DNA of 64,000 nucleotides from Flavobacteriales bacterium (GTDB lineage: Bacteria > Bacteroidota > Bacteroidia > Flavobacteriales_F > PHOS-HE28): contig JAIOIH010000087.1 of NCBI GenBank assembly GCA_019912395.1, positions 62,001 to 126,000 on the forward strand, written 5' to 3'. The notes below the pieces were generated by a model that saw only the letters and a list, made by a program, of their open reading frames with translations, did no database searches and was not told the origin of the DNA. The position numbers and the translations under genes were made by a program. Below are positions 1 to 64,000 of this stretch, one piece after another (position 1 is the first letter of the stretch; each line of letters opens with the position of its first letter).

Positions 1-109
1 AGTCGCCGTCGAAGCGCGCACCGCTGTAGCCGCCTTTCTCTCCCAGGCTGAGCCGGAAGATCTTGTCCATGGTGGTGTAGTGCGCGTCGAGTTCTTTCTG
101 ATCGGCCAT
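1..109 (-). CDS. N-terminal fragment, possible SAM-dependent methyltransferase (cut by window edge)
   Basis: Only the first 36 residues are inside the window (ATG at 107-109, reading leftwards off the edge). The visible peptide starts MADQKELDAHYTTMDKIFRL and continues with a Gly-rich stretch. From memory this resembles the N-terminus of cyclopropane-fatty-acyl-phospholipid-synthase-like methyltransferases of Bacteroidota, which carry a 'DKIFRLS.GE..D(Y/F)SGA.(Y/F)DGD' block before the SAM-binding domain. The SAM motif itself lies outside the window, so the assignment is tentative. It lies 67 bp downstream of the efflux adaptor on the same strand and may or may not be cotranscribed. Confidence 0.45.
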   Translation of the reverse strand, partial: MADQKELDAHYTTMDKIFRLSLGEKGGYSGARFDGD

Positions 110-176
110 CTGGTTGTATTTCGGGGGCTGAATGTAGGCTGGGCTGGTGGAACGCAGGCGCTAAGGCGCGGGGAGG

Positions 177-1337
177 TCAATGGTTGTGCTCTCCGGTCCC
201 CTTGGTCAATTCGCTCAGCAGGTAGTACGCGCCCTTCACCACCACTTTCGCATCCGCCGCCAACGCCGTCAAGGGCACCACTTCGGTGTAGCCCAGTTCG
301 CTGGCGCCGGTGCGCACGGCCAACTGCATGAACGTATTGGGTTCGTCCTCCACGAAAATGTAGTGTTCATCGCCGTTGCTGACGATCGCCTCGCTCGGTA
401 GGCTCCACGCGGATGTGCTGTCGGTCATGATCAATGCCTCGATGTACATGCCCGGTAGGAGTTCTTCGCCGTTGTCATCCAGTTTCGCATGTACCAGCAC
501 GGCCTGTTGATCGCTCTCGAAGGCCTTGTTCACCGCATACACCGTGGCCGTATGGCGACCGACCGGTTCGCCAGCGTGACCGAAGACGACCTTCTGGCCC
601 GCTCGAACGCGCGCCACATCCCGCTCGAAGACGTTGAGGTCGATGTGCAGCCCGCTGTTGTCCACCACGGTGAAAAGCGGCTTGTTCGGCTCCGCGAATT
701 GCCCCAAGGTCACTGCGATGTGTTGGAGATTCCCGGCGATCGGGGCGCGCACGGCGAAGGACGAACTGATGCTTTCCGGTGAGAGCCGCGACGGGTCCGT
801 GCCGAATAGCCGAAGCTTCGCGGCCATGCCCGCCTGTTTCGCCAAGGCCACGGATTGATCCGCCTGGGCGCGTTCCAAGGTCTTCGTGGCGTTGATGCGC
901 TCGTCATGCAGGTCCTGCTGACGCTTCAGGTCCGCGTTCAATGCGCGCAGGTTGGCACTGGTCTCCAAGTAATCCTGCTGCAGTTGCAGGAATTCCATGT
1001 TCTCCATGGTGGCCAGCACTTGCCCCTTGGTAACGGCCTGTCCTTCCTGCACGGGGATATCGCGCACCAGCCCGCCCACGAGCACGCTCACTTGCGCGCT
1101 CTTGTCCGGTGGAAGCACCAAGCGGCCATTGGCCTTCAGCGAAGTCGTCAGGCCGCGCTTTTCCATGGGGCCTGTTACCAACCCGATCGCGTTGACCTGC
1201 TCGGCGGTGAGGTGTACTTCAGCGCCGTGTGCAGCCGTTTCGTTCGCGTGGTCATCGGCGGCACCAGCAGGGTCAGCCGCACCGCATGCGGCGAGAAATA
1301 AAGTGGTGAGGAGAAGAGGAAGAAAGAGGTTTTTCAT
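177..1337 (-). CDS. Heavy-metal efflux RND periplasmic adaptor (CusB/CzcB-like lipoprotein)
   Basis: 386-residue membrane-fusion protein that would bridge the inner-membrane RND pump and the outer-membrane channel in the periplasm. The N-terminus is a lipoprotein signal (MKNLFLPLLLTTLFLAAC, lipobox LAAC), followed by a short His-containing segment (DDHANETAAHGAEVH). A biotinyl-lipoyl-like half motif ('VGGLVRDIPVQEGQAVTKGQ'), a coiled-coil hairpin around residues 115-170 and a second lipoyl half ('RAPIAGNLQHIAVTLGQFA') give the usual HlyD-family order. It starts 35 bp after the CusA-TolC gene and shares its strand, so it is the second structural gene of a metal-efflux operon. The specific metal (Cu/Ag versus Zn/Co/Cd) cannot be read from this protein alone. 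Confidence 0.9.
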   Translation of the reverse strand: MKNLFLPLLLTTLFLAACGAADPAGAADDHANETAAHGAEVHLTAEQVNAIGLVTGPMEKRGLTTSLKANGRLVLPPDKSAQVSVLVGGLVRDIPVQEGQAVTKGQVLATMENMEFLQLQQDYLETSANLRALNADLKRQQDLHDERINATKTLERAQADQSVALAKQAGMAAKLRLFGTDPSRLSPESISSSFAVRAPIAGNLQHIAVTLGQFAEPNKPLFTVVDNSGLHIDLNVFERDVARVRAGQKVVFGHAGEPVGRHTATVYAVNKAFESDQQAVLVHAKLDDNGEELLPGMYIEALIMTDSTSAWSLPSEAIVSNGDEHYIFVEDEPNTFMQLAVRTGASELGYTEVVPLTALAADAKVVVKGAYYLLSELTKGTGEHNH

Positions 1338-1372
1338 TTTGGTTCGGTGTTGGGGCGCGAGATCTCGCGTCC

Positions 1373-4300
1373 TTACTGGCCTTTCAGGGCGTTGAGGTGG
1401 ATCACGGTGAGTGCGAGTTCGTAGCGGACGCGCAAGTGCTCGGCTTCGATGCGCCGCGCTTGTTCGATGCCTTGGATGAATTCCAGGTAGCCCGCGTCGC
1501 CGTTGAGGTAGGCGCGTTCGGCGTCATTGCGAAGCGTGTTGGCCAGGGCAGCGCCGGAGGCTTCGTAGTAGCTCAAACTCTCCCGCAGTTGGGCGAGCCG
1601 GGCTTGCGTGCGGGCCAGTTCCGTACTTCGACTGCGGCGCAGTTCCTCCAGTTGCTGCTGCGCGATCTCGCTCCGCAATCGGGCAGCCCTGGTGCGCGCG
1701 CCTTGGCCACTCCCGGGCAACGGGATTGACGTGCCGATGAGGTAGCCCGTGAAGGGCGATGCCCCATCGATGGTCTGGTAGAAGCCGCCACCTTGCAGGC
1801 TCGGGGCCCATTGGCTGCGTTGCATTTTCCATTCTGCTTCGGCAACGCTTGCACGTTGCTTTTCCGAGGCGAGCACCGGATCAGTGCCCCCGCCGGGATC
1901 GGGTGCATGGGCGGTTTTCCGCAACGCGGAAGTATCCGGTACCGCGCTGCCGATCGGACCGGTCCAGCGTTCCAGTTCCGCAGCGAATACGGCCATGTCC
2001 GCTTCCGCTTTTTGCAATTGCACACGCGCTTGGTCGGCGCTGCTTTGTGCGCTCACCTTCTCCAGGCGACCGCTTTGGCCGGTCTCGAATTTCCGCGCGG
2101 CGAAGGAAGCGAGGGTGCTGAAGGAGCTGTCCGCACGTTGCGAAAGGCGGACCTCCTCCAAGCCCATGGCCCATTGCAGGTAGGCGCTTGCCACGCTTTC
2201 CCGCACCGCCGCTTGGATGCTGGCGCGGTCCGCTTCCGCCAGTCGCACGCTTTCCTTCAGGTAGCGGGCGCGTTGTGCGATGGCCGTGGGGAAGGGGATG
2301 CCGGTCGTGGCCTGCACATTGATGTCGTTGATCGCGCTGTTGATCTGCCCGCCCTGCAGTTGAGCGTTCAGCGGATCCAGTTGGAACGCGGTCTTCCGCA
2401 GGGCTTCCTGTTGCTGCACTTCCAGCTCCGCCGCCGTGATGGCCGGATAATTCTTCAACGCCCGAGCCACCGCGCTGTCCTGTGTGAGCACGGGGGGTTG
2501 GGCCTGCGCTATTCCACCGAGGAACAGGAAGGCCGTGATGGACGCTACGGCCGTCGGTGTGCTTCCCCTCCGGCGCTTCCGCCGCGTGAACACAAGGTGA
2601 TAGAGCACCGGCAGCACGGCCAAGGTGAGCAGGGTGGAAGTGATGAGGCCACCGATGACCACCGTGGCCAAGGGACGCTGCACCTCGCTGCCGGGGCTGG
2701 TGCTGATGGCCATGGGCAGGAAGCCGAGCGAGGCCACGGCGGCTGTGGCCAGCACGGGACGCAGACGCGCCAAAGTGCCGCGCACGACGCGTTCGGTGAC
2801 ATCCTCCACGCCTTCTCGTGTGAGCTGGTTGAAATAACTGATGAGCACAATGCCGTTGAGCACCGCTACGCCGAAAAGCGCAATGAAGCCCACGCCCGCG
2901 CTGATGCTGAAGTCCAGCCCGCGCAGACTCAACGCGAAGACACCGCCCACCGCTGCCATGGGCACCGCACTGAAAATGATGAGCGCCTCGGTGAAGGAGC
3001 GGAAGGCGAAGAAGAGCAGCACGAAGATCAGCGCCAACGCCAGCGGCACGGTGAGCAGCAGGCGGGCACTGGCCTCTTGCAGGTTCTTGAAGGTGCCGCC
3101 GTAGCTGACAAAATAGCCCGTGGGCAGCTTCAATTCCTGGTTGATCAAGGCTTGGATGTCCTCTGCCGTGCCTTGGATGTCCCGGCCGCGCACGTTGGTC
3201 TCCACCACGATGCGGCGTGCGCCATCCTCCCGACTGATCTGTGCGGCGGCGCTTTGGAAACCGATCTCGGCAAGCTGGCCCAGGGGCATCTGTGAACCGT
3301 TCGGCAACGGAACGAGGATGTTCTTCACCTTGTCCGCGTCCGCATCACGCATGTCGGCCAAGCGCACCACGAGGTCGAAGCGGCGCTCGCCCTCATACAC
3401 CACACCTGCCTTTCCGCCGGCCAGCGCGGTGTTCAGCACGCGGTTCAGTTCGGCCACGTTCAGGCCGTACTGCGCGATCCGGGCACGGTCGTACTTCACC
3501 ACCAATTGCGGCATGCCCGTCACTTGTTCCACCTTGATGTCCGTAGCGCCGGGCACCGTGCCGATCAGCGCTGCCGCAGCGTTGGCGGTCTTGAACAGTT
3601 CGTCCAGGTCATCCCCGTAGATCTTCACTGCGATGTCACTCTTCACCCCGGCGATCAGCTCGTTGAAGCGCATCTGGATCGGTTGCTCAAAGCTCAGGTT
3701 CATCCCCGGTATCACGCTCAATTTTTTGTTCATCAGCTCGGCCATTTCCTGTCGGTCCGTGGTGGTGGTCCACTGCTTCCTGTCCTTCATCACGATGATC
3801 AGGTCCTGGCTTTCGATCGGCATGGGGTCCGTGGGGATCTCACTGCTCCCGATCTTGCCCACCACTTCCTTCACCTCGGGGAACTCGGCTATCAGGATGC
3901 GGGCCAGTTGGTCGCTTACAGCGATGCTTTGGCTGAGGTTGCTGCCTTGACGAATGGTGACGTTGGTGGCGAAGTCGCCCTCGTCCAATTCCGGGATGAA
4001 CTCGCCGCCCAGCCGGTTGAACACGAACAGCGCAACGGCCATCAGCACGACGGCTCCCGCGACGGCGAAGCGACGATGGCGAAGCAGCCCGCGGAGTTTC
4101 GGCGCGTACCAATCCTGCAGGTGGTGCATCATGCGCTCGCTCCAGCTTTCGCCTTTGGGAACATCCTTGTGCAGGAAGATGGAGACGGCCCAAGGCACGT
4201 AGGTAAGGCTCAGCAATAGCGCACCGATGATGGCGAAGCTTACCGTGAAGGCCATCGGGCGGAACATCTTGCCTTCGATGCCGATCAGCGCGAAAATGGG

Positions 4301-5680
4301 CACGTACACGATGAGGATGATCACTTGGCCGAAGACGGCGCTTTTCATGATGCCGCCCGCTCCGCGAATGGTCTCCGTGTCCAGTTCCGCTCCAGTGAGC
4401 CGCTTGCCCGCGTAGCGTTGGTGCAGCGCGAACATCATCCCTTCCACCACGATCACCGCGCCGTCCACGATGAGACCAAAGTCCAATGCGCCCATGCTCA
4501 TCAGGTTGGCACTTTGCCCGGCGAGCACCATGCAGCCGATGGCGAAGAGCAGCGACATTGGGATCACGCTGGCCACGATGAGGCCCGCACGCCAGTTGCC
4601 GAGCAGCAGCACCAGCACGGCGATCACGATCAGCGCACCCATCAACAGGTTGTGCTCCACCGTGCCGATGGTCTTCTGCACCAGCTTCGAGCGATCCACG
4701 AAGGCATCAACGAACACCCCTTCCGGCAAGCTGTGCTGCACTTCTTCGATCCGTTCCTTCACGGCTGTAACGGTGGCCAGGGCGTTGGCACCCTTCAGCA
4801 TCAGCACCACGCCGCCCACGGCCTCGCCTTCGCCATTGCGCGTCATGGCCCCGTAGCGCACCGCGTGCCCGAAGCGCACCTCCGCCACATCGCGCACGCG
4901 CACCGGGCTGCCGCCGCGCGAGCTGATCACCACGTTCTCCATGTCCTTCAGTGACGTGATCACGCCTTCGCCCCGGATGAAATAGATGTTCGGTCCCTTC
5001 TCGATGTAGCTGCCCCCGGTGTTCGCGTTGTTGTTCTCCAGCGCGGTGAAGACGTCCATCAACGAAAGTCCGGCACCCGCCAACCGGCGCGCGTCCACGC
5101 TTACTTCATACTGTTTCAGCAGGCCACCGAAGCTGCTCACGTCGATCACCCCGGGCACGCCCAGCAGGTGTTTGCGCACCACCCAATCCTGCAGTGTGCG
5201 CAGCTCCAGCAGGTCGTATTGCTCTTTGTGGGCACTGTCCACGGCGAGGGTGTACTGGTAGATCTCGCCGGTGCCGGTGGTGGGAGGGGCGATCTCCGGC
5301 GTGCCATAGCCGGGCGGGATCTGTTCCTGCACCTGCGTGATGCGCTCGGCCACCAATTGCCGCGTGAGGTAGAGCGGCACGTTATCCTTGAACACCACGG
5401 TGATCACGGAGAGGCCGCTGCGCGATACGCTGCGCAGCTCCACCACGTCCGGCAGGTTCTTGAAGGCCTGCTCCAGCGGGAAGGTGATGAACTGCTCCAC
5501 CTCCTGCGTGGCGAGGTTGGGCGCAATGGTGTTCACCAGCACCTGGTTGTTGGTGACGTCCGGCAGCGCGTCGATGGGCAGTTCCGTAACGGACCATGCG
5601 CCCCAGCCGATCAGGGCAAGGAGCAGCAGGCCCACGACGAGCTTGTTGCGTACGGAGAACGAAATGATGCGGTCGATCAT
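1373..5680 (-). CDS. CusA/CzcA-family heavy-metal RND permease fused to a C-terminal TolC-like outer-membrane domain
   Basis: 1435 residues, against about 1040 for a stand-alone CusA/CzcA. Residues 1 to about 1040 are a typical HME-type RND permease: an N-terminal helix, periplasmic loops, and the TM4 motif DFGLIVDGAVIVVE that carries the acidic proton-relay residues of the CzcA/CusA family. After the last helix comes a basic stretch (RRKRRRG), a hydrophobic segment ending GGIAQAQ (about residue 1058), and then about 375 residues that look like an outer-membrane efflux (TolC/CzcC) protein with long alpha-helical repeats and coiled coil. Such CusA-TolC fusions are known in Bacteroidota. The hydrophobic segment with AQA looks like an internal signal peptide with a signal-peptidase site, so the channel domain may be released by cleavage (inference). 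It sits between the His-rich protein (upstream) and the adaptor. Confidence 0.92.
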   Translation of the reverse strand: MIDRIISFSVRNKLVVGLLLLALIGWGAWSVTELPIDALPDVTNNQVLVNTIAPNLATQEVEQFITFPLEQAFKNLPDVVELRSVSRSGLSVITVVFKDNVPLYLTRQLVAERITQVQEQIPPGYGTPEIAPPTTGTGEIYQYTLAVDSAHKEQYDLLELRTLQDWVVRKHLLGVPGVIDVSSFGGLLKQYEVSVDARRLAGAGLSLMDVFTALENNNANTGGSYIEKGPNIYFIRGEGVITSLKDMENVVISSRGGSPVRVRDVAEVRFGHAVRYGAMTRNGEGEAVGGVVLMLKGANALATVTAVKERIEEVQHSLPEGVFVDAFVDRSKLVQKTIGTVEHNLLMGALIVIAVLVLLLGNWRAGLIVASVIPMSLLFAIGCMVLAGQSANLMSMGALDFGLIVDGAVIVVEGMMFALHQRYAGKRLTGAELDTETIRGAGGIMKSAVFGQVIILIVYVPIFALIGIEGKMFRPMAFTVSFAIIGALLLSLTYVPWAVSIFLHKDVPKGESWSERMMHHLQDWYAPKLRGLLRHRRFAVAGAVVLMAVALFVFNRLGGEFIPELDEGDFATNVTIRQGSNLSQSIAVSDQLARILIAEFPEVKEVVGKIGSSEIPTDPMPIESQDLIIVMKDRKQWTTTTDRQEMAELMNKKLSVIPGMNLSFEQPIQMRFNELIAGVKSDIAVKIYGDDLDELFKTANAAAALIGTVPGATDIKVEQVTGMPQLVVKYDRARIAQYGLNVAELNRVLNTALAGGKAGVVYEGERRFDLVVRLADMRDADADKVKNILVPLPNGSQMPLGQLAEIGFQSAAAQISREDGARRIVVETNVRGRDIQGTAEDIQALINQELKLPTGYFVSYGGTFKNLQEASARLLLTVPLALALIFVLLFFAFRSFTEALIIFSAVPMAAVGGVFALSLRGLDFSISAGVGFIALFGVAVLNGIVLISYFNQLTREGVEDVTERVVRGTLARLRPVLATAAVASLGFLPMAISTSPGSEVQRPLATVVIGGLITSTLLTLAVLPVLYHLVFTRRKRRRGSTPTAVASITAFLFLGGIAQAQPPVLTQDSAVARALKNYPAITAAELEVQQQEALRKTAFQLDPLNAQLQGGQINSAINDINVQATTGIPFPTAIAQRARYLKESVRLAEADRASIQAAVRESVASAYLQWAMGLEEVRLSQRADSSFSTLASFAARKFETGQSGRLEKVSAQSSADQARVQLQKAEADMAVFAAELERWTGPIGSAVPDTSALRKTAHAPDPGGGTDPVLASEKQRASVAEAEWKMQRSQWAPSLQGGGFYQTIDGASPFTGYLIGTSIPLPGSGQGARTRAARLRSEIAQQQLEELRRSRSTELARTQARLAQLRESLSYYEASGAALANTLRNDAERAYLNGDAGYLEFIQGIEQARRIEAEHLRVRYELALTVIHLNALKGQ

Positions 5681-5865
5681 GGGGAAAGGTGATCAAGGAC
5701 GACTGAGGATGTAGTTGAGTACTGAACCCCATGCATGGCATCTGGACCGTTGAGCCATGTTCTTCGCCGAGGCTTTAGCGCAGGGGAATGGCTCTGCTCG
5801 ACGTCATTGCGGGGTATCTGCACGGGCAAAGCCTGATCGTGCAAGGGGTGCCGTTAGCACTGGAC

Positions 5866-6246
5866 CTACATCCGGGGCGGCTGCCAGATATCACTCAACC
5901 TGTTCGGGAGCAGTATGTGCTCGTCCGTCGGGGTCAATTCGAGGTCCAGCGCATTCAGGATGGCAAGATCCGCTGCGGGAGGATCGGGGAGGCGGGCTTG
6001 AATGGTTTGGGCGGCACAATGATTATCGGCATGGAAGGGGAGCCCGCTATGGTGATGGTCCTGGTCGGCGTGATGCCCTCGGATATAGTGCTCCGACATG
6101 AACTCCAACCAATTCATGTGTCCATTTGCCTGATGCTCCGATAAATGCTGGAACAGGGTAGGCAACTTCAGGAGTTGATGCGCCTCCATCGCATTGGAGA
6201 GGAAAATCCCCAAAAGAAGAATGGCTATTCGCCGATGCATCCGCAT
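5866..6246 (-). CDS. Small exported His-rich protein at head of metal-efflux operon
   Basis: 126 residues with an N-terminal hydrophobic signal (IAILLLGIFLSNAMEAHQ) and a histidine-rich centre (SEHYIRGHHADQDHHHSGLPFHADNH is the region; at least ten His within about 35 residues). No catalytic domain is recognisable. Short exported His-rich proteins often precede CusA-type operons in Bacteroidota, and this one is 185 bp upstream of the CusA-TolC gene on the same strand. A role in periplasmic metal binding or sensing is plausible but inferred only from composition and position. An alternative start is the Met two codons in (6240). Confidence 0.65.
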   Translation of the reverse strand: MRMHRRIAILLLGIFLSNAMEAHQLLKLPTLFQHLSEHQANGHMNWLEFMSEHYIRGHHADQDHHHSGLPFHADNHCAAQTIQARLPDPPAADLAILNALDLELTPTDEHILLPNRLSDIWQPPRM

Positions 6247-6400
6247 GTTGCTTCGGCAAAGGTAGATCCGGGCCTGCCCATGGAAGTGACGGATATCACC
6301 TGCGATGCTCCCAAGACCTTATCCCCCGGTTTGGAACGAGCGTTGCGATACGCCCATGGATTGCCGGAAGGGGTTAGGGACCCGGACTTTCGCCGAGGTC
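6247..6400. other. Intergenic stretch before the tRNA-tail array, no gene seen
   Basis: No convincing coding frame. The right end (about 6385-6400) carries ctttcgccgagg, a partial copy of the terminator hairpin of the neighbouring 100-bp repeat, so the array probably extends here in decayed form. Together with the array this gene-free stretch runs to the tRNA at 6704. Confidence 0.5.
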
Positions 6401-6700
6401 TTCGTGGTCCCGCAGGGGCTTCCCTCGACTCGTACCTCGCTCGGGATAAACTTCTCGCCCCAGGTCTAAACGAAGAAGCCCCGGCTTTCGCCGAGGCTTT
6501 CTGTGATCCCGCTGGGGCTTCCCTCGACTCGTACCTCGCTCGGGATAAACTTCTCACCCCAGGTCTAAACGAAGAAAGCCTCGGCGAAAGCCGAGGCTTT
6601 CTGTGATCCCGCTGGGGCTTCCCTCGACTCGTACCTCGCTCGGGATAAACTTCTCACCCCAGGTCTAAACGAAGAAAGCCTCGGCTTTCGCCGAGGCTTT
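6401..6700 (-). repeat. Tandem array of three 100-bp units, each carrying a tRNA-Lys 3' tail plus terminator hairpin
   Basis: Units at 6401-6500 (diverged), 6501-6600 and 6601-6700. The last two are identical except for the hairpin loop. Read on the minus strand each unit holds a terminator-like hairpin, a palindromic segment (TCCCGAGCGAG...GTCGAGGGA) and then GCCCCAGCGGGATCACAG, which is the exact 3' tail of the adjacent tRNA-Lys plus three bases. The fourth copy of that tail is the real tRNA end (6701-6720). The loop is cgaaag in the 6575-6600 hairpin and ctttcg in the 6675-6700 hairpin, so one 26-bp hairpin is the exact reverse complement of the other. The palindromic part resembles the widespread TCCTTCGAC...GCTCAGGA repeat of bacterial genomes (recollection). 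Confidence 0.9.
6675..6700 (-). terminator. Hairpin terminator of tRNA-Lys
   Basis: Perfect inverted repeat AAAGCCTCGG / CCGAGGCTTT around a CTTTCG loop, beginning 4 bases after the tRNA 3' end on the transcribed strand. The 3' T tract is short (TTT then C), so efficiency is uncertain. The same hairpin recurs at 6575-6600, which would give tandem termination. Confidence 0.65.
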
Positions 6701-6703
6701 CTG

Positions 6704-6776
6704 TGATCCCGCTGGGGCTCGAACCCAGGACCCTTACATTAAAAGTGTAATGCTCTACCAGCTGAGCTACAGGATC
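6704..6776 (-). tRNA. tRNA-Lys (anticodon UUU)
   Basis: 73-nt cloverleaf read on the minus strand. Acceptor GATCCTG pairs with CGGGATC with discriminator A, the D arm is AGCTCAGCTGGTAGAGC, the anticodon stem TTACA/TGTAA encloses CTTTTAA (anticodon TTT), and the T arm is GGGTTCGAGCCCC-like. The 3' CCA is not encoded (the following bases are CAG). A strong promoter lies 39 bases upstream and a hairpin lies immediately downstream. Confidence 0.96.
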
Positions 6777-6814
6777 TCCTCTTGGAACCGTGTGCGTTCC
6801 CCGATTTGAGGGCG

Positions 6815-6845
6815 CGAAAGTAAACATCCGGTCCGGATCACCAAA
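6815..6845 (-). promoter_or_regulatory. Bacteroidota-type promoter of tRNA-Lys
   Basis: On the minus strand TTTG (6842-6845) is followed after exactly 19 bases by TACTTTCG (6815-6822). This fits the TTTG-N19-TAnnTTTG consensus known from Bacteroides, and it is the only site in the window where both boxes and the spacing agree well. Confidence 0.75.
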
Positions 6846-6856
6846 CAGGATGGGTC

Positions 6857-8044
6857 CTACTTGCTGATCAACGGCAGGCGCTCGAACGGTTTGCTGCGGT
6901 CGAACAGGTAGCGGTAAGTGGCCAAGGTGCGGTAGTTCACGGCTCCGAGGCTTTCACATACGCGCAACATTTTCGGATTGAAATCACCGATCCAGGTGAG
7001 CACGGTGTCGTTGTAGCGGCCGGTCTCCATCAGCCATTTGCTGGTGTGCACGATCATTACGCCCTCCACCCCCTTGCCCTGCCACTCCTTCACCACGCCG
7101 AATACGATGCCGGTCATGGTCTTGGCCGTGCCCTTCCATTTGTGCCAGAGGAATTTGAGCTTTCCCAGCCAGTTCAGGTTGCCGTTCACATAACGGAAGA
7201 TCTCGTTCAGTTCCGGCAGGTTCACGAAGAAGGCGATGGGCTTTTCCTTGTGGTACACGAACACCACGATGCGCGGGTCCATCACGGGCTTCATCTGTTT
7301 GATGGTCTTCAGCGCCACCTCCTTCGGCATGGGCTTGAAGTTCTCGTGGTCCACCCACGCGGCGTTGAGCACCGTGCGGAAGTCCTCCGCAAGTTGTTCG
7401 GAACTCATGCCGCGCACGTCGCGCACGGTGATGTCCGGGTCGTTCCGGAACTGATCGTACTTGCGGTGGAAGATGGGCTGCACCGGCGTGATCGCGGAGC
7501 GCTTGAAAAAGAGCTGCTTGAAGTAGATCTGGAAGCCATAGGCCTCGAAAAGCTCCACGTAGTACGGCGGATTGTAGTTCGTGCCGTAGATCGGCAGATC
7601 CTTGAAATTCTCGATCAGCAGGCCCCAGAACATGTTGCGTTCGCCCAGGTTCACCGGTCCGTCCATCGCTTCCAGCCCTTGGGCCTTCAGCCAGTCCCGT
7701 GCCGTGTCGAAGAGCAGATCGGCCGCTCTTTGGTCCTCGATACATTCAAAGAAGCCGCACCCTCCGGTTGGCTGTTGCTTATCGGTCCAGGCCGTTTTGG
7801 GGTCGATGAAGGCGGCGATCCTTCCGGCGGCTTGCCCCGCATCATCATATAGCACCCAGCGCTTGATCGCCCCGGCCTTCCGGTCTTTGCGGGCCTGTAA
7901 CAATTTGTTCTTTCCGGGATCGAAGACCTTCTCCACGTCCTGCTTCAGGTGCGGCACCCAGTTCTTGTCTTCCGCATAGATGCGCCATGGCACCCGCATC
8001 CAATCGTGCAACGGCTTGCCTTCGGTGGCCTCAACGATCTTCAT
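6857..8044 (-). CDS. GNAT-like acyltransferase family protein (YghO-like)
   Basis: 395 residues from the Met at 8044 (MKIVEATEGKPLHDWMRVPW). A longer frame from 8074 adds ten residues that look non-coding. The N-terminal block (FMRVPWRIYAEDKNWVPHLK-like pattern) and the C-terminal 'GIVFGVVKEWQGKGVEGVMI' region, where acetyl-CoA-binding R/Q-x-x-G-x-G/A is expected, match conserved GNAT-related proteins of about 380-400 residues that are common in Bacteroidota. The substrate is unknown. It lies 39 bp downstream of the TlpA-like gene on the same strand. Confidence 0.7.
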   Translation of the reverse strand: MKIVEATEGKPLHDWMRVPWRIYAEDKNWVPHLKQDVEKVFDPGKNKLLQARKDRKAGAIKRWVLYDDAGQAAGRIAAFIDPKTAWTDKQQPTGGCGFFECIEDQRAADLLFDTARDWLKAQGLEAMDGPVNLGERNMFWGLLIENFKDLPIYGTNYNPPYYVELFEAYGFQIYFKQLFFKRSAITPVQPIFHRKYDQFRNDPDITVRDVRGMSSEQLAEDFRTVLNAAWVDHENFKPMPKEVALKTIKQMKPVMDPRIVVFVYHKEKPIAFFVNLPELNEIFRYVNGNLNWLGKLKFLWHKWKGTAKTMTGIVFGVVKEWQGKGVEGVMIVHTSKWLMETGRYNDTVLTWIGDFNPKMLRVCESLGAVNYRTLATYRYLFDRSKPFERLPLISK

Positions 8045-8083
8045 CGGCGCGAAGTTCGTGCTTCGCTGCGGCATCCGACCAAT

Positions 8084-8569
8084 TCATGCACATGGCGGTT
8101 CCAGCGTTCCCCGGATGAAGGCGATGGCCTTGTCCGCGTCCAGATGAAAATTGCCGAACACCAGCCGGTCTTGTTGGTCGATCAGCAGGAACCAGGGCGT
8201 GCCGCCGGTGCCGAAGTCGATCATGGTGCGCGGAAACGCTCCTTCTTCGGCCATATCGTGCCCGAAAGGAATGCCCAGTCCATATTCCCTCTGGTCTTTC
8301 AGCATGGCCTCCCATGTATTCTCCTGTTGACCTTCGAAGACCGTTTGGATGGCGAGAAAGGAAACCCTGCCATCCCCGGCGAAGGCCTCCACCAACTTTT
8401 TCAGCGTTGGAAACCCCACGCTGTGGCAGCCTTGGCACCAGGATTGAAAGCAAAAGACGACCTTGAACAGCCCGGTCCGCTGGGCCAAGGTCTGCGGCTT
8501 GCCGGGCCGGCCTTCGGCATCCACCCAGCTGGCCACGTGCAGCTCTGGTACCACACCGCCTCGCATCAT
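8084..8569 (-). CDS. TlpA/thioredoxin-like redox protein with WCQGCH active site
   Basis: 161 residues from the Met at 8569 (MMRGGVVPELHVASWVDAEG). A longer frame to 8680 adds residues with no family resemblance. The core is a thioredoxin fold of the AhpC/TSA-Redoxin type: VVFCFQSWCQGCHSVGFPTL holds a C-x-x-C (WCQGCH) redox motif, and GGTPWFLLID supplies the cis-Pro loop. No clear signal peptide is seen, so unlike many TlpA proteins it may act in the cytoplasm. Probably cotranscribed with the GNAT-like gene. It diverges from aroK across a hairpin-rich spacer. Confidence 0.75.
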   Translation of the reverse strand: MMRGGVVPELHVASWVDAEGRPGKPQTLAQRTGLFKVVFCFQSWCQGCHSVGFPTLKKLVEAFAGDGRVSFLAIQTVFEGQQENTWEAMLKDQREYGLGIPFGHDMAEEGAFPRTMIDFGTGGTPWFLLIDQQDRLVFGNFHLDADKAIAFIRGTLEPPCA

Positions 8570-8710
8570 GCTCCTCCGGTCTTCATGGAATGCATCCCTT
8601 TTTTCATTGGTGCAGGTCCGCCAAGGCAGGAGCCTCCACTGGTGCGGATCCTTGCCATCGGTGGCTCCCGTGGTCCGCATCGGCGCTAAGGTCGGGGTAA
8701 GGAACGGAGT

Positions 8711-8796
8711 TTCGGTGTTGGTACAGCGTGCAGGGTACCGGGTACGGTGGGGTCAGGTACCCTGCACTCAATACCCGGTACCAACTTATCACCGAA
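8711..8796. repeat. Imperfect inverted repeat built from GGTACC-type words
   Basis: Outer arms TTCGGTG (8711-8717) and CACCGAA (8790-8796) enclose related words on both sides (GTGCAGGGTACCGGGTA on the left; its complement CCCTGCACTCAATACCCGGTACC on the right, read in pieces). It lies between the divergent tlpA-like and aroK genes. Relatives of the same word family are at 19435-19511 and 55972-56062. Confidence 0.75.
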
Positions 8797-8815
8797 CCAT
8801 TCCTACATTGTCACC

Positions 8816-9322
8816 ATGCGCGTGTTCATCATCGGCTTCATGTGCAGTGGCAAAAGCGCTGTTGGGCGCGAATTGGCCAAGTTGACCGGACGCCGGTTCA
8901 CCGACATCGACCGTGCCATTGAGCAAAAGATCGGTCCGTTACTGCCGTGGATACAGAAGAACGGCGAAGCCGCTTTCCGTGTGGAAGAAGCCATTGTTCT
9001 GGCCGAGCTGCTTCAGGAGGAGGATGTACTGGTGGCTTGTGGCGGCGGCACGCCCATGGCGTCGGACAACATGGACCGCATGCTCGCTGCCGGCCATGTG
9101 GTCTTTCTGGAAGTGGACAAGTCCGTTCTTGTTGAACGCGCCAAGCGGGTAGGGGGCGACAGGCCCTTGCTGTTCGGCTTGAAGGATGCGGCCTTGGAGG
9201 CCCGGATCAGCGAGCTGTTGGAGGTGCGTGAACCCGTGTACCGCCGTGCCCACTGGCATGTTTCCGCCATGGGAACGCCGAGGGAGGCCGCCTTGAAGAT
9301 CGCCGAACTTGCCGGCTGGTAA
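8816..9322 (+). CDS. aroK: Shikimate kinase
   Basis: 168 residues from the Met at 8816 (MRVFIIGFMCSGKSAVGREL); upstream codons to 8747 run through the hairpin repeat and are not coding. It phosphorylates shikimate at the 3-hydroxyl in the cytosolic chorismate pathway. Visible motifs are Walker A GFMCSGKS (residues 7-14), FTDIDRAIE (Asp that binds shikimate/Mg), ACGGGTP (the GGG shikimate-binding loop) and the LID arginine in GGDRPLL. Length is typical (about 170). The box TACATTG just before the start may be part of its promoter. The gene is convergent with the PyrR-like gene, 2 bp apart. Confidence 0.95.
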   Translation: MRVFIIGFMCSGKSAVGRELAKLTGRRFTDIDRAIEQKIGPLLPWIQKNGEAAFRVEEAIVLAELLQEEDVLVACGGGTPMASDNMDRMLAAGHVVFLEVDKSVLVERAKRVGGDRPLLFGLKDAALEARISELLEVREPVYRRAHWHVSAMGTPREAALKIAELAGW

Positions 9323-9324
9323 TT

Positions 9325-9828
9325 TCACGACAAGTACACCGTGTCCTTTCTTCCCATTTCCACGCTGATGTGTTCCTGCAGCGTAGTACTGAGCGTGAGG
9401 CCCACGATGTCCGCACGGATGGGAAAGGTCCGGTGAAGCCGGTCCACCAGCACTACCGTGGTGAGCCGCTTCAGGGGCGCGCCGATCAGGTGTGCCGCAG
9501 CATACATCAGCGTTCGGCCGCTCATCAGCACGTCATCGATCAAGATCACCACGCGGCCTTCCAAGTCCACCTCGCCGGCGCTCAGCTTGGCGGGAGCTTT
9601 CAACGGGGCATCCTTGTTCAATACCAGCTCGTGCAGCTCGATCTTCAGCGGGGAGATCTCCTCCAATAGCACCTTGAGGCGCGCGGCCAGCTTGGTGCCC
9701 CGGGGAGCAACGCCGACCAATACCAGCACGGACTCATGCACGTTGTCCTCGTAAATGCGGAACGCGATCCGGCGCAGCTTGCGCTGGATGCGTTCATGCT
9801 CCAGTACCACGGTGCGTTCGGCGGCCAT
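9325..9828 (-). CDS. PyrR-like phosphoribosyltransferase
   Basis: 167-residue type I PRTase. The PRPP-binding signature VILIDDVLMSGRTLMYA (about residues 93-109) is intact, and 'VLVDRLHRTFPIRADIVG' with a following 'STTLQEHISV' matches PyrR (pyrimidine operon attenuator / uracil PRTase) rather than adenine or hypoxanthine PRTases. No pyr genes are adjacent, so whether it regulates RNA or only salvages uracil is open. The ATG is only 4 bases after a TACTTTCG box, suggesting a leaderless transcript. Confidence 0.85.
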   Translation of the reverse strand: MAAERTVVLEHERIQRKLRRIAFRIYEDNVHESVLVLVGVAPRGTKLAARLKVLLEEISPLKIELHELVLNKDAPLKAPAKLSAGEVDLEGRVVILIDDVLMSGRTLMYAAAHLIGAPLKRLTTVVLVDRLHRTFPIRADIVGLTLSTTLQEHISVEMGRKDTVYLS

Positions 9829-9832
9829 GGGC

Positions 9833-9840
9833 CGAAAGTA
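9833..9840 (-). promoter_or_regulatory. -7 box (TACTTTCG) of the PyrR-like gene
   Basis: TACTTTCG on the minus strand followed by GCCC and the ATG at 9828. It matches the TAnnTTTG -7 element. No good -33 TTTG is seen at 19 bases. A start site about 5-7 bases after the box would coincide with the ATG. Confidence 0.5.
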
Positions 9841-9941
9841 ACCGGCCGGAGCGGATCAACCGCGATCAGGAGCCGTTTGCATTCATTTACTGCCATGCGT
9901 ATCGGACCTTTGCACCGGTAATTCATCTCCCTCTCCCCATC

Positions 9942-10700
9942 ATGATCATCGTTCTTTCCCCCGCCAAAAGCCTGGACGGATCACCCATCAGGATACCGCG
10001 ATCGGCCACAACGCCCGTATTCCAGGCGGAAAGCCGGGAGCTGGCTGAGAAGTTGAAGAAAATGTCGGCCGCACGGTTGCGGAAGCTCATGGACATCAGC
10101 CCGGAACTGGCCGCACTGAACCATGCGCGGTACCAAGCGTGGGACGGAGCACCGCAGGTGAAGCCAGCCGTCCTGATGTTCAACGGGGAAGCCTACCGCG
10201 GACTGGGTGCCGGGTCGCTCGATGGGGACGATCTGCGCTTCACCCAACGCCATCTGCGCATCCTCAGTGGATTGTACGGGCTGCTCCGTCCCATGGACCT
10301 TATCGCTCCTCATCGGCTGGAGATGGGTACCAAGCTTTCCATGGGTCGGGGGAAGAAGGACCTCTACGGATTCTGGGGTGACCGCATTACCACGGAACTG
10401 AACGGTGCCTTGCGGAAGAGCGGGAGCGAGGTGCTGGTGAACCTGGCTTCGGCCGAGTATTTCAAGAGCGTGCGCACGGAGCAGCTCGCGGCCCGCGTGA
10501 TCACACCAGTGTTCAAGGAACGCACGGCCGGAGGGCTGCGGATGGTGACGGTATACGCCAAGCACCAGCGTGGGGCGCTTTGCAGGTACATTATCCAACG
10601 CCGGCTGGTGGACCCGGAGGGGATCAAGCAATATGACGGGGATGGGTACCGCTATGAGTCCGAGGGCAGCTCCAATGACGAATGGCTCTTTGTGCGTTGA
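9942..10700 (+). CDS. yaaA: Peroxide stress protein YaaA (DUF328)
   Basis: 252 residues, the usual family length. The diagnostic N-terminus MIIVLSPAKSLD is present, as are 'AALNHARYQAWD', 'MFNGEAYRGLGA', 'RILSGLYGLLRPMDLI' and the C-terminal 'NLASAEYFKSV' blocks. YaaA proteins lower intracellular free iron during H2O2 stress and bind DNA through a helix-hairpin-helix-like fold (family knowledge from E. coli). It stands alone between aroK/pyrR and the hydrolase gene. Confidence 0.95.
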   Translation: MIIVLSPAKSLDGSPIRIPRSATTPVFQAESRELAEKLKKMSAARLRKLMDISPELAALNHARYQAWDGAPQVKPAVLMFNGEAYRGLGAGSLDGDDLRFTQRHLRILSGLYGLLRPMDLIAPHRLEMGTKLSMGRGKKDLYGFWGDRITTELNGALRKSGSEVLVNLASAEYFKSVRTEQLAARVITPVFKERTAGGLRMVTVYAKHQRGALCRYIIQRRLVDPEGIKQYDGDGYRYESEGSSNDEWLFVR

Positions 10701-10740
10701 GCCCATGGGATTTCGGACCCTGGTTGGGTAGTTTTGCAGC

Positions 10741-11550
10741 GTGACCGTCTTTATCCTCTCCGCACTGGGCCTGCTATTGCTGGTCTACTTGGGTGTTTGC
10801 CTGTTCTATTGGCTCTTTCAGGAGAAGTTCATCTTCGTCCGTTTTACCCTGCCGGACCGATTCACGTTCAATTTTCCGCAGCCCTTCGAGGAGCTCCGGA
10901 TGGAAAGACCTGACGGAGCAAGCCTGCACGCACTGCACTTCCCGGTACCCAAACCCGAGGGAGCCGTGCTCTACTTGCACGGAAACACCGGCAGCCTGCG
11001 GAGGTGGGGGAAACGCGCCCCGCGCTTCACCACTCTGCACCATGCCGTGCTGATGCCCGACTATCGGGGCTATGGAAAGAGCACGGGCAAGATCTCGGAG
11101 GCCGCTCTGCACGGGGACGCACAGGCCTGGTTCGATCGCTTGGCCGCGCAATACGGAGAGGCCAATGTGGTGATCTATGGCCGCTCCCTTGGCTCGGGAA
11201 TGGCGGTGCCCTTGGCTGCGGCGCGCTCACCGCGCACCTTGATCCTTGAATCGCCCTTCGCCAACCTTCTGGACGTGGCGCGGCATTACTTGGCCATCCT
11301 GCCGTACCGCTGGTTGATCAGGTACCGTTTTCGAAGCGATGAGGCGATCAAGAACGTGCAATGTCCGGTCTTCATCTTCCACGGAAAGCGCGACCCGCTG
11401 GTGCCGTACAGCAGTGCATTGCGCCTGTACGCTGCGATCCCGGCGGATGTTCATCGCGAGTTGATCACCTTCGCCAAGGGCTACCACAGTGATCTTGCCG
11501 GTTATGCACGCTTTCGAAGAAAGCTCCGGAGCATCCTTGCCATGCGGTAA
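10741..11550 (+). CDS. Membrane-anchored alpha/beta hydrolase (BEM46/YfhR-like)
   Basis: 269 residues with a GTG start at 10741 directly followed by one hydrophobic helix (FILSALGLLLLVYLGVCLFY). The alpha/beta-hydrolase core has the oxyanion strand 'VLYLHGNTGSLRRW', the nucleophile elbow YGRSLGSG (G-x-S-x-G, about residue 144), an acid in 'HGKRDPLVPY' and the catalytic His in KGYHSDL. The anchor suggests action at the inner membrane with the domain on one face. Substrate unknown. It starts 40 bp after yaaA. Confidence 0.85.
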   Translation: MTVFILSALGLLLLVYLGVCLFYWLFQEKFIFVRFTLPDRFTFNFPQPFEELRMERPDGASLHALHFPVPKPEGAVLYLHGNTGSLRRWGKRAPRFTTLHHAVLMPDYRGYGKSTGKISEAALHGDAQAWFDRLAAQYGEANVVIYGRSLGSGMAVPLAAARSPRTLILESPFANLLDVARHYLAILPYRWLIRYRFRSDEAIKNVQCPVFIFHGKRDPLVPYSSALRLYAAIPADVHRELITFAKGYHSDLAGYARFRRKLRSILAMR

Positions 11551-11598
11551 AAGTGACGTTAAGGATCTTAAAGCGTGGAAGAAGCCGTTCCGTCCGTG

Positions 11599-11606
11599 TA
11601 ACTTCG
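11599..11606 (+). promoter_or_regulatory. -7 box (TAACTTCG) of the FKBP gene
   Basis: TAACTTCG matches TAnnTTYG and lies 19 bases before the ATG at 11626. No clear -33 box is seen. Confidence 0.4.
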
Positions 11607-11625
11607 CCGCCCCATAATTTGGAAC

Positions 11626-12351
11626 ATGAACATCAAACTCTCGATCTTCACCGTGCTGGCCGTGCTGCTGAGCGCATGTGGCAACCAAGCAACCGGCCAG
11701 AAGGAGCGCACCGTCGACCTCAAGACCACCCGGGACTCCGTGAGCTACGGTATCGGCTCGGACGTGGGCCATAACCTGCAGATGAACCTCAAGCAGTCCG
11801 GCCTGGATTCCTTGAACATGGACGCGATGTTCGCCGGCATGCGCGATGCCATGGACAGCACCGAGCGGATCAGCACCGAAAAGGTGAAGGCGGTAGTGCA
11901 GGCCTACATGATGGAGGCCCAAAAAACGATGATGGCCAAGCAACAGGCCGAGGCCGAGGCCACCTTGGCAGCGGGACAGGCATTCATGGCCGAGAACGGC
12001 AAGAAACCGGGCGTGACCACCACGGCCAGCGGCCTTCAGTACGAGGTGCTGCAGATGGGGAAGGGAGCCAAGCCCACCGCAGCCGATACCGTGCGGGTGA
12101 ACTACAAGGGCACCTTGCTCAACGGCAAGCAGTTCGATAGCTCATACGACCGGGGCCAACCTGCTGAATTCCCCGTGAATGCGGTGATCCCCGGATGGAC
12201 CGAGGCCCTTCAACTGATGCCTGTGGGTTCCCGCTGGAAATTGTACATCCCCAGCGATCTGGCATACGGAGAACGTGGGGCCGGTGCGGATATCCCAGGG
12301 AACAGCACACTGATCTTCGAGGTGGAGCTGATGGACATCCTGAACAAGTAA
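11626..12351 (+). CDS. FKBP-type peptidyl-prolyl cis-trans isomerase, Mip-like lipoprotein
   Basis: 241 residues. A lipoprotein signal with lipobox LLSAC (MNIKLSIFTVLAVLLSAC) precedes a helical FKBP_N dimerisation/arm region (about 40-130), which includes 'DSVSYGIGSDVGHNLQMNLK', and a C-terminal FKBP domain (about 140-241) with 'VRVNYKGTLLNGKQFDSSYD', 'VIPGWTEALQLMPVGSRW' and 'PSDLAYGERGAG'. Aromatic active-site residues of the FKBP fold (Tyr, Phe, Trp) are visible. It probably assists folding of envelope proteins in the periplasm. A TAACTTCG box sits at 11599-11606 and a very strong terminator follows. Confidence 0.95.
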   Translation: MNIKLSIFTVLAVLLSACGNQATGQKERTVDLKTTRDSVSYGIGSDVGHNLQMNLKQSGLDSLNMDAMFAGMRDAMDSTERISTEKVKAVVQAYMMEAQKTMMAKQQAEAEATLAAGQAFMAENGKKPGVTTTASGLQYEVLQMGKGAKPTAADTVRVNYKGTLLNGKQFDSSYDRGQPAEFPVNAVIPGWTEALQLMPVGSRWKLYIPSDLAYGERGAGADIPGNSTLIFEVELMDILNK

Positions 12352-12355
12352 TTGG

Positions 12356-12415
12356 AGGCACCCCCGATGCAAAGAGGCCCGGCGCGATCCGGGCCTCTTT
12401 GCATCGGGGGTGCCT
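12356..12415. terminator. Bidirectional terminator with a 27-bp perfect stem
   Basis: Bases 12356-12382 are exactly complementary to 12389-12415 around the loop cgcgat. It starts 5 bases after the stop of the FKBP gene and ends 9 bases before the stop of the opposing DUF551 gene, so it can stop both convergent transcripts. The stem is G+C-rich in two blocks with an AAAGAGG/CCTCTTT centre but has no long T tract. Confidence 0.85.
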
Positions 12416-12423
12416 CGGTCGGC

Positions 12424-12705
12424 TCAGCCCGTTCCCGGCCCTTCCGGCAACGCCATCCAGTGGCTCACCTGCTCAAAGAAGCAATTGCTGCTCCCTTCGC
12501 CCAGCCAGAAATGACGGTGGGTCTTCCTGCCGGTCTTGCTGGGGTTCTTGATGAACCAATCCTCGGCGAAGCGCAGGACCACCACGTGGCGTTGTTCCTT
12601 TTCGGCCAGACCGGGCAGGTGGATGCTATGGCCGGGCAGCCAGCACAGCACGCGCTGGCCGTCCGCGGGCAGTTGTTCCGAGCAAGGGATCCAATCCATT
12701 TTCAT
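12424..12705 (-). CDS. DUF551 domain protein
   Basis: 93 residues from the Met at 12705 (MKMDWIPCSEQLPADGQRVL). The opening W-I-P-x-x-E-x-L-P-x-x-G-x-x-V-L and the closing HWMALPEGP bracket the DUF551 family, small proteins of unknown function that are frequent in phages and also found in bacterial chromosomes. It sits 28 bp downstream of the malate-synthase-like gene on the same strand and is probably cotranscribed. No function can be assigned. Confidence 0.75.
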   Translation of the reverse strand: MKMDWIPCSEQLPADGQRVLCWLPGHSIHLPGLAEKEQRHVVVLRFAEDWFIKNPSKTGRKTHRHFWLGEGSSNCFFEQVSHWMALPEGPGTG

Positions 12706-12733
12706 GACACTGGGCATTCAGCACACGGCAGGT

Positions 12734-14275
12734 TCATTCTTCCAGCAGGTCCGGTGGTATATCCGGGGATAGTACGATCCGGGTGAGCCGTTCCACGGCC
12801 CATTTTGCTCGTTCCCGAAGCTCCGGGTTGTGCCGTGCGAACATTTTTTCCCCCTCCTTGCGGATGAGGTACTTCACCACGTCGGCATGGATCTCCAGGC
12901 CGGTGTCGGTGATGAAGCAGACCTGGCTGCGCGTCCAATGCCAGATCAACAAGGTGGATAGCCGGATGGAGGACCGGTCGTGTAGCTTTCCTCCCTGGGT
13001 GATCAAGCCCTGGCTCTCAACATGGCTGACCAGCGCCCGGATCACGGTCTTGATGCACTCCTGCATCCCTTCAGTGGTCAAGGCTCCTTCAGGGTGCTCC
13101 ACCAGGTCGGTCAAATTGGAAAGGGGCGCACGCTGGTAGTACATTTGGTGGGCGCGGGGCATGCTCTTGTTGAACTCCGTCATGGCTGGATTCACCAGGC
13201 CGGGATGGCCCACCAGTGTGCCGTCATGCCCGTCCACGGCCTCGCGTTCCTTATCGGCGATCATTTCCAGATAGCCTGGCTTGAGGATTCCATGGGCATC
13301 GGGTGGAAGGATGAAGGCCGGCGCACCCATGGCGTGGGCCTGTCTTTTATGGCAAATGCTGATGGTCCTTAAGCTCACGCTCCGAAGGAACTTCGCGTCG
13401 AGCCCGATGTGCTGGCGGTCCGGAAGGACGGGACGCTCCGGTGCACTGAACAAGGCCACGTGGTCCGCGGCATAGGCCTGCGGGTCCAGGGAAAGCCCGG
13501 CGGAGTGATGCCTGAGTTCGTGGAGGATCTCATCCGCCTCCAGCACTGCCGCCAGATTGTCCATCATCACCGTGGCCCGGAAGGTGCCGCGCGGCATGGA
13601 AAGCCGTTCCTCGAGGAACGCGAACATGTCCTTCCACAAGCGGGCTTCCAGTTGGCCTCGGATCCCGCGGAGGTACAGGAATGCCCCACCCTGCCGCAGA
13701 CGCAGCTTTTCCGCGTTGAAATGCGCGTGAAGAGCGAGGTCGAGGAAGCTGGCCGGGAAGGAGGACCGGTCTTCGTACAGGGTATGGTCCAGCGCGTGCA
13801 GGGGGCGCGGCACGATCATCAGCCGCGTAATGCTCTTGGGGTTGATCCGTACGCGGTCGCCATCGTTGCCCACGTAAGCCAGACGAAAGTCCGTGGCCCG
13901 TTCAATGTTCTTGTGCGCACGGAGAATGGCCCCGGGCTCGTTCGGCGTCATGTTCCACAGGTCGGCCACGTAGCTTTTCGCTCCGGCGTTGAGGCCCTCT
14001 ATCAGTTCCTTGCGGCTGCACCCACCGATCAATTCCACGCGTCGCTCCAAGAGTTCCGCAGGCGCGGGGTCCACCTGCCAATCGCCGTTGCGGATGCTTG
14101 CGGTATCCTCGGAAAGCTCCAAGGAACCGTTCCTTAAGGCGGACATTCGGGCCTCCCCCTGGTCCAGCACCTCCAGCCGCCGCGTGCCGAAGCGCTCCAA
14201 CAAGGCCTGTGCGAATTCCACCACCACCGGCGTGAGCAGGCGGTCGGTCCTGATGGAGGAGATGGTCTTCAACAT
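12734..14275 (-). CDS. Malate-synthase-A-like protein with altered active site
   Basis: 513 residues, close to the roughly 530 of malate synthase A (AceB), which condenses glyoxylate with acetyl-CoA. Family blocks are recognisable: YLRGIRGQLEARLWKDMFAF, ATVMMDNLAAVLEADEILHE, LRHHSAGLSLDPQAY, HAMGAPAFILPPDAH and GHDGTLVGHPGLVNPAM. Compared with the AceB pattern I recall, the Mg-binding Glu of 'IET' is Asp-Asn (MMDN), the Asp of 'GRWDY' is replaced (DPQAY), 'DFEDS' is DLWNM, and only the putative catalytic-base Asp (KLHDRSS, where AceB has MEDAATA) is kept. It may be a catalytically changed or dead paralogue. No isocitrate lyase is adjacent. Confidence 0.8.
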   Translation of the reverse strand: MLKTISSIRTDRLLTPVVVEFAQALLERFGTRRLEVLDQGEARMSALRNGSLELSEDTASIRNGDWQVDPAPAELLERRVELIGGCSRKELIEGLNAGAKSYVADLWNMTPNEPGAILRAHKNIERATDFRLAYVGNDGDRVRINPKSITRLMIVPRPLHALDHTLYEDRSSFPASFLDLALHAHFNAEKLRLRQGGAFLYLRGIRGQLEARLWKDMFAFLEERLSMPRGTFRATVMMDNLAAVLEADEILHELRHHSAGLSLDPQAYAADHVALFSAPERPVLPDRQHIGLDAKFLRSVSLRTISICHKRQAHAMGAPAFILPPDAHGILKPGYLEMIADKEREAVDGHDGTLVGHPGLVNPAMTEFNKSMPRAHQMYYQRAPLSNLTDLVEHPEGALTTEGMQECIKTVIRALVSHVESQGLITQGGKLHDRSSIRLSTLLIWHWTRSQVCFITDTGLEIHADVVKYLIRKEGEKMFARHNPELRERAKWAVERLTRIVLSPDIPPDLLEE

Positions 14276-14493
14276 GGGTGCAAGCGGGCCGTTGTACGCA
14301 GCCCACAGGGGAGGGGTTCAACAAGGGCGCAGCGAAGTTCGGGAATACGGTGGAACATCGGGGAGGGCCCAAGCTGTCCTTGCAGATGGTACGGACCGCT
14401 CACCCCCCGGAACCACCACTGCTCCCATCGTCGGGCATTCACCCGGGGCGATCCTTACATTCGCAGCCCTCTTCGCCACAAAGGCACAGACGC

Positions 14494-15813
14494 ATGAGAA
14501 CGATCATCACCTTAACCGCCTGTACGATGGCATCGATCACTGCCATGGCGCAGACCCGCGATATCGCCTATACCGAATTCGACCTGCCCAACGGTCTGCA
14601 CGTCATTCTTCACGAGGACCACAGCACACCCATCGTGGCCGTGGGCGTGATGTACCATGTGGGCAGCAAGGACGAGGCCCGCGACCGTCGCGGCTTTGCC
14701 CACTTCTTCGAGCACCTGCTCTTCGAGGGTTCCGACAACATCGGGCGCGGCGAGTATGCCAAGTATGTGGAAAAGGCCGGCGGGGTGCTCAACGCCAATA
14801 CCACCGGCGATCGCACCTACTACTACGAGGTCCTGCCCAGCAATCAGCTGGACCTTGGGCTTTGGCTGGAAAGCGAGCGCATGCTGCACGCGAAGGTGGA
14901 GTCCAAGGGTATTGAGACCCAGCGCGAAGTGGTGAAGGAGGAGCGTCGCCAGCGCTATGAGAACCAACCATACGGGAGCATCCTGCCCGAAGTGCTCAAG
15001 CGCGCGTACACCGAACACCCGTACCAGTGGCCCACCATCGGCTACATGGAAGACCTCAACGCCGCAACGGAAAAGGACTACAAGAAATTCTACAAGACCT
15101 TCTACGTGCCGAACAATGCCGTGCTGGTGTTGGCCGGTGATTTCAATGCAGAGAAGGCGACCACCCAGCTGACGAACTATTTCGGCCCCATCCCCAAGGG
15201 CGGAACCATTCCGCGTAACAAGGTGGTGGAACCACCCTTGAAGGGCGAGGTGCGCGATACCGTGTTCGACAAGATCCAGTTGCCCGCCGTGGTGCAGGCC
15301 TACCGCATTCCCGCCCTTGGAACCCCCGATTTCTACGCAGTGGACATGCTGAACCGGCTGTTGAGCAACGGCAACAGCAGCCGCTTGGTGAAGAACGTGA
15401 AGGATGCCGAGCAAAAGGCGGTGTTCGTGGGCTCCTTCAGCCTGCCCTTCGAGGACCCCGGACTGGCCATTGCCTTTGCCGTGGCCAACATGGGCGTGAC
15501 CCCGGACAGCCTGGAGGCCAGCATGGACCGGCAGTTCGGGCGGGTGCGGAACGAGCCGATCCCACCGGCCGAGCTGGAGAAGTTGAAAGTGCAGATAGAG
15601 ACCGAACATGCCATGGAGAACGGCCGCATGGCCGGGATCGCCAACAACCTCGCCAATGCCTATACCTTCCTGGGGGGGACTGACAAGGTGAACACCGAGG
15701 TGCAGCAATACCTCGCCGTTACCGCCGACGACCTCCAACGCGTGGCGCGGAAATATTTCGTGCCGGAAAACCGGGTGGTGCTGTATTACCTGCCCCTGAA
15801 CCAAAAGAAATGA
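14494..15813 (+). CDS. M16 family zinc metallopeptidase, catalytic subunit
   Basis: 439 residues from the Met at 14494, chosen because it opens a Sec signal (MRTIITLTACTMASITAMAQ); the frame extends upstream to 14278 without signal-like sequence. The inverzincin zinc motif HFFEH (H-x-x-E-H, residues 70-74, in GFAHFFEHLLFEG) and the distal Glu region REVVKEERRQRYEN are present, followed by the M16_C domain. Probably an exported, periplasmic peptidase. It overlaps the next gene by 4 bp (ATGA), which fits obligate co-translation of a two-subunit enzyme. Confidence 0.93.
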   Translation: MRTIITLTACTMASITAMAQTRDIAYTEFDLPNGLHVILHEDHSTPIVAVGVMYHVGSKDEARDRRGFAHFFEHLLFEGSDNIGRGEYAKYVEKAGGVLNANTTGDRTYYYEVLPSNQLDLGLWLESERMLHAKVESKGIETQREVVKEERRQRYENQPYGSILPEVLKRAYTEHPYQWPTIGYMEDLNAATEKDYKKFYKTFYVPNNAVLVLAGDFNAEKATTQLTNYFGPIPKGGTIPRNKVVEPPLKGEVRDTVFDKIQLPAVVQAYRIPALGTPDFYAVDMLNRLLSNGNSSRLVKNVKDAEQKAVFVGSFSLPFEDPGLAIAFAVANMGVTPDSLEASMDRQFGRVRNEPIPPAELEKLKVQIETEHAMENGRMAGIANNLANAYTFLGGTDKVNTEVQQYLAVTADDLQRVARKYFVPENRVVLYYLPLNQKK

Positions 15814-17984
15814 ACCGCCAACGGAAGACCATGAAAAGCCCATCGTTTCAGGCCCTCGCGCTGGCCGCAACACTCCTTATCCCGGCCTCCATGACCGCAC
15901 AAGTGGACCGCACCAAAGCACCCCCGGCAGGACCGGCACCCGAAGTTCACCTCGGAGAGCACAAGAGCATCACCCTGGCCAACGGAATGCGGGTGATCAT
16001 CGTGGAGAACCACAAGATCCCCATCGTCAGTGCCCAAGTGCGTTTCGATATCCCGCCCATCATGCAGGGTGACATCGCCGGCTATCAGGACCTGGTGGGC
16101 GAGCTGCTCACCAGCGGTACAGCCCGGCACACGAAGGAGGAGATCGATGAGCTCGTGGACGGCCTTGGGGCCCGGATGAACGGATCCAACGACGGCATCT
16201 ACGCCTCCAGCCTGAAGAAGAATTTTCCCCAGGTGATGGACCTGCTCTACGAGGTGGTCTCCAGCGCCAACTTCCCCCGGGAGGAATTTGAGAAAGCGAA
16301 GACCCGCGCACTTTCCCAAGTGAGCGCGCGCGCCGACGATCCCGATCAGATCGCCGAAGTGGTGGGTCGTGCGCTCACATACGGCAAGGGCTACCCTTAT
16401 GGAGAAGTGACCACGGAGGCCACGCTGAGCAAGGTCAACCGGGACGATCTCTATCAGTACTACCGCTACTTCTTCCAGCCCAAGCAGGGCTACCTGGTAT
16501 TGGTGGGGGACATCACCGCCAAGGAAGGTGAGGCCATGGCCACGAAGTATTTCGGCACCTGGAAAGGCGCTGAAGTGCCGGTGACCAAGGACGAGCAAGG
16601 GCACGACGTGGTGAAGGACCTTGGCCCGATCATCCCAGCCGGGAAACAGCCTCCAATGCCCCGGGACGTGCGCGTGGCCTTCGTGGACCGGCCCGGTAGC
16701 GCACAGAGCGTGATCAAGGTGCTGTTCCCCGTACAACTGAAGCCGAACGACCCGATGGTCCTGCAGGCCCAAGTGCTCAACACCATCCTGGGCGGTGGGG
16801 TGTTCAACGCCCGGCTGATGCAGAACCTTCGCGAGGACAAGGGCTACACCTACGGGGCCTATTCCAGCCTTGATGCGGACCGGTGGTGCGGTGCCTTCAG
16901 CGCCGGGTGCAGCGTGCGGAACAATGTGACCGACAGTGCGGCAACCCAGATCATGGACGAGATCAGGAACATCCGCAAGGCACCGGTGAAGGCCGATGAA
17001 CTGGCCCTGGCCAAGAGCTACATGGCAGGCAGTTTCGCCCGTGCCCTGGAAGATCCGCGGACCGTGGCCCGCTTTGCGCTGAACACCTACCTGAACGATC
17101 TGCCGGAGGACCATTACGATACCTATCTCAAGAAACTGGAAACGGTGACCATAGCGGACGTGCAACAGGCCGCGAACCGCTTCCTGCAGTCGGATAGCGC
17201 GACCATTCTGGTGGTGGGCGACAAGGAGCAGGTGGCCAAGACCTTGGAGGGCTTGAGCACCACCGGTGTGGTACTGGACTTCGACATCAATGGCGATATC
17301 GTGCGCATTGATCCCACTGAAGGTGCCACGCCAGCCCCGGCGGGCATGACCGCGCAGGATGTGCTCGATGCCTACATCAAGGCCATTGGAGGCAGCGCCG
17401 CAGTGGGGAAGGTGAAGGACCTGAAGAAGGAGTATACCACCAGTATCCAGGGCATGCCCGCCACCTTGGTGGAGTACTATAAGGTGCCGAACAACTATGC
17501 CATGGAGATGAAGATGGGGGAGATGGTGTTGCAGAAGATGACCTATGACGGTACACGTGGAAAGATGGTGGGGATGGGCGGTGAAAAAGAGCTGGAGGAC
17601 ATCGAGCTTGACGAGTTGCGCGCCAATTCCTATGCCTTTCCCGAACTGCATTACGCCGAGATGGAACAACTGGGACGATTGATGGGTATCGTGGACATCG
17701 AGGGCAAGAAGGCCTATCGCGTCAACGTGAAAACACTGCCCGGAGGCCAGTTCGATGAATACTACGACGTGACCACCGGCCTCAAGCTGCGCCGTAAGGA
17801 TTACCAGTCCCAGGAGGGAGGGGGCTACATCCAAGTGATCACGGACTACAGCGACTACACACCGGAAGGGGGCGTTCTTTTCCCCCACACCCTGCATCAG
17901 GGCGGTGGAATGGACATGACCCTCACGGCGACCTCCATCAGCGTGAACAAGGGCATCCCCGGATCCGTGTTCAGTGTGGAGTGA
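15810..17984 (+). CDS. M16 family non-catalytic subunit with C-terminal LolA-like domain
   Basis: 724 residues with a signal sequence (FQALALAATLLIPASMTAQ); the true start may be Met8. The M16 fold is clear (ITLANGMRVIIVENHKIPIV; 'GYTYGAYSSL' region), but the position of H-x-x-E-H reads GYQDLVGEL, so zinc ligands are missing. This is the usual pattern for the partner subunit of two-gene M16 peptidases. Beyond about residue 520 an extra domain of some 200 residues ('AYIKAIGGSAAVGKVKDLKK', 'YYDVTTGLKLRRKDYQ') resembles outer-membrane lipoprotein carrier-like (LolA/LppX-type) proteins. Translationally coupled to the catalytic subunit. Confidence 0.9.
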   Translation: MNRQRKTMKSPSFQALALAATLLIPASMTAQVDRTKAPPAGPAPEVHLGEHKSITLANGMRVIIVENHKIPIVSAQVRFDIPPIMQGDIAGYQDLVGELLTSGTARHTKEEIDELVDGLGARMNGSNDGIYASSLKKNFPQVMDLLYEVVSSANFPREEFEKAKTRALSQVSARADDPDQIAEVVGRALTYGKGYPYGEVTTEATLSKVNRDDLYQYYRYFFQPKQGYLVLVGDITAKEGEAMATKYFGTWKGAEVPVTKDEQGHDVVKDLGPIIPAGKQPPMPRDVRVAFVDRPGSAQSVIKVLFPVQLKPNDPMVLQAQVLNTILGGGVFNARLMQNLREDKGYTYGAYSSLDADRWCGAFSAGCSVRNNVTDSAATQIMDEIRNIRKAPVKADELALAKSYMAGSFARALEDPRTVARFALNTYLNDLPEDHYDTYLKKLETVTIADVQQAANRFLQSDSATILVVGDKEQVAKTLEGLSTTGVVLDFDINGDIVRIDPTEGATPAPAGMTAQDVLDAYIKAIGGSAAVGKVKDLKKEYTTSIQGMPATLVEYYKVPNNYAMEMKMGEMVLQKMTYDGTRGKMVGMGGEKELEDIELDELRANSYAFPELHYAEMEQLGRLMGIVDIEGKKAYRVNVKTLPGGQFDEYYDVTTGLKLRRKDYQSQEGGGYIQVITDYSDYTPEGGVLFPHTLHQGGGMDMTLTATSISVNKGIPGSVFSVE

Positions 17985-17991
17985 GGAGGTG

Positions 17992-18035
17992 TTTTTCCAG
18001 TTTCCGCTTTCAGCTTTTCAGTCTCAGCTTTCCAA
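17992..18035. repeat. TTTCAGC-word cluster between convergent genes
   Basis: Degenerate tandem words of the type (T)TTTCAGC/TTTCCGC (17992-18035). The last residues and stop codon of the WbqC-like gene (18024) fall inside it. It belongs to the class of intergenic word repeats seen throughout the window. Confidence 0.55.
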
Positions 18036-18644
18036 GCACCTTCTCGCCTGCGGCCCCGCATTCATCACCAGGTCGATGATGCTCAGTCGGCCCACAAAGC
18101 CGTGGCGGTCCGCGAAGACCTGCGTATAGGGTAGGACATTCCCGACCGTGGATGGCAGTACCTTCTTGGGATGCAGGTCACGGCGATGGTCCGTCAGTCC
18201 CTTCAGGTCCTCCACAAAGGTTTCCCGGACTTCCACATCACAGGTAAGCCCCAGCCATTTAAGGGCCAGGTGCATGGTGGCCAGGTCCAGCTCGACCAGT
18301 TTGGCGTAGCGCTTCCGCAACAACGCTTCGATGTCCGGCATGTAGTGGATGAACCAGGGCGTTTGCCCGTAGGCGCTCCGGATCGCTTGGATGTGTTGGA
18401 GATTCCACGGTTCCGCGTAGCTGAGGACCACGGAGTGCAACGGCATCTTCTCACCGCTTCTGCGGGCGATCGTTAAGGTGAGGTCCTGCTTCCCGTTCGG
18501 GCCGATGATGGAGGTGCGGGTGCGGTAGCTCTGGCGCTCGTAGTACTCCGCGACATCGATGACGATCCGCTCGCTGCGCGCCATCAACGCATAGTGCTCC
18601 ACACTGCCGAAATAGTACGCCGAAAGAAGTGGAGTGCGGTCCAT
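18024..18644 (-). CDS. WbqC-like family protein
   Basis: 206 residues from the Met at 18644 (MDRTPLLSAYYFGSVEHYAL). It matches the WbqC pattern: a short N-terminal strand 'LLSAYYFGSVEHYA', 'YYERQSYRTRTSIIGPNGKQ' and 'WNLQHIQAIRSAYGQTPWF', ending in the Bacteroidota-specific 'LSIIDLVMNAGP' block. WbqC-type proteins are linked to O-antigen or lipid metabolism in other bacteria, but the reaction is unknown. The final residues CLES are encoded by a repeat word, suggesting the C-terminus was rewritten by repeat insertion. Divergent from the NlpE-like gene (57 bp between starts). Confidence 0.88.
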   Translation of the reverse strand: MDRTPLLSAYYFGSVEHYALMARSERIVIDVAEYYERQSYRTRTSIIGPNGKQDLTLTIARRSGEKMPLHSVVLSYAEPWNLQHIQAIRSAYGQTPWFIHYMPDIEALLRKRYAKLVELDLATMHLALKWLGLTCDVEVRETFVEDLKGLTDHRRDLHPKKVLPSTVGNVLPYTQVFADRHGFVGRLSIIDLVMNAGPQARRCLES

Positions 18645-18700
18645 GGCGCACAAAGATGGCCGGCTTTGCGTTGTTCCTTTGCTTCCAATTGTTACAGCCC

Positions 18701-19411
18701 ATGAAGTTGATCCACGCACTCCCTGTAGTTCTGGTTATCCTGGCTTCGTGCCAAGGCAGTCCGCAAGAGGAAAAAGCACCGGAGGGTGTTGAGACCGAGG
18801 AAACAACGGGAGCAACGCAATGGGTCGGGCTTTATGCCGATACACTTCCCTGTGCGGACTGTCCCGGCATTCTGACTCAACTGGACCTGCGTGCGGACAG
18901 CACCTATGTGATGCGTGACCGCTACCTCGAACGCGACAGCATCCCGTACGGAACCATCGGACAGTGGACCGTTGCAGGGGATATGCTTACACTCAAGACT
19001 GCGGATGTGCCGATGCGCTGGAAGCTGGAAGGGGATAGGCTGGTGCGCAGAGATGCGGACGGCGGGCCGGTGGAGACCACCTTGCCCAACTCCATTGGGC
19101 GGGTGGCCAATTTCGGTTCATTGCCCATGCGCCTCTCCGGTGCCTATGTCTACTACGCCGACTCCCATAGCTTCACCCCCTGCGGAAGCAAATTTGTAAT
19201 TCCCGTGGCCATGGATGAGGCCGGTACGGGAGGAGCAGGGCTGGAGCTCGAACGCGCCTACAGCAACCGGATCAAAACACCACCGGATCCCTTGTTCGTG
19301 GAAGTCACCGCATCGTTGCGTACGGGGCCGGCCATGGAAGGGGATAGCACCGAGGAATACCTCTACATCGAGCGGCTGGAGCGGGTGAAGGAGATGCAGA
19401 AGTGTCCTTGA
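18701..19411 (+). CDS. NlpE-like copper-resistance/stress lipoprotein
   Basis: 236 residues from the Met at 18701, chosen because it opens a lipoprotein signal (MKLIHALPVVLVILASC, lipobox ILASC). The NlpE N-terminal domain is shown by GLYADTLPCADCPGILTQL with its CxxC. In E. coli NlpE this motif lies in a lipocalin-like barrel that signals surface and copper stress to the Cpx system. A second domain of about 100 residues ('GAYVYYADSHSFTPCGSKF') is shared with other NlpE-like proteins of Bacteroidota (DUF-type/META-like). Its link to the window's metal-efflux genes is only thematic. Confidence 0.85.
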   Translation: MKLIHALPVVLVILASCQGSPQEEKAPEGVETEETTGATQWVGLYADTLPCADCPGILTQLDLRADSTYVMRDRYLERDSIPYGTIGQWTVAGDMLTLKTADVPMRWKLEGDRLVRRDADGGPVETTLPNSIGRVANFGSLPMRLSGAYVYYADSHSFTPCGSKFVIPVAMDEAGTGGAGLELERAYSNRIKTPPDPLFVEVTASLRTGPAMEGDSTEEYLYIERLERVKEMQKCP

Positions 19412-19434
19412 ATAAACGCAAAGGAACGAGGACT

Positions 19435-19511
19435 CGTACCGAGTACAGGGTGCCGAGTACCTAATGCCGCGCACGGTATTGTACCCTGTACCAATACCCA
19501 ATACCCTGTAC
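19435..19511. repeat. GTACC-word inverted repeat, second copy
   Basis: Left arm GTACCGAGTACAGGGTGCC (19437 on) and right-arm words GTACCCTGTACC and CCAATACCC (19475-19511) are related as inverted complements with variations, with a short centre at about 19460-19475. Same family as 8711-8796 and 55972-56062. Confidence 0.75.
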
Positions 19512-19522
19512 TTTCTCCCCCT

Positions 19523-19684
19523 TCACCGCAGGAAGGCCCGCAACACCAGCACCACCATGCAGGCCAGGAACATGAAGATGCTGATCCGGTTGATCCCGTG
19601 CATGAACCGCAAGTTGAGGTTGTTGTCCGTTTTGGAGAACAACGTGGCCGGGTTCAAGTAGTAAAGGATGCGCTTCCAGAACAT
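19523..19684 (-). CDS. 53-residue single-helix membrane protein (DUF6728-like)
   Basis: A short frame on the minus strand: ATG at 19682-19684, stop TGA at 19523-19525. The peptide begins MFWKRILYYLNPATLFSKTD, continues NLNLRFMHGINRISIFMFLA, and ends in one transmembrane helix and a basic tail (LVLRAFLR). The pattern 'aromatic/basic N-terminus, MHGINRISI, then TM' resembles small Bacteroidota-only proteins I remember as DUF6728. The ATG is preceded by TATCTTCG plus four bases, an arrangement shared with fabG and the PyrR-like gene, which supports real expression. Function unknown. Confidence 0.65.
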   Translation of the reverse strand: MFWKRILYYLNPATLFSKTDNNLNLRFMHGINRISIFMFLACMVVLVLRAFLR

Positions 19685-19688
19685 GGTG

Positions 19689-19696
19689 CGAAGATA
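19689..19696 (-). promoter_or_regulatory. -7 box (TATCTTCG) of the small membrane protein gene
   Basis: TATCTTCG on the minus strand, then CACC, then ATG. It matches TAnnTTYG and implies a leaderless or nearly leaderless transcript. Confidence 0.45.
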
Positions 19697-19715
19697 GAAG
19701 GCTATGATGCCGGAA

Positions 19716-20015
19716 CTACAGGGTCCGGCTGAAGGTGCGTGAAGCCGTGCGGTCCCCGTTCAAACCCTGAAAAGTGATCGCGAAGGCACTGTCCTGCTCG
19801 TGGATCGATCCCGTGCTGAAGTACTTCCAAGCGTAGCCTTCTGCCCGGTAGCCGATGTCCGGATCGTCCGGATAGGCGGTGTCCGAAAGATTGGTGATCG
19901 GGAATTCGTAGCGCTGCACCTTCTCCGCATGCACTTTGGCTCAGTTCCGGCACGATGCCGCGAGCGCGACCCATGCAACCACTCCCCAATACTTAATCCA
20001 TGACGCTGATAGCAT
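19716..20015 (-). pseudogene. Small lipoprotein gene interrupted by an in-frame TGA
   Basis: One reading frame of 100 codons runs from ATG (20013-20015) to a stop at 19716. The first 24 codons encode MLSASWIKYWGVVAWVALAA followed by SCRN, a convincing lipoprotein signal with lipobox LAASC. TGA (19941-19943) follows immediately, and the frame then continues open for 74 codons (AKVHAEKVQRYEFPITNLSD..., ...YAWKYFSTGSIHEQDS...SRTL) with protein-like composition. Explanations are a nonsense mutation, a sequencing error, or restart at GTG 19934 as a truncated 72-residue product without signal. No selenocysteine element was recognised. Family unknown. Confidence 0.6.
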
Positions 20016-20131
20016 CCTGCAAGCTGCCGTGCGAGATGCCGTTCATCCAGACTGTAACGGAACTTCACTTGAGCCGGGGCGAGACGATCTGCCCATTGCT
20101 CATCCCTAACGGCCCGCTGCCAACTCTCGGT

Positions 20132-20139
20132 TAATTTTG
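20132..20139 (+). promoter_or_regulatory. -7 box (TAATTTTG) of uvrB
   Basis: Exact TAnnTTTG match 10 bases before the uvrB ATG. No good -33 box is seen at the expected distance. The spacing is nearly the same as in the cysteine desulfurase gene (TAATTTCGCAAC... ATG). Confidence 0.55.
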
Positions 20140-20149
20140 CAACTTCCCC

Positions 20150-22195
20150 ATGCCCTTCGAGCTCATCTCCGAATTCACGCCCACCGGCGACCAGCCCGAG
20201 GCGATCCGCCAACTGGTGGAAAGCGCCCGCGAGGGTGTACAGTACCAAACACTGCTGGGCGTTACCGGTTCGGGCAAGACGTTCACCATCGCGAACATGA
20301 TCGCGCAGCTGGACCGGCCCACGCTGATCCTGAGCCACAACAAGACCTTGGCCGCGCAGCTCTACGGTGAGTTCAAGCACTTCTTCCCGAACGACCGCGT
20401 GGAATACTTCGTGAGCTACTACGATTACTACCAGCCGGAGGCCTATTTGCCTGTATCCAACACCTACATCGAGAAGGACCTCTCCATCAATTCCGAGATC
20501 GAGAAGCTGCGCCTGAGCACCACAAGTGCGCTGCTGAGCGGAAGGCGCAATGTGATAGTGGTGGCCAGCGTGAGCTGCATTTACGGCATCGGCAACCCCG
20601 CGGAGTTCCACAAGAGCGTGGTTCATGTGCATAAGGGACAGAAGATCTCGCGCAACGCGCTGTTGCACCAGTTCGTCTCCGCGCTTTACAGCCGCCAGGA
20701 TATCGACCCGACAAGGGGCAACTTCCGTGTCCGGGGTGACGTGGTGGAGGTCTACCTCGCCTACGCGGACGAGGGAATGCGCATCCACTTCTGGGGCGAC
20801 GAGATCGAGAAGATCGAACGCTTCGCCATCGAGAACGGAAAGACCTTGGAGGTCCTGGACGAGACCCCGATCTATCCGGCCAACATCTTCGTCACCAGCA
20901 AGGAAACGCTGAACGATGCGATCGCCTCCATCCAGGAGGACATGGTGAAGCAGGTGGAGTTCTTCAAGGAGATCGGTAAGCACCTCGAAGCGAAACGGTT
21001 GGAAGAGCGCGTGCTCTACGATCTGGAGATGATGCGCGAGCTGGGCTATTGCAGTGGCATCGAGAACTACAGCCGCTACTTCGACCGGCGCGAGCAAGGT
21101 CAACGACCCTTCTGCCTGCTGGACTATTTCCCGGAGGACTTTTTAATGGTGATCGACGAGAGCCACGTAACGGTGAGCCAGATCGGTGCCATGTACGGCG
21201 GTGACCGAAGCCGCAAGAAGAACCTGGTGGAGTACGGCTTCCGGCTGCCCAGCGCGATGGACAACCGTCCGCTGAAGTTCGAGGAGTTCGATGCCATGAT
21301 CGGGCAGACCGTCTTCGTGAGCGCCACCCCGGCGGACTTCGAGCTGGAACGCAGCGAGGGCATCGTAGTGGAACAAGTGGTGCGCCCCACCGGTCTGCTG
21401 GACCCGCCGATCGACGTGCGCCCCAGCAAGGACCAGATCGACGACCTGCTGTACGAGATCCGCTTGCGCGCCGAGAAGGACGAACGGGTGCTGGTGACCA
21501 CCCTCACCAAGCGAATGGCCGAGGAGCTCGCGGAATTCCTTGGGAAGAACGGCGTGAAGTGCAAGTACATCCACAGCGACGTGGAGACCTTGGACCGCAT
21601 CGAGATCCTGCGCCAGTTGCGCCTCGGGATGTTCGATGTGCTGGTGGGCGTGAACCTGCTCCGCGAAGGTCTGGACCTGCCCGAGGTCTCGCTGGTGGCC
21701 GTGCTGGACGCGGACAAGGAAGGATTCCTGCGCAGCAACCGCTCCCTGACGCAGACCGCAGGCCGCGCTGCGCGGAACCTCAATGGCAGGGTGATCTTCT
21801 ATGCGGACAAGATCACCGACAGCATGCGCCGCACCATGGAGGAGACCGAACGCCGTCGCGCCAAGCAGATGGCCTACAACGAGGAGCATGGCATCACGCC
21901 CACGCAGATCAAGCGCGACCGGACCTCGGTGATGCAGCAGACCGCCGTGATCGATGCGGGCGACGGAAGTGGGCGCAAGGCGTACGTGGAACCCGAGGAG
22001 ATGAGCCTCGCCGCAGATCCGGTGATGCGGTACATGCCCGTGGAGGACCTGGAGAAGAATGCGGCCCTGCTGGAAACTCGCATGAAGAAATCCGCCAAGG
22101 AACTCGATTTCATGACGGCGGCGCAGTTGCGCGATGAACTCTTCGCCATCCGCAAGCTGATCGATGAGAAGGCAAAGCCGTCCAAGGTGGGTTGA
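20150..22195 (+). CDS. uvrB: Excinuclease ABC subunit B
   Basis: 681 residues, normal length. UvrB verifies DNA damage in the UvrABC nucleotide-excision repair complex. Walker A is LLGVTGSGKTFTIANMI (about residue 40), followed by the beta-hairpin region 'YYDYYQPEAYLP', the DESH box (VIDESHVTVSQIG), helicase motif 'NLLREGLDLPEVSLV', 'QTAGRAARN' and a C-terminal UVR domain ('KSAKELDFMTAAQLRDELFA') that contacts UvrC/UvrA. Complete, with no oddities. It stands alone, as uvrB usually does. Confidence 0.98.
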   Translation: MPFELISEFTPTGDQPEAIRQLVESAREGVQYQTLLGVTGSGKTFTIANMIAQLDRPTLILSHNKTLAAQLYGEFKHFFPNDRVEYFVSYYDYYQPEAYLPVSNTYIEKDLSINSEIEKLRLSTTSALLSGRRNVIVVASVSCIYGIGNPAEFHKSVVHVHKGQKISRNALLHQFVSALYSRQDIDPTRGNFRVRGDVVEVYLAYADEGMRIHFWGDEIEKIERFAIENGKTLEVLDETPIYPANIFVTSKETLNDAIASIQEDMVKQVEFFKEIGKHLEAKRLEERVLYDLEMMRELGYCSGIENYSRYFDRREQGQRPFCLLDYFPEDFLMVIDESHVTVSQIGAMYGGDRSRKKNLVEYGFRLPSAMDNRPLKFEEFDAMIGQTVFVSATPADFELERSEGIVVEQVVRPTGLLDPPIDVRPSKDQIDDLLYEIRLRAEKDERVLVTTLTKRMAEELAEFLGKNGVKCKYIHSDVETLDRIEILRQLRLGMFDVLVGVNLLREGLDLPEVSLVAVLDADKEGFLRSNRSLTQTAGRAARNLNGRVIFYADKITDSMRRTMEETERRRAKQMAYNEEHGITPTQIKRDRTSVMQQTAVIDAGDGSGRKAYVEPEEMSLAADPVMRYMPVEDLEKNAALLETRMKKSAKELDFMTAAQLRDELFAIRKLIDEKAKPSKVG

Positions 22196-22226
22196 AGGCG
22201 CGTGGATAATACTGCGCACCCTGTCC

Positions 22227-22234
22227 TATTTTCG
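22227..22234 (+). promoter_or_regulatory. -7 box (TATTTTCG) upstream of the T9SS protease gene
   Basis: TATTTTCG matches TAnnTTYG 66 bases before the ATG at 22301. No clear -33 element. Confidence 0.35.
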
Positions 22235-22300
22235 CTGCAACCATTAGGGTGGCATTCGCGTCATTTCCGTATCCTGCCCACCTGCTAGAACGCCCATCCC

Positions 22301-24526
22301 ATGACCAGGACCCATACGCTGCTTTCTCTCGCTTCCCTTTTACTGGTTGCACCCCTTTCCGCGCAGATCTCTTTTGGCGGACATCCTTACGGCGACAAGG
22401 CCGAGAAGCGGGGCATGCCGCCAGCGGTCGCCGTGCATCTCCCACAGGTGGATGTGGCCACCCTGTTGAACGAAGACGCCGACCGGGCCGCACAAGGGAT
22501 CAAGGGACCGCTCCGCTTCGGTTATACCCACCAAACGGACCTAACGCTGCAGAACAGCGGTGCCTGGTTCATCATGCCCAATGGCGACCGCGTGTGGCGA
22601 TTGATGCTGCATTGCCCGGAGGCCCTGAGCATCAACCTGCAATTCAGCAATTACGTGATCCCGGAAGGAGCGTGGATGTTCCTCTACAACGAAGCCGGCA
22701 TGGTGCGCGGATCCTATACGGCGCAAAGCAATCCGGGGCATACCGCATTCGGCACATCCCCCCTTTCGGGGGATCGCATCACGGTGGAATACATCGAACC
22801 GGCAGCGCTCGCGGGCCAAGGCCAACTCACCATCAGCGCCGTGATCCATGGCTACCGCCTCCTGGGTGGCGGCCCCGACCGGGGCTTCGGAGATAGCGGC
22901 GCGTGTAATGTGAACACCATCTGCCCGGAAGGCGACCTCTGGCGGGACGAGATCCGATCGGTGGCGCATGTGGTGCTCGGGGGTGGGGTATGCACAGGCA
23001 CCTTGGTGAACAACTGTGCCAACGATAGCACGCCCTACTTCCTAACGGCCAACCACTGCACGGAAGGCAACACCTCCAACGCTTCCTGGGTCTTCATCTT
23101 CAATTGGGAAAGCCCCGTTTGCGACCCCACGGAGAATGCGCCCATGGACCAAAGCATCACCGGTTGCGACAAGCTCCTGGAGTTTCCCGGCACCGATGCA
23201 TCGTTCCTGCAGCTCAGCAGTATCCCTCCCGTGGATTTCCACCCGTACTACAGCGGTTGGGACAAGAGCGGCACCGCACCCGACAGCGTGGTGGGCATCC
23301 ACCATCCCGCCGGGGACATCAAGAAGATCTGCAGCTCGCACGGACCCATCATCGAAGGCACGATGAGCGGAGCAGACTGCTGGCAGGTCACCGAGTGGCA
23401 TTCCGGCACCACGGAGCCGGGAAGCAGCGGGAGCGCCATTTGGAACCAGGACCACCGCATCATCGGGCAACTGTTCGGTGGGCAGGCCTCCTGTTCCAAC
23501 AATGTGAACGACTTCTATGGCCGCTTCGACCTCACCTATCCGCTCATTGAGCAATGGCTGGGGGATTGCGGCGATACCCTCAACGGATTCGACCCCGAGG
23601 CCTATGTCCCCATTCCGCTGGATGCGGCCATCACCAGCATTGCCGGGGTGCCTCATGTTGTTTGCAACAGCGACAGCATCATGCCGGTCGTTACGATGAA
23701 GAACAATGGGGAAGGCGTGATCACCTACGTGAATATAAATTACTTCCTGGATGGTGCCATCATGGGGACAATTCCCTGGTACGGTGCGCTCCAGCCGGTG
23801 CAAACCGCGAACGTCCAACTCCCAGCCATCCATGCCTCCAGCGGTGTCCATTGGATCCATGTCAGCACATCGAACCCGAACGCGGATGTGGATACCAACC
23901 CCCTGAACGACGAGGATAGCCTGCAGTTCATGGTGAACAGCCCGGGCATCATCGGAGTGGTGCAGTTGGACCTGGACCGCTATGGGACGGAGACCAGGTG
24001 GAAGATCGAAACGCCGGAGGGTTTCCTCGTGGAGAGCGGAGGACCCTATGTGAACAGCCCCAACGGGTATACGATGAACGAAGAGGTGTGCCTGGCCCAT
24101 ACCTGCTACATCTTTACCGTGTTCGATGATGTGGGCGACGGCATGTGCTGCGATTACGGCGAAGGCGATTTCCGGATCCTCGATACCCTCGGTGTGTCCT
24201 TGCTGGAGGGCAATGGAACCTTCGGCTACTCGTACAGCGACGAGTTCTGCGTGAACTGGGTAGGGATCAGTGAGTCCGCTGGCCGTATCCTGCACGTGGC
24301 ACCCAACCCGAGCAACGGCCGGTTCACGGCGTTCCTCCAGGAAGGCGTTGGCCCGCAGCAGTTGCGCGTACAGGATGCCTTGGGACGTATTGTATGGACC
24401 GGGGCAACCACGGCAGGACAGGGTCGTGTTGATATGGATCTTGCACAGCTGGCTGGAGGCACCTATCTCCTGGTGGCGGAGGATGGAGCGCAGCGATCCG
24501 TGCAACGGATCATGATCCAGCGGTAA
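22301..24526 (+). CDS. T9SS-exported trypsin-like serine protease (lysyl-endopeptidase-like)
   Basis: 741 residues. Signal peptide (LLSLASLLLVAPLSAQ), a propeptide-like region with a jelly-roll flavour (residues about 30-190), then an S1 chymotrypsin-like domain with the catalytic triad visible: His in FLTANHC, Asp in GTDASFLQL and Ser in EPGSSGSAIW. Multiple Cys pairs resemble Achromobacter lysyl endopeptidase. A following region may be CARDB-like ('TMKNNGEGVITYVNINYFLD'). The last 75 residues form a type A T9SS sorting domain (VAPNPSNGRF ... GGTYLLVAEDG ... RIMIQR). Secreted or surface-attached; substrate specificity unproven. Confidence 0.92.
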   Translation: MTRTHTLLSLASLLLVAPLSAQISFGGHPYGDKAEKRGMPPAVAVHLPQVDVATLLNEDADRAAQGIKGPLRFGYTHQTDLTLQNSGAWFIMPNGDRVWRLMLHCPEALSINLQFSNYVIPEGAWMFLYNEAGMVRGSYTAQSNPGHTAFGTSPLSGDRITVEYIEPAALAGQGQLTISAVIHGYRLLGGGPDRGFGDSGACNVNTICPEGDLWRDEIRSVAHVVLGGGVCTGTLVNNCANDSTPYFLTANHCTEGNTSNASWVFIFNWESPVCDPTENAPMDQSITGCDKLLEFPGTDASFLQLSSIPPVDFHPYYSGWDKSGTAPDSVVGIHHPAGDIKKICSSHGPIIEGTMSGADCWQVTEWHSGTTEPGSSGSAIWNQDHRIIGQLFGGQASCSNNVNDFYGRFDLTYPLIEQWLGDCGDTLNGFDPEAYVPIPLDAAITSIAGVPHVVCNSDSIMPVVTMKNNGEGVITYVNINYFLDGAIMGTIPWYGALQPVQTANVQLPAIHASSGVHWIHVSTSNPNADVDTNPLNDEDSLQFMVNSPGIIGVVQLDLDRYGTETRWKIETPEGFLVESGGPYVNSPNGYTMNEEVCLAHTCYIFTVFDDVGDGMCCDYGEGDFRILDTLGVSLLEGNGTFGYSYSDEFCVNWVGISESAGRILHVAPNPSNGRFTAFLQEGVGPQQLRVQDALGRIVWTGATTAGQGRVDMDLAQLAGGTYLLVAEDGAQRSVQRIMIQR

Positions 24527-24568
24527 GGCACACTCCCGATCGGACTGGTCGTGCTGGGCGCGGTGCCG

Positions 24569-25237
24569 TCAGTACTTCAGCCGGTAGTAGGCAAGCTTCA
24601 CGTATTCGTTGTTCAGCATGATCAGGCCCTCCTCGGAGGTCCACCAGCTCCGCTCATCGAACGTGGATGAGGGTGCTCCGTGAAGCAGCACGGTGATGCC
24701 CGCCTTGCGGAAGCGATCTCGGAAAACGAAACCGATCCGCCGCAGGTGGAAGCGGTTGGAGATGACCATCACCGTATCCAGGCGCTCCGCGATGGCGAAT
24801 TCCAGGAGTGCTTCGGCTTCCTCGAAGGTGCTCGTTCCCTTGTTCAGGGTAATGGTGAGCGCCAACGGCATACCGGCGACCACGGCCGAATTGCGCGTGC
24901 ATTCGGCCTCGGTGCTATCGATGCCCAAGGCTTCCAATGCGCTGGGTACCGGCGCACCGGTGAATACGAAGCGATCACTCAGGCCCTGCTCGTACACACG
25001 TGCGGCCTCCACGCCGCGATCCTTCACGGAGCCGCCCAGCACGAACACGGCGTCCACTCGGGTCACGGGGTCCTCGGTGATGAGGTGGTTGCCCAGCGCT
25101 TGCAGGATCGGCACACGCATGCGGCAGATCAGCAACACCAAGATCAATACGACCAGTAGCCAACGGCCGATCCGCAGGAATGAGCGCCGCCGCCATGGCC
25201 GTGGTACTGGTGGGGTTGAAGGAGCAGCCACGGACAT
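24569..25237 (-). CDS. ElyC/SanA/YdcF family (DUF218) membrane protein
   Basis: 222 residues. One N-terminal transmembrane helix (WLLVVLILVLLICRMRV) precedes a DUF218 domain with 'VDAVFVLGGSVKDRGVEAAR', the conserved 'ECTRNSAVVAG' Glu-x-x-x-(S/T)-x-x-(N) region and 'VMVISNRFHLRRIGFVFRDR' (the SxxxHxxR-type pattern). Relatives such as SanA and ElyC affect cell-envelope integrity and lipid-carrier use; their chemistry is unsettled. It starts 6 bp after the VWA-like gene on the same strand. Confidence 0.85.
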   Translation of the reverse strand: MSVAAPSTPPVPRPWRRRSFLRIGRWLLVVLILVLLICRMRVPILQALGNHLITEDPVTRVDAVFVLGGSVKDRGVEAARVYEQGLSDRFVFTGAPVPSALEALGIDSTEAECTRNSAVVAGMPLALTITLNKGTSTFEEAEALLEFAIAERLDTVMVISNRFHLRRIGFVFRDRFRKAGITVLLHGAPSSTFDERSWWTSEEGLIMLNNEYVKLAYYRLKY

Positions 25238-25243
25238 GGCAAA

Positions 25244-27328
25244 TCAGTAGGCCCCACTTCTGCGGCGCAGCACCCACTCCAAGGTGAGCAGCAGCAGCAA
25301 GGGGAAGAAGAGCCAGCGGAGCCCGATCAGGTCGCTGAAGCTGGCGTGGGAGTAGGAACGTGCCTTTAGTTCGGGACGGTCCTTCAAGGCTTCGGCGATG
25401 CGGTCCATATCCGCTGGGGAACTGGCGATCCCGCCGGTGCGTGCGGCAATGTTCTCCCAAAGATCATGGTCGGCCACGGTGTTCATCATTTCAGCCACCA
25501 GCGGTTTTACCAGGAACTCGCCCTTGGCGGTCAGGCGCTCCCCGTCCAAGCTGACGGCAGCTACCCAGGTGTAGCGCCCTGCGGGAAGGACCCCGGCATC
25601 CAAGCGGTATCCGGTGCCGGAGCGGCTGAACGTATAGGCCAGCTCGCGGCCGTCCTCGTTCGTCAGGTTGATGGTGGCTTCCGGCGTGTTCACCGGCTCG
25701 AAGCTCGCATTGTACAGCTCTGCATCCAGCGTCACTTTCTCGTTCTGCTGGAACTCCCGTTCGCTGCGTACCCGGAAGCGGCTCTTGTCCTGCTTCAGCG
25801 CCAGAAGCTGCACGGTCTTCTGCACCAGCTTATCGAAGTGCGCATTCGTGTTGTTCTGCTGCATGTCCGCCAAACGCCAACGCCACAGCCCTTCACCGCA
25901 GGTGATGGCCGTGCGGCGGGCGGTCTGCGCCTGGAAGGCGAACAAGGGATAGCCGGTGCGCACGGAGCCGATGCGCTGCGTGAGGAGTGCCGTGGCGGAG
26001 CGGCCCAAGGCATACTGTGCGAACGGCACCTGGAGCGGCGGGAAGCGCTCGATGGCGCGCAGGTCCTCGCGGGCTAGGGTGAAGAGGGAGAATTCCGGCA
26101 CTGCGGCGGCCTGCACATCCGTATAGCTGCCCCGGCCACCTTGGATGTCCACGCCGCTACCGAGCAGGCTCACCTGCCGCAGATCGCTCCTTTGCCCCAC
26201 GATGGTCCAAGTGGGGATCTCCTTTTTCTCGATCCGCTGGAGCAGCGCTTGCAGGCCTTGGTCAGGGGAGGGGAGCTGGTGCAGGATCACCAGGTCGTAC
26301 TCCTCCACATTGCCGGTGAATTTGGATGCCAGCTCGTGTTCCACCGTATAGCCTTCCAGACTGCCCATGGCCAAGCGGATCGCGGCCACGTCCGGATGCG
26401 GGGCGCGCTCCAGGATCAGGATCTTACGGCGGTCGTCCAACACGTCCACGAAGATGTCCTGCACGTTGTTGGCCGTGGTCACTTCACCTTCCACCTTGCG
26501 CAAGGACACGGTGTACCGCTGGAGTCCCGCCAGTTCGGCCTTCACCATCAGCGGCACTTCAGCGATCATGGGGTCCGCGCCGATGGCGATGTCCTTGCTG
26601 GCCACTTCCTTGCCGTTATGCATCACGCTGAGCCGGGTGGTCTTGCCGCGCAAGTGATCCGCCTTCAAGCGCACGAGCAGCGGAAATTCATTGCCGAGGT
26701 AGGTGATGCGGTTGTGCTCCACATCGCGCAGCACCAGGTCCGGCCGGATGGTGGTATCGCCCAGCATGATGGGGAATACCGGCACGCCCAAACGCTCGGC
26801 TGCCAAGCGCGGATCGCGCCCCCGGTTGTAAATGCCATCGCCATCGATCACCACGGCGCCCAGGTCCGGGCCGGCAAAGCGGTCGTACACCGCACGGAAA
26901 AGCTGGTCAATATCGGTCTGGCCTTCCTGTTGGGTGAATTGAAGACCCTCGCTCACGTTGCTGCCGTAAGTGAATGCACGCACCTCGTAGCGGTCGCCCA
27001 AGGTGTTCGACAGGTCTTCCAGCGCTTTGGCGTAGGCGTTCCGGAAGGCGACGGTATCACCCGTGGCCAGGAGGGAAGAAGAACCATCGTGCGCCAGCAC
27101 CACCACGGGTTTGCGCACTTCCCGCAAAAGGATGCGGACCATCGGTTCCAGCAGGAAGAAGGCCAGCATGGCGATCACCAGGGCACGGAACGTTCCCATG
27201 GCCCATTGCAACGCCGGGCTCCATCCGTTGCGCTCCCGCGTGCCGCGATACAGCAGCCAAGCGCACAGCACGCCAAGCAACACGCACAGCGGGGCCAGCC
27301 AAAGGGAATAAGCGGTGGTAAGTGTCAC
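25244..27328 (-). CDS. Large inner-membrane protein with VWA-like domain
   Basis: 694 residues with a GTG start at 27328 that directly opens a transmembrane helix. Two N-terminal helices ('LWLAPLCVLLGVLCAWLLY' and 'FRALVIAMLAFFLLEPMV') are followed by a von-Willebrand-A-like region beginning VVVLAHDGSSSL (DxSxS MIDAS pattern), a glutamine-amidotransferase-like/flipped region ('EYDLVILHQLPSPDQGLQAL'), then beta-rich segments and a C-terminal helix (LRWLFFPLLLLLTLEWVLRRR). Similar BatA/BatB-neighbour proteins occur in Bacteroidota, but no Bat operon is adjacent. Probably cotranscribed with the YdcF-like gene. Function unknown. Confidence 0.8.
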   Translation of the reverse strand: MTLTTAYSLWLAPLCVLLGVLCAWLLYRGTRERNGWSPALQWAMGTFRALVIAMLAFFLLEPMVRILLREVRKPVVVLAHDGSSSLLATGDTVAFRNAYAKALEDLSNTLGDRYEVRAFTYGSNVSEGLQFTQQEGQTDIDQLFRAVYDRFAGPDLGAVVIDGDGIYNRGRDPRLAAERLGVPVFPIMLGDTTIRPDLVLRDVEHNRITYLGNEFPLLVRLKADHLRGKTTRLSVMHNGKEVASKDIAIGADPMIAEVPLMVKAELAGLQRYTVSLRKVEGEVTTANNVQDIFVDVLDDRRKILILERAPHPDVAAIRLAMGSLEGYTVEHELASKFTGNVEEYDLVILHQLPSPDQGLQALLQRIEKKEIPTWTIVGQRSDLRQVSLLGSGVDIQGGRGSYTDVQAAAVPEFSLFTLAREDLRAIERFPPLQVPFAQYALGRSATALLTQRIGSVRTGYPLFAFQAQTARRTAITCGEGLWRWRLADMQQNNTNAHFDKLVQKTVQLLALKQDKSRFRVRSEREFQQNEKVTLDAELYNASFEPVNTPEATINLTNEDGRELAYTFSRSGTGYRLDAGVLPAGRYTWVAAVSLDGERLTAKGEFLVKPLVAEMMNTVADHDLWENIAARTGGIASSPADMDRIAEALKDRPELKARSYSHASFSDLIGLRWLFFPLLLLLTLEWVLRRRSGAY

Positions 27329-27380
27329 GGGTGCGAAGATCGCGCTATTCAGGGGAACGCTGGAAGCTCACTTTGGAGCA

Positions 27381-27502
27381 GACGATCAGATGATCAGAAA
27401 AACAGATGATCAAATGCCGTTACCGCGACGCGCGCAAATAAGGCGGGCTACTGCTCCCCTCAATTTTCGTTGCGCTTCCGTTGCGTCGTAGCGTCGTTGC
27501 GG
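27381..27502. repeat. Two word-repeat clusters (CAGATGATCA words; CGTTGCG words)
   Basis: 27381-27416 is built from GATCAGATGATCAGA-type words, and 27468-27502 from CGTTGCG/TCGTTGCG/CGTCGT words. No coding frame was found between the two minus-strand genes here. Confidence 0.6.
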
Positions 27503-27518
27503 TTTTCCTTCTTGTGGA

Positions 27519-28265
27519 TCACGTCAGCATACCGCCACAGACATGCAGCGTTTGCCCGGTGATGTAGCTGCTGAGGTCGCTGCCGAGGAACACGCACGCA
27601 TTGGCCACGTCCGTGGGTGTGCCGCCTCGCTTCAAGGGAATGCCATCGCGCCAGCCTTGCACGGTCTTCTCGTCCAAGGCACCGGTCATCTCCGTTTCGA
27701 TGAAGCCCGGCGCCACCGCATTGCTGCGGATGTTGCGGCTGCCCAGTTCCAAGGCCACGCTCTTGGTGAAGCCGATCACGCCCGCCTTGCTGGCCGCATA
27801 GTTCGACTGGCCGGCGTTGCCCTTCACGCCCACCACGCTGCTCATGTTGATGATGCTGCCACTGCGCTGCTTCAGCATGGTGCGCATCACCGCCTTGGTC
27901 ATGTTGAACACGCTCTTCAGGTTAGTGTTGATCACCGCATCGAAATCGGCTTCGCTCATCCGCATCAGCAACTGGTCCTTGGTGATCCCGGCGTTGTTCA
28001 CTAGGATATCCAGTTTGCCAAAGGCCTCCACCACCTGGTCCACCGTGGCCTGTGCCGCGTTGAAATCGCCCGCATTGCTCTGGAGGGCGAGCACCCTGCG
28101 GCCGCCCTTGCTCAGCTCCGCCGCCAAGGCGTTCGCCTTTTCCGGGCTGCTCACGTAGGTGAACGCCACATCCGCGCCTTCCTCCAGAAAGCGCTCCACG
28201 ATGCCTCTGCCAATGCCCCGCGTACCGCCGGTAACCAGGGCTGCCTTGCCTTGTAATAGTGCCAT
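27519..28265 (-). CDS. fabG: 3-oxoacyl-[acyl-carrier-protein] reductase
   Basis: 248 residues, the classical short-chain dehydrogenase length. The NADPH-binding TGGTRGIGRGI (residues 12-22), NNAG (LVNNAGITKDQ), catalytic Ser (INMSSVVG), Tyr and Lys (NYAASKAG) and the C-terminal 'DLSSYITGQTLHVCGGM' are all present. FabG reduces 3-ketoacyl-ACP in fatty-acid elongation. It stands alone rather than in a fab cluster. The ATG is 4 bases after TATCTTCG. Confidence 0.93.
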   Translation of the reverse strand: MALLQGKAALVTGGTRGIGRGIVERFLEEGADVAFTYVSSPEKANALAAELSKGGRRVLALQSNAGDFNAAQATVDQVVEAFGKLDILVNNAGITKDQLLMRMSEADFDAVINTNLKSVFNMTKAVMRTMLKQRSGSIINMSSVVGVKGNAGQSNYAASKAGVIGFTKSVALELGSRNIRSNAVAPGFIETEMTGALDEKTVQGWRDGIPLKRGGTPTDVANACVFLGSDLSSYITGQTLHVCGGMLT

Positions 28266-28269
28266 GGGG

Positions 28270-28277
28270 CGAAGATA
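28270..28277 (-). promoter_or_regulatory. -7 box (TATCTTCG) of fabG
   Basis: TATCTTCG, then CCCC, then ATG on the minus strand. Same geometry as at 19689-19696 and 9833-9840. Suggests a leaderless mRNA. Confidence 0.5.
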
Positions 28278-28280
28278 GCT

Positions 28281-28316
28281 TTGTCAGTTGTCCGGTGTTC
28301 GTTGTCAGGCTGACAG
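28281..28316. repeat. GTTGTC-word cluster
   Basis: Degenerate words TTGTCAGTTGTCCGG and GTTCGTTGTCAGG, ending in CTGACAG that pairs with an upstream CTGTCAG-type word only imperfectly. Same word family as 59078-59312. Confidence 0.6.
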
Positions 28317-28357
28317 CGCCAAAGCGCTCTGCAATCGAAAGCTCAGCTGCATTGCCC

Positions 28358-28365
28358 TAAATTCG
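28358..28365 (+). promoter_or_regulatory. -7 box (TAAATTCG) of the delta-60 repeat gene
   Basis: TAAATTCG matches TAnnTTYG, 36 bases before the ATG at 28402. No -33 TTTG was recognised. Confidence 0.4.
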
Positions 28366-28401
28366 TGTTCACCAAGGTAGCGCCATCGAAAATGACCCAC
28401 C

Positions 28402-29958
28402 ATGAAAATCGTTGGACCCACCCTGACCGCTTTACTCCTCGTCCTTGGTACAACAACCTTCGCTCAATCGGGTAGCCTGGATAGTGACTTTCATGGGGAC
28501 GGGTTAGTGACCACCAGCTTCGGAACGGGTCCGAGCATGGGTGCTTCAGTTGTGATCCAATTGGATGGAAAGGTCATAGTGGCTGGATACTCATATGCTG
28601 ACTTACATCGCGTTTTTGCCTTGGCCCGGTACAATACGGATGGTTCTCTCGACAACAGCTTCGGTGCAAGTGGTAAAGTGACCACCGGCTTCGGAACCGG
28701 TAATGCCCAAGGATGGTCAGTAGCCATCCAGCCGGACGGCAAGATCGTTGTGGTTGGAAGCGCGCGTGTCGGCACCACTGCTGACCTCGCTATAGCAAGG
28801 TACAATACGAGTGGCACCCTCGACACCAGCTTTGGTATTGACGGTAAGGTGACCACTGACTACGCTGGGGGACAGGATTATGGATATTCAGTCGCGATAC
28901 AGCATGACGGAAGGATCGTAGTGGCCGGATCCACGAGTTTGAGCTTTGCCGTGGATCTCGCTTTAGCCCGGTACAATATGGATGGCACACTGGACGGCAG
29001 CTTTGGTGTTGGCGGTAAAGCAACCACCGCCTTTGGAACGGCCCCCGACCAAGCTCGGTCTGTTGTAATCCAGCCGGACGGGATGATCGTGGTGGCTGGT
29101 TTTGCGAGTATCAGTTCAGGTAAGGATTTCGTACTAGCCCGGTACGACACGAATGGCAACCTCGATAGCGGCTTCGGTGTAGAAGGTAAAGTGATCATTG
29201 ACTTTGCTGCCTGGCATGACTACGGATATTCAGTGCTCATCGATGTGGCCGGAAAAATCGTTGTGGCGGGTTACGCGGAGAATGCTACAGATGTTGATTT
29301 TGCTTTAGCTCGTTTCAATACGAACGGTATCATCGACCCCAGCTTCGGTGTAAATGGTAAAGTGATCACTGACTTTGCAGCGGATGATGACTACGGATTT
29401 TCAGTCGCCATTCAGCAGGATGGGAAGATCGTTGTGGCTGGAAACACGCGCATAGGCATTCATTCGGATTTCGCTATGGCTCGATACAATACCGATGGCA
29501 CCTTAGACAACAGCTTTGGTGGGGACGGGCAAGTAACCACTGACTTTGGGACGGGCTATAACCACGCGTACGCAGTCGCGATCCAGCCAAATGGAAGGAT
29601 CGTGGTGGCCGGATTCTCGGGCTTCGGCGACGATGCTGACTTCGCGGTGGCCCGTTACCTCTCCGGCCTGGACATTGGCGTGATCGAATTCTCCCTCATC
29701 AACAACGCGCTGCTCATTTATCCGAACCCGATCCAGGATCACGCGACGCTGAAGTACACCTTGCAGACCGCCGAGACCATCACCATTCAGCTGCTCGATA
29801 TGCAGGGAAAGGCCGTACAGACTTTCGTTGAGGGGCAGCACCAGGCAGCAGGTGCGCACCAACAAGCCATTGATCTCCCTGAGGCCTTGCCATCGGGTAG
29901 CTACCTCATCGCTATCTCTTCGCCCAAGGGCAGGTTTACGGTGCAGGTGGTGAAATAG
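28402..29958 (+). CDS. T9SS-exported delta-60 repeat protein
   Basis: 518 residues. Signal peptide (MKIVGPTLTALLLVLGTTTF), then seven delta-60 repeats of about 57 residues, each with the signature '(N/S/T)LD.SFG..GKVTT..G' followed by 'SVAIQPDGKIVVAG' and 'DFALARYNTDG'. Such repeats form beta-propeller-like structures and are often found in large surface or secreted proteins. The C-terminal 75 residues are a type A sorting domain ('LLIYPNPIQDHATL', 'LPSGSYLIAISSPKGRF'). Base composition looks lower in G+C than neighbours. A surface-exposed or adhesive role is inferred. Confidence 0.92.
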   Translation: MKIVGPTLTALLLVLGTTTFAQSGSLDSDFHGDGLVTTSFGTGPSMGASVVIQLDGKVIVAGYSYADLHRVFALARYNTDGSLDNSFGASGKVTTGFGTGNAQGWSVAIQPDGKIVVVGSARVGTTADLAIARYNTSGTLDTSFGIDGKVTTDYAGGQDYGYSVAIQHDGRIVVAGSTSLSFAVDLALARYNMDGTLDGSFGVGGKATTAFGTAPDQARSVVIQPDGMIVVAGFASISSGKDFVLARYDTNGNLDSGFGVEGKVIIDFAAWHDYGYSVLIDVAGKIVVAGYAENATDVDFALARFNTNGIIDPSFGVNGKVITDFAADDDYGFSVAIQQDGKIVVAGNTRIGIHSDFAMARYNTDGTLDNSFGGDGQVTTDFGTGYNHAYAVAIQPNGRIVVAGFSGFGDDADFAVARYLSGLDIGVIEFSLINNALLIYPNPIQDHATLKYTLQTAETITIQLLDMQGKAVQTFVEGQHQAAGAHQQAIDLPEALPSGSYLIAISSPKGRFTVQVVK

Positions 29959-30040
29959 GGGGAGCACGCGCTCCAACGCACGTCATTGCGAGCGGGTATC
30001 ACGCGGGAAATGAGGGCGGACCATGCCGCACCTTCGCACG

Positions 30041-30544
30041 CTAGGTGCGCGTGAAATATCGTTTTCGTGCCCACCGAAGGAACAAGGCCATGATGCCGGC
30101 GACCAGGACGATGACCGGGGAGGCGAACAATAAGGTCCAATACAATGGCTTCGCGATGTAGTTGAGCGTGTCCAATTGTAAAGGTGCTGAACCCAAAAGA
30201 CCTTCACCGATGAAGGCAACGGAACTGAACAGCAGCGTGGTGGCCAGAACGCTCATGAAGCCGGTGGCCAAGCTGAAAAAGAACGCATTCCTGTTGTTTA
30301 TCAGGACCTCCTTGCCGGCCCATCGGCCGAACAGCGTGCCGATGAGCGGCCCCCCGACAAGGCAGATGGCTGATTGGAGCGGCCAGTTCGTTACGAGTTC
30401 GATGGCACCGTTCAGGTTCCAGTCATCGAACGGCATCAAGATCACCGCTGCACAGAGCAGGCCCACGAACATCGCGTTCCGGGCATAGCGTCCCCCGATC
30501 TTTTTGGCCAGAAGCCCTTGCTCGGGGTCGCTTGATCGTTCCAT
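30041..30544 (-). CDS. Four-helix integral membrane protein, unknown function
   Basis: 167 residues. About four hydrophobic segments ('NAMFVGLLCAAVILMPF', 'LQSAICLVGGPLIGTLFG', 'AFFFSLATGFMSVLATTLLF', 'PLYWTLLFASPVIVLVAGIM') and a basic C-terminus (RWARKRYFTRT). No family was recognised. It lies 21 bp downstream of sucD on the same strand, so readthrough is likely. Confidence 0.7.
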   Translation of the reverse strand: MERSSDPEQGLLAKKIGGRYARNAMFVGLLCAAVILMPFDDWNLNGAIELVTNWPLQSAICLVGGPLIGTLFGRWAGKEVLINNRNAFFFSLATGFMSVLATTLLFSSVAFIGEGLLGSAPLQLDTLNYIAKPLYWTLLFASPVIVLVAGIMALFLRWARKRYFTRT

Positions 30545-30565
30545 GGATCAAGAAGAAGATCCAAT

Positions 30566-31435
30566 TCAACCCAGCACCTCCTTCACCTTCGCACCGATGG
30601 TAGCAGGGCTGTCCACCACGTGGATGCCGCATTCGCGCATCACTTTCTTCTTGGCGGCGGCACTTTCGTCGGCACCGCTCACGATGGCGCCGGCGTGGCC
30701 CATGGTGCGGCCTGCGGGGGCGGTCTCCCCGGCGATAAAGCCGACGACGGGCTTCTTGCAATGCTCCTTGATCCAATGTGCTGCGCGGATCTCCAGGTCG
30801 CCGCCGATCTCGCCGATCATTACGATGGCCTCGGTGTCCTTGTCGTTCGCGAAGAGCTGAACGGCTTCGAGCGTGGTGGTGCCGATGATCGGGTCGCCAC
30901 CGATGCCGATGGCGGTGCTTATGCCCAGGCCCGCCTTCACCACTTGGTCGGCGGCCTCGTATGTCAATGTGCCGCTCTTCGAGACGATGCCGATCTTGCC
31001 TTTCTTGAAGACGAAGCCCGGCATGATGCCCACTTTGCATTCGTCGGCGGTGATCACGCCGGGGCAGTTGGGGCCGATCAAGGTGCAGTCCTTGCCCTTG
31101 ATGTACTCGCGGGCCATCACCATGTCCTTCACGGGGATGCCCTCGGTGATGCAGACGATCACCTTGATGCCCGCTTCCGCTGCTTCCATGATGGCGTCGG
31201 CCGCGAATGGCGGTGGAACGAAGATGATGCTGACGTTCGCGCCCGTCTCTTTCACGGCTGCGCTAACGGTCTCGAACACCGGACGGTCCAAGTGCTTCTG
31301 GCCACCCTTGCCCGGAGTGACACCACCCACGACGTTCGTTCCGTACTCGATCATCTGCGTGGCATGGAAGGTGCCTTCGCTGCCGGTGAACCCTTGTACG
31401 ATCACCTTGCTCTGCTTGTTGACGAGTACGCTCAT
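30566..31435 (-). CDS. sucD: Succinate-CoA ligase, alpha subunit
   Basis: 289 residues from the Met at 31435 ([20 protein letters not shown]), the normal length and N-terminus. A longer frame to 31522 adds sequence from the neighbouring hairpin repeat. SucD binds CoA and is phosphorylated on His during substrate-level phosphorylation in the TCA cycle. The CoA-binding Rossmann block ([13 protein letters not shown]), '[20 protein letters not shown]' and the active-site His in [11 protein letters not shown] are present. The beta subunit gene sucC is not adjacent. A TAAATTCG box sits at 31465-31472. Confidence 0.96.
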
Positions 31436-31464
31436 GGAATTTGCTGTTTTCGGGAATAGGGCGG

Positions 31465-31472
31465 CGAATTTA
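31465..31472 (-). promoter_or_regulatory. -7 box (TAAATTCG) of sucD
   Basis: TAAATTCG on the minus strand, 29 bases before the ATG at 31435, matches TAnnTTYG. Confidence 0.4.
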
Positions 31473-31496
31473 GGCCAACTGCACGGACTCCGTTTT

Positions 31497-31574
31497 TGAA
31501 CCACGGAATAACACGGATCCACACGGATAAATGCGGCTCATCAACCGTGTTTATCCACTTCCATCCGTGGTTCC
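31497..31574. repeat. CACGG-word inverted repeat
   Basis: Left arm GAACCACGGAATAACACGGA (31497 on) followed by further CACACGGATAAA words; right arm CCGTGTTTATCC...ATCCGTGGTTC (31546-31574). The outer 9 bases GAACCACGG/CCGTGGTTC are perfectly complementary. It lies between the divergent ends of the MFS and sucD units. Confidence 0.8.
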
Positions 31575-31617
31575 TCTTATTGGCATAACCACGCCGACTG
31601 GCGCGGTCATGGGATCC

Positions 31618-32823
31618 CTACAACACAGCCGTGGAGGACGGGTCCGCGGCCATTCGCTCGCGCCCTGCCCGCTGGAAGGCCAGCACAAGGAGCAACGCGC
31701 CCACCATCAGAATGGCCCCGCCGATGTAGGGTGCGGTGAAGTGCAGACCATAGAGGGCACCCCCCAAGAGCGGCCCGGCGATCCGCGCCAAGGACCCGAA
31801 GCTTTGGTTCATCCCCAGCACTTGCCCTTGTTCCTTGCCGTCGGCCAGGCTGCTCAGCAGGGAGGAGATGCTCGGCATCATGCAACCGTTCGCACCGGCC
31901 AGCAACACCATCGGGATCAGGGCCCAAGGAAAGAAATGGCCCACCGGCACAAGGGGGGTCCCCAGTAGGCCCAATCCCACCAGAATGCAGCCGTAGACCA
32001 TCAATTTCGCCTCTCCGAATTTTCGCGCCAACACGCCCACCAGACCGCCCTGCACAATGGCGGAGCTGAAGCCGATGAAGGCGAACATGTAGCCGATATG
32101 CGCCTCGTCCAGGCCGTAGCGCTGCTCCCACAGCAACGCCACGGTGATGGTCATCATGCTGAAGGCCGTGATGTAAATGAAGCTGGTGAGGAAGAGGTCC
32201 CGGAAGCGCGGGTTGCCCAAGGCCTTGATGGCCAGGGTCACGGGCTTCATTTGCACTTTGTGCGTGCTGTCGCGTTCGTGGTGCGATTCCGGAAGGAAGA
32301 GCAGCACGAGCAACAGGTTGATCAGACTGAGGGACATCGCCGCGTAGCCCACGGCATCCATGCCGTAGTGCTGCTTGAGGAAACCGCCCACCGGTGGGCC
32401 AAAGATGAAGCCCAGTCCGAAGGCGGCGCCGATCATGCCCAACGCTTTCGCACGGAGTTCGCGCGGAGTGACATCCGTGATGTACGCCTGCGAGGTGGCG
32501 ATGTTGGCGGAACCGATCCCCGCCATGGCACGGGCCAGCAGAAGCACCACGATGGTGCGCGCGTTCGCCAAGAGCAGGAATGCCATGGCCGTGATGAACA
32601 CCGTGCCGGCGATCACCGGCCTGCGCCCATGCTTGTCGCTGAGGCTGCCCCAGAACGGCGAAAAGGCAAAGTTCATCAGCGCATACACCGCCATGATCAG
32701 TCCGACGACAAAGGAGGATGCGCCCAGCTCCGTGGCGTAGATCGGCAGGATGGGGATCACCAGTCCGAAGCCCAGCAGGTCGATGAAGACCGTGAGGTAG
32801 AGGATGTACAGCTTGCGGTCCAT
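31618..32823 (-). CDS. MFS multidrug/tetracycline-type efflux transporter
   Basis: 401 residues, 12 transmembrane helices expected. The N-terminal '[20 protein letters not shown]' and the loop 2-3 motif [12 protein letters not shown] (G-x-L-(S/A)-D-(R/K)-x-G-R-R/K) define the TetA/MdtG-type drug:H+ antiporter group; '[20 protein letters not shown]' is the antiporter motif C. Substrate unknown. An alternative frame of similar length on the same strand has Arg/Gly/Pro-rich composition and was discarded. Confidence 0.9.
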
Positions 32824-32836
32824 GCAAAAAGGGGCG

Positions 32837-32844
32837 CGAATTTA
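32837..32844 (-). promoter_or_regulatory. -7 box (TAAATTCG) of the MFS gene, within a small hairpin
   Basis: TAAATTCG lies inside GCGCGA-n5-TCGCGC (32834-32850) on the minus strand, 13 bases before the ATG. The hairpin overlaps the box and could affect start-site use. Confidence 0.4.
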
Positions 32845-32857
32845 TCGCGCATTCCTT

Positions 32858-32906
32858 GGGGTGAGGTGCCAGGGTGCGAGAGGGTGGGCCCTCACTCTCT
32901 CACCCC
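32858..32906. repeat. GGGTGNGAG-word hairpin
   Basis: Words GGGGTGAGG, GGGTGCGAGAGGGTG on the left and CTCACTCTCTCACCCC on the right are inverted complements with changes. The stop codon of the NDH-2 gene (32900-32902) lies in the right arm. It may act as a terminator of the NDH-2 transcript. Confidence 0.6.
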
Positions 32907-34225
32907 TGAACGGGCTCTGCCGCCACTGCGGTCTTCCGCACATATGGCCGAATGATCAAGCGGATGGTGTTCTTCCAGCTCAGGTATTTCCACGCCCAAT
33001 TGGTGAGCACCATCACCCGGCTGCGGAAGCCGACAATGCTCATCAGGTGGACGAACAGCCAGAGGAACCAGGCAAGGGGACCGCCGAAGTGGAGCGGTCC
33101 AATGTCCACCACGGCCTTGTACCGCCCGATGGTGGCCATGGAACCCTTTTCGCGGTACTTGAAGGGAACCCATTCCGATCCCGTTTTCCGGCGCAGGTTC
33201 CTGGCCAACTGCTTGGCTTGTTGAATGGCCACGGGAGCTACCTGGGGATGACCCTTCGGCCATTTCGGGTCGGCCGTGCTTTGGGCGATATCGCCGATGG
33301 CATAAATGTTCCTGCTCCCTTCCACACGGTTAAGGGCATCCACGCGGTACCTGCCGGAGCGCTGCTCCACGGCTGTCTCAATGCCCGGTATCGGCCTGCC
33401 CTTCACGCCGGCGGTCCAGATCACCGTGTTGCTCTCCATGGTGCTGCCATCCTTGAAGGTGATGGTGGAGCCATCAAAATCGGTGACCATCATGCCCAGT
33501 TTCACCTTCACGCCCAGTTGTTTCAGGTATTTCAGGGCCAGGCGTTGCGCCTTGGGTGAGAAGTTGGCCAGCACCGCATCATTGGTATCCACCAAGTGGA
33601 TCTGCATCCGCTCGTTGTGCATCTCGCGGTACTCGTGCTTTACGATCGTTCTGCGGATCTCCGCCAAGGCACCGGCCAATTCCACCCCGGAAGGACCACC
33701 GCCCACGATCACGAAGTTGAGCCGTTGCCGCTGCTCATGTTCATCCTCCAAATAAAGCGCAGCCTCGAAGTCTTGCAGGAAATCGCTCCGGATGTCAAGT
33801 GCCTGGTTGATGCTCTTCAGCTGCATGGCCTCCTCGGCCACTTGGCGGTTGCCGAAGAAGTTGGTGACCGTACCGGTGGCGATCACCAAGTGGTCGTACT
33901 TCACGCAGCCGTGATCGGTCTCCACGCAATTCTCCTCCGGACGGACCCGGAGCACCTCGCCCATGCGGTAGATCACGTTTCGCATCGGCCCCACGGTGCG
34001 CCGGAAGGGATGAGCAATGCTGTCCGCGCCCAAACTGCCGGTGGCCACTTGGTAGAGCAGCGGTTGGAAACAATGGTAATTGTTCTTGTCCAGCAGGATC
34101 ACCTTGAAGGGTTTCCCTGCCAACCGATGGATCATCTCAAGGCCGGCGAATCCGCCACCCACAACTACAACAGTGGGATGGTCCAGGGCATCGAAGGCTG
34201 CGCGTTCCGGGGTCTTCATTTGCAT
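32900..34225 (-). CDS. ndh: Type II NADH dehydrogenase (NDH-2)
   Basis: 441 residues. Two Rossmann folds: FAD-binding VVVGGGFAGLEMIHRLA near residue 20, and NAD-binding FVIVGGGPSGVELAGALAE near residue 172. Also present are 'NYHCFQPLLYQVATGSL', a signature of NDH-2, and 'IYAIGDIAQ' for the FAD pyrophosphate. The C-terminal hydrophobic/amphipathic stretch ('LAWFLWLFVHLMSIVGFRSR') anchors it to the membrane, where it passes electrons from NADH to quinone without pumping protons. Monocistronic by position. Confidence 0.93.
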   Translation of the reverse strand: MQMKTPERAAFDALDHPTVVVVGGGFAGLEMIHRLAGKPFKVILLDKNNYHCFQPLLYQVATGSLGADSIAHPFRRTVGPMRNVIYRMGEVLRVRPEENCVETDHGCVKYDHLVIATGTVTNFFGNRQVAEEAMQLKSINQALDIRSDFLQDFEAALYLEDEHEQRQRLNFVIVGGGPSGVELAGALAEIRRTIVKHEYREMHNERMQIHLVDTNDAVLANFSPKAQRLALKYLKQLGVKVKLGMMVTDFDGSTITFKDGSTMESNTVIWTAGVKGRPIPGIETAVEQRSGRYRVDALNRVEGSRNIYAIGDIAQSTADPKWPKGHPQVAPVAIQQAKQLARNLRRKTGSEWVPFKYREKGSMATIGRYKAVVDIGPLHFGGPLAWFLWLFVHLMSIVGFRSRVMVLTNWAWKYLSWKNTIRLIIRPYVRKTAVAAEPVQG

Positions 34226-34298
34226 GCAAAGTTCCTAAGTGAACACCCGCGTGGTAATGAGGTTCGTCAGCTTGCCCGACACTGCGCACCTTTGTGCC

Positions 34299-35660
34299 AT
34301 GTACGCCCCGGACACCATCGCAGCGCTGAGCACCGCACCCGGCACGGGCGCCATCGCGGTGTTGCGCATCAGCGGACCGGCCACGCAGCAGGTGATGCAT
34401 GCCGTGGTGCCCTCGATGCTGCTCACGCCGGAGCCACGCGAAGCGGTGTTCGTGCGGCTGCGCGATGCGGAAGGGGCGATCGATGAGGGTTTGCTCACCT
34501 TTTTCCCCGGTCCGCACAGCTATACCGGCGAGGATGTCGCGGAGATCAGCGTACACGGTTCGCCCTACATCCAGCAGCGCATGCTGGAGGCCCTGGTGGC
34601 CGCTGGCGCACGTTTGGCGCTGCCGGGAGAGTTCACCCAGCGTGCGTTCTTGAATCGCAAATTGGACCTCAGCCAAGCGGAAGCCGTTGCGGACCTCATC
34701 GCCAGCGGAAGCAGGGCCGCGCACACCCTCGCCTTGCAGCAAATGCGTGGCGGATACAGCCAACGGATCGAAGGCTTGCGCGATCAGCTCATCAGCCTTG
34801 GCGCCTTGGTGGAACTGGAACTCGACTTCGGCGAGGAGGACGTGCAGTTCGCGGACCGCGCGGAGCTGATGAAATTGCTGGACGGCATCGTGACGGTCTG
34901 CGATGAATTGATCGGAAGCTTTCGTTACGGAAACGCGGTGAAGCAAGGAGTTCCCGTGGCGATCGTCGGCGCACCGAACAGCGGAAAGAGCACCTTGCTC
35001 AACGCGCTTCTTCAGGAGGATCGCGCCATCGTCAGCGACATCCCCGGCACCACCCGCGATACCGTGGAGGAGACGATCAGCCTCGATGGTGTGCTCTTCC
35101 GCTTCATCGATACGGCGGGCATCCGGCAAACAAAGGATTCCGTGGAAAAGCTCGGTATTGAACGCAGCTACAGGAAAGCTGCGGAGGCCAGCATCGTGGT
35201 GCTGCTCGGTGATGCCGGCACCTTGAGCGAAGGTGCGTTCAGCACCCAGGCCGAGATGCTCCGGAAGCGCGTCGGCAAAGGCCCGTTGATCATTCCGGTA
35301 TTGAACAAAAGTGACCTGGTGCCGAAAAGTGCCAAGAAAAGCGCAAGCACAGTGATGCACATTTCCGCCAAGAACGGCGATGGACTGGAAGCGTTGAAGG
35401 CGCGCTTTACGGAGCATGTCCGATCGCTGAATGCCGGTGAGAGTGACATCGTGGTGACGAACGCCCGCCATGTGGAAGCATTGACCAAGGCCCGCACCGC
35501 CCTGCTTTCCGCCAAGAAGGGCGTACAGGACGGCATCAGCGGCGAACTTCTGGCCACCGATCTGCGGCAGGCCCAGTACCACTTGGGAGCCATCACCGGC
35601 CAGATCACCGTGGATGACTTGCTGGGCAGCATCTTCTCGCGGTTCTGCATTGGAAAGTGA
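34299..35660 (+). CDS. mnmE: tRNA modification GTPase MnmE
   Basis: 453 residues from the Met at 34299 (MYAPDTIAALSTAPGTGAIA), chosen over an upstream Met (34239) because MnmE proteins begin with this D-T-I-x-A-x-S/A-T-x-x-G motif. With MnmG it forms cmnm5U34 in tRNAs, including tRNA-Lys(UUU), which is also encoded in this window. N-terminal formyl-THF-binding domain, helical domain, G domain with P-loop GAPNSGKSTL, 'DIPGTTRDTVEE', DTAGIR, NKSD, and the C-terminal FCIGK Cys motif. Complete. Confidence 0.97.
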   Translation: MYAPDTIAALSTAPGTGAIAVLRISGPATQQVMHAVVPSMLLTPEPREAVFVRLRDAEGAIDEGLLTFFPGPHSYTGEDVAEISVHGSPYIQQRMLEALVAAGARLALPGEFTQRAFLNRKLDLSQAEAVADLIASGSRAAHTLALQQMRGGYSQRIEGLRDQLISLGALVELELDFGEEDVQFADRAELMKLLDGIVTVCDELIGSFRYGNAVKQGVPVAIVGAPNSGKSTLLNALLQEDRAIVSDIPGTTRDTVEETISLDGVLFRFIDTAGIRQTKDSVEKLGIERSYRKAAEASIVVLLGDAGTLSEGAFSTQAEMLRKRVGKGPLIIPVLNKSDLVPKSAKKSASTVMHISAKNGDGLEALKARFTEHVRSLNAGESDIVVTNARHVEALTKARTALLSAKKGVQDGISGELLATDLRQAQYHLGAITGQITVDDLLGSIFSRFCIGK

Positions 35661-35749
35661 GCGCACATGAGCCGGTGTAATGTGTGAGCCGGCCCGCGCT
35701 TGCAGTGCGGTCCCAGCGAGGAAGGTGCTTGCAGCACCGCAGGAAACGT

Positions 35750-37204
35750 TCACTGGTTCCGTACAAGCGCCCGCAATTGCTCCAGAAGCACATCCGCCTC
35801 CTTGCGGTGGGTGCGGAACGAGAGCACGGCGAAACGCAGCATGAACATGCCGTTCAGCAATGTGGTGGAGATGAAGATGCGCCCATCCTGTTGAATGGCG
35901 TGTGCCAGCTTTTTGTTGAACGCATCCGCATCGCCGGTCGCCGGTACAAAGCGGTACACCACCACGGACAGGTCAGGCTCCGGACCGACCTCGAAGCCCA
36001 ACGACTTCACTTGATGGCGGAAATACCGCGCCAGCCACAGCTTCTCTTCCAAGCACGCACGGAACGGCGCGATCCCGTGCAGCTTCAGTGGAAGCCATAG
36101 GCGCATGCCCCGGAAGTGCTTGCTCAGTTCCGGGGAAAGCTCCGCGGGCGAGTACTCCAAGGTCTGCTCCTTGGTATCCTGCATGTAGTTGGCCTCGTAG
36201 CTGTTGGCCTGCAACAAGTGCCGGATGTCCTTCACCAGCAAGATGCCGGAGCCGTAAGGCAGGAACAGGCCCTTGTGCGGGTCCAGCACCACGGAATCGG
36301 AACGCTCGATCCCTGCCAATACTTCTTTTCCATGGTTGGTCAGCAGAAAATAGCCACCGTAGGCTGCGTCCACATGGAACCAGAGGCCATGGTCCTCGGC
36401 CACCTCCGCCAGGGGACCGAGCGGGTCCACCGCGCCAACATCCGTGGAGCCGGCGTTGGCGATAAGCAGGAAAGGGCGCAGGTTCACTTGCAGGTCGGAC
36501 TCCACCTGCCTCCGCAGGGCCACAGGGTCCATGCGATATCCGCTGTCCAGCGCGATGTGCCGGATGATGCACTCGCCAAGGCCGGTGAGCCGCAACGCCT
36601 TGGGAAGGCTGTGATGGGTCTGTTCCGACAGGTAGACCACGTTCTTTTCAAGGTCTTTCCCTTTTAGCCGCTTCACCGATCGCGCCGTGGCGATCGCTAT
36701 GAGGTTGGCGATGCTGCCGCCGGAGGTGAGGTTGCCGCCGAAACCGTCCGGGTAGCCGACCAACTTGCCCGTCCACTGGATCATCGAATTCTCCATGCGC
36801 ACCGCACCGGGCGAAGCGTAGAAGTTGCCAGCATAGCGGTTCGTGATCGCGGCCAAATAATCGCCCATGGCCGATGCCGGGATGCCACCTCCGGGGATGT
36901 AGCCCAAGTGTCCGCCCGACGCGGGATTCAAGCCGGTGTGGTCCACGCGGCGACCGATGAAGTCCAGGATCCCGTCCATCCCCGATCCCGCTTCGCCCAC
37001 ATCGAAGCCACGGTCCTCTTCCGTGGGGTCGTAGCCTGCGGCTTCGTAGGCTTTGCGTTCTTCAAGGCTATCCAGAAAGTCGTTCGTGTAGCCTTCCACC
37101 TCCCGCAGAAGTTCCATGCGCTCCGGCGCGGGGAGGTCCAATGCACGCCCTTTCCGATCGCTCTCCATCAGTTGTTGAACGATGCTCTCCAGTTCCTTGT
37201 CCAT
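35750..37204 (-). CDS. Pyridoxal-dependent decarboxylase (group II, aromatic-amino-acid/glutamate type)
   Basis: 484 residues from the Met at 37204 (MDKELESIVQQLMESDRKGR). The frame is open further upstream, through folE, but that part is only antisense-like sequence of the neighbour. The PLP lysine is in VLDPHKGLFLPYGSG (Lys311), with 'HVDAAYGGYFLL' (Asp that contacts the pyridine N) and 'ANAGSTDVGAVDPL' before it. Catalyses amino-acid to amine conversion; the substrate (aromatic L-amino acid, aspartate or glutamate) is not decided by visible motifs. Third gene of an operon, 5 bp after folE. Confidence 0.88.
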   Translation of the reverse strand: MDKELESIVQQLMESDRKGRALDLPAPERMELLREVEGYTNDFLDSLEERKAYEAAGYDPTEEDRGFDVGEAGSGMDGILDFIGRRVDHTGLNPASGGHLGYIPGGGIPASAMGDYLAAITNRYAGNFYASPGAVRMENSMIQWTGKLVGYPDGFGGNLTSGGSIANLIAIATARSVKRLKGKDLEKNVVYLSEQTHHSLPKALRLTGLGECIIRHIALDSGYRMDPVALRRQVESDLQVNLRPFLLIANAGSTDVGAVDPLGPLAEVAEDHGLWFHVDAAYGGYFLLTNHGKEVLAGIERSDSVVLDPHKGLFLPYGSGILLVKDIRHLLQANSYEANYMQDTKEQTLEYSPAELSPELSKHFRGMRLWLPLKLHGIAPFRACLEEKLWLARYFRHQVKSLGFEVGPEPDLSVVVYRFVPATGDADAFNKKLAHAIQQDGRIFISTTLLNGMFMLRFAVLSFRTHRKEADVLLEQLRALVRNQ

Positions 37205-37209
37205 GCTCC

Positions 37210-37863
37210 CTATTTCAGCGCTGCCAAGAAAGCCTGCCGTTCTTCGGGTTCTTGGAAGCGACCGCCAAAGTAATTGGTGATCGTAGAGCTCTTGGTGTCC
37301 TCCACGCCGCGCGCCGCAACGCATTGATGGTCCGCTTCGATGTACACGGCCACATCCTCGGTGCCCAGCACTTCCTGCATGCCCTGGGCGATCTGCATCG
37401 TGAGCCGCTCCTGCACCTGGGGGCGTTTCGCGTAATAGCCCACCAGCCGGTTCAACTTGGAAAGGCCGACAACCTTCTTTCCGGGGAAGTAGGCCACATG
37501 CGCCTTGCCGATGATGGGGAGGAAGTGATGCTCGCAAAAGGAGTGGAGCGTGATATCCTTCTCCACCAACATCCCCGAATAGCCGTAGTTGTTCCCGAAG
37601 GTCGTGATGTTCGGGAAGTGCCGTTCGTCCAAACCGCGGAAGATCTCCTTCACGAACATTTTTGCGACACGCTGCGGCGTGTCGCGGAGGCTGTCATCGG
37701 TCATGTCCAGCCCCAAGGTTTCCATGATCTTGCCGAAATGCAGACGGATCACGGCGATCTTTTCCTCGTCGGAAAGCAATTTCGGCACCGGATGAAGGTG
37801 GTTGGTACCGAGGGTTTCAGGAAGGACCTCGGCGGCGTTGCCGTTAGTGTGCATGCCGGCCAT
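37210..37863 (-). CDS. folE: GTP cyclohydrolase I
   Basis: 217 residues. FolE converts GTP to 7,8-dihydroneopterin triphosphate, the first step of folate and biopterin synthesis. The zinc/active-site motif HSFCEHHFLPIIG (Cys, His, His), 'KVVGLSKLNRLVGYYAKRPQ', 'QERLTMQIA' and 'HQCVAARGVED' (second zinc Cys and the RG loop) are all intact. The ATG overlaps the stop of the flavin reductase by one base (TAATG). The PLP decarboxylase follows. The FolE-decarboxylase pair recalls biopterin/aromatic-amine metabolism, but no other biopterin gene is in the window. Confidence 0.96.
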   Translation of the reverse strand: MAGMHTNGNAAEVLPETLGTNHLHPVPKLLSDEEKIAVIRLHFGKIMETLGLDMTDDSLRDTPQRVAKMFVKEIFRGLDERHFPNITTFGNNYGYSGMLVEKDITLHSFCEHHFLPIIGKAHVAYFPGKKVVGLSKLNRLVGYYAKRPQVQERLTMQIAQGMQEVLGTEDVAVYIEADHQCVAARGVEDTKSSTITNYFGGRFQEPEERQAFLAALK

Positions 37864-38528
37864 TAGAACTGGACATCGATCATTTCCTCACTCGCCCCCA
37901 AGCTTGTCAGCGCGCCTTTCACCGCGTTCACGAATCCCTCGGGACCACAGGTGTAGAACGGCTGGTGGAAGTCCTTGATGTGCGCCTTCAGCAGGTCTGC
38001 GCTCACCATGCCGTGCAAATGGCCGGGAGCCTCCTCCTTCGAGAGCACACTGTGGAAATCCTTGCCGAGCCAACCGCGGAATTCATCTTCCATGAAAACG
38101 TCCTCCTTTTTCTTGTTGAAGAAGAACAGGCTGTTCCCGGCCAGGGCACCGTCCACTTGCTTCTGCCGCAGGATGGCGATGAAGGGCGTCATGCCGGTAC
38201 CGCCCGCGATGAATACGCCGGGACCTTTCAGCTCGACCGTATCGAAGGGCTCGCTGATGATCACCTCATCGCCGGTCTGCAGCTTGGCGATCTGTTCCGT
38301 CATGCCATGGTGGTCCGGGTAGCATTTGATGGTGAGTTCCAGATGGTCGTCAGTGCGAAGACCGGTAAAGGTGAAGGGCGAGACCTTATCCTTCACTTCC
38401 GGCAGGTCAAGCTTGAAGTCGATCGCTTGGCCGGCGGTGAATTCATAGCCCTTGGGCCGTTCGAGGGTGAGGCGGACCACGTCGTGCGTGAGCTGTTCCT
38501 TGTTCAAGAGTGTGATGGGGAATTCCAT
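37863..38528 (-). CDS. Ferredoxin/flavodoxin-NADP reductase-like flavoprotein
   Basis: 221 residues from the Met at 38528 (MEFPITLLNKEQLTHDVVRL). An upstream-extended frame to 38858 is not protein-like. FAD-binding half with a variant of the RxYS/T box (VKDKVSPFTFTGLR), NAD(P) half with 'GPGVFIAGGTGMTPFIAIL' and the C-terminal 'QPFYTCGPEGFVNAV' (CGP motif). No 2Fe-2S domain, so it likely reduces a separate ferredoxin, flavodoxin or flavin. First gene of a three-gene operon with folE. Confidence 0.9.
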   Translation of the reverse strand: MEFPITLLNKEQLTHDVVRLTLERPKGYEFTAGQAIDFKLDLPEVKDKVSPFTFTGLRTDDHLELTIKCYPDHHGMTEQIAKLQTGDEVIISEPFDTVELKGPGVFIAGGTGMTPFIAILRQKQVDGALAGNSLFFFNKKKEDVFMEDEFRGWLGKDFHSVLSKEEAPGHLHGMVSADLLKAHIKDFHQPFYTCGPEGFVNAVKGALTSLGASEEMIDVQF

Positions 38529-38693
38529 GGTTTGTTCGGTTTTTGTCGGGTCGTTCAGTTCAGTTGTCAAGAGAACTGCTGAGCCGGGTGGAATGTTCCT
38601 TCGGTGGTCATCGGTATCGCGGGATTCCATGCCGGTGATGCGCCAGAAGGGCGGCCTTGGGCGTTCGGCCATTGGATGCCGACCGGCTGCTTT

Positions 38694-38712
38694 GGTTACA
38701 AAAGTTGTAACC
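38694..38712 (+). promoter_or_regulatory. Inverted repeat GGTTAC-N7-GTAACC upstream of the ECF sigma gene
   Basis: Six-base perfect inverted repeat around AAAAGTT, immediately followed by TTTG. It lies 73 bases before the sigma factor ATG and about 165 bases before the flavin-reductase start on the other strand. Possible operator; the regulator is unknown. Confidence 0.4.
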
Positions 38713-38785
38713 TTTGTATCCATGCCGCATCCAATGGACGTGCATTCAGGAAGGGACGAAGGGTCCAGGAAAAACAGCAGAACAG

Positions 38786-39451
38786 ATGGAAGCCTTGCAG
38801 AAGCGTACACCGAGCCACTCCACACTGGCGGATGGGGAGGTGATAGCCCGCGTAACACATGGTGAAAAGGGCCTGTACGAGATCCTGATGAGGCGCTACA
38901 ACCAGACGCTTTATCGAGCCGTACGCAGTTACTTGCACAAGGAGGTCGATGTGGAGGATGCCATGCAGGAGACCTATTTGAAGGCCTATGCCAAGCTGGA
39001 CCAGTTCAAGGGGGAAGCGGCATTTTCCACGTGGCTGGTGCGCATCGGGATCAATGAAGCCCTGCAACAATTGAGGAAGACACGCACCATGCACGTCCAT
39101 TCGGACCCCGATGTGCGCATGGAGCAATTGAGCCAACTACCCGACACCGGACAGATGAACCCAGAGCAACGCACCATCCAAGGAGAGAACCGCAGGGTCC
39201 TTGAGCAGGCGATCGACAAGCTTCCCGAAGGCTATCGCGCGGTTTACATGCTGCGCGAAGTGGAGGGGATGAACGTGGCCGAGGTCGCGCAATGCCTCAG
39301 CATATCGGAGGCCAATGTGAAGGTGCGTCTGCACCGCGCGAAGTCCATGTTGAAGGAGGCCATCTGGGGCCAGCATGCCAAAGTTGCCGCCTTTGAGTTC
39401 GGAAACACGCACTGTGACCGGCTGGTGGCGGCTGTGATGGCGAGGATCTGA
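38786..39451 (+). CDS. ECF-type RNA polymerase sigma factor
   Basis: 221 residues from the Met at 38786 (MEALQKRTPSHSTLADGEVI). Region 2 is visible in 'YEILMRRYNQTLYRAVRSYL' and 'DVEDAMQETYLKAYAKLDQF' (the DAMQETYLKA core-binding signature) with 'AAFSTWLVRIGINEALQQLR'. Region 4 is 'LPEGYRAVYMLREVEGMNVA', 'SISEANVKVRLHRAKSMLKE' (helix-turn-helix). A C-terminal extension with 'CDRLVAAVMARI' is typical of Bacteroidota ECF sigmas of this type. No anti-sigma gene is next to it; the downstream gene is aroE on the other strand. Confidence 0.92.
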   Translation: MEALQKRTPSHSTLADGEVIARVTHGEKGLYEILMRRYNQTLYRAVRSYLHKEVDVEDAMQETYLKAYAKLDQFKGEAAFSTWLVRIGINEALQQLRKTRTMHVHSDPDVRMEQLSQLPDTGQMNPEQRTIQGENRRVLEQAIDKLPEGYRAVYMLREVEGMNVAEVAQCLSISEANVKVRLHRAKSMLKEAIWGQHAKVAAFEFGNTHCDRLVAAVMARI

Positions 39452-39501
39452 GGTCGGCCGCGGCGACTGGTTCCACGAGGATCGTCCCGAACGCCGGTGG
39501 T

Positions 39502-40263
39502 TCAGCGGGCCGCTTCCCGCCAGATCCGCCACGACTCGTCGGCCTGTGCCTTCAGCATGCCCAGGCCACCTATCGTCTTCGCCCCATGCTCATTTCCATG
39601 CCGCAGGAATTTCGTTTCCTCCGGATTGTAAACCAGGTCGATCATTGCATGCTTCGATGTGAGTGCCGCGTATGGTAGTGGCGGTGCGCTGTCAACGTCC
39701 GGGTCCATGCCGAGGGGAGTGGTGTTGATCAACAGCCGGCAAACGCGAAGCACCGTCGGGTCGATCAGGTTCCAAGTGAGATCGCCGCGCTCACGGCTTC
39801 GGCTCACGATGCGGAAGCGGATCCCCAAGTCGCGCAGGACAAAGGCCACCGCGCGGCTGGCACCGCCGCTGCCCAGGACCAACGCACGGGCCTTGATGTC
39901 GCTTCCCCGGTCGCGCAACGTGCCTACCAAGGGACCGATCAAGGCGCGAAAGCCGGCCACGTCCGTATTGTGGCCGATGGTTCGGCCGCCCTTGATCACA
40001 ATGGTGTTCACCGCGCCCACCGCGGCTGCCAGCGGGTCCAGCTCATCGAGGTAAGGGATCACCGCCTCCTTGTAGGGCACGGTAACGTTCAACCCCCGGA
40101 GATCGGGTGTATTGCGCAACAGCTCCGGGAACCGCTCGATCGCATCCAGTTCGAACAGCGCGTAGCGATGGTCCTTCAGCCCGGCTTTCCGGAACACCTC
40201 CGTGAAATGGTCCTTGCTGAAACTATGTCCCAGCTTCAAGCCGATAAGGCCGTAGCGCTGCAT
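39502..40263 (-). CDS. aroE: Shikimate dehydrogenase
   Basis: 253 residues from the Met at 40263 (MQRYGLIGLKLGHSFSKDHF). A 25-residue upstream extension runs into repeat DNA. It reduces 3-dehydroshikimate with NADPH. Shikimate-binding 'GHSFSK' with 'LNVTVPYKEAVIPYL' (catalytic Lys), 'GHNTDVAGF' (Asn/Asp), NADPH loop 'VLGSGGASRAVAF', and the C-terminal 'GLGMLKAQADESW' (Gln) are present. Slightly shorter than many AroE but complete, as is usual in Bacteroidota. The other shikimate gene here, aroK, is about 31 kb away. Confidence 0.96.
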   Translation of the reverse strand: MQRYGLIGLKLGHSFSKDHFTEVFRKAGLKDHRYALFELDAIERFPELLRNTPDLRGLNVTVPYKEAVIPYLDELDPLAAAVGAVNTIVIKGGRTIGHNTDVAGFRALIGPLVGTLRDRGSDIKARALVLGSGGASRAVAFVLRDLGIRFRIVSRSRERGDLTWNLIDPTVLRVCRLLINTTPLGMDPDVDSAPPLPYAALTSKHAMIDLVYNPEETKFLRHGNEHGAKTIGGLGMLKAQADESWRIWREAAR

Positions 40264-40334
40264 ACGTGCAAGATACTGCGGTGATGGTTGGTTTGAAACA
40301 GGAAACTCGAAGGCTGAAAGTTGAAACAGAGTGT

Positions 40335-40380
40335 CCAATCACCAATCACCAATCACCAATCACCAGCCACCAGCCACACC
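40335..40380. repeat. CCAATCA heptamer tandem repeat
   Basis: Four perfect CCAATCA units followed by CCAGCCA variants (40335-40380). Upstream (40281-40330) are GGTTGGTTTGAAACAGG and GCTGAAAGTTGAAACAG words. Everything between the aroE start and the DedA stop is word repeat. Confidence 0.8.
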
Positions 40381-40383
40381 AAC

Positions 40384-41043
40384 TCAATTCGCTGTCTTCG
40401 GCGCCAATCGGATGCGCACGAACTCAATGATCATGGGGAGTATTGAGATGAAGACGATCCCGAGGATCACCACCTCATAGTTCTTTTGCACGAAGGGGTG
40501 CTGTCCGAACAGGAAGCCCGCCCCCAGCAGGAGGCTGATCCAAATGATGCCACCCATGATATCGTAGGGCAGGAATTTCCTGCGGTAATCCATCTTCCCC
40601 ACACCGGCCACGAACGGCGTGATGGTGCGAACGATGGGCACGAACCGTGCGATGATGATGGTGCGGATGCCGTACTTCTCAAAATACCCATGGGTCTTGT
40701 CCAGGTCCTTCTGCCGCACCAGACGTTTGCCGAACACGGTCCAGCCCGTGATACGTTCACCGAAATAGCGCCCCACCCAATAATTGATGTTGTCCCCCAC
40801 AATGGCGGCCGGGATCAACAAGGCCAACAGCAACGCAATGTCCAAGGAGCCGATGGCGGCCAGGGAACCGGCCACGAACAGCAGTGAATCGCCAGGAAGG
40901 AACGGCATAACCACGAAGCCGGTCTCGATGAAGATGATGGCAAAAAGGAGCAGGTAGATCAGGTTGCCGTGTTCACTGATGAACAACGGCAGCGTTTCGT
41001 TCAGGTGGGTGATGAAATACCAGAAGGAGAGGAGGAGGTCCAT
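40384..41043 (-). CDS. DedA family membrane protein
   Basis: 219 residues with the VTT/SNARE-associated domain: 'FIETGFVVMPFLPGDSLLFV' (F/Y-x-x-x-F-(F/L)-P-G-(D/E)-x-x-L), 'GDNINYWVGRYFGER', and 'GIRTIIIARFVPIVRTITPF' with the membrane-embedded arginines (RFVPxxRT) typical of the family, then 'VAGVGKMDYRRKFLPYDIMG'. DedA proteins act in envelope homeostasis and some flip lipid carriers (undecaprenyl phosphate or PE). Monocistronic, flanked on both sides by word repeats. Confidence 0.93.
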   Translation of the reverse strand: MDLLLSFWYFITHLNETLPLFISEHGNLIYLLLFAIIFIETGFVVMPFLPGDSLLFVAGSLAAIGSLDIALLLALLIPAAIVGDNINYWVGRYFGERITGWTVFGKRLVRQKDLDKTHGYFEKYGIRTIIIARFVPIVRTITPFVAGVGKMDYRRKFLPYDIMGGIIWISLLLGAGFLFGQHPFVQKNYEVVILGIVFISILPMIIEFVRIRLAPKTAN

Positions 41044-41044
41044 T

Positions 41045-41093
41045 GAGAATGTAAAATGTGGAATGTAAAATGTAGAATGGAGAATGAAAAAGT
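41045..41093. repeat. GAATGTAAAATGT word repeat
   Basis: Tandem degenerate words GAGAATGTAAAATGT, GGAATGTAAAATGT, AGAATGG, AGAATGA immediately upstream of the DedA ATG. AT-rich compared with surroundings. It occupies the position where the DedA promoter should lie. Confidence 0.7.
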
Positions 41094-41103
41094 TGGAACT
41101 GGG

Positions 41104-41421
41104 TCAGTCGCAGGACAGGGTCGGGTCAACCTCGGCTTGCCAGGCCAGTATGCCGCCTTTCAGGTTGATGAGGTTCGAAAAACCGTAGCGCGTGGTCAGC
41201 GCATCGATCACGGCACAACTGCGTGATCCACTGCGGCAATGCACCACCACCGGTATGTTCTTGGGGATCTCAGCGATCCGGTCGATCAATTGGCTCATCG
41301 GCAGGCATGTTCCTCCGATGCCACAGGTCTCCACTTCGTAGGGTTCGCGGATGTCGAGGATCACGATCTTCGCCCCGGATGCCTTCATGGCCCGGAGCTC
41401 CTTAGCGGTTATCTCCTTCAT
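41104..41421 (-). CDS. Single-domain rhodanese-like sulfurtransferase
   Basis: 105 residues. 'AKIVILDIREPYEVETCGIG' and the active-site loop VHCRSGSRSC (Cys with CRSGSRS) show a GlpE/PspE-type rhodanese that moves sulfane sulfur to an acceptor. The ending 'LINLKGGILAWQAEVDPTLS' is typical. The ATG overlaps the stop of comA by 4 bp (ATGA), and comA in turn overlaps the TPR gene, so three genes are translationally coupled. Confidence 0.9.
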   Translation of the reverse strand: MKEITAKELRAMKASGAKIVILDIREPYEVETCGIGGTCLPMSQLIDRIAEIPKNIPVVVHCRSGSRSCAVIDALTTRYGFSNLINLKGGILAWQAEVDPTLSCD

Positions 41422-42269
41422 TTTGCCTTCACCTTCACCTTCGCCGGGGCCACTTGCTTGTCGGTCGCTGGTTTCTCAAGCTTGATCTGGCGGAGATTCT
41501 CAGCCATGTCCCCAGGGAGGTATTCGAAGAAGGTATCACCCCGAAGGCCCAGTCGCAGCGCTTCCAAAGCGATCACTTCGTCGGGGGCCACATTGCCCAG
41601 GTTCACGTTCGCCCCCACCTGCTTGATGAACCAGGTCTGCTGGCTTTTGATGGGAGCTTCCCAGATGATGTCCTTGCCGGGAACTTTTGCGATGATGCGG
41701 TTCACCAAGGTGGTGTGGGCATGCCCGCTGGGCCGGTAAATGCCCACCGTACCGCTTTCGCGAGCCTCCGCGATCACTTTCCAACTCCCGGCCTCGAGCT
41801 CGGAATTCATCATCCGAACCCATTTCGCCGGGCTGATCAAAATTCCGGTCTCCTTGCTGCCCACCTCGCTCAGTACCGTGAGGTCGCGGGCCAAGGTGTT
41901 GATGTACTTCAACTTCAGGTCGTGGTCCAGGTCAATGGAGCCATCGGAGACCTCCACCGCATCCAGCTTCAGGTCGCGGAGCACCTTGCGGTAATCCTCG
42001 AACTGGCCACGGGCGATGAACGCCTCGAAGAGCGTGCCCCCGAGATAGACCTTGATGCCCGCACGCTGGTACAGCGCGATCTTTTCCTTCAACCGAGGGG
42101 TGGCGAAGCTGGTGCCGAAGCCCAATTTCACCAGGTCCGTCAGGTGTCCGGCACCGTCGATGAGGTCCTCGGCCTGGCGCAGGCTCAGGCCCTTGTCCAT
42201 CACCATGGTGAGCCCTTCCTCCCGGGGCTTCTCACTGCGCGCGGGAACGTGGTCAAGCCTGAAATTCAT
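41418..42269 (-). CDS. Phosphosulfolactate synthase (ComA family)
   Basis: 283 residues. ComA adds sulfite to phosphoenolpyruvate to give (2R)-phospho-3-sulfolactate. Characteristic blocks are 'REEGLTMVMDKGLSLRQAED', 'VKLGFGTSFATP', 'IKVYLGGTLFEAFI', 'DAVEVSDGSIDL' and 'KDIIWEAPIKSQQTWFIKQV'. In archaea this starts coenzyme M synthesis; in Bacteroidota it may feed sulfolactate or sulfonolipid metabolism (inference). A Lys/Ala/Val-rich tail (PAKVKVKAK) is extra. Sits between the TPR gene and the rhodanese gene with 4-bp overlaps on both sides. Confidence 0.9.
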   Translation of the reverse strand: MNFRLDHVPARSEKPREEGLTMVMDKGLSLRQAEDLIDGAGHLTDLVKLGFGTSFATPRLKEKIALYQRAGIKVYLGGTLFEAFIARGQFEDYRKVLRDLKLDAVEVSDGSIDLDHDLKLKYINTLARDLTVLSEVGSKETGILISPAKWVRMMNSELEAGSWKVIAEARESGTVGIYRPSGHAHTTLVNRIIAKVPGKDIIWEAPIKSQQTWFIKQVGANVNLGNVAPDEVIALEALRLGLRGDTFFEYLPGDMAENLRQIKLEKPATDKQVAPAKVKVKAK

Positions 42270-43678
42270 CGACGGTAGAGCTCAAGAAGATGCGTGATCT
42301 GGGGCAATTTGGTCGCCTCTGGCCAATGCTCCAAAAGCTGTACGTGGGCAGCATGGTCGGCCATCAACGCTTCCTCAAGCTCCAGTAGCCCCTGCTGTTC
42401 GCGCCCGGCCTGCAGCAGGTAGCTCACCATGCGGTACCTGAACCGGACATTGAACTTATGGACCTGTGCGCCCTCATGGAATTTCGCCAAGGCGGCATCC
42501 GCGCCTTTGAGCTTCAACAACAGGTCCGCATGGTCCAGCCATCCGTCCAGGTTCTGGGGCTCCATCAGGTTGAGCTTCTCATAGGTGGCGAAGGCCTCGG
42601 CGTAGCGCTCCGCCCGGGCCAGCACGGCCGCATAGTAATAAAGCGCGTCCGTGTTGTCCGAACTGATGCGCACCGCGTGCTGAAGGGCGAGCACGGCCTC
42701 TTGCACCCGGTCCTGCATGTCCATCACCACGCCGCGACCGATCCACGCGTCCACCCACTCGGGGTCCAGGGCGATGGACTGGTCATAGCTGATCAATGCC
42801 TGCTCGAAGCGTTCCATCTTCTCGTAGCATTCCCCGATGAAGCTGTAGGTGATCGCTTGAGGGCCATCGAAGACCAGGGTCTCCTCGTAGCACGCGATGG
42901 CCTCCTCGAAACGCGAGGCGATCAGCAGGTTGCGCGCCTTGCTGAAGTAGGCTGAACTGAAGCGCTCATCGATCGCGATGGCGAGGTCCAGCGCCTGGTT
43001 GCTTTCCTCGTAGCGTTCCAGTTTCGCGAAGACATTGCCCAGGTTGAACCAAGAGACGCTCGAATAGGGCTGCTCATTGGTGAAGTTCCGGAAGAAGGTG
43101 ATGCAGGCCTCATCGGCTCCTGCGAGGTCATAGCAATAGGCGAGCTCATAGAGGACGGCCTCGTTCTCCGGGTTCAGTTCCAGGGCGTTCTTCAGGCAGC
43201 CGATGGCATCATCGAACTCCTCGAGGTTCTCATGCTCGAAGGCCAGGTCCAGGTAGATGTCGTCCAATCCTTCCTCGGCCAGGTCCAGGGCGCGCTTGTA
43301 GTGCTCCACGGAGCGCCGGTGGTTGCGCTGCTGGCTGTAGATGCCAGCCTTGTGCAACTGGACCTCCTCGTTGTAGGGTTCCACCTTCTCGATGGCATCC
43401 AGCAGCTCCAGGGCCTTGCTCAGCCGGCCCAGCGCCATCATCACCACCGCCTCGCACAAGGTGATGTCCATGGAGGCCGGGTGCAGTTGTTTGGCAAAGG
43501 CAAGGACCTTTTCCGCGCGTCGCGGCTCGTTCCTCTCCAAGTAGTGGTCGATGATCATTTCGAGCTCTTCCACATCGAAGAAGAGCCGGTCCCGCGTGGA
43601 CTCCATGGCTTCGTATCGCTGCACGCAATGCTCCTGGTCGGCATTGCGGTCGGGCATGGGTCGGTGGGCTTCACTCAT
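42266..43678 (-). CDS. TPR repeat protein
   Basis: 470 residues from the Met at 43678 (MSEAHRPMPDRNADQEHCVQ). Upstream codons to 43783 look random. About ten tetratricopeptide repeats follow one another ('ALELLDAIEKVEPYNEEVQL', 'AIGCLKNALELNPENEAVLY', 'ALISYDQSIALDPEWVDAWI', 'AVLALQHAVRISSDNTDALY'), forming a helical protein-binding solenoid. No signal peptide and no enzymatic domain. The gene overlaps comA by 4 bp; such TPR proteins next to comA are probably cytosolic scaffolds, but partners are unknown. Confidence 0.9.
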   Translation of the reverse strand: MSEAHRPMPDRNADQEHCVQRYEAMESTRDRLFFDVEELEMIIDHYLERNEPRRAEKVLAFAKQLHPASMDITLCEAVVMMALGRLSKALELLDAIEKVEPYNEEVQLHKAGIYSQQRNHRRSVEHYKRALDLAEEGLDDIYLDLAFEHENLEEFDDAIGCLKNALELNPENEAVLYELAYCYDLAGADEACITFFRNFTNEQPYSSVSWFNLGNVFAKLERYEESNQALDLAIAIDERFSSAYFSKARNLLIASRFEEAIACYEETLVFDGPQAITYSFIGECYEKMERFEQALISYDQSIALDPEWVDAWIGRGVVMDMQDRVQEAVLALQHAVRISSDNTDALYYYAAVLARAERYAEAFATYEKLNLMEPQNLDGWLDHADLLLKLKGADAALAKFHEGAQVHKFNVRFRYRMVSYLLQAGREQQGLLELEEALMADHAAHVQLLEHWPEATKLPQITHLLELYRR

Positions 43679-43800
43679 AATGGGGAACGGGATAAGACCA
43701 GCCAAAGGTAGACAAGGCCGCGCCGACGGAGCAGACCGGCCTTTGTGTTGTGAACAGCCAGCGGTGCAACCTTTGAGGGCCAACTCCTTGGCACTCTTGG

Positions 43801-43808
43801 TACTTTTG
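43801..43808 (+). promoter_or_regulatory. -7 box (TACTTTTG) of glmM
   Basis: Exact TAnnTTTG match, 58 bases before the ATG at 43867. A TTTG lies 25 bases upstream (43772-43775), which is longer than the usual 19-23. Confidence 0.45.
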
Positions 43809-43866
43809 CGGCCCGTTGGCCGCTCGGACCGTCCGTGCCGGTTGAAAAATCAATGATCCACGAAAC

Positions 43867-45273
43867 ATGACCTTGATCCGTTCCATTTCAGGCATCCGCG
43901 GCACCATCGGCGGAGCGCCCGGTGAAGGGCTTTCACCCCTGGATGTGGTGAAATACACCGCTGCTTTTGGCCAATTGATGAAGAAAGCCTCCGGCACGAA
44001 CAAGCCCAAGGCCGTGATCGGTCGGGATGCCCGGCTCAGTGGCCCCATGGTGGCCGATCTGGTGCGGGGCACCTTGGTAGGGCTCGGTTTCGAGGTGATC
44101 GACCTCGGCTTGGCCACTACGCCCACGGTGGAGATGGCCGTGGTGGGAGAGGGCGCTCACGCAGGCATCATTCTCACCGCCAGCCACAACCCCAAGCAAT
44201 GGAATGCCCTGAAGTTGCTCAATGCCAAAGGCGAGTTCATTAGTGCCGAACAGGGTGCCGAGGTGCTACGCTTGGCGGAAAGCGATGCGCTCACGTTCGC
44301 TCCGGTGGATGAACTGGGCAGCGTGCGCACGGATGATAGCTGGACGCAAAAGCACATCGCGGCGATCTTGGCGCTGGACCTCGTGGATGTCCCGGCCATA
44401 AAGGCTCGCAAGTTCCGCGTGGTGGTGGATGCGGTCAATTCCGTGGGTGGAACCGTTGTACCGGAGCTGCTGACGGCACTCGGTGTGGCCGAAGTGGTGG
44501 AACTCCATTGCGATCCCACCGGGCACTTCCCGCACAACCCCGAACCCTTGCCGGAGCATCTGAAGGATCTTAGTGACTCAGTGGTCAAGCACAAGGCCGA
44601 TCTCGGCATCGCTGTGGACCCCGACGTGGACCGCCTCGCGCTGGTCTGCGAGGACGGCAGCTTCTTTGGCGAGGAATACACCTTGGTGGCCTGCGCGGAC
44701 CATGTGCTCGCCCATCGCCCCGGTGATACCGTGAGCAACCTCAGCAGCACCCGGGCACTGGACGATGTGGCCGAGCGCCACGGCCGGAAACGCCACGCCA
44801 GCGCGGTGGGCGAGGTGAACGTGGTGGAATTGATGCGCAAGGTACACGCGCCGATCGGGGGCGAGGGCAACGGCGGCGTGATCCTCAGCGAACTGCACTA
44901 TGGCCGGGATGCACTGGTCGGTATCGCGATCTTCCTTACGCTGTTGGCCAAGAAGGGCATGAAGACCAGCGAGTTGCGCCGGAGCTACCCGGACTATTTC
45001 ATCAGCAAGAACAAGATTGAGCTGAAGCCCGGCATGGATGTGCAAGCTTTAGTGGACGCCATGCAAGAGCGCCATAAGGCTGAAAAGCACAGCACGGTGG
45101 ACGGCCTGCGTATCGAGTTCGGAAAGGAATGGGTACACCTGCGGAAGAGCAATACCGAGCCCATCGTGCGCATCTACGCGGAAAGCGACAGCGCTGAAAA
45201 AGCCGATGCCTTGGCCCATAGGATCATGGGGGAGATGCGGGAGTTGGCGGGAGCTTCGGTGGGCACTCGTTAA
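43867..45273 (+). CDS. glmM: Phosphoglucosamine mutase / phosphohexomutase
   Basis: 468 residues of the alpha-D-phosphohexomutase superfamily. The phosphoserine loop GIILTASHNPKQWNALK (Ser106), Mg-binding DPDVDRLALV, sugar-binding GGEGNGGVI and phosphate-binding RKSNTEPIVRIYAE define four domains in order. It most likely converts glucosamine-6-P to glucosamine-1-P for UDP-GlcNAc; a phosphomannomutase or dual role is possible because Bacteroidota enzymes of this clade share the same motifs. A cysteine desulfurase gene follows after 15 bp. Confidence 0.88.
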   Translation: MTLIRSISGIRGTIGGAPGEGLSPLDVVKYTAAFGQLMKKASGTNKPKAVIGRDARLSGPMVADLVRGTLVGLGFEVIDLGLATTPTVEMAVVGEGAHAGIILTASHNPKQWNALKLLNAKGEFISAEQGAEVLRLAESDALTFAPVDELGSVRTDDSWTQKHIAAILALDLVDVPAIKARKFRVVVDAVNSVGGTVVPELLTALGVAEVVELHCDPTGHFPHNPEPLPEHLKDLSDSVVKHKADLGIAVDPDVDRLALVCEDGSFFGEEYTLVACADHVLAHRPGDTVSNLSSTRALDDVAERHGRKRHASAVGEVNVVELMRKVHAPIGGEGNGGVILSELHYGRDALVGIAIFLTLLAKKGMKTSELRRSYPDYFISKNKIELKPGMDVQALVDAMQERHKAEKHSTVDGLRIEFGKEWVHLRKSNTEPIVRIYAESDSAEKADALAHRIMGEMRELAGASVGTR

Positions 45274-45278
45274 TTTCG
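45271..45278 (+). promoter_or_regulatory. Internal -7 box (TAATTTCG) overlapping the glmM stop codon
   Basis: TAATTTCG begins with the TAA stop of glmM and lies 10 bases before the ATG of the cysteine desulfurase, the same distance as in uvrB. It may allow independent transcription of the second gene. Confidence 0.4.
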
Positions 45279-45288
45279 CAACCTCATC

Positions 45289-46452
45289 ATGGAACGCATT
45301 TACTTCGACAACGCCGCCACCACCCAGATCGACCCCGAGGTCATCGATGCCATGCTGCCCTACATGCGCGAGCATTACGGCAATCCCAGCGCCGTCCATG
45401 CCTTCGGCCGGGAGGCCCGCGCGGGTATTGAACAGGCCCGGAGGCAGGTGGCAGCCCTGATCAACTGTGCACCAGGCGAGATCGTCTTTACCAGCTGCGG
45501 CACCGAGGCCGACAACATGGCCCTGATGTGCAGCGTGCGCGACCTCGGCGTGAAGCACATCATCACCTCGCCCATAGAGCACCACGCCGTGGAACATGCG
45601 GCGCTGGAGATCGCCCGGAGCGGAAAGGCACAAGTGCATTGGCTCCGCCTGTTGCCCGATGGCAAGGCGGACCTCGCCCACCTGGAGGAACTGCTGAAGG
45701 CCCACGACCATGTACTGGTCTCGCTGATGCACGCCAACAACGAGATCGGTACCCGCAACGACCTGATGGCGATCGGCAACCTCTGCCGCAAGTACCACGC
45801 CCTCTTCCACACGGATACCGTGCAAACCATGGGGCACTATCGCTTCGATCTGGAGCAGTTGCCCATCGACTTCCTCACGTGCAGCGCGCACAAGTTCCAC
45901 GGACCGAAAGGCGTGGGCTTCCTGTACATGCGCAGCGGATCGGTGCTGAAGCCCATGCTCGTGGGCGGCACGCAGGAGCGCAACATGCGGGCCGGCACGG
46001 AGAACATCATCGGCATCGTGGCGCTGGCCAAGGCCATGGAAGTGGCGTACCGCGACCTGGACGAGCATGAGCGGCACATACAGGGCCTGAAGGACCGCAT
46101 GCGGGAGCGCATCCTGGCCGCCATCCCGGAGGCCTCCATCAATGGTGATCCAGGCCCGGACAGCCTCTACACCGTGCTCAGCATCCACTTCCCCGACGAC
46201 GGCAAAGGTGAGATGCTCATCTACAACATGGACATCGAAGGCATCGCTTGCAGCGGTGGCAGCGCCTGCAGCAGCGGCAGCAACAAGGGCAGCCATGTCA
46301 TCGAGGCGCTCTATCCGGGACGCACCGGGGCCAACATCCGTTTCTCCTTCAGCAAGTTCAACACCGTGGCCGAAGTGGACCGCGCGGTGGAAGTGCTGCA
46401 GCGCGTGATGGCACCGGCGACGGTGCGATTAGCTGATCAATCCCATAACTGA
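45289..46452 (+). CDS. Cysteine desulfurase (IscS/NifS family)
   Basis: 387 residues. Group I desulfurase: 'IYFDNAATTQIDPEVIDAML', PLP phosphate-binding region 'TSCGTEADNMAL', 'HTDTVQTMGHY' (PLP-binding Asp/Gln), Schiff-base Lys in CSAHKFHGPKG, and the catalytic Cys in the extended loop SGGSACSSGS. It mobilises sulfur from cysteine for Fe-S clusters and tRNA thiolation. No iscU or suf genes are adjacent. Convergent with arsC (5 bp apart). Confidence 0.93.
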   Translation: MERIYFDNAATTQIDPEVIDAMLPYMREHYGNPSAVHAFGREARAGIEQARRQVAALINCAPGEIVFTSCGTEADNMALMCSVRDLGVKHIITSPIEHHAVEHAALEIARSGKAQVHWLRLLPDGKADLAHLEELLKAHDHVLVSLMHANNEIGTRNDLMAIGNLCRKYHALFHTDTVQTMGHYRFDLEQLPIDFLTCSAHKFHGPKGVGFLYMRSGSVLKPMLVGGTQERNMRAGTENIIGIVALAKAMEVAYRDLDEHERHIQGLKDRMRERILAAIPEASINGDPGPDSLYTVLSIHFPDDGKGEMLIYNMDIEGIACSGGSACSSGSNKGSHVIEALYPGRTGANIRFSFSKFNTVAEVDRAVEVLQRVMAPATVRLADQSHN

Positions 46453-46457
46453 ACTCC

Positions 46458-46871
46458 TCAAAGCTGCGCTTTCGCGAATTCGGCACAATAGGCCTTGATC
46501 AGATCTCGCACCCGGCGGAATTCAGCCATGATCTCGGCTTCGTCACCCGTGGTCTTTGCCGGGTCCGGGAAGTCGTGGTGCCAATGTTGTGCATTGGAGG
46601 GAAACCAAGGGCAACGCTCACGGGCACTGTCGCACACGGTGATCACATGGTCGAACGGTACGTGTTGCCATGCGTCCACTAGATCACTTGTTCCACCGCT
46701 GATATCCACGCCGTCCTCGGCCATCACCGCCACGGCGCGCGGGTTCAGCCCATGGGCCTCCACGCCGCCGCTGCGTACTTCGGCCCGGCGGCCAGCGAAA
46801 TGCCGCAGGTAGCCTTCCGCCATCTGGCTTCGGCAGCTATTTCCGGTACAGAGGATCAGGACGCGCTTCAT
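46458..46871 (-). CDS. arsC: Arsenate reductase, LMW-phosphatase/thioredoxin-coupled type
   Basis: 137 residues from the Met at 46871 (MKRVLILCTGNSCRSQMAEG). The P-loop C-x5-R (CTGNSCRS) begins the protein as in S. aureus ArsC and LMW phosphatases, and VCDSARERCPWFP supplies the second and third redox cysteines (C-x6-C). DPA (FPDPAKT) gives the catalytic Asp. It would reduce arsenate to arsenite using thioredoxin. No arsenite pump or ArsR gene is adjacent, so export would depend on genes elsewhere. Confidence 0.92.
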   Translation of the reverse strand: MKRVLILCTGNSCRSQMAEGYLRHFAGRRAEVRSGGVEAHGLNPRAVAVMAEDGVDISGGTSDLVDAWQHVPFDHVITVCDSARERCPWFPSNAQHWHHDFPDPAKTTGDEAEIMAEFRRVRDLIKAYCAEFAKAQL

Positions 46872-47027
46872 GGTTGAACAGCAGGTGGCTTTGGTGTGGA
46901 GGCTGTGGAAACGGGGTTGCTCGTGCCAGAGTAGGGGGTAGGAGCTCAAGCGTGGAACCTCGCACCAGGGCCTGGGACCAAACGACCTTGGGCCAATTCG
47001 AGCCGAACATGGTTTTTCGAACTTAAC

Positions 47028-47831
47028 TTACTTGTTGCGCCCGGTGAAATGCGCCATGGTCTTATGGATTCCTAACACGCTACCAGCAAACCAGTCGAAC
47101 ATATCGATCGACAGAATGGCTTGACCCAATCGTGTGATCCTATACTGGTATCGGGGTATTGTCAGCATCTTTTTATTTGTTTCAATGGCCCGAACAATTG
47201 TAAGGGCCGCAGCCTCAGGCTCCAGAATTGGGATCCTTGACTTCACTCCATCAAACATTCCAGTGTTGATATAATAGGGCATTATAGTAGTCACATTCAC
47301 GTTTCTTTTCAGTTGTTTCATTTCAAGTCTTAAGCTATCCGACCAGCCGATCACCGCCCACTTACTTGCTGCATAAACCGACATCTTGGGATTTGAAACA
47401 AGGCCGCCGGAAGACGCTATATTGCAGATATGCCCCGAATTCCTATCCAGCATGCCATTTAAAAATTCCGCCGTGATCAGCATTGATGCCGTGGTATTAA
47501 CATCCATCGTCTTGATAATGTCTGATGAGGAATGTTCATGGAAATACTTCCCGACAATTATTCCGGCATTATTGATCAGGACATCAATGCCTCCATGTTC
47601 TTTTTTCACTTTTTTCGCAGTTTCCTGAATTTGCTCGATATTCGAAATATCTACATTATAGCCAGCAATAAATCCGAGATCGGAGAAAACAGAAATAGCT
47701 TCATCCATTCCTGGTTGATCAATGTCCCAAATTATTACTTTCGCTTTGCGTTCAAGCATCAATCGCACCATGATCCTTCCAATACCGGATGCACCACCTG
47801 TTATTAGAACGGTTTTATCTTTTAATCGCAT
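47028..47831 (-). CDS. AT-rich SDR-family oxidoreductase (retSDR/17-beta-HSD11-like)
   Basis: 267 residues from the Met at 47831 (MRLKDKTVLITGGASGIGRI). Rossmann motif TGGASGIGR, NNAG (LINNAGIIVG), catalytic Ser (ICNIASSGG) and YAASKWA (Tyr, Lys). The 'EFLNGMLDRNSGHICNIASS' and 'LRLEMKQL...NVNVTTIMPYYINTGMF' pattern is like membrane-associated dehydrogenases of the retSDR/DHRS group. Substrate unknown. Codon use is strikingly AT-rich: the line 47521-47580 is 40% G+C by count, against about 60% in adjacent genes, so recent acquisition is likely. Confidence 0.9.
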   Translation of the reverse strand: MRLKDKTVLITGGASGIGRIMVRLMLERKAKVIIWDIDQPGMDEAISVFSDLGFIAGYNVDISNIEQIQETAKKVKKEHGGIDVLINNAGIIVGKYFHEHSSSDIIKTMDVNTTASMLITAEFLNGMLDRNSGHICNIASSGGLVSNPKMSVYAASKWAVIGWSDSLRLEMKQLKRNVNVTTIMPYYINTGMFDGVKSRIPILEPEAAALTIVRAIETNKKMLTIPRYQYRITRLGQAILSIDMFDWFAGSVLGIHKTMAHFTGRNK

Positions 47832-48122
47832 TCCTTCTTTTTTCGGATGTGATGATCCGGGTAAAATGGAGTAGTTTCTGCCGGACGATCGGTAATGCAC
47901 GTCCGTTCCTTCCGAGGCGAATGTAGCGGATGTCCTCCGGCCAATACCGCAATCGAATTCTCGACCTGAAGTTCGCCTACTCGTGCGCGATTGCCAACTT
48001 GGCACGCACGTTTGGGATCCACCATCCACAGTCTCCTGAGGTCGTTCGCCGACAACCTTGATCCATTGGTCGACGTAGGCAAGTCGCTGCGGACCCGGTC
48101 GTTAGATTCGTGCTCCTTCGGA
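47832..48122. other. Divergent intergenic region between the SDR and L,D-transpeptidase genes
   Basis: About 290 bases with no convincing gene, repeat or terminator. Composition returns to the genome average from about 47880 on, so the right edge of the AT-rich insert probably lies near 47840-47880. TAGATTCG at about 48103-48110 is a weak -7 candidate for the rightward gene. Confidence 0.4.
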
Positions 48123-48764
48123 ATGTTATTGTCCTACCTGTTACTCATTCGTTTCGCAAGCTTCCTTGCGCTGGCACCCTCGGCTCCGATGCCGTCGAAC
48201 CCGGTGGTGGTGGAGGCTGCGAACACATCGGCCGAAGCGCTCTATAAGGAATGTGGCCTAAGCGGTGAGCTGAATGCAACCGTATTTTTAAGGGCCGTCC
48301 AGAGCCGCGATGCCCATCGCGCCGTCGGCAACATCATCGCCGTCGCCGACATGACGCGGCCTTCCAACGAGAAGCGTCTGTTCATCATCGACCTCGACTC
48401 GCGCAAGTTGCTGCTTCGAACCTGGGTGGCGCACGGAAAGAATTCCGGGGAGCTCTATTGCACTGCGGTGAGCAATACCAGTGGGTCCTTGCAGACCAGC
48501 AAGGGGCTGTACCGGGTGGGAGAGCGGATCATCAGTCCCAAGCATGGGGATGCGCTGCTGCTGCATGGCCTGGATGCCGGTGTGAATTCCGCTGCCCAAC
48601 AGCGCGAGATCATCATCCACGCTGCGGATTACGTGGGAGCTGGCTTCATCGCCAAGCACGGACGATCGGGACGCAGCTTCGGCTGCCCCGCAGTTTCGCC
48701 GGAGGTGATGCCGGTGGTGGTCGATCTATTGGAAGGACAGCTGCTTTACGTCTTCGCGAAGTAG
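48123..48764 (+). CDS. Murein L,D-transpeptidase catalytic-domain protein (YkuD-like, PF13645 type)
   Basis: 213 residues from the Met at 48123 (MLLSYLLLIRFASFLALAPS), which opens a signal sequence. Upstream codons to 47991 lack one. 'RLFIIDLDSRKLLLRTWVAH' and the active site GRSGRSFGCPAVSPE (His-x6-Ser-x-GCPA in HGRSGRSFGCPA) place it in the L,D-transpeptidase catalytic-domain family that is common in Bacteroidota. It probably acts on periplasmic peptidoglycan stem peptides. A second, larger L,D-transpeptidase follows 321 bp downstream across a palindromic element. Confidence 0.88.
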   Translation: MLLSYLLLIRFASFLALAPSAPMPSNPVVVEAANTSAEALYKECGLSGELNATVFLRAVQSRDAHRAVGNIIAVADMTRPSNEKRLFIIDLDSRKLLLRTWVAHGKNSGELYCTAVSNTSGSLQTSKGLYRVGERIISPKHGDALLLHGLDAGVNSAAQQREIIIHAADYVGAGFIAKHGRSGRSFGCPAVSPEVMPVVVDLLEGQLLYVFAK

Positions 48765-49085
48765 GGAGAACCGCGGTTTTATACCATTTCGCAATAGAAT
48801 ATCATCCGATCTACTTGCTCTTTTTCCGCATTACTTCTCCAAGGAGATTGCCCCGTAGCCACGGCTACGCGGCAACCTCCTTGGATCGTCCTGCGAAAAA
48901 ATAGCGGCGCATCTTTGGACGACCTTCTATTGCGAAGTGGTATTATTTCACTGCAACGTACGCAACGACATGCCGACGGCAGTCAGGAGCGCAACGAGTT
49001 TGGTGGGAGGCCCTCCTTGGAAATATGAAATGACCGTTGCCGTGAGCGGCTGATGTGGCGAACTTTGCGGCCTTCCCCAAACCGT
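48765..49085. other. 321-bp intergenic region between two L,D-transpeptidase genes
   Basis: The first half is filled by a 163-bp palindromic element (48781-48943). The rest (48944-49085) has no gene on either strand. GAACTTTG at about 49057-49064 resembles a -7 box (GA instead of TA) for the downstream gene. Confidence 0.6.
48781..48943. repeat. 163-bp imperfect palindrome (MITE/REP-like element)
   Basis: Terminal inverted repeats of 19 bp, 48781-48799 (ATACCATTTCGCAATAGAA) and 48925-48943, differ at one base. Inner segments continue to pair imperfectly up to the strong core CCAAGGAGATTGCC / GGCAACCTCCTTGG (48839-48884), with the tip GTAGCCACGGCTAC. The whole element can fold into one hairpin on either strand. 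No open reading frame inside. Confidence 0.85.
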
Positions 49086-50789
49086 ATGACGCTTATCCGA
49101 ATTGTTCCGATCGCCATTGCCGTGGCCCTGCTGGCCTCCTGCGGGGAGAAGCAGCCGGAGCCGCGCCCGTCGATCGCGGAAAAGGCCGTGGAGATCAACG
49201 CCGTCTTTGAAACCCCGAAGCCCTACACCACGCGCCGGATGGACAGCACTGACGTGCTCGCCTTTTTGGAGGTCAATCCGCAGTACCGGGGCGATTCCGC
49301 CGAAATCCGCGTTTTCTATGCGGCCCGCGGACATCAATATGCCTGGTTCGTGAACGATTCCCTTACCACAGGAGCGGAGGCCATGCTGAACCTGTTGGAC
49401 CCCACCGGCAACGGGCGGGAAGCAGCACCTTGGCGGATGCTCGTGGCCGAGGCACGTTCCGATTCCGTGCTCAGCGACAGTCTGCGCTTGCACGTGGAAC
49501 TGGGCCTTACCGCGCAGTTCTTCCTCATGGCCCACAAGGAGTACGGGGGGTATGTGCAAGGTGACCTGCGCGAGCTGGATTGGTACATCCCCCGGCGGAA
49601 GAAGAACTATACCATGCTGCTGGACTCATTGGTCGCGGGCCGCACGGACCTTTCGCCCATCGAGCCGGTGCATCCGCAGTACCAGGGCTTGAAGTACAGG
49701 TTGCAGCGATACTACGAAGCGGAGGCGGAAGGACCCTTGGACACCTTCGCCTTCCACAATGCCCGCGTTGCCATGGGGGATACCCTGCCGGAGCTCTGCG
49801 ACCTGCGCCATCGCCTGTTCCAATTGGGGGACCTCGGCGTGGACAGCATCACCTACACCATGGACAGCACGCTGTTCAATGGCATCGTGAACTTCCAAGA
49901 GCGCCACGGGTTGAAGGGCACCGGCAAGTTGGATGCTGACCTGGCCGCTGCCTTGAACGTGCCGATCGCCGAGCGTATCCGCACGATCCTGCTGAACATG
50001 GAACGGTTGCGCTGGGTCAATCCCACACCGCCGAAGGACCACATTCTGGTGAACATCCCCGAATACCGGTTGCACGTGTTCGAGAACGGCAAGGATACCT
50101 TGAGCATGAACGTGGTGGTGGGCGCGGTGGCCACCCACACGGTGATCTTCAGCGGTGAGCTATCGCAGATCGCCTTTGCGCCCTACTGGAACATTCCAAA
50201 GAGCATTATCCGGAACGAGGTAGCGCCGGCCATGCGCCGCAATGCCAATTACCTCGCGAAGCAAAGGATGGAGCTGGTGCGCGGCAGCGAAATCGTCCCC
50301 ACGAGCAGTGTCGATTGGAGCACCTGGCAGGGAGACGGGCCGTTCCGGGTGAGGCAGCGCCCCGGAGCGAACAATTCCTTGGGCCTGGTAAAGTTCCTCT
50401 TCCCGAACGAGTACAGCATCTACCTGCACGATACCCCGGCCAAGAGCAGGTTCATCCCGGAGAAACGCGCCTTTAGTCACGGCTGCATTCGCTTGAGCGA
50501 ACCGAAGAAGCTCGCCGACTACCTCCTGCGCAACGATAGCACGTGGACGCCTGATGCCATCGAGAAGGCCATGCATGCTTCCAAGGAAAAGGTGATCAAC
50601 CTGAGACCGCCGATGCCCGTCACCATTGGCTATTTCACCGCTTGGGTGGATACGGAAGGCCGCTTGAACTTCCGCGATGATGTCTATGGCCACGATGCCC
50701 GCCTGGCCCGGGAACTCTTCGCACCGGAAACCGTGGCCACCGCCGAACTCGCCTTGAAATCAGACAGCATACCGACGACCGTGCGCTGA
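49086..50789 (+). CDS. Large L,D-transpeptidase lipoprotein (YcbB/LdtD-like)
   Basis: 567 residues from the Met at 49086, which opens a lipoprotein signal (MTLIRIVPIAIAVALLASC). Domain order: scaffold region (about 40-260), a peptidoglycan-binding helical segment ('GIVNFQERHGLKGTGKLDAD'), then the YkuD catalytic domain from 'ILVNIPEYRLHVFENGKDTL', with the active-site motif HDTPAKSRF ... AFSHGCIRLSEPKKL (His and Cys of SHGCIR). It forms 3-3 cross-links in peptidoglycan; a lipid anchor is common in this family in Bacteroidota. Complete. Confidence 0.93.
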   Translation: MTLIRIVPIAIAVALLASCGEKQPEPRPSIAEKAVEINAVFETPKPYTTRRMDSTDVLAFLEVNPQYRGDSAEIRVFYAARGHQYAWFVNDSLTTGAEAMLNLLDPTGNGREAAPWRMLVAEARSDSVLSDSLRLHVELGLTAQFFLMAHKEYGGYVQGDLRELDWYIPRRKKNYTMLLDSLVAGRTDLSPIEPVHPQYQGLKYRLQRYYEAEAEGPLDTFAFHNARVAMGDTLPELCDLRHRLFQLGDLGVDSITYTMDSTLFNGIVNFQERHGLKGTGKLDADLAAALNVPIAERIRTILLNMERLRWVNPTPPKDHILVNIPEYRLHVFENGKDTLSMNVVVGAVATHTVIFSGELSQIAFAPYWNIPKSIIRNEVAPAMRRNANYLAKQRMELVRGSEIVPTSSVDWSTWQGDGPFRVRQRPGANNSLGLVKFLFPNEYSIYLHDTPAKSRFIPEKRAFSHGCIRLSEPKKLADYLLRNDSTWTPDAIEKAMHASKEKVINLRPPMPVTIGYFTAWVDTEGRLNFRDDVYGHDARLARELFAPETVATAELALKSDSIPTTVR

Positions 50790-50818
50790 ACCCTGGACGG
50801 GAACACCAGCGTCGGTCA

Positions 50819-51470
50819 TTATCGCTTGAGCCGTTGGTCCAAGCTATCGATCAGCTGGCACTTTCCATGGAAGGCGAGGTCCAGGGTCGAGCTTTTACGG
50901 CGATGACCGAACAGGACGATCGTGTCCGGTCGTACACCGTTCAGGTCCAGCAGGGTGGTATTGAGCCGCCAATGACCGTCCGGCATGAGCGACCGCTCGT
51001 ACCAGATCACACCAATGGTGTCGCGCAATACTTCGCCGGCGAAGACCTCGGCCTCGTAGTAGTATTGGGATCCATCGGCCTCGATCAAGCGGCCCGGCAT
51101 ATGCCAAGGTTGTTCGAGTGCATGCGTAGAGGTACTGTCTCCAGGTGAATAGACATACAGGACCACCCCATGTCCTTCATCGGTGGCCTTGATGCCACTG
51201 AACATGAACCACGAACGGCCCAAGGGTGTGGTGAATTTGGCCAGCTGTTCCAGATCGCGGAGCCCGGTGTGAAGGGTATCCCGATCGTCAAAGACAAGCA
51301 CGGACGGGTTCCGGGCCAAGGTGTGCCACGTGCTCGCAGGGGTCGCGGTTGCACTGTCCCGGTATGAAGCTGTAGGCGCAGGAGTTGATCGGGCGCTCTG
51401 CTCAGGGGGGGGGGGCGCTGCACCCCAGTGCCAGCGGCAGAAGTGTGAGCAGTATGATCTTTCGGGCCAT
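50819..51470 (-). pseudogene. Lipoprotein gene frameshifted at an 11-base poly-C tract (possibly phase-variable)
   Basis: From ATG at 51468-51470 the frame encodes MARKIILLTLLPLALGCSAP, a lipoprotein signal with lipobox LALGC, then hits TGA because of 11 consecutive C (51405-51415 as G on the plus strand). Removing one C joins it to a 200-codon frame that continues ...PEQSARSTPAPTASYRDSAT... and through RNPSVLVFDDRDTLHTGL to the stop at 50819. With 10 C the span is exactly 217 codons. The downstream domain ('VVLYVYSPGDSTSTHALEQP', 'DTIGVIWYERSLMPDG') is not a family I recognise. Either a sequencing/assembly indel or a slipped-strand switch. Confidence 0.75.
51405..51415. repeat. 11-base homopolymer (G on plus strand) in the lipoprotein reading frame
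   Basis: Eleven consecutive G bases, located five bases after the lipobox Cys codon of the gene read on the minus strand. A change to 10 (or any length differing by a multiple of three from 10) restores the frame. Confidence 0.85.
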
Positions 51471-51520
51471 GGGTTCGGGATAAGCCCCGATGCTAATCTA
51501 CTGATCGGGCGATTTCGAGC

Positions 51521-52810
51521 TCAAAGCAAGTTACCAGCGAGCCACTTGAGCTGCAGCTCCGCCACCTTGGCCTCGAACTGGGCCGTGAGCAATCGGTTCT
51601 CCGCAGCCACCACGCTTTGCTGCACATCGCGCAATTGCACGGCCGTGGTCACGCCGATCCGGTAGCTTTCCAGTGCCACCTGCATCTGCATGCGCGAGCC
51701 GCCGAGGTTGGCTTCTTCCAGGGACACGCGCTGCATCGCATTGCCGTACTGTTCCCAGGTGTCCAGCAGCTCGCGTTCCAGTTCCAATTGGACTTGCTGC
51801 ATGGACAGGTCCGCCTGTTCCCCGGTCAGCTTCGCCTGCTTCACCGCCTTCACCGCGCCACCGTGGAACAGGGGAATGCTCAGGGTCAAGCCGTATTGTG
51901 GCCCAAGGCGTTGGCTGCTCTTCAAAAAACCCACCTCCGAGGTGCTGCGCAAGTATCCGTAGTTGGCAAAACCATCCAATTGCGGAAGCAGGATGCCACG
52001 TAGCTCCTTCACCGAAAGGTCCGCCACCACGCGTTCCTCGCGTGCTTGTTGCAACGCGGTGTTCGCGTCCATGGCGGCCTTACGCACGGTGGCCAGGTCC
52101 AGCTGCTCGGCGAGCGGGATCACGGTGTCCACCTCGAACGCGGTACCGGGGTCGCGTGCCAACAACTTGTTCAGGGCGGTACGTGATGTGGCGGTCCGCT
52201 GCATCAAGTTGAGCATTTGGGCGCTGTCCGCGCTCAGGTCCAGTCGGGCCTGCACGAGGTCAAGCCCGGAGGAGGACCCGATGCGTTCGCCCATCTCTAC
52301 GATCCTCAATCGGTCCCGCGAGGTCTGCATGCCTTCGCGCTGCACCTGTACCGCCTTCTCCAGCTGCACGAGGAGGAAGTAGGCCGAGAGCACGCTGTAT
52401 GTGGTGCGCTCCAGCTCTTGGCGAAGTTGGATCTCTCCGATGCGCTCCAAGGCCTCCAAGCGGTCCTTTGCGGCAAACATCGACAGGCCATCGAACAGGG
52501 TCCAGTTCAATTCCACCTCGCCATTGATCACCTGCGCATTGGCGTTGTCGGCTTCGCGCTTTTCTCCGGTGAAGAATTCCTGCGTGGTGCCGGCATTGTC
52601 CACGCTGTAGCCGCCATTGAGATCCACGGAAGGCAGCATTCCCGCTGCACCCGGGTTGTTGGCGAGCTTCGCCTGCTCGGCCGCATTGCGTGCAATGCGG
52701 ACCCCGTAGTTGTTCTCCAAGCTGATGCGCACGGCCTCGTCCGCAGTGAGCTGTTGGGCGGCCGATGGCAGGGCCAGCGCAATGGTGATGGCGATGGTTA
52801 TGCGTCTCAT
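51521..52810 (-). CDS. TolC-family outer-membrane efflux channel
   Basis: 429 residues with a signal peptide (MRRITIAITIALALPSAAQ) and two repeated OEP halves (about 20-220 and 225-429): 'LTADEAVRISLENNYGVRIA', 'LFDGLSMFAAKDRLEALERI' and 'SIPLFHGGAVKAVKQAKLTG'. It would form the trimeric beta-barrel/alpha-tunnel exit duct for the adjacent RND pump. Start overlaps the permease stop by 4 bp (ATGA). Last gene of a marR-adaptor-permease-tolC operon. Confidence 0.93.
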   Translation of the reverse strand: MRRITIAITIALALPSAAQQLTADEAVRISLENNYGVRIARNAAEQAKLANNPGAAGMLPSVDLNGGYSVDNAGTTQEFFTGEKREADNANAQVINGEVELNWTLFDGLSMFAAKDRLEALERIGEIQLRQELERTTYSVLSAYFLLVQLEKAVQVQREGMQTSRDRLRIVEMGERIGSSSGLDLVQARLDLSADSAQMLNLMQRTATSRTALNKLLARDPGTAFEVDTVIPLAEQLDLATVRKAAMDANTALQQAREERVVADLSVKELRGILLPQLDGFANYGYLRSTSEVGFLKSSQRLGPQYGLTLSIPLFHGGAVKAVKQAKLTGEQADLSMQQVQLELERELLDTWEQYGNAMQRVSLEEANLGGSRMQMQVALESYRIGVTTAVQLRDVQQSVVAAENRLLTAQFEAKVAELQLKWLAGNLL

Positions 52811-55800
52811 GCGTCCAGTTGTGGCATTGGTTCATCCAGGTCGTCGGCCACGTCGTCCTCCTTCGGGGTGTCGGAGCCACTGGCCATCCAACTGTACAGT
52901 GCGGGCACCACAAAGAGCGTGAGCACCAACGAGAACAGCAGACCACCGACGATCACGATGCCCATCGGCACCCGGCTCTTGGCAGCTGCACCCAGTCCCA
53001 AAGCGATGGGAAGCGCGCCGAGCGCCATGGCCAAGGTGGTCATCAGGATGGGGCGGAAGCGCTGGCGGGCGGAATCGGCCACGGCGGCGGTGCGCAGCAG
53101 GCCATGCTCTTGGCGCTGGTTGGCGAATTCCACGATCAGGATGCCGTTCTTGGTGACCAGGCCGATCAGGACGATGATGCCGATCTCGCTGAAGATGTTC
53201 AGCGTATGGCCGCCGAGGGAGAGGCTCAAGAGCGCACCGGCCATGGCCAGCGGCACGGTGAACATCACGATCAAGGGGTCCACCCAGCTTTCGAACTGGG
53301 CGGCGAGGATCAGGTAGATCAGCACCAATGCGAGCAGGAAGGCGAAGACCAAGCTGCTGGAGCTCTCGGCGAATTCCTTGCTCACACCGGCAAGCGACGT
53401 GCTGAAGTTGGGGGGCAGGGTCTCCTTGGCGATGCGGTCCATGGCCGCGATGCCGTCGCCCAAGGTCTGGCCCTCGGCGGGGTTCGCGCTCACGGTGGCG
53501 CTCACATAGCGGTTGTAGCGATAGAGCTGCGGCGGGTTGCTGCGCATCTCCAAGTGGACCAGGTTGTCCATCTGCACCAGCTCGCCCTTGTTGTTGCGCA
53601 CGTAGGCACTGGTGAGGTCCAGCGGCTTGTCGCGATCGCTCCGCGATGCTTGGCCGATCACTTCATATTGCTTGCCCTTGAAGATGAAGTAGCCGAAGCG
53701 CTGGCCGCTGAAGTAGAGCTGCAAGGTCTCGGCAATGTCGCGCACGCTTACACCCAGGGCCTGGGCACGGTCGCGGTCGATCTGCACGTTCAGTTCCGGC
53801 TTGTTGAACTTCAGGTTGAGGTCCACCACGGAGAAAGCGGGATCCGCTTGTGCGGCCTCCATGAATTTCGGGATCACTTCGCGCAGCCGCTCGAAGTCGG
53901 GGGCTTGGATCACGTACTGCACCGGTAGGCCTGCGAAGCGCCCTCCGCCAATTGTGGCCTCCTGCACGGCGAAGGTCCGCGCGAAATTGTACCGCTGCGC
54001 CAAGGCGGTGGTGCGCTTGGCCAGGTCGTCCTGGGTCATGGTCCGCTCACTTGGGTCCACCAGGGAGACCCGCACGAACCCGGTGTTGGTGCTGACCGAT
54101 GATCCGAATCCCGGTGCGGTTACGGAGAGGACGCTCTCGGTCTCCTTCATCGTATCGGTGAGCTGGATGATGTGCGAGAGGTAATCGTCCATGCGATCGA
54201 AGCTGGTACCCTCCGGCGCGGTGCTCATCATCATGAAGCGGCTCTTGTCCTCATTGGGCGCCAGTTCGCTGGGGATGGCCTTGCCGATGAAGATGATCAT
54301 GAGCACGCAGATCGCCATGATGGGGAAGGCGAGCCAGCGGCGCTTGAGGAATTTGGCGAGCAGGTTGGAATAGCCGTCGGTGAGCCGGACGTAGAAGCGC
54401 TCGGTACTGCTATAGAAACGGCTCGGGTTGGTATTGTGCTTCAGCCAGCGGGCGCTCATCATGGGCGTGAGCGTGAGCGAGACCACCGCGCTGATCAGTA
54501 CGGTGCCCGCCACCACCACGCCGAACTCGCGGAAGAGACGGCCGGTGAGGCCGGAGAGGAACACGACCGGGAGGAAGACCGCCGCCAGCGTGACCGTGGT
54601 GCTGATGATGGCGAAGGTGATCTCCTTGCTGCCCCGGTGGCCGGCCTCCATCGGGTCCATGCCGCCTTCGATCTTGGCATAGATGTTCTCCAGCACCACG
54701 ATCGCATCGTCCACCACGATACCCGTGGCCAGTACGATGGCGAGGAGCGTGAGGATATTGATGCTGAAGTCGGCGACGTACATGATGAAGAAGCCGCCGA
54801 TCAGCGAGATGGGGATCGCCAGCACGGGGATCAGCGTGGTGCGCCAGTCGCGCAGGAAGACGAAAATGATGATCACCACCAGCAGGAAGGCGATGATGAT
54901 GGTGTCCTCCACTTCGCTGATGGCCTTGCGGATGCTGGTGGTGGTGTCCAGCGCCATGGTGTAGCGCAGGTCGTCCGGCAGGTCCTTCTTGATCTCGCCC
55001 ACGCGTTCGTAGAACGCATCGGCGATGGCGATGTAGTTGCTTCCCGACTGGGGCGTTACGGCTACAGCCACCATGGGCACGCCGCCATCACCGCGCAGGA
55101 GCGACTTCTCGTTCTCCGGTCGCAGTTCGGCCACGCCCACATCGCGCATGCGCACCACATTGCCGCCTTCGGCACGCAGGATCATGTTGTTGAATTCCTC
55201 TGCGGTGACCAGCCTGCCCAAGGTGCGGATAATGAGCTCGGTGTTGGTGCCTTCAATGCTGCCACTGGGCAACTCCACGTTCTCGCGGTTCAGCGTATTG
55301 CGGATGTCCAACGGGGTGATGCCGAAGCCCGCCATCTTCATCGGGTCAAGCAACAACTTCATGCTGTATTTCTTCTCCCCCCAGATCTGCACGGTGCTCA
55401 CCCCCGGAATGGTCTGCAAGCGCTCCTTGAACTGGTTGATGGCGATGTCGGTGAGTTCCAGCAGGTCCCGCTGGTCGCTTTGGATGGTCATGCTCACGAT
55501 GGAACCGGCATCGGCATCGCTCTTCACGGTGATCGGCGGGTCCACGTCGGGAGGCAGGTTGCGGACTGCACGGCTCACTCGGTCGCGCACATCGTTGGCC
55601 GCTGCTTCCAGGTCCACGTCCAGCTCGAACTCCACAGTGATGCTGCTCCGGCCATCACTGCTGATGCTGGTGAGCGAGCGGATCCCGGAGATCCCGTTGA
55701 TGGATTCCTCCAGGGGCTCGGTCACCTGGCTCTCCATGATGTCCGCATTGGCACCGGTGTAGTTGGTGGTCACGGTGATCACCGGGGGATCCACGCTGGG

Positions 55801-55911
55801 GAACTCGCGCACTCCCAAGTAGGTGAAGCCCACAATTCCGAAGAGCACGATCAGGATGGAGATCACCGATGCCAGAACGGGCCGGTTGATGCTGATGGAA
55901 CTGATGTTCAT
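52807..55911 (-). CDS. Multidrug RND efflux permease (HAE-1/AcrB-MdtBC type)
   Basis: 1034 residues, full length. 'ISINRPVLASVISILIVLFG' starts TM1, and TM4 carries the DD of the proton relay (LATGIVVDDAIVVLENI), which separates it from the HME-type CusA protein elsewhere in the window. The 'SQVTEPLEESINGISGIRSL' porter-domain motif and the second repeat 'GLVTKNGILIVEFANQRQEH' are intact. Works with the adaptor and TolC genes of the same operon. A 211-bp gap filled with word repeats separates it from the adaptor gene. Confidence 0.95.
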   Translation of the reverse strand: MNISSISINRPVLASVISILIVLFGIVGFTYLGVREFPSVDPPVITVTTNYTGANADIMESQVTEPLEESINGISGIRSLTSISSDGRSSITVEFELDVDLEAAANDVRDRVSRAVRNLPPDVDPPITVKSDADAGSIVSMTIQSDQRDLLELTDIAINQFKERLQTIPGVSTVQIWGEKKYSMKLLLDPMKMAGFGITPLDIRNTLNRENVELPSGSIEGTNTELIIRTLGRLVTAEEFNNMILRAEGGNVVRMRDVGVAELRPENEKSLLRGDGGVPMVAVAVTPQSGSNYIAIADAFYERVGEIKKDLPDDLRYTMALDTTTSIRKAISEVEDTIIIAFLLVVIIIFVFLRDWRTTLIPVLAIPISLIGGFFIMYVADFSINILTLLAIVLATGIVVDDAIVVLENIYAKIEGGMDPMEAGHRGSKEITFAIISTTVTLAAVFLPVVFLSGLTGRLFREFGVVVAGTVLISAVVSLTLTPMMSARWLKHNTNPSRFYSSTERFYVRLTDGYSNLLAKFLKRRWLAFPIMAICVLMIIFIGKAIPSELAPNEDKSRFMMMSTAPEGTSFDRMDDYLSHIIQLTDTMKETESVLSVTAPGFGSSVSTNTGFVRVSLVDPSERTMTQDDLAKRTTALAQRYNFARTFAVQEATIGGGRFAGLPVQYVIQAPDFERLREVIPKFMEAAQADPAFSVVDLNLKFNKPELNVQIDRDRAQALGVSVRDIAETLQLYFSGQRFGYFIFKGKQYEVIGQASRSDRDKPLDLTSAYVRNNKGELVQMDNLVHLEMRSNPPQLYRYNRYVSATVSANPAEGQTLGDGIAAMDRIAKETLPPNFSTSLAGVSKEFAESSSSLVFAFLLALVLIYLILAAQFESWVDPLIVMFTVPLAMAGALLSLSLGGHTLNIFSEIGIIVLIGLVTKNGILIVEFANQRQEHGLLRTAAVADSARQRFRPILMTTLAMALGALPIALGLGAAAKSRVPMGIVIVGGLLFSLVLTLFVVPALYSWMASGSDTPKEDDVADDLDEPMPQLDA

Positions 55912-55930
55912 TTAAAAGGCTGTGGATAAT

Positions 55931-56107
55931 GGAGCCGCAGAGGCGCAGAGACGCAGAGGAGTTTTTTCGTTGGGTACGGAGTACAGGGTACCGAGTACCG
56001 AGTAGCTGCCGCCACGCGTAGCATTGTACTAGGTACCCGGTACTCGGTACTCGGTACACTATACCGATCAATCGATCGCATTTCTCCGTGCCTTCGTGCC
56101 TCCGTGG
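55931..56107. repeat. Composite nested inverted repeat inside the RND operon
   Basis: Outer left words CGCAGAGGCGCAGAGACGCAGAG (read in pieces at 55936-55958) pair with outer right words CTCCGTGCCTTCGTGCCTCCGTGG (56085-56107) as diverged complements. The inner left GTACGGAGTACAGGGTACC... words (55974-56004) pair with the inner right GGTACCCGGTACTCGGTAC... words (56031-56058). The inner part belongs to the GTACC family (8711-8796, 19435-19511). It fills the space between the adaptor and permease genes. Confidence 0.75.
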
Positions 56108-56122
56108 TGAACCTGAGCATGG

Positions 56123-57214
56123 TCATTCCGGCTCAACAGCTGAACTATCCTCTTCCATTGAAACGCCATTCGCCTCCGGCGGCGCCGCCTTCACCTCCAT
56201 GCCTTCGCGCAATTGCAGCAGTCCTGTGGTGATCACTGTGTCGCCTGCTTGTACGCCATCGACCAGCTGTACTTCCTTGTCCGTTCGGATGCCGGTGTGT
56301 ACACGGGCGGCCGCGGCCTTGCCGCCTTTGATCAGGAGCACTTTCTGGCCCTTGATATCCGGGACCAACGCTTCCGTTGGGATCATCAACGCGCTCGGCG
56401 CCTTGGAGAGTTCCACGATGATGTGGGCAAAGGAGCCCGGTCGCAAGGAGCCATCCTTGTTCGGAGCATGGGCCCGCACGCCTATGGTGCGCGATACCGG
56501 GTCCACTGCGGGGTCAACGGCATATACCTCTGCTGAATAGTTTGCTGTGTCACCATCGAGGGTGAAGGTGATGGTCTTGCCTACGGCGATCTCCCGGCCA
56601 TAGCGCTCGGGAATGGAGAAGTCCACCTTGATGGGGGAGACCTGCTGCAGGTCGGTGATCAAGGTGTTCGGCGATACGTAGCCGCCTTCGCTCACTTGGC
56701 GCAGGCCGATCTTTCCGCTGAAGGGTGCTTTGATCACCGTCTTGGCGATCAGGGCCTGTAGGTTCGCGCGATCGGCCTCGGCGCTCTGGAGCTTGATCCG
56801 CGCATCATCGTAGGCCTGCTGGCTGATACCGCTCACCTCCAGCAATTGCTTCTTGCGGCCTTCGTCGTCGCTGGCCAATTGCACGGCCAACTCGGTCTTG
56901 CGCAATTGGGCCTGCAGGTCGTCGTCGTTGATCCGTACCAGGATCTGCCCCTTGGTCACCGTGCCGCCTTCCTTGAAGCCGATCAGGGTGACACGTCCCG
57001 AGGTTTCACTACGTACCTCGATGGCTTCGTTCGCCAACAGGCTGCCGGTGGTGCGGATGATGTTCTCCAGCACGCGCGGCTGTAACACTTGCACACGCAC
57101 CTGCATGGGGCCGTAGCCGCCGCGTTGTGCGCCGCTGTCCTCGCCGCCGCCGCACGCGGTGAGCATTGCCGCCGCAAGAAGGACCGGGATAAATGTGTTT
57201 CGCTGGATCACCAT
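56123..57214 (-). CDS. RND efflux periplasmic adaptor lipoprotein (AcrA/MexE type)
   Basis: 363 residues from the Met at 57214 (MVIQRNTFIPVLLAAAMLTA, lipobox LTAC). Lipoyl halves 'SGRVTLIGFKEGGTVTKGQI' and 'KAPFSGKIGLRQVSEGGYVS' flank a coiled-coil hairpin of about 60 residues ('LQAQLRKTELAVQLASDDEG', 'ARIKLQSAEADRANLQALIA'), followed by beta-barrel and membrane-proximal domains. Begins 4 bp after the marR stop, so it is cotranscribed with its regulator. Confidence 0.93.
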   Translation of the reverse strand: MVIQRNTFIPVLLAAAMLTACGGGEDSGAQRGGYGPMQVRVQVLQPRVLENIIRTTGSLLANEAIEVRSETSGRVTLIGFKEGGTVTKGQILVRINDDDLQAQLRKTELAVQLASDDEGRKKQLLEVSGISQQAYDDARIKLQSAEADRANLQALIAKTVIKAPFSGKIGLRQVSEGGYVSPNTLITDLQQVSPIKVDFSIPERYGREIAVGKTITFTLDGDTANYSAEVYAVDPAVDPVSRTIGVRAHAPNKDGSLRPGSFAHIIVELSKAPSALMIPTEALVPDIKGQKVLLIKGGKAAAARVHTGIRTDKEVQLVDGVQAGDTVITTGLLQLREGMEVKAAPPEANGVSMEEDSSAVEPE

Positions 57215-57218
57215 GTGT

Positions 57219-57683
57219 TCAGGTAGTGCGCAATTTCTTTGTTTTGTCCATTGTGGAACTGGCTCCATGCAGGCTGTCCAGGGCATCGCTCAGGCTGCGG
57301 ATCATCTGGCCGCGTTCGCTGCTGTTGAGCTCCTTCAAGGCCATGCGGTCCAAGGCGGCGTATGCCGCTTTGATCTCCTTCACGGCGGGGATCGCCTTGG
57401 GCAACACCTTCAAGTGATGTTTGCGGCGGTCGTCCGGGCAGGCCACGCGTTCCACGAAGCCGCGCTCGCACAAATGATCGATCGACCGGGCCATGGCCAC
57501 CTTGTCCATGTGCAGTGCATCCGCCAATTCCTGCTGACTTACATGCCCTTCGGCCTCCACGATCAGCACGAGTGTGAAGTAGCTGCGATCGATGCCCAAG
57601 TGCTTCAGGCGCTCGCTCAGCAAGGTCAAGTACTGCTGCCCGATGCGGGAGCACCAGAATCCGAGGGAACGTTCCTTGTTCAT
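57219..57683 (-). CDS. MarR-family transcriptional regulator of the RND operon
   Basis: 154 residues from the Met at 57683 (MNKERSLGFWCSRIGQQYLT). Winged helix-turn-helix: 'HVSQQELADALHMDKVAMAR', then the wing with the family's DxR signature (CPDDRRKHHLKVLPKA). First gene of the operon and therefore probably a local repressor relieved by pump substrates. A candidate operator overlaps its promoter at 57712-57731. C-terminal tail is basic (TMDKTKKLRTT). Confidence 0.92.
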   Translation of the reverse strand: MNKERSLGFWCSRIGQQYLTLLSERLKHLGIDRSYFTLVLIVEAEGHVSQQELADALHMDKVAMARSIDHLCERGFVERVACPDDRRKHHLKVLPKAIPAVKEIKAAYAALDRMALKELNSSERGQMIRSLSDALDSLHGASSTMDKTKKLRTT

Positions 57684-57711
57684 TTTTGGAAGGTGCAAAG
57701 GTGAGGCGGAA

Positions 57712-57731
57712 TTAGTTACAAATGAAACTGA
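57712..57731 (-). promoter_or_regulatory. Candidate MarR operator upstream of marR
   Basis: TTAGTTACAA|ATGAAACTGA is a 20-base imperfect palindrome (7 of 10 positions complementary, AGTT...AACT core), 29 bases upstream of the marR ATG. On the minus strand it contains TTTG followed 17 bases later by CCTTTG, so it would overlap a -33 box. Confidence 0.45.
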
Positions 57732-57889
57732 TCCGTGAACGATCGTTAAGGCTAGGAACCCAAGTATGCAGTAAATTCAAGGCTTTGTAAAGGATGAATG
57801 TTGCGATCAGCTTCCAGCGTCAGCTTCGATCTGGAAACCGGGGTTTTCTTTGCAGCCCTCATTTGAATGCGCACGAACAGAACCATCCC

Positions 57890-59077
57890 ATGAAGATCCG
57901 CTCCATTGCCCTCCTAATTCCCTTCCTGCTCATCGGAAGCCTTCACGCCCAGGACGACCTGGTGAAGAAGGCGAGCCAGTACCAGAGCGATAGCGCGCTG
58001 GCCGCGTACCGCTTCACCACCGTGGTGAGCGCGGAAGCCACCCCGGTGGAGAACCAAGCTTCATCCGGGACCTGCTGGAGCTATGCCGCCAACAGCTTCA
58101 TCGAGTCGGAGATGATCAAGAACGGCGGACCGGCCATTCATCTCTCCAAGATCTACACGGCACGCAGATCCTACGAGGAGAAGGCCGATACCTACGTACG
58201 CATGCATGGCGGCATCAGCTATGGCGATGGGGGAGAGCCGCATGATGTGATGAACATGTTCGCCAAGTACGGCGCCCTGCCCGAGGAGCACTATACCGGG
58301 CTGAACTACGGCACCACCAAGAACCAGTTCGGCGAAATGCAGGCTGTGCTCAAGGGCATGCTGGAGGCCGTGGTGAAGGCACCGAACCGCGGCAAGCTTA
58401 CACCCGTATGGAAGACCGCGTTCAGCAATGTCCTGGATGCCTATCTCGGACCCGTGCCGGAGACCTTTACTTACAACGGCAAGAGCTATACGCCCATGAC
58501 GTTCGCCAAGGACGTGGTGAAGATCGATCCCACCGACTACCTGGAATTCGTTTCGGTGACCAACGCCCCGTACTGGCGGAAGACCATGATGATGGTGCCT
58601 GACAACTGGGCTTTTGAGTATTGCTGGAACCTCCCGCTTGATGACATGATGGCCACCATCGACAATGCACTGCAAAACGGCTACACCGTGGCTTGGGGTG
58701 GTGATGTGAGCGAGCCTTCCTTCAGCTGGAAGAACGGGATCGCCTACGTGCCCACCACGCCGGCAGATGAACTCACCAAAGAGCAACGCGCCGATCTCTT
58801 CAGCGGACCCAAGCCCGAGATGACCATCACGCCGGAGCTACGCCAGGAAGCGTTTGACAACTACACCACGCAGGATGACCACGGCATGCAGATCACCGGC
58901 ATCGCCAAGGACCAGGACGGCAACGAATGGTACGTGGTGAAGAACTCATGGGGCGAAGGCAACGACTACGAGGGCTACCTGTACATGAGCAAGAACTACG
59001 TGGCTTACAAGACCACCTCTTTTATGGTGAACAAGAAGGGGATCCCATCGAATGTGTTGAAGAAGATCAAGGGGTAG
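57890..59077 (+). CDS. Exported C1B-type cysteine peptidase (bleomycin-hydrolase/aminopeptidase C family)
   Basis: 395 residues from the Met at 57890, which opens a Sec signal (MKIRSIALLIPFLLIGSLHA). Papain-fold catalytic residues: Gln and Cys in ENQASSGTCWSYAANSF, His in TTQDDHGMQITGIA and Asn in YVVKNSWGEGN. The family is normally cytosolic; exported versions with a signal peptide are common in Bacteroidota. It probably trims peptides in the periplasm. Shorter than classical PepC (about 440). Followed by a GTTGTC word-repeat block. Confidence 0.92.
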   Translation: MKIRSIALLIPFLLIGSLHAQDDLVKKASQYQSDSALAAYRFTTVVSAEATPVENQASSGTCWSYAANSFIESEMIKNGGPAIHLSKIYTARRSYEEKADTYVRMHGGISYGDGGEPHDVMNMFAKYGALPEEHYTGLNYGTTKNQFGEMQAVLKGMLEAVVKAPNRGKLTPVWKTAFSNVLDAYLGPVPETFTYNGKSYTPMTFAKDVVKIDPTDYLEFVSVTNAPYWRKTMMMVPDNWAFEYCWNLPLDDMMATIDNALQNGYTVAWGGDVSEPSFSWKNGIAYVPTTPADELTKEQRADLFSGPKPEMTITPELRQEAFDNYTTQDDHGMQITGIAKDQDGNEWYVVKNSWGEGNDYEGYLYMSKNYVAYKTTSFMVNKKGIPSNVLKKIKG

Positions 59078-59312
59078 TTGTCCGTTGTCCGTTGTCCGTT
59101 GTCCGTTGTCAGTTGTCAGGATAGGGCCTGCTTGTCCTTCCGTAGCCCAATGCTCCGTGCGATCTATCGTCCTAGTCCACGATAAGCGGCGAAGCAGAGC
59201 ATCAACATGCTCCTGCGCACGTCGCCTGAACGTCTTGAACAAAGCACCAAAAGCGTAGTAGCTCAGAACGAGCCAAAAGCTCCCTGACAACGGACGACCA
59301 GCAACTGACAAC
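59078..59312. repeat. GTTGTC-word element with inverted right end
   Basis: Left end 59078-59120 has five TTGTCCG/TTGTCAG words in a row; right end 59284-59312 has CTGACAAC...CAACTGACAAC words in inverted orientation. The inner 160 bases have no open frame but small hairpins (e.g. GAGCATCAACATGCTC). Lies between the convergent C1 peptidase and Rrf2 genes. Confidence 0.75.
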
Positions 59313-59323
59313 TTTCCGCCCCC

Positions 59324-59755
59324 TCACCCGATCAAATGCGCCAGCCCACTGTTCACATCCTCGTACAGGTCGCGCACTCGCCGATCTTGGCATAGCTGCT
59401 TGAACCCTTCGCGGATCGGCTTGTAATCGTCGTGGATCGGGCAGGGATGTGTATCGCTGCATTGGCTCAGCCCTAGGCCGCATTGCTTGAAGACATCATC
59501 TCCGTCAATGGCCTCCACGATCCGCATCACACGCAAGTTCGCTTGTTTCGGGGTGATGTAAAAGCCGCCCCGTGGTCCTTTGGCACTTTGAATAAGGTCG
59601 GCCTTCACCAGCTTTTGCAGCAGCTTGCCCACCGTGTGCTCGTTCTCATTGATGAACTCCGCGACCTCCTTCAGGCTCGATCGTTCACCCGAGGATAGTT
59701 TGGAACCGAGAAAGATGACGGCCTTGATGGAGGCCTTGCAGGTGAGGCTCAGCAT
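59324..59755 (-). CDS. Rrf2-family regulator with Fe-S-type cysteines (NsrR/IscR-like)
   Basis: 143 residues. N-terminal winged helix with 'SLKEVAEFINENEHTVGKLL' and 'KGPRGGFYITPKQANLRVMR'. Three cysteines C92, C99 and C105 in FKQCGLGLSQCSDTHPCPIH (C-x6-C-x5-C) are positioned like the Fe-S ligands of Rrf2 sensors. Last gene of a tightly packed module with an NnrS-like protein and a Ric protein, so an NO-sensing, NsrR-like role is the best inference. Confidence 0.92.
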   Translation of the reverse strand: MLSLTCKASIKAVIFLGSKLSSGERSSLKEVAEFINENEHTVGKLLQKLVKADLIQSAKGPRGGFYITPKQANLRVMRIVEAIDGDDVFKQCGLGLSQCSDTHPCPIHDDYKPIREGFKQLCQDRRVRDLYEDVNSGLAHLIG

Positions 59756-59759
59756 GGTG

Positions 59760-60083
59760 CTATCCCCCTAGGAATTCAAGTCCGGCCTCGGAGATCATGG
59801 AATGGTTCCATGGAGGATCGAAGGTGAGCTGCACCTCCGGCTCGATGCCGGGGAGTGACATCCGCAGGGCCTCCTTCACGTTGGCCATGATGGAATCACC
59901 CATCGGGCAGAATTCCGTGGTCAAGGTCATGGTACACAGCACCTTCTTTTCCGCTTCATTGAACACGATCTCGTAGATCAGCCCCAGGTCCACCACGTTC
60001 AACCCGATCTCCGGGTCATCCACGAACTTCAGGGCTTCGAGCGCTTTCTCCTCGCGCTCCTGTTCATTCCTACTTTCACTCAT
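59760..60083 (-). CDS. MIP18/DUF59 family Fe-S assembly factor
   Basis: 107 residues. The DUF59 block 'ALKFVDDPEIGLNVVDLGLI', the TTEFCPMGDSI segment with the conserved reactive Cys, and 'VQLTFDPPWNHSMI' are typical of SufT/PaaD-type proteins that help insert or transfer Fe-S clusters. Start overlaps the stop of the NnrS-like gene by 4 bp and ends 4 bp before the Rrf2 gene. The context suggests repair of NO-damaged clusters. Confidence 0.92.
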   Translation of the reverse strand: MSESRNEQEREEKALEALKFVDDPEIGLNVVDLGLIYEIVFNEAEKKVLCTMTLTTEFCPMGDSIMANVKEALRMSLPGIEPEVQLTFDPPWNHSMISEAGLEFLGG

Positions 60084-61372
60084 TTCCTGAACGGTTTATG
60101 GTTCACCAACAGCATGACGTTCCATGTGTACAGACACGCGGTGGCCAGCAGCGCCAGGGAGCCGACCTTCAACAGCACGGGCGATGGCAGCAGGATCCCG
60201 CACGCGAACAGCACGAATCCCGCCAAGTACAGCAAGGCCATGACCTTGTACACGCGATGGTTGAACAGGTCCTTCGGACTGGGCATCTTGCCCAAGGCCG
60301 CGCGGTGGCGGTACACCTTGTTCCAAACGATGAAGGGGAGGGTCTTGAAGGTCATGCCGAGGATGATCGCGGTGAGCCAGCCAAAGAAGATCGTGAAGCC
60401 GTACAGCAGGACCAGGTCCGCCCGCTCACCCGTGGTGAGCAGTAGCGCGCAAAGGAGCACCAGCAACACGATGGAGGGTACCAGTAGCAGGGCCACCGCC
60501 AGCAGCGAGACCTTCATCTGGTCGTCCACCTTGCGCCGGATCCGCTGCTTGTAGGCCTGCCGGTTGTAGTGGGCGAACAGGAGCAGGGCGATCGCCACCA
60601 AGATCGCAGGGATGTAATGCAGATTCGTTCCCGGGTGGAAAAGGAAGAGCAGCGAGAAGGTGATCAAGGCCACGTTCACCAGCAGGAACACCACCCAGAG
60701 CAGGCGCGGGTTGCTGTACTTGGAGATCAGGAACATGGGGATCAGGCGGGAACCCACGCCCAGCACCAGCAGAAGGAACCAACCCACCACGCCGAGATGG
60801 GCATGCAGGGAGATGTAGTACAATGAATTCCGGGTGAGGACCGAGGAGGTGAAATTGAACAGCAATGCCAGACCGAGCGATACGGTGAGCAGCAACCAGA
60901 CCGTGGAGGTGAAGACGAACACGGCGTGGACGTTCTCCCGCTTGCTCCTCGAAATGCTGATGGCGATGTTGGCGATGAACGCCAGGATGGCCCCCAGCAC
61001 CAACGAGCCGCCCAATTGTGCGGGCCACCCCATGTTGAAGGCGAAGAAGCCGTATACCAACAGCGGAATGCCCAGCCCTGCCAGAGCGAAGGAGACATGG
61101 GCCAGTTTGTCGCTGTACAGATCGCTTTCGATCAATACCGGAACAAGCTGGTGGCTGGCACCGAAGATGATCATGGTGGCCCAGCCCAGCGCCATCAGGT
61201 GCGTGATGGCCAGGATGTGGGGATGGAAGTAATGGCCGGTGAAGCTCTGGTCGGAAAAGAACAACAGGATCGTTGCGGCCAGGAACGAAAGCGCCGCGTA
61301 GGCATAGAAGGGGATGACGACCTGGGGCGAAGTGGTCTTGGCGATGGGGCTATTGGAAAGCGGACCGAACAT
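60080..61372 (-). CDS. NnrS-like / heme-copper-oxidase-subunit-I-like membrane protein
   Basis: 430 residues with about 12 transmembrane helices. His-rich helices near the N-terminus (GHYFHPHILAITHLMALGWA, then FGASHQLVPVL) and 'ISLHAHLGVVGWFLLLVLGV' are placed where heme or metal ligands sit in NnrS and in quinol-NO-reductase-like proteins. Such genes recur in NO-response clusters of Bacteroidota. The exact reaction is unproven; relief of NO stress or dinitrosyl-iron handling is inferred. Directly abuts the DUF1858/DUF2249 gene. Confidence 0.8.
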   Translation of the reverse strand: MFGPLSNSPIAKTTSPQVVIPFYAYAALSFLAATILLFFSDQSFTGHYFHPHILAITHLMALGWATMIIFGASHQLVPVLIESDLYSDKLAHVSFALAGLGIPLLVYGFFAFNMGWPAQLGGSLVLGAILAFIANIAISISRSKRENVHAVFVFTSTVWLLLTVSLGLALLFNFTSSVLTRNSLYYISLHAHLGVVGWFLLLVLGVGSRLIPMFLISKYSNPRLLWVVFLLVNVALITFSLLFLFHPGTNLHYIPAILVAIALLLFAHYNRQAYKQRIRRKVDDQMKVSLLAVALLLVPSIVLLVLLCALLLTTGERADLVLLYGFTIFFGWLTAIILGMTFKTLPFIVWNKVYRHRAALGKMPSPKDLFNHRVYKVMALLYLAGFVLFACGILLPSPVLLKVGSLALLATACLYTWNVMLLVNHKPFRK

Positions 61373-62182
61373 TCAAGGCCTGAAGATGAACAGCTTCACA
61401 TCGCCTTCGCTGATCTCCTTGGCGCGGTATTCGAATTTGCGCTCCTCCAGCTCGGGCAGCAGGAAAACAGGGATCCGCTTGTGGTTGACGTACAGCGCTT
61501 GGTCCGCCGGTAGGTTGTCGAGCTCGTCCAAGATCGTGAGCATGGGCAATGGCATCTCCAGGTGGCGCACATCAATGGTCTTGGTGCGACCCTCGAATTG
61601 CTTCACTTTGGTCTCGAAGTCATCACTGCTGCCAAGGGCGTTGGCATCCGGGAGGTCCACGTTTTCCGCTTTGAAGAAGTAGGTGTTGTAGGTGTTGCCG
61701 TCGACGATCTCGCTGTAGCTCTGGAAGCCTTGCTTGCCGAGCATCAGGATCAACGGGATGGGCTCGAAGTCGTTGATGAGCTTCAGCGTTTGCCGGGGCT
61801 CCATGGTTTGCACCTGTTTCAAGATCACGTTGAAGGGGTCCTTGCCTGCGTTCAGGATGGGCCGCACGTCCAGCTCCACCACGTTATCCGGCGAAACCTG
61901 CTTCATGAATTCCGGCAGGGGTGCGGGCTGCGGTTCGGCCTCATCGGAGGCGGCCCGGTCGATCGCGAAGCCGAGCGGTTCCAGCTTGGCAAAGAAATCC
62001 TCCGGTGTGCAGCCCCCGATCTTGCTCGCCATGCGGATGGTGGCGCGCGAGGCCATCAGTTTGCGCAGCAGCGGGTTGCGCAGCTTGGTGAACTTCGGCG
62101 ACAGGCTGATGATGGCCTCCAGCGCATCCGGATGCTCGCGGAGGAGGGCGGAGATCTTGGTGTTGGCGTTGATCGTGATCAT
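61373..62182 (-). CDS. DUF1858 + double DUF2249 protein
   Basis: 269 residues from the Met at 62182 (MITINANTKISALLREHPDA). An upstream extension to 62314 is not protein-like. Residues 1-72 match DUF1858 ('ALEAIISLSPKFTKLRNPLL', 'GGCTPEDFFAKL'). Two DUF2249-like domains follow: 'VVELDVRPILNAGKDPFNVI' with 'LKLINDFEPIPLILML', then 'KTIDVRHLEMPLPMLTILDE' with 'QALYVNHKRIPVFLLPELEE'. DUF2249 proteins accompany NO-detoxifying genes and resemble TusA-like folds. The substrate or ligand is unknown. Confidence 0.88.
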   Translation of the reverse strand: MITINANTKISALLREHPDALEAIISLSPKFTKLRNPLLRKLMASRATIRMASKIGGCTPEDFFAKLEPLGFAIDRAASDEAEPQPAPLPEFMKQVSPDNVVELDVRPILNAGKDPFNVILKQVQTMEPRQTLKLINDFEPIPLILMLGKQGFQSYSEIVDGNTYNTYFFKAENVDLPDANALGSSDDFETKVKQFEGRTKTIDVRHLEMPLPMLTILDELDNLPADQALYVNHKRIPVFLLPELEERKFEYRAKEISEGDVKLFIFRP

Positions 62183-62211
62183 GCTTGGAAAGTGAACTCC
62201 GGATATGCACG

Positions 62212-62229
62212 CTCCGATACATACCGGAG
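62212..62229. promoter_or_regulatory. Inverted repeat CTCCG-N8-CGGAG upstream of the DUF1858 gene
   Basis: Five-base perfect inverted repeat around ATACATAC, 30 bases upstream of the ATG at 62182, in the 128-bp gap between the Ric gene and the rest of the module. Possible operator for the Rrf2 protein or another regulator; short enough to be chance. Confidence 0.3.
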
Positions 62230-62310
62230 GCATGTGGATGTCGGGCAAAGGAAACGCATCATTGCCCGGCCCAAGGTGAAGTTCATTGTCGTCGATCCAG
62301 GATCCTGCTG

Positions 62311-63996
62311 TCAATTCAGCGAACGCTCCAGCTCGGCAGCCTTGCGGAAGAGGATATTGTTCTCCAAATGGATGTGTACGTGCGTATCGTCCTCCAGCTC
62401 GCGCAACATGCGGAAGAGCAGGGTGTAGCTCGCGCAGGCATCGTCCGGCAGGGTGTAGCCCCTGGTCACTTCATTGATCCGGTCCAGCATCCCGCCCACG
62501 GACACATGCTCCTTGATCAGCGCTTCCAAGGATTCGGAGAACCGGACCATGGGGCTGGAAGGCAACGGCTGCACGTTGTTCTTGGCGGCCACCAACTGCT
62601 TGATGTAGGGGAACATGTTGCGCTCCTCCTCGGCTAGGTGACCGGTGAACTCGGCGATCACTTCATCCACCAATTGACGAACCTGGTGCAGTTCGGGATG
62701 GGCCTGCCCGTGTACCTGTTCCACCTTGGCCGCATATTTCCCGATGTCCGGGAGGTTCTTGCGCAGGAAGGCGTGGTGGGTATTCACAATGAAGTCGGCA
62801 AGGAAGTCCACGGACCAGTCGTTGTAGGGCAGTGCCGTGGAGGTTTGCACCTTGTCCGCATCGCGCAGTTCCTGCTCCACTTGGGTCACGTCCAAGCCTT
62901 TGGCGGCGCATGCTTCCCGCACGGTAAGGTGGCCGTTGCAGCAGAAGTCAAGACCGTATTTTTTGAAGACCTCCGCCTTCCGCATGTCCTTGGTCACCAC
63001 CTCGGCGAGCGTCTCTGCACCTTCACCGCTGGGCCGCTTGGTGAGCTTCACCTTCCACCACTTGGGGCCTTGCTCCATGTACTCCCACGTGAACACGTCA
63101 CCCATTTCACCCTGCATCTGGTAGTACAGCGGCTTGGGGTCGTGGTCGTTGTGGATGGTGAGGCTTTCACCCTCCTGCAAGGCATGGTAGCGCGAGAAGA
63201 TGGTGGGGTGCTTCTCCCGGGGCGCCAGCTTGGTCACGTCAAGGATGTTTTCGCCTTCACTGTGCCCTCCCGTGATGCTCCGGGTGATCTTCGCCTTCCA
63301 CCACTCAGGACCTTGCTCCAAGTATTCCCAACCGAACGCGTCTCCGAACTCGTCCTGCAAGTGGTAGCGCAAGGGAGCGGGGTCGTGGTCGTTGTGGATG
63401 ATCAGGTTCTCGCCCTCCTGCAGGTCGGCGAGGCGGGCAAAGATGGTGGAGTGCTTCACCGCCGGTGGCAGCTTGGTCACGTCCAGGATGTTGCGGCCTG
63501 CCTCATTGTTGCGGGGAGCTTGCTTGGTCAGCTTCACCTTCCACCACTGGGGGCCTTTTTCGACGTATTCCCATCCGATGGTGTCCTGGTGTGTGTGCCC
63601 GAGCTGGTGACGCAATGGGGCGGGGTCGTGGTCGTTGTGGATGATGAAGCTCTCGCCGTCCTTCAGTTCAGCGATGCGTGCGAAGAAGGTGGAGTGCTTC
63701 ACCGGTGGTGCCAGCGTGGTCAGGTCCAGAATGTTCCCGTCCGTGCCCTGGCTGCCTTGGGCACGCTTGCCGATCTTCACTTTCCACCATTCAGGGCCTT
63801 GCTCCAGGTATTCCCATGAGTACGTGTTGCCGTGCTCTGCCTGCAGATGATAGTAAAGGGGCTTGGGGTCGTGGTCGTTGTGGATGATGAAGCTCTCGCC
63901 GTCCTTCAGTTCGGCGATGCGTCCGAAGATGGTGGAGTGCTTCACTGGCGGTGCCAGTTTGGTGACATCGAGGATGTTCGCTGTGGTTGTTTCCAT
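62311..63996 (-). CDS. ric: Fe-S cluster repair di-iron protein (Ric/ScdA) with four N-terminal DUF2249 repeats
   Basis: 561 residues, against about 220-240 for ordinary Ric/YtfE/ScdA. Residues 7-330 are four DUF2249 domains starting at 7, 88, 169 and 250, an exact 81-residue (243-bp) period; each begins 'NILD(V/L)T.L' and contains the conserved HNDHDP(A/K)PL and GP.WWK(V/A)K. Next are DUF542/ScdA_N ('KYGLDFCCNGHLTVREACAA', two Cys) and a hemerythrin-like domain with His/Glu ligands ('VNTHHAFLRKNLPDIG', 'FTGHLAEEERNMFPYI', 'LIKEHVSVGGMLDRI', 'DTHVHIHLENNILF'). It repairs NO- or oxidant-damaged clusters. The ATG is 4 bases from the window end, so an upstream start cannot be excluded. Confidence 0.93.
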   Translation of the reverse strand: METTTANILDVTKLAPPVKHSTIFGRIAELKDGESFIIHNDHDPKPLYYHLQAEHGNTYSWEYLEQGPEWWKVKIGKRAQGSQGTDGNILDLTTLAPPVKHSTFFARIAELKDGESFIIHNDHDPAPLRHQLGHTHQDTIGWEYVEKGPQWWKVKLTKQAPRNNEAGRNILDVTKLPPAVKHSTIFARLADLQEGENLIIHNDHDPAPLRYHLQDEFGDAFGWEYLEQGPEWWKAKITRSITGGHSEGENILDVTKLAPREKHPTIFSRYHALQEGESLTIHNDHDPKPLYYQMQGEMGDVFTWEYMEQGPKWWKVKLTKRPSGEGAETLAEVVTKDMRKAEVFKKYGLDFCCNGHLTVREACAAKGLDVTQVEQELRDADKVQTSTALPYNDWSVDFLADFIVNTHHAFLRKNLPDIGKYAAKVEQVHGQAHPELHQVRQLVDEVIAEFTGHLAEEERNMFPYIKQLVAAKNNVQPLPSSPMVRFSESLEALIKEHVSVGGMLDRINEVTRGYTLPDDACASYTLLFRMLRELEDDTHVHIHLENNILFRKAAELERSLN

Positions 63997-64000
63997 GGTT

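Follow-up and report, generated by a model that had tools for sequence, protein, structure and literature searches.

An RtT-like tandem array behind tRNA-Lys(TTT) in a Flavobacteriales bacterium and its possible origin as an integrase-less, T-loop-linked mini-island

The window analysed here, a stretch of 64,000 nucleotides on contig C62 of a Flavobacteriales genome (a draft of 87 contigs, in which the unit count given below could be off), carries an intact tRNA-Lys(TTT) gene on the minus strand (6703-6776), called by ARAGORN. On the 3' side of this gene, and on the same strand, lies an array of three ~100-bp units, with a fourth tail at its far end. Along the minus strand each unit opens with the tail GCCCCAGCGGGATCACAG and continues with a terminator hairpin (13-bp arms) and a linker; the left arm, CCTGGGGY, then leads into a REP-like palindromic core, GAGAAGTTTATCCCGAGCGAGGTACGAGTCGAGGGAAG, which adjoins the next tail. 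The core has the consensus GAGAAGYYYRTCCCG...CGGGAAG and is identical in all three copies. The repeated tail corresponds to the last 18 nt of the tRNA end (6701-6718, including 2 nt past the tRNA). In unit 1 it is followed by a terminator hairpin (6673-6702; folding energy dG -30.5, z -5.6 for 6665-6720) with perfect arms and the loop GAAA on the transcribed strand; by the left arm CCTGGGGT (6656-6663), the complement of the first part of the tail copy; and by core 1 (6618-6655; C62:68618-68655), located by pattern search as were cores 2 (6518-6555) and 3 (6419-6456). The tail GCCCCAGCGGGATCACAG recurs at 6601-6618, in direct junction with the core at the T-loop position, and again at 6501-6518. 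The terminator hairpin of unit 2 (6573-6602) has the same arms as that of unit 1 and its loop inverted to TTTC (transcribed strand), and that of unit 3 (6474-6502) has imperfect arms and the loop GAAA, with the left arm CCTGGGGC at core 3. Past the distal tail GCCCCTGCGGGACCAC (6404-6419) lie a decayed hairpin (6377-6403), in the position of the terminator of the congeners' tRNA-Lys(CTT), and a small ORF of 126 aa with no Pfam match (5866-6246, minus strand), which anchors the locus. Two open frames with repeated peptide motifs cross the array (6145-6606, plus strand; 6225-6557, minus strand); they are probably not genes and are comparable to the small tpr ORF within the E. coli tyrT repeats. 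A single 1435-aa ORF elsewhere in the window (1373-5680, minus strand) combines an AcrB-family pump (residues 5-1030) with an outer-membrane efflux domain (1268-1434).

A first-pass annotation had described a tandem array of the tRNA-Lys tail and its terminator at this place, and its tail copies, spacings and hairpin pair were all recovered. The units had been said to recur at exactly 100 bp, which held for one spacing of the direct-repeat family, the other being 99 nt. Every unit tail had likewise been equated with the end of tRNA-Lys; the copies at 6601-6618 and 6501-6518 agree with it, but the outermost one matches tRNA-Lys(TTT) at 13 of 15 positions. The main component, the conserved palindromic core present in all three units, had been missed, and this core is the key to the array.

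The flipped hairpin reported earlier was confirmed, 6573-6602 and 6673-6702 being exact reverse complements (30 nt, 100%) while the two proximal units share an identical 70-bp stretch between the hairpins. Since the 13-bp arms of both hairpins are perfect, turning a hairpin round changes nothing but its 4-nt loop, from GAAA to TTTC, and the odd unit out is the middle one. Equal arms were found in 35 tandem hairpin pairs at the collected loci; 27 of these retain the loop and one, the pair in the window array, has it inverted. Neither the precise inversion nor the cruciform resolution proposed in the first-pass annotation is needed for such a flip, since template switching in yeast has been shown to invert spacers between perfect arms of more than 9 bp, 4-nt and gaa/ttc cases among them (PMC8604942). 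The window case shares with these the perfect arms and the short inverted spacer; the published cases lie in yeast coding genes, whereas the present one lies in a bacterial terminator within an array. By analogy with the published cases, the loop flip would be a known outcome of template switching that arose as a separate, independent event; it is a rare mutation, outside the system proper.

The repetition of tRNA tails is not due to chance, since a second tail copy matching at 14 or more of 17 positions was found within 320 nt downstream at 22 of 88 congeneric tRNA-Lys, tRNA-Gln and tRNA-Asp loci (two of the 22, L041 and L048, being an adjoining intact tRNA-Lys(CTT)) and at none of the same loci in upstream controls or with shuffled tails. 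When the distal tail of the window array (CCCCTGCGGGACCAC) was compared with the congeners, it matched tRNA-Lys(CTT) at 15/15 positions and tRNA-Lys(TTT) at 13/15, which rules out a decayed fourth copy of the unit. In congeners L034, L041 and L048 a spacer separates tRNA-Lys(TTT) from a following tRNA-Lys(CTT). The 126-aa ORF follows tRNA-Lys(CTT) in L041 and L048 and stands directly after tRNA-Lys(TTT) in L047 and L039. No other tRNA-Lys was found in the window genome, where a Lys query matched the array and other isotypes alone. Since the distal tail matches the CTT gene and the genome, in its draft form, has no further tRNA-Lys, tRNA-Lys(CTT) has probably been lost here, its body replaced by the array and its 3' end left as the distal tail, as the arrangement in the relatives suggests.

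The core was sought in 45 congeners, in 395 Bacteroidia genomes and across about 85,000 species with the strict pattern GAGAAGYYYRTCCCG-N5..35-GGGAAG. There were 30 matches in 18 of the 45 congeners and 47 matches in 30 of the 395 Bacteroidia, with none for the reversed pattern in either sample; the third scan, which alone added YCC to the pattern and so favoured tails, returned 72 stretches. A looser pattern with one mismatch allowed was discarded as its matches equalled those of the reversed controls. After removal of repeats 124 distinct cores remained, 102 of them with a tRNA within 900 nt upstream. The tail of the same tRNA follows the core at 13 or more of 18 positions in 94 cores (exactly, 18/18, in 45), and in 92 of these 94 the junction falls on one T-loop base, directly after GTTCGAG (GTTCGAG^YCC). 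GAGAAG and GGGAAG are the invariant ends of the core. The host tRNAs are of 12 amino-acid types (Lys, Gln, Thr, Asn, Met, Leu, Ala, Asp, His, Arg, Pro and Gly), and the named carriers are mostly Flavobacteriales (Lutibacter, Salinimicrobium, Leeuwenhoekiella, Mesonia, Aquimarina and others), together with some Bacteroidales and a few Patescibacteria bins. Of the 22 cores with no detected tRNA, about 10 are at contig edges and about 8 appear to be chance matches in coding sequences (in Streptomyces, Deltaproteobacteria, Rickettsiales and others). Viral contigs gave a single match to the core pattern, and the letters of the core were not found in the published papers searched. The existence and the architecture of this family are secure. 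The first-pass annotation had called for a search of the genome and its relatives, and tail-plus-core units were indeed found behind many tRNA genes.

Several loci of the family have features of their own. The sole other core of the window genome, behind tRNA-Gln (L005/L302, G000:C75:63900-63990), contains a hairpin insertion nested within it, and its tail copy is decayed. At L203 and L139 a further short palindrome (CCTGTGCTGAGC.. or CCTGCCGAAGCTCGTCGAAGCAGG) splits the displaced tail, which looks like the insertion of a second type of repeat there. The cores of L156, L169, L176, L186, L189, L199 and L200 lie less than 100 bp from a contig end; with many cores this close to contig ends, assemblies seem to break at the arrays, which have probably been under-counted.

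The confinement of the cores to tRNA genes bears on the suggestion, also made in the first-pass annotation, of a REP-type element spreading with the tRNA end. The palindromic core fits that suggestion, but the cores stand behind tRNAs and show no genome-wide dispersal; the earlier reading had been staked on the unit not occurring genome-wide apart from a tRNA tail, and this check turned out in its favour: pattern searches of the window genome returned four cores, each linked to a tRNA, which excludes a dispersed REP. A more specific proposal would have REP elements mobilized by a Y1 (RAYT) transposase that prefers tRNA loops. As in REP elements and BIMEs, the cores are short imperfect palindromes with conserved flanking letters, intergenic and at times tandem, and Y1_Tnp genes occur in 31 of the 45 congeners, with a Y1 transposase in the window genome as well. 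However, three carriers of cores whose genomes are 94-99% complete (G060, G061 and G026) have no Y1_Tnp match, so that a cognate transposase does not accompany the cores throughout, and RAYT as the driver is largely refuted as a current requirement. REP superfamilies are defined with a GTAG or CGTC tag at one end (PMC3733652), and the present core has neither. We consider this proposal highly improbable.

Another possibility is homing by small GIY-YIG nucleases that cut tRNA loops, with the cores as non-coding passengers. In L146 and L177 a GIY-YIG ORF does separate a tRNA from a partial copy of itself, and others stand behind tRNA-Pro, tRNA-Met and further tRNAs in the genus. Yet these partial copies begin at the anticodon loop or vary in their start, rather than beginning at the T-loop junction; G033 has three cores and, as its sole GIY-YIG match, a protein of UvrC length; and the cores show no placement within GIY-YIG elements that would link the two. 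Homing of this kind is thus an improbable source of the array. The GIY-YIG loci have a structure of their own. In L146 (Leeuwenhoekiella polynyae, tRNA-Asn) and L177 (a Psychroflexus MAG, tRNA-Met) the second tRNA copy starts near the anticodon loop and has small palindromes in its loops, and among congeners the ORFs directly follow tRNA-Pro-GGG (L247, L251, L235, L233) or tRNA-Met (L250). Past the ORF, the tRNA-Pro-GGG loci have partial tRNA copies with the anticodon arm swapped for the palindrome TCCCGCC..GGCGGGA, and L233 has three tandem copies of the 5' half of the tRNA upstream, 76 bp apart.

On its left side the core is flanked by a sequence complementary to the next tail, with which it covaries. 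At 26 congeneric loci the left arm paired with its own tail at a mean of -16.4 kcal/mol, compared with -12.8 for permuted tails, and none of 20000 permutations did as well. Among 91 elements, trimmed to a fixed length around the core, the covariation score was 0.235 against 0.112 when shuffled (0/500); relatedness alone can lift covariation above shuffles, but slid versions, which retain the relatedness, reached at most 0.105. Both the outer helix and the inner stem covary across the 91 elements, and column pair 7-37 is GC in 54, AU in 27 and GU in 8 of them. This covariation of the arms could stem from an RNA function.

Tandem repeats behind tRNA-Tyr in E. coli, the tyrT repeats, were first described decades ago, and we know of no agreed explanation of their origin. 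The tyrV/rttR unit of MG1655 (178 bp) consists of the tail ATCCTTCCCCCACCACCA, a spacer, GGGGAAGGAT, GAGAAG, a long core and the next tail, with tail copies at +159, +337 and +515, and GGGGAAGGAT is the inverse of ATCCTTCCCC. The Rfam consensus of RtT RNA (RF00391) has the same outer helix, in which the inverse tail pairs with the tail, and GAGAA is present. Against this model E. coli tyrT scored 134-138 bits; the window gave no match to it at the gathering threshold and none at E<=10. The window contained no known Rfam family at the gathering threshold, and sub-gathering matches (MIR477, BSnc120 and others) were dismissed as weak chance matches to hairpins. The window array is outside the Rfam RtT family, yet it is built to the same plan. 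Shared by the window family and the E. coli tyrT/tyrV repeats are tandem units behind a tRNA that end in its tail, an inverse tail followed by GAGAAG (GGGGAAGGAT + GAGAAG in E. coli), the outer helix of inverse tail and tail, precise empty sites and variable copy number. The E. coli core is much longer and lacks the YYYRTCCCG..CGGGAAG stem of the window family, and its unit measures 178 bp against about 100 bp here, with no terminator hairpin seen inside it. The RtT core was found in 4,695 of 5,426 E. coli genomes, at 1-14 places per genome, and strains with 0, 1, 2 and 3 tyrT units exist; in two empty strains the tail of tRNA-Tyr directly joins the flank that otherwise lies past the last unit. 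Actinobacillus, too, is reported to have RtT-family RNAs, next to tRNA-Asn and tRNA-Lys (PMC4986893).

These likenesses raise the possibility that the array is preserved by a functional RNA, a minihelix-like transcript hairpin acting as an rtT-like small RNA, a processing decoy or a set of stacked terminators. The covariation of outer helix and inner stem agrees with this, as does the pairing of inverse tail and tail in the RtT consensus, whose annotation, in line with earlier work cited in PMC4986893, is that of an RNA released from the tyrT transcript; an attenuator role has been proposed for RtT-like sequences (PMC2965389). In the genus, however, the core is usually preceded by a strong terminator that follows the tRNA, and most tRNA transcripts should therefore end before they reach the core, while the patchy presence of the elements among close relatives and their absence from some E. 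coli strains mark them as dispensable. Stacked termination, another of the functions first suggested for the array, may be a side effect and leaves the tail copies and the core unexplained. We give an RNA function as the cause of the array a modest chance of being right.

The arrangement at tRNA-Asp in the congeners provides evidence of insertion. Empty loci (G029, G001, G062, G025, G027, G058, G010 and G008) consist of the tail, a single terminator and a gene. At the occupied loci of G003 and G061 the tRNA is followed first by a different terminator, next by the core and a copy of the tail (17/17 and 16/17), and beyond these come the terminator and gene known from the empty loci. Because that distal terminator and gene sit directly behind tRNA-Asp in the empty congeners, the distal tail and terminator are the ancestral pair and the proximal pair is new. 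In a tree of the downstream gene the occupied loci are split by fully supported branches, each beside empty relatives, so the simplest reading of these sequences is two independent gains at the same base. The occupied loci in this tree number two and are the sole evidence bearing on direction; single loci cannot prove it, since excision between two tails leaves the same empty site as no insertion at all. tRNA-Gln in G017 and G064 has the same order as the occupied tRNA-Asp. Of the alternatives in the first-pass annotation, the duplication of an attachment site by an integrating element, a reading that is partly borne out, is the one best supported by relatives, through the empty and occupied tRNA-Asp loci, the precise empty tyrT sites of E. 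coli and the fixed T-loop junction.

Local tandem duplication alone, in which slippage copied tail, terminator and a resident palindrome and neutral decay followed, would require no insertion. Units within an array are near-identical including the terminator (in the window and in L116, L119, L121 and L136), and tandem copy number varies in E. coli, both of which such duplication would produce. At tRNA-Asp (G003, G061) and tRNA-Gln (G017, G064), however, the terminators differ while the tails agree at 15-17 of 17 positions, and an age sufficient to scramble the terminator should have scrambled an unselected tail too. The same core and junction base also occur behind 12 tRNA types in separate lineages. 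As the full account of the array we regard duplication as unlikely; it is weakened as the origin, yet is a likely route of array growth.

Insertion at tRNA genes is well known from genomic islands, in which sequences of the element restore the target and the displaced fragment marks the far end (PMC4383910); in phage Ms6 strand exchange takes place in the tRNA T-loop (PMC1762012). As in such islands (Islander type, with an Ms6-like T-loop attB), an element-borne tail would regenerate the tRNA here, a displaced tail lies downstream and the crossover point in the T-loop is fixed (PMC4383910, PMC1762012). The complete tRNA and the displaced 3' fragment have the same orientation, and the empty site corresponds to the distal side both at tRNA-Asp and at E. 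coli tyrT. In contrast to islands, the units (60-180 bp; about 100 bp here) are tandem and free of genes, the integrase gene included, with a palindrome in place of the island body. The first-pass annotation had noted that an integrase is absent, and a profile search for PF00589 agreed, with no recombinase on contig C62 and seven matches elsewhere in the genome.

We consider it somewhat more likely than not that the array is an RtT-like, T-loop-linked mini-island lacking an integrase, which inserts, supplies a 3' end and multiplies in tandem. The unit in this model comprises the host tRNA tail, usually a terminator, a linker, the inverse-tail left arm and the core GAGAAGYYYRTCCCG..CGGGAAG, abutting the next tail. 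It would recombine into the T-loop of the tRNA gene, as tRNA-targeted islands do, and its own tail would replace the displaced 3' end, keeping the tRNA intact and pushing the old tail and terminator downstream. This replacement step is shown by the comparison of loci at tRNA-Asp, and the loci of tRNA-Gln and E. coli tyrT agree with it. A recombinase of host or mobile origin, acting in trans, may recognise as its DNA site the hairpin that inverse tail, core and tail make up. Once two or more copies are present, units would be gained and lost through recombination between the repeats of about 100 bp, as the near-identical units and the variable RtT copy number of E. coli suggest, and the comparison with congeners suggests that such exchange may also have removed the adjoining tRNA-Lys(CTT) here, leaving its tail. 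Several points count against the mini-island. The tail in each unit is that of its own host tRNA, which calls for either per-tRNA lineages or tails acquired on insertion; the two terminators are much alike in many loci, including the window, as plain tandem duplication predicts; and no recombinase gene was found on the contig.

In a wider form of the mini-island reading, protein-free integrative elements of 60-180 bp would exist across phyla, with the T-loop as attachment site, the hairpin of tail and inverse tail as recombination site and a recombinase in trans, and the E. coli tyrT repeats would be their first, long-known and unrecognised member. This is a serious possibility that we hold tentatively, at somewhat less than even chances.

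The array represents a variant of a kind already known, though little understood. Through it, a locus in an environmental Flavobacteriales bacterium is tied to the tyrT repeats of E. coli, and both receive one testable explanation, insertions at a fixed T-loop base that bring a replacement 3' end. As E. coli strains with 0 to 3 tyrT units exist, the question is directly testable there. If the explanation is true, the tRNA genes of distant bacteria harbour a hidden class of minimal mobile DNA, which would give rise to tRNA gene fragments and new terminators and probably, as here, to the loss of tRNA genes.
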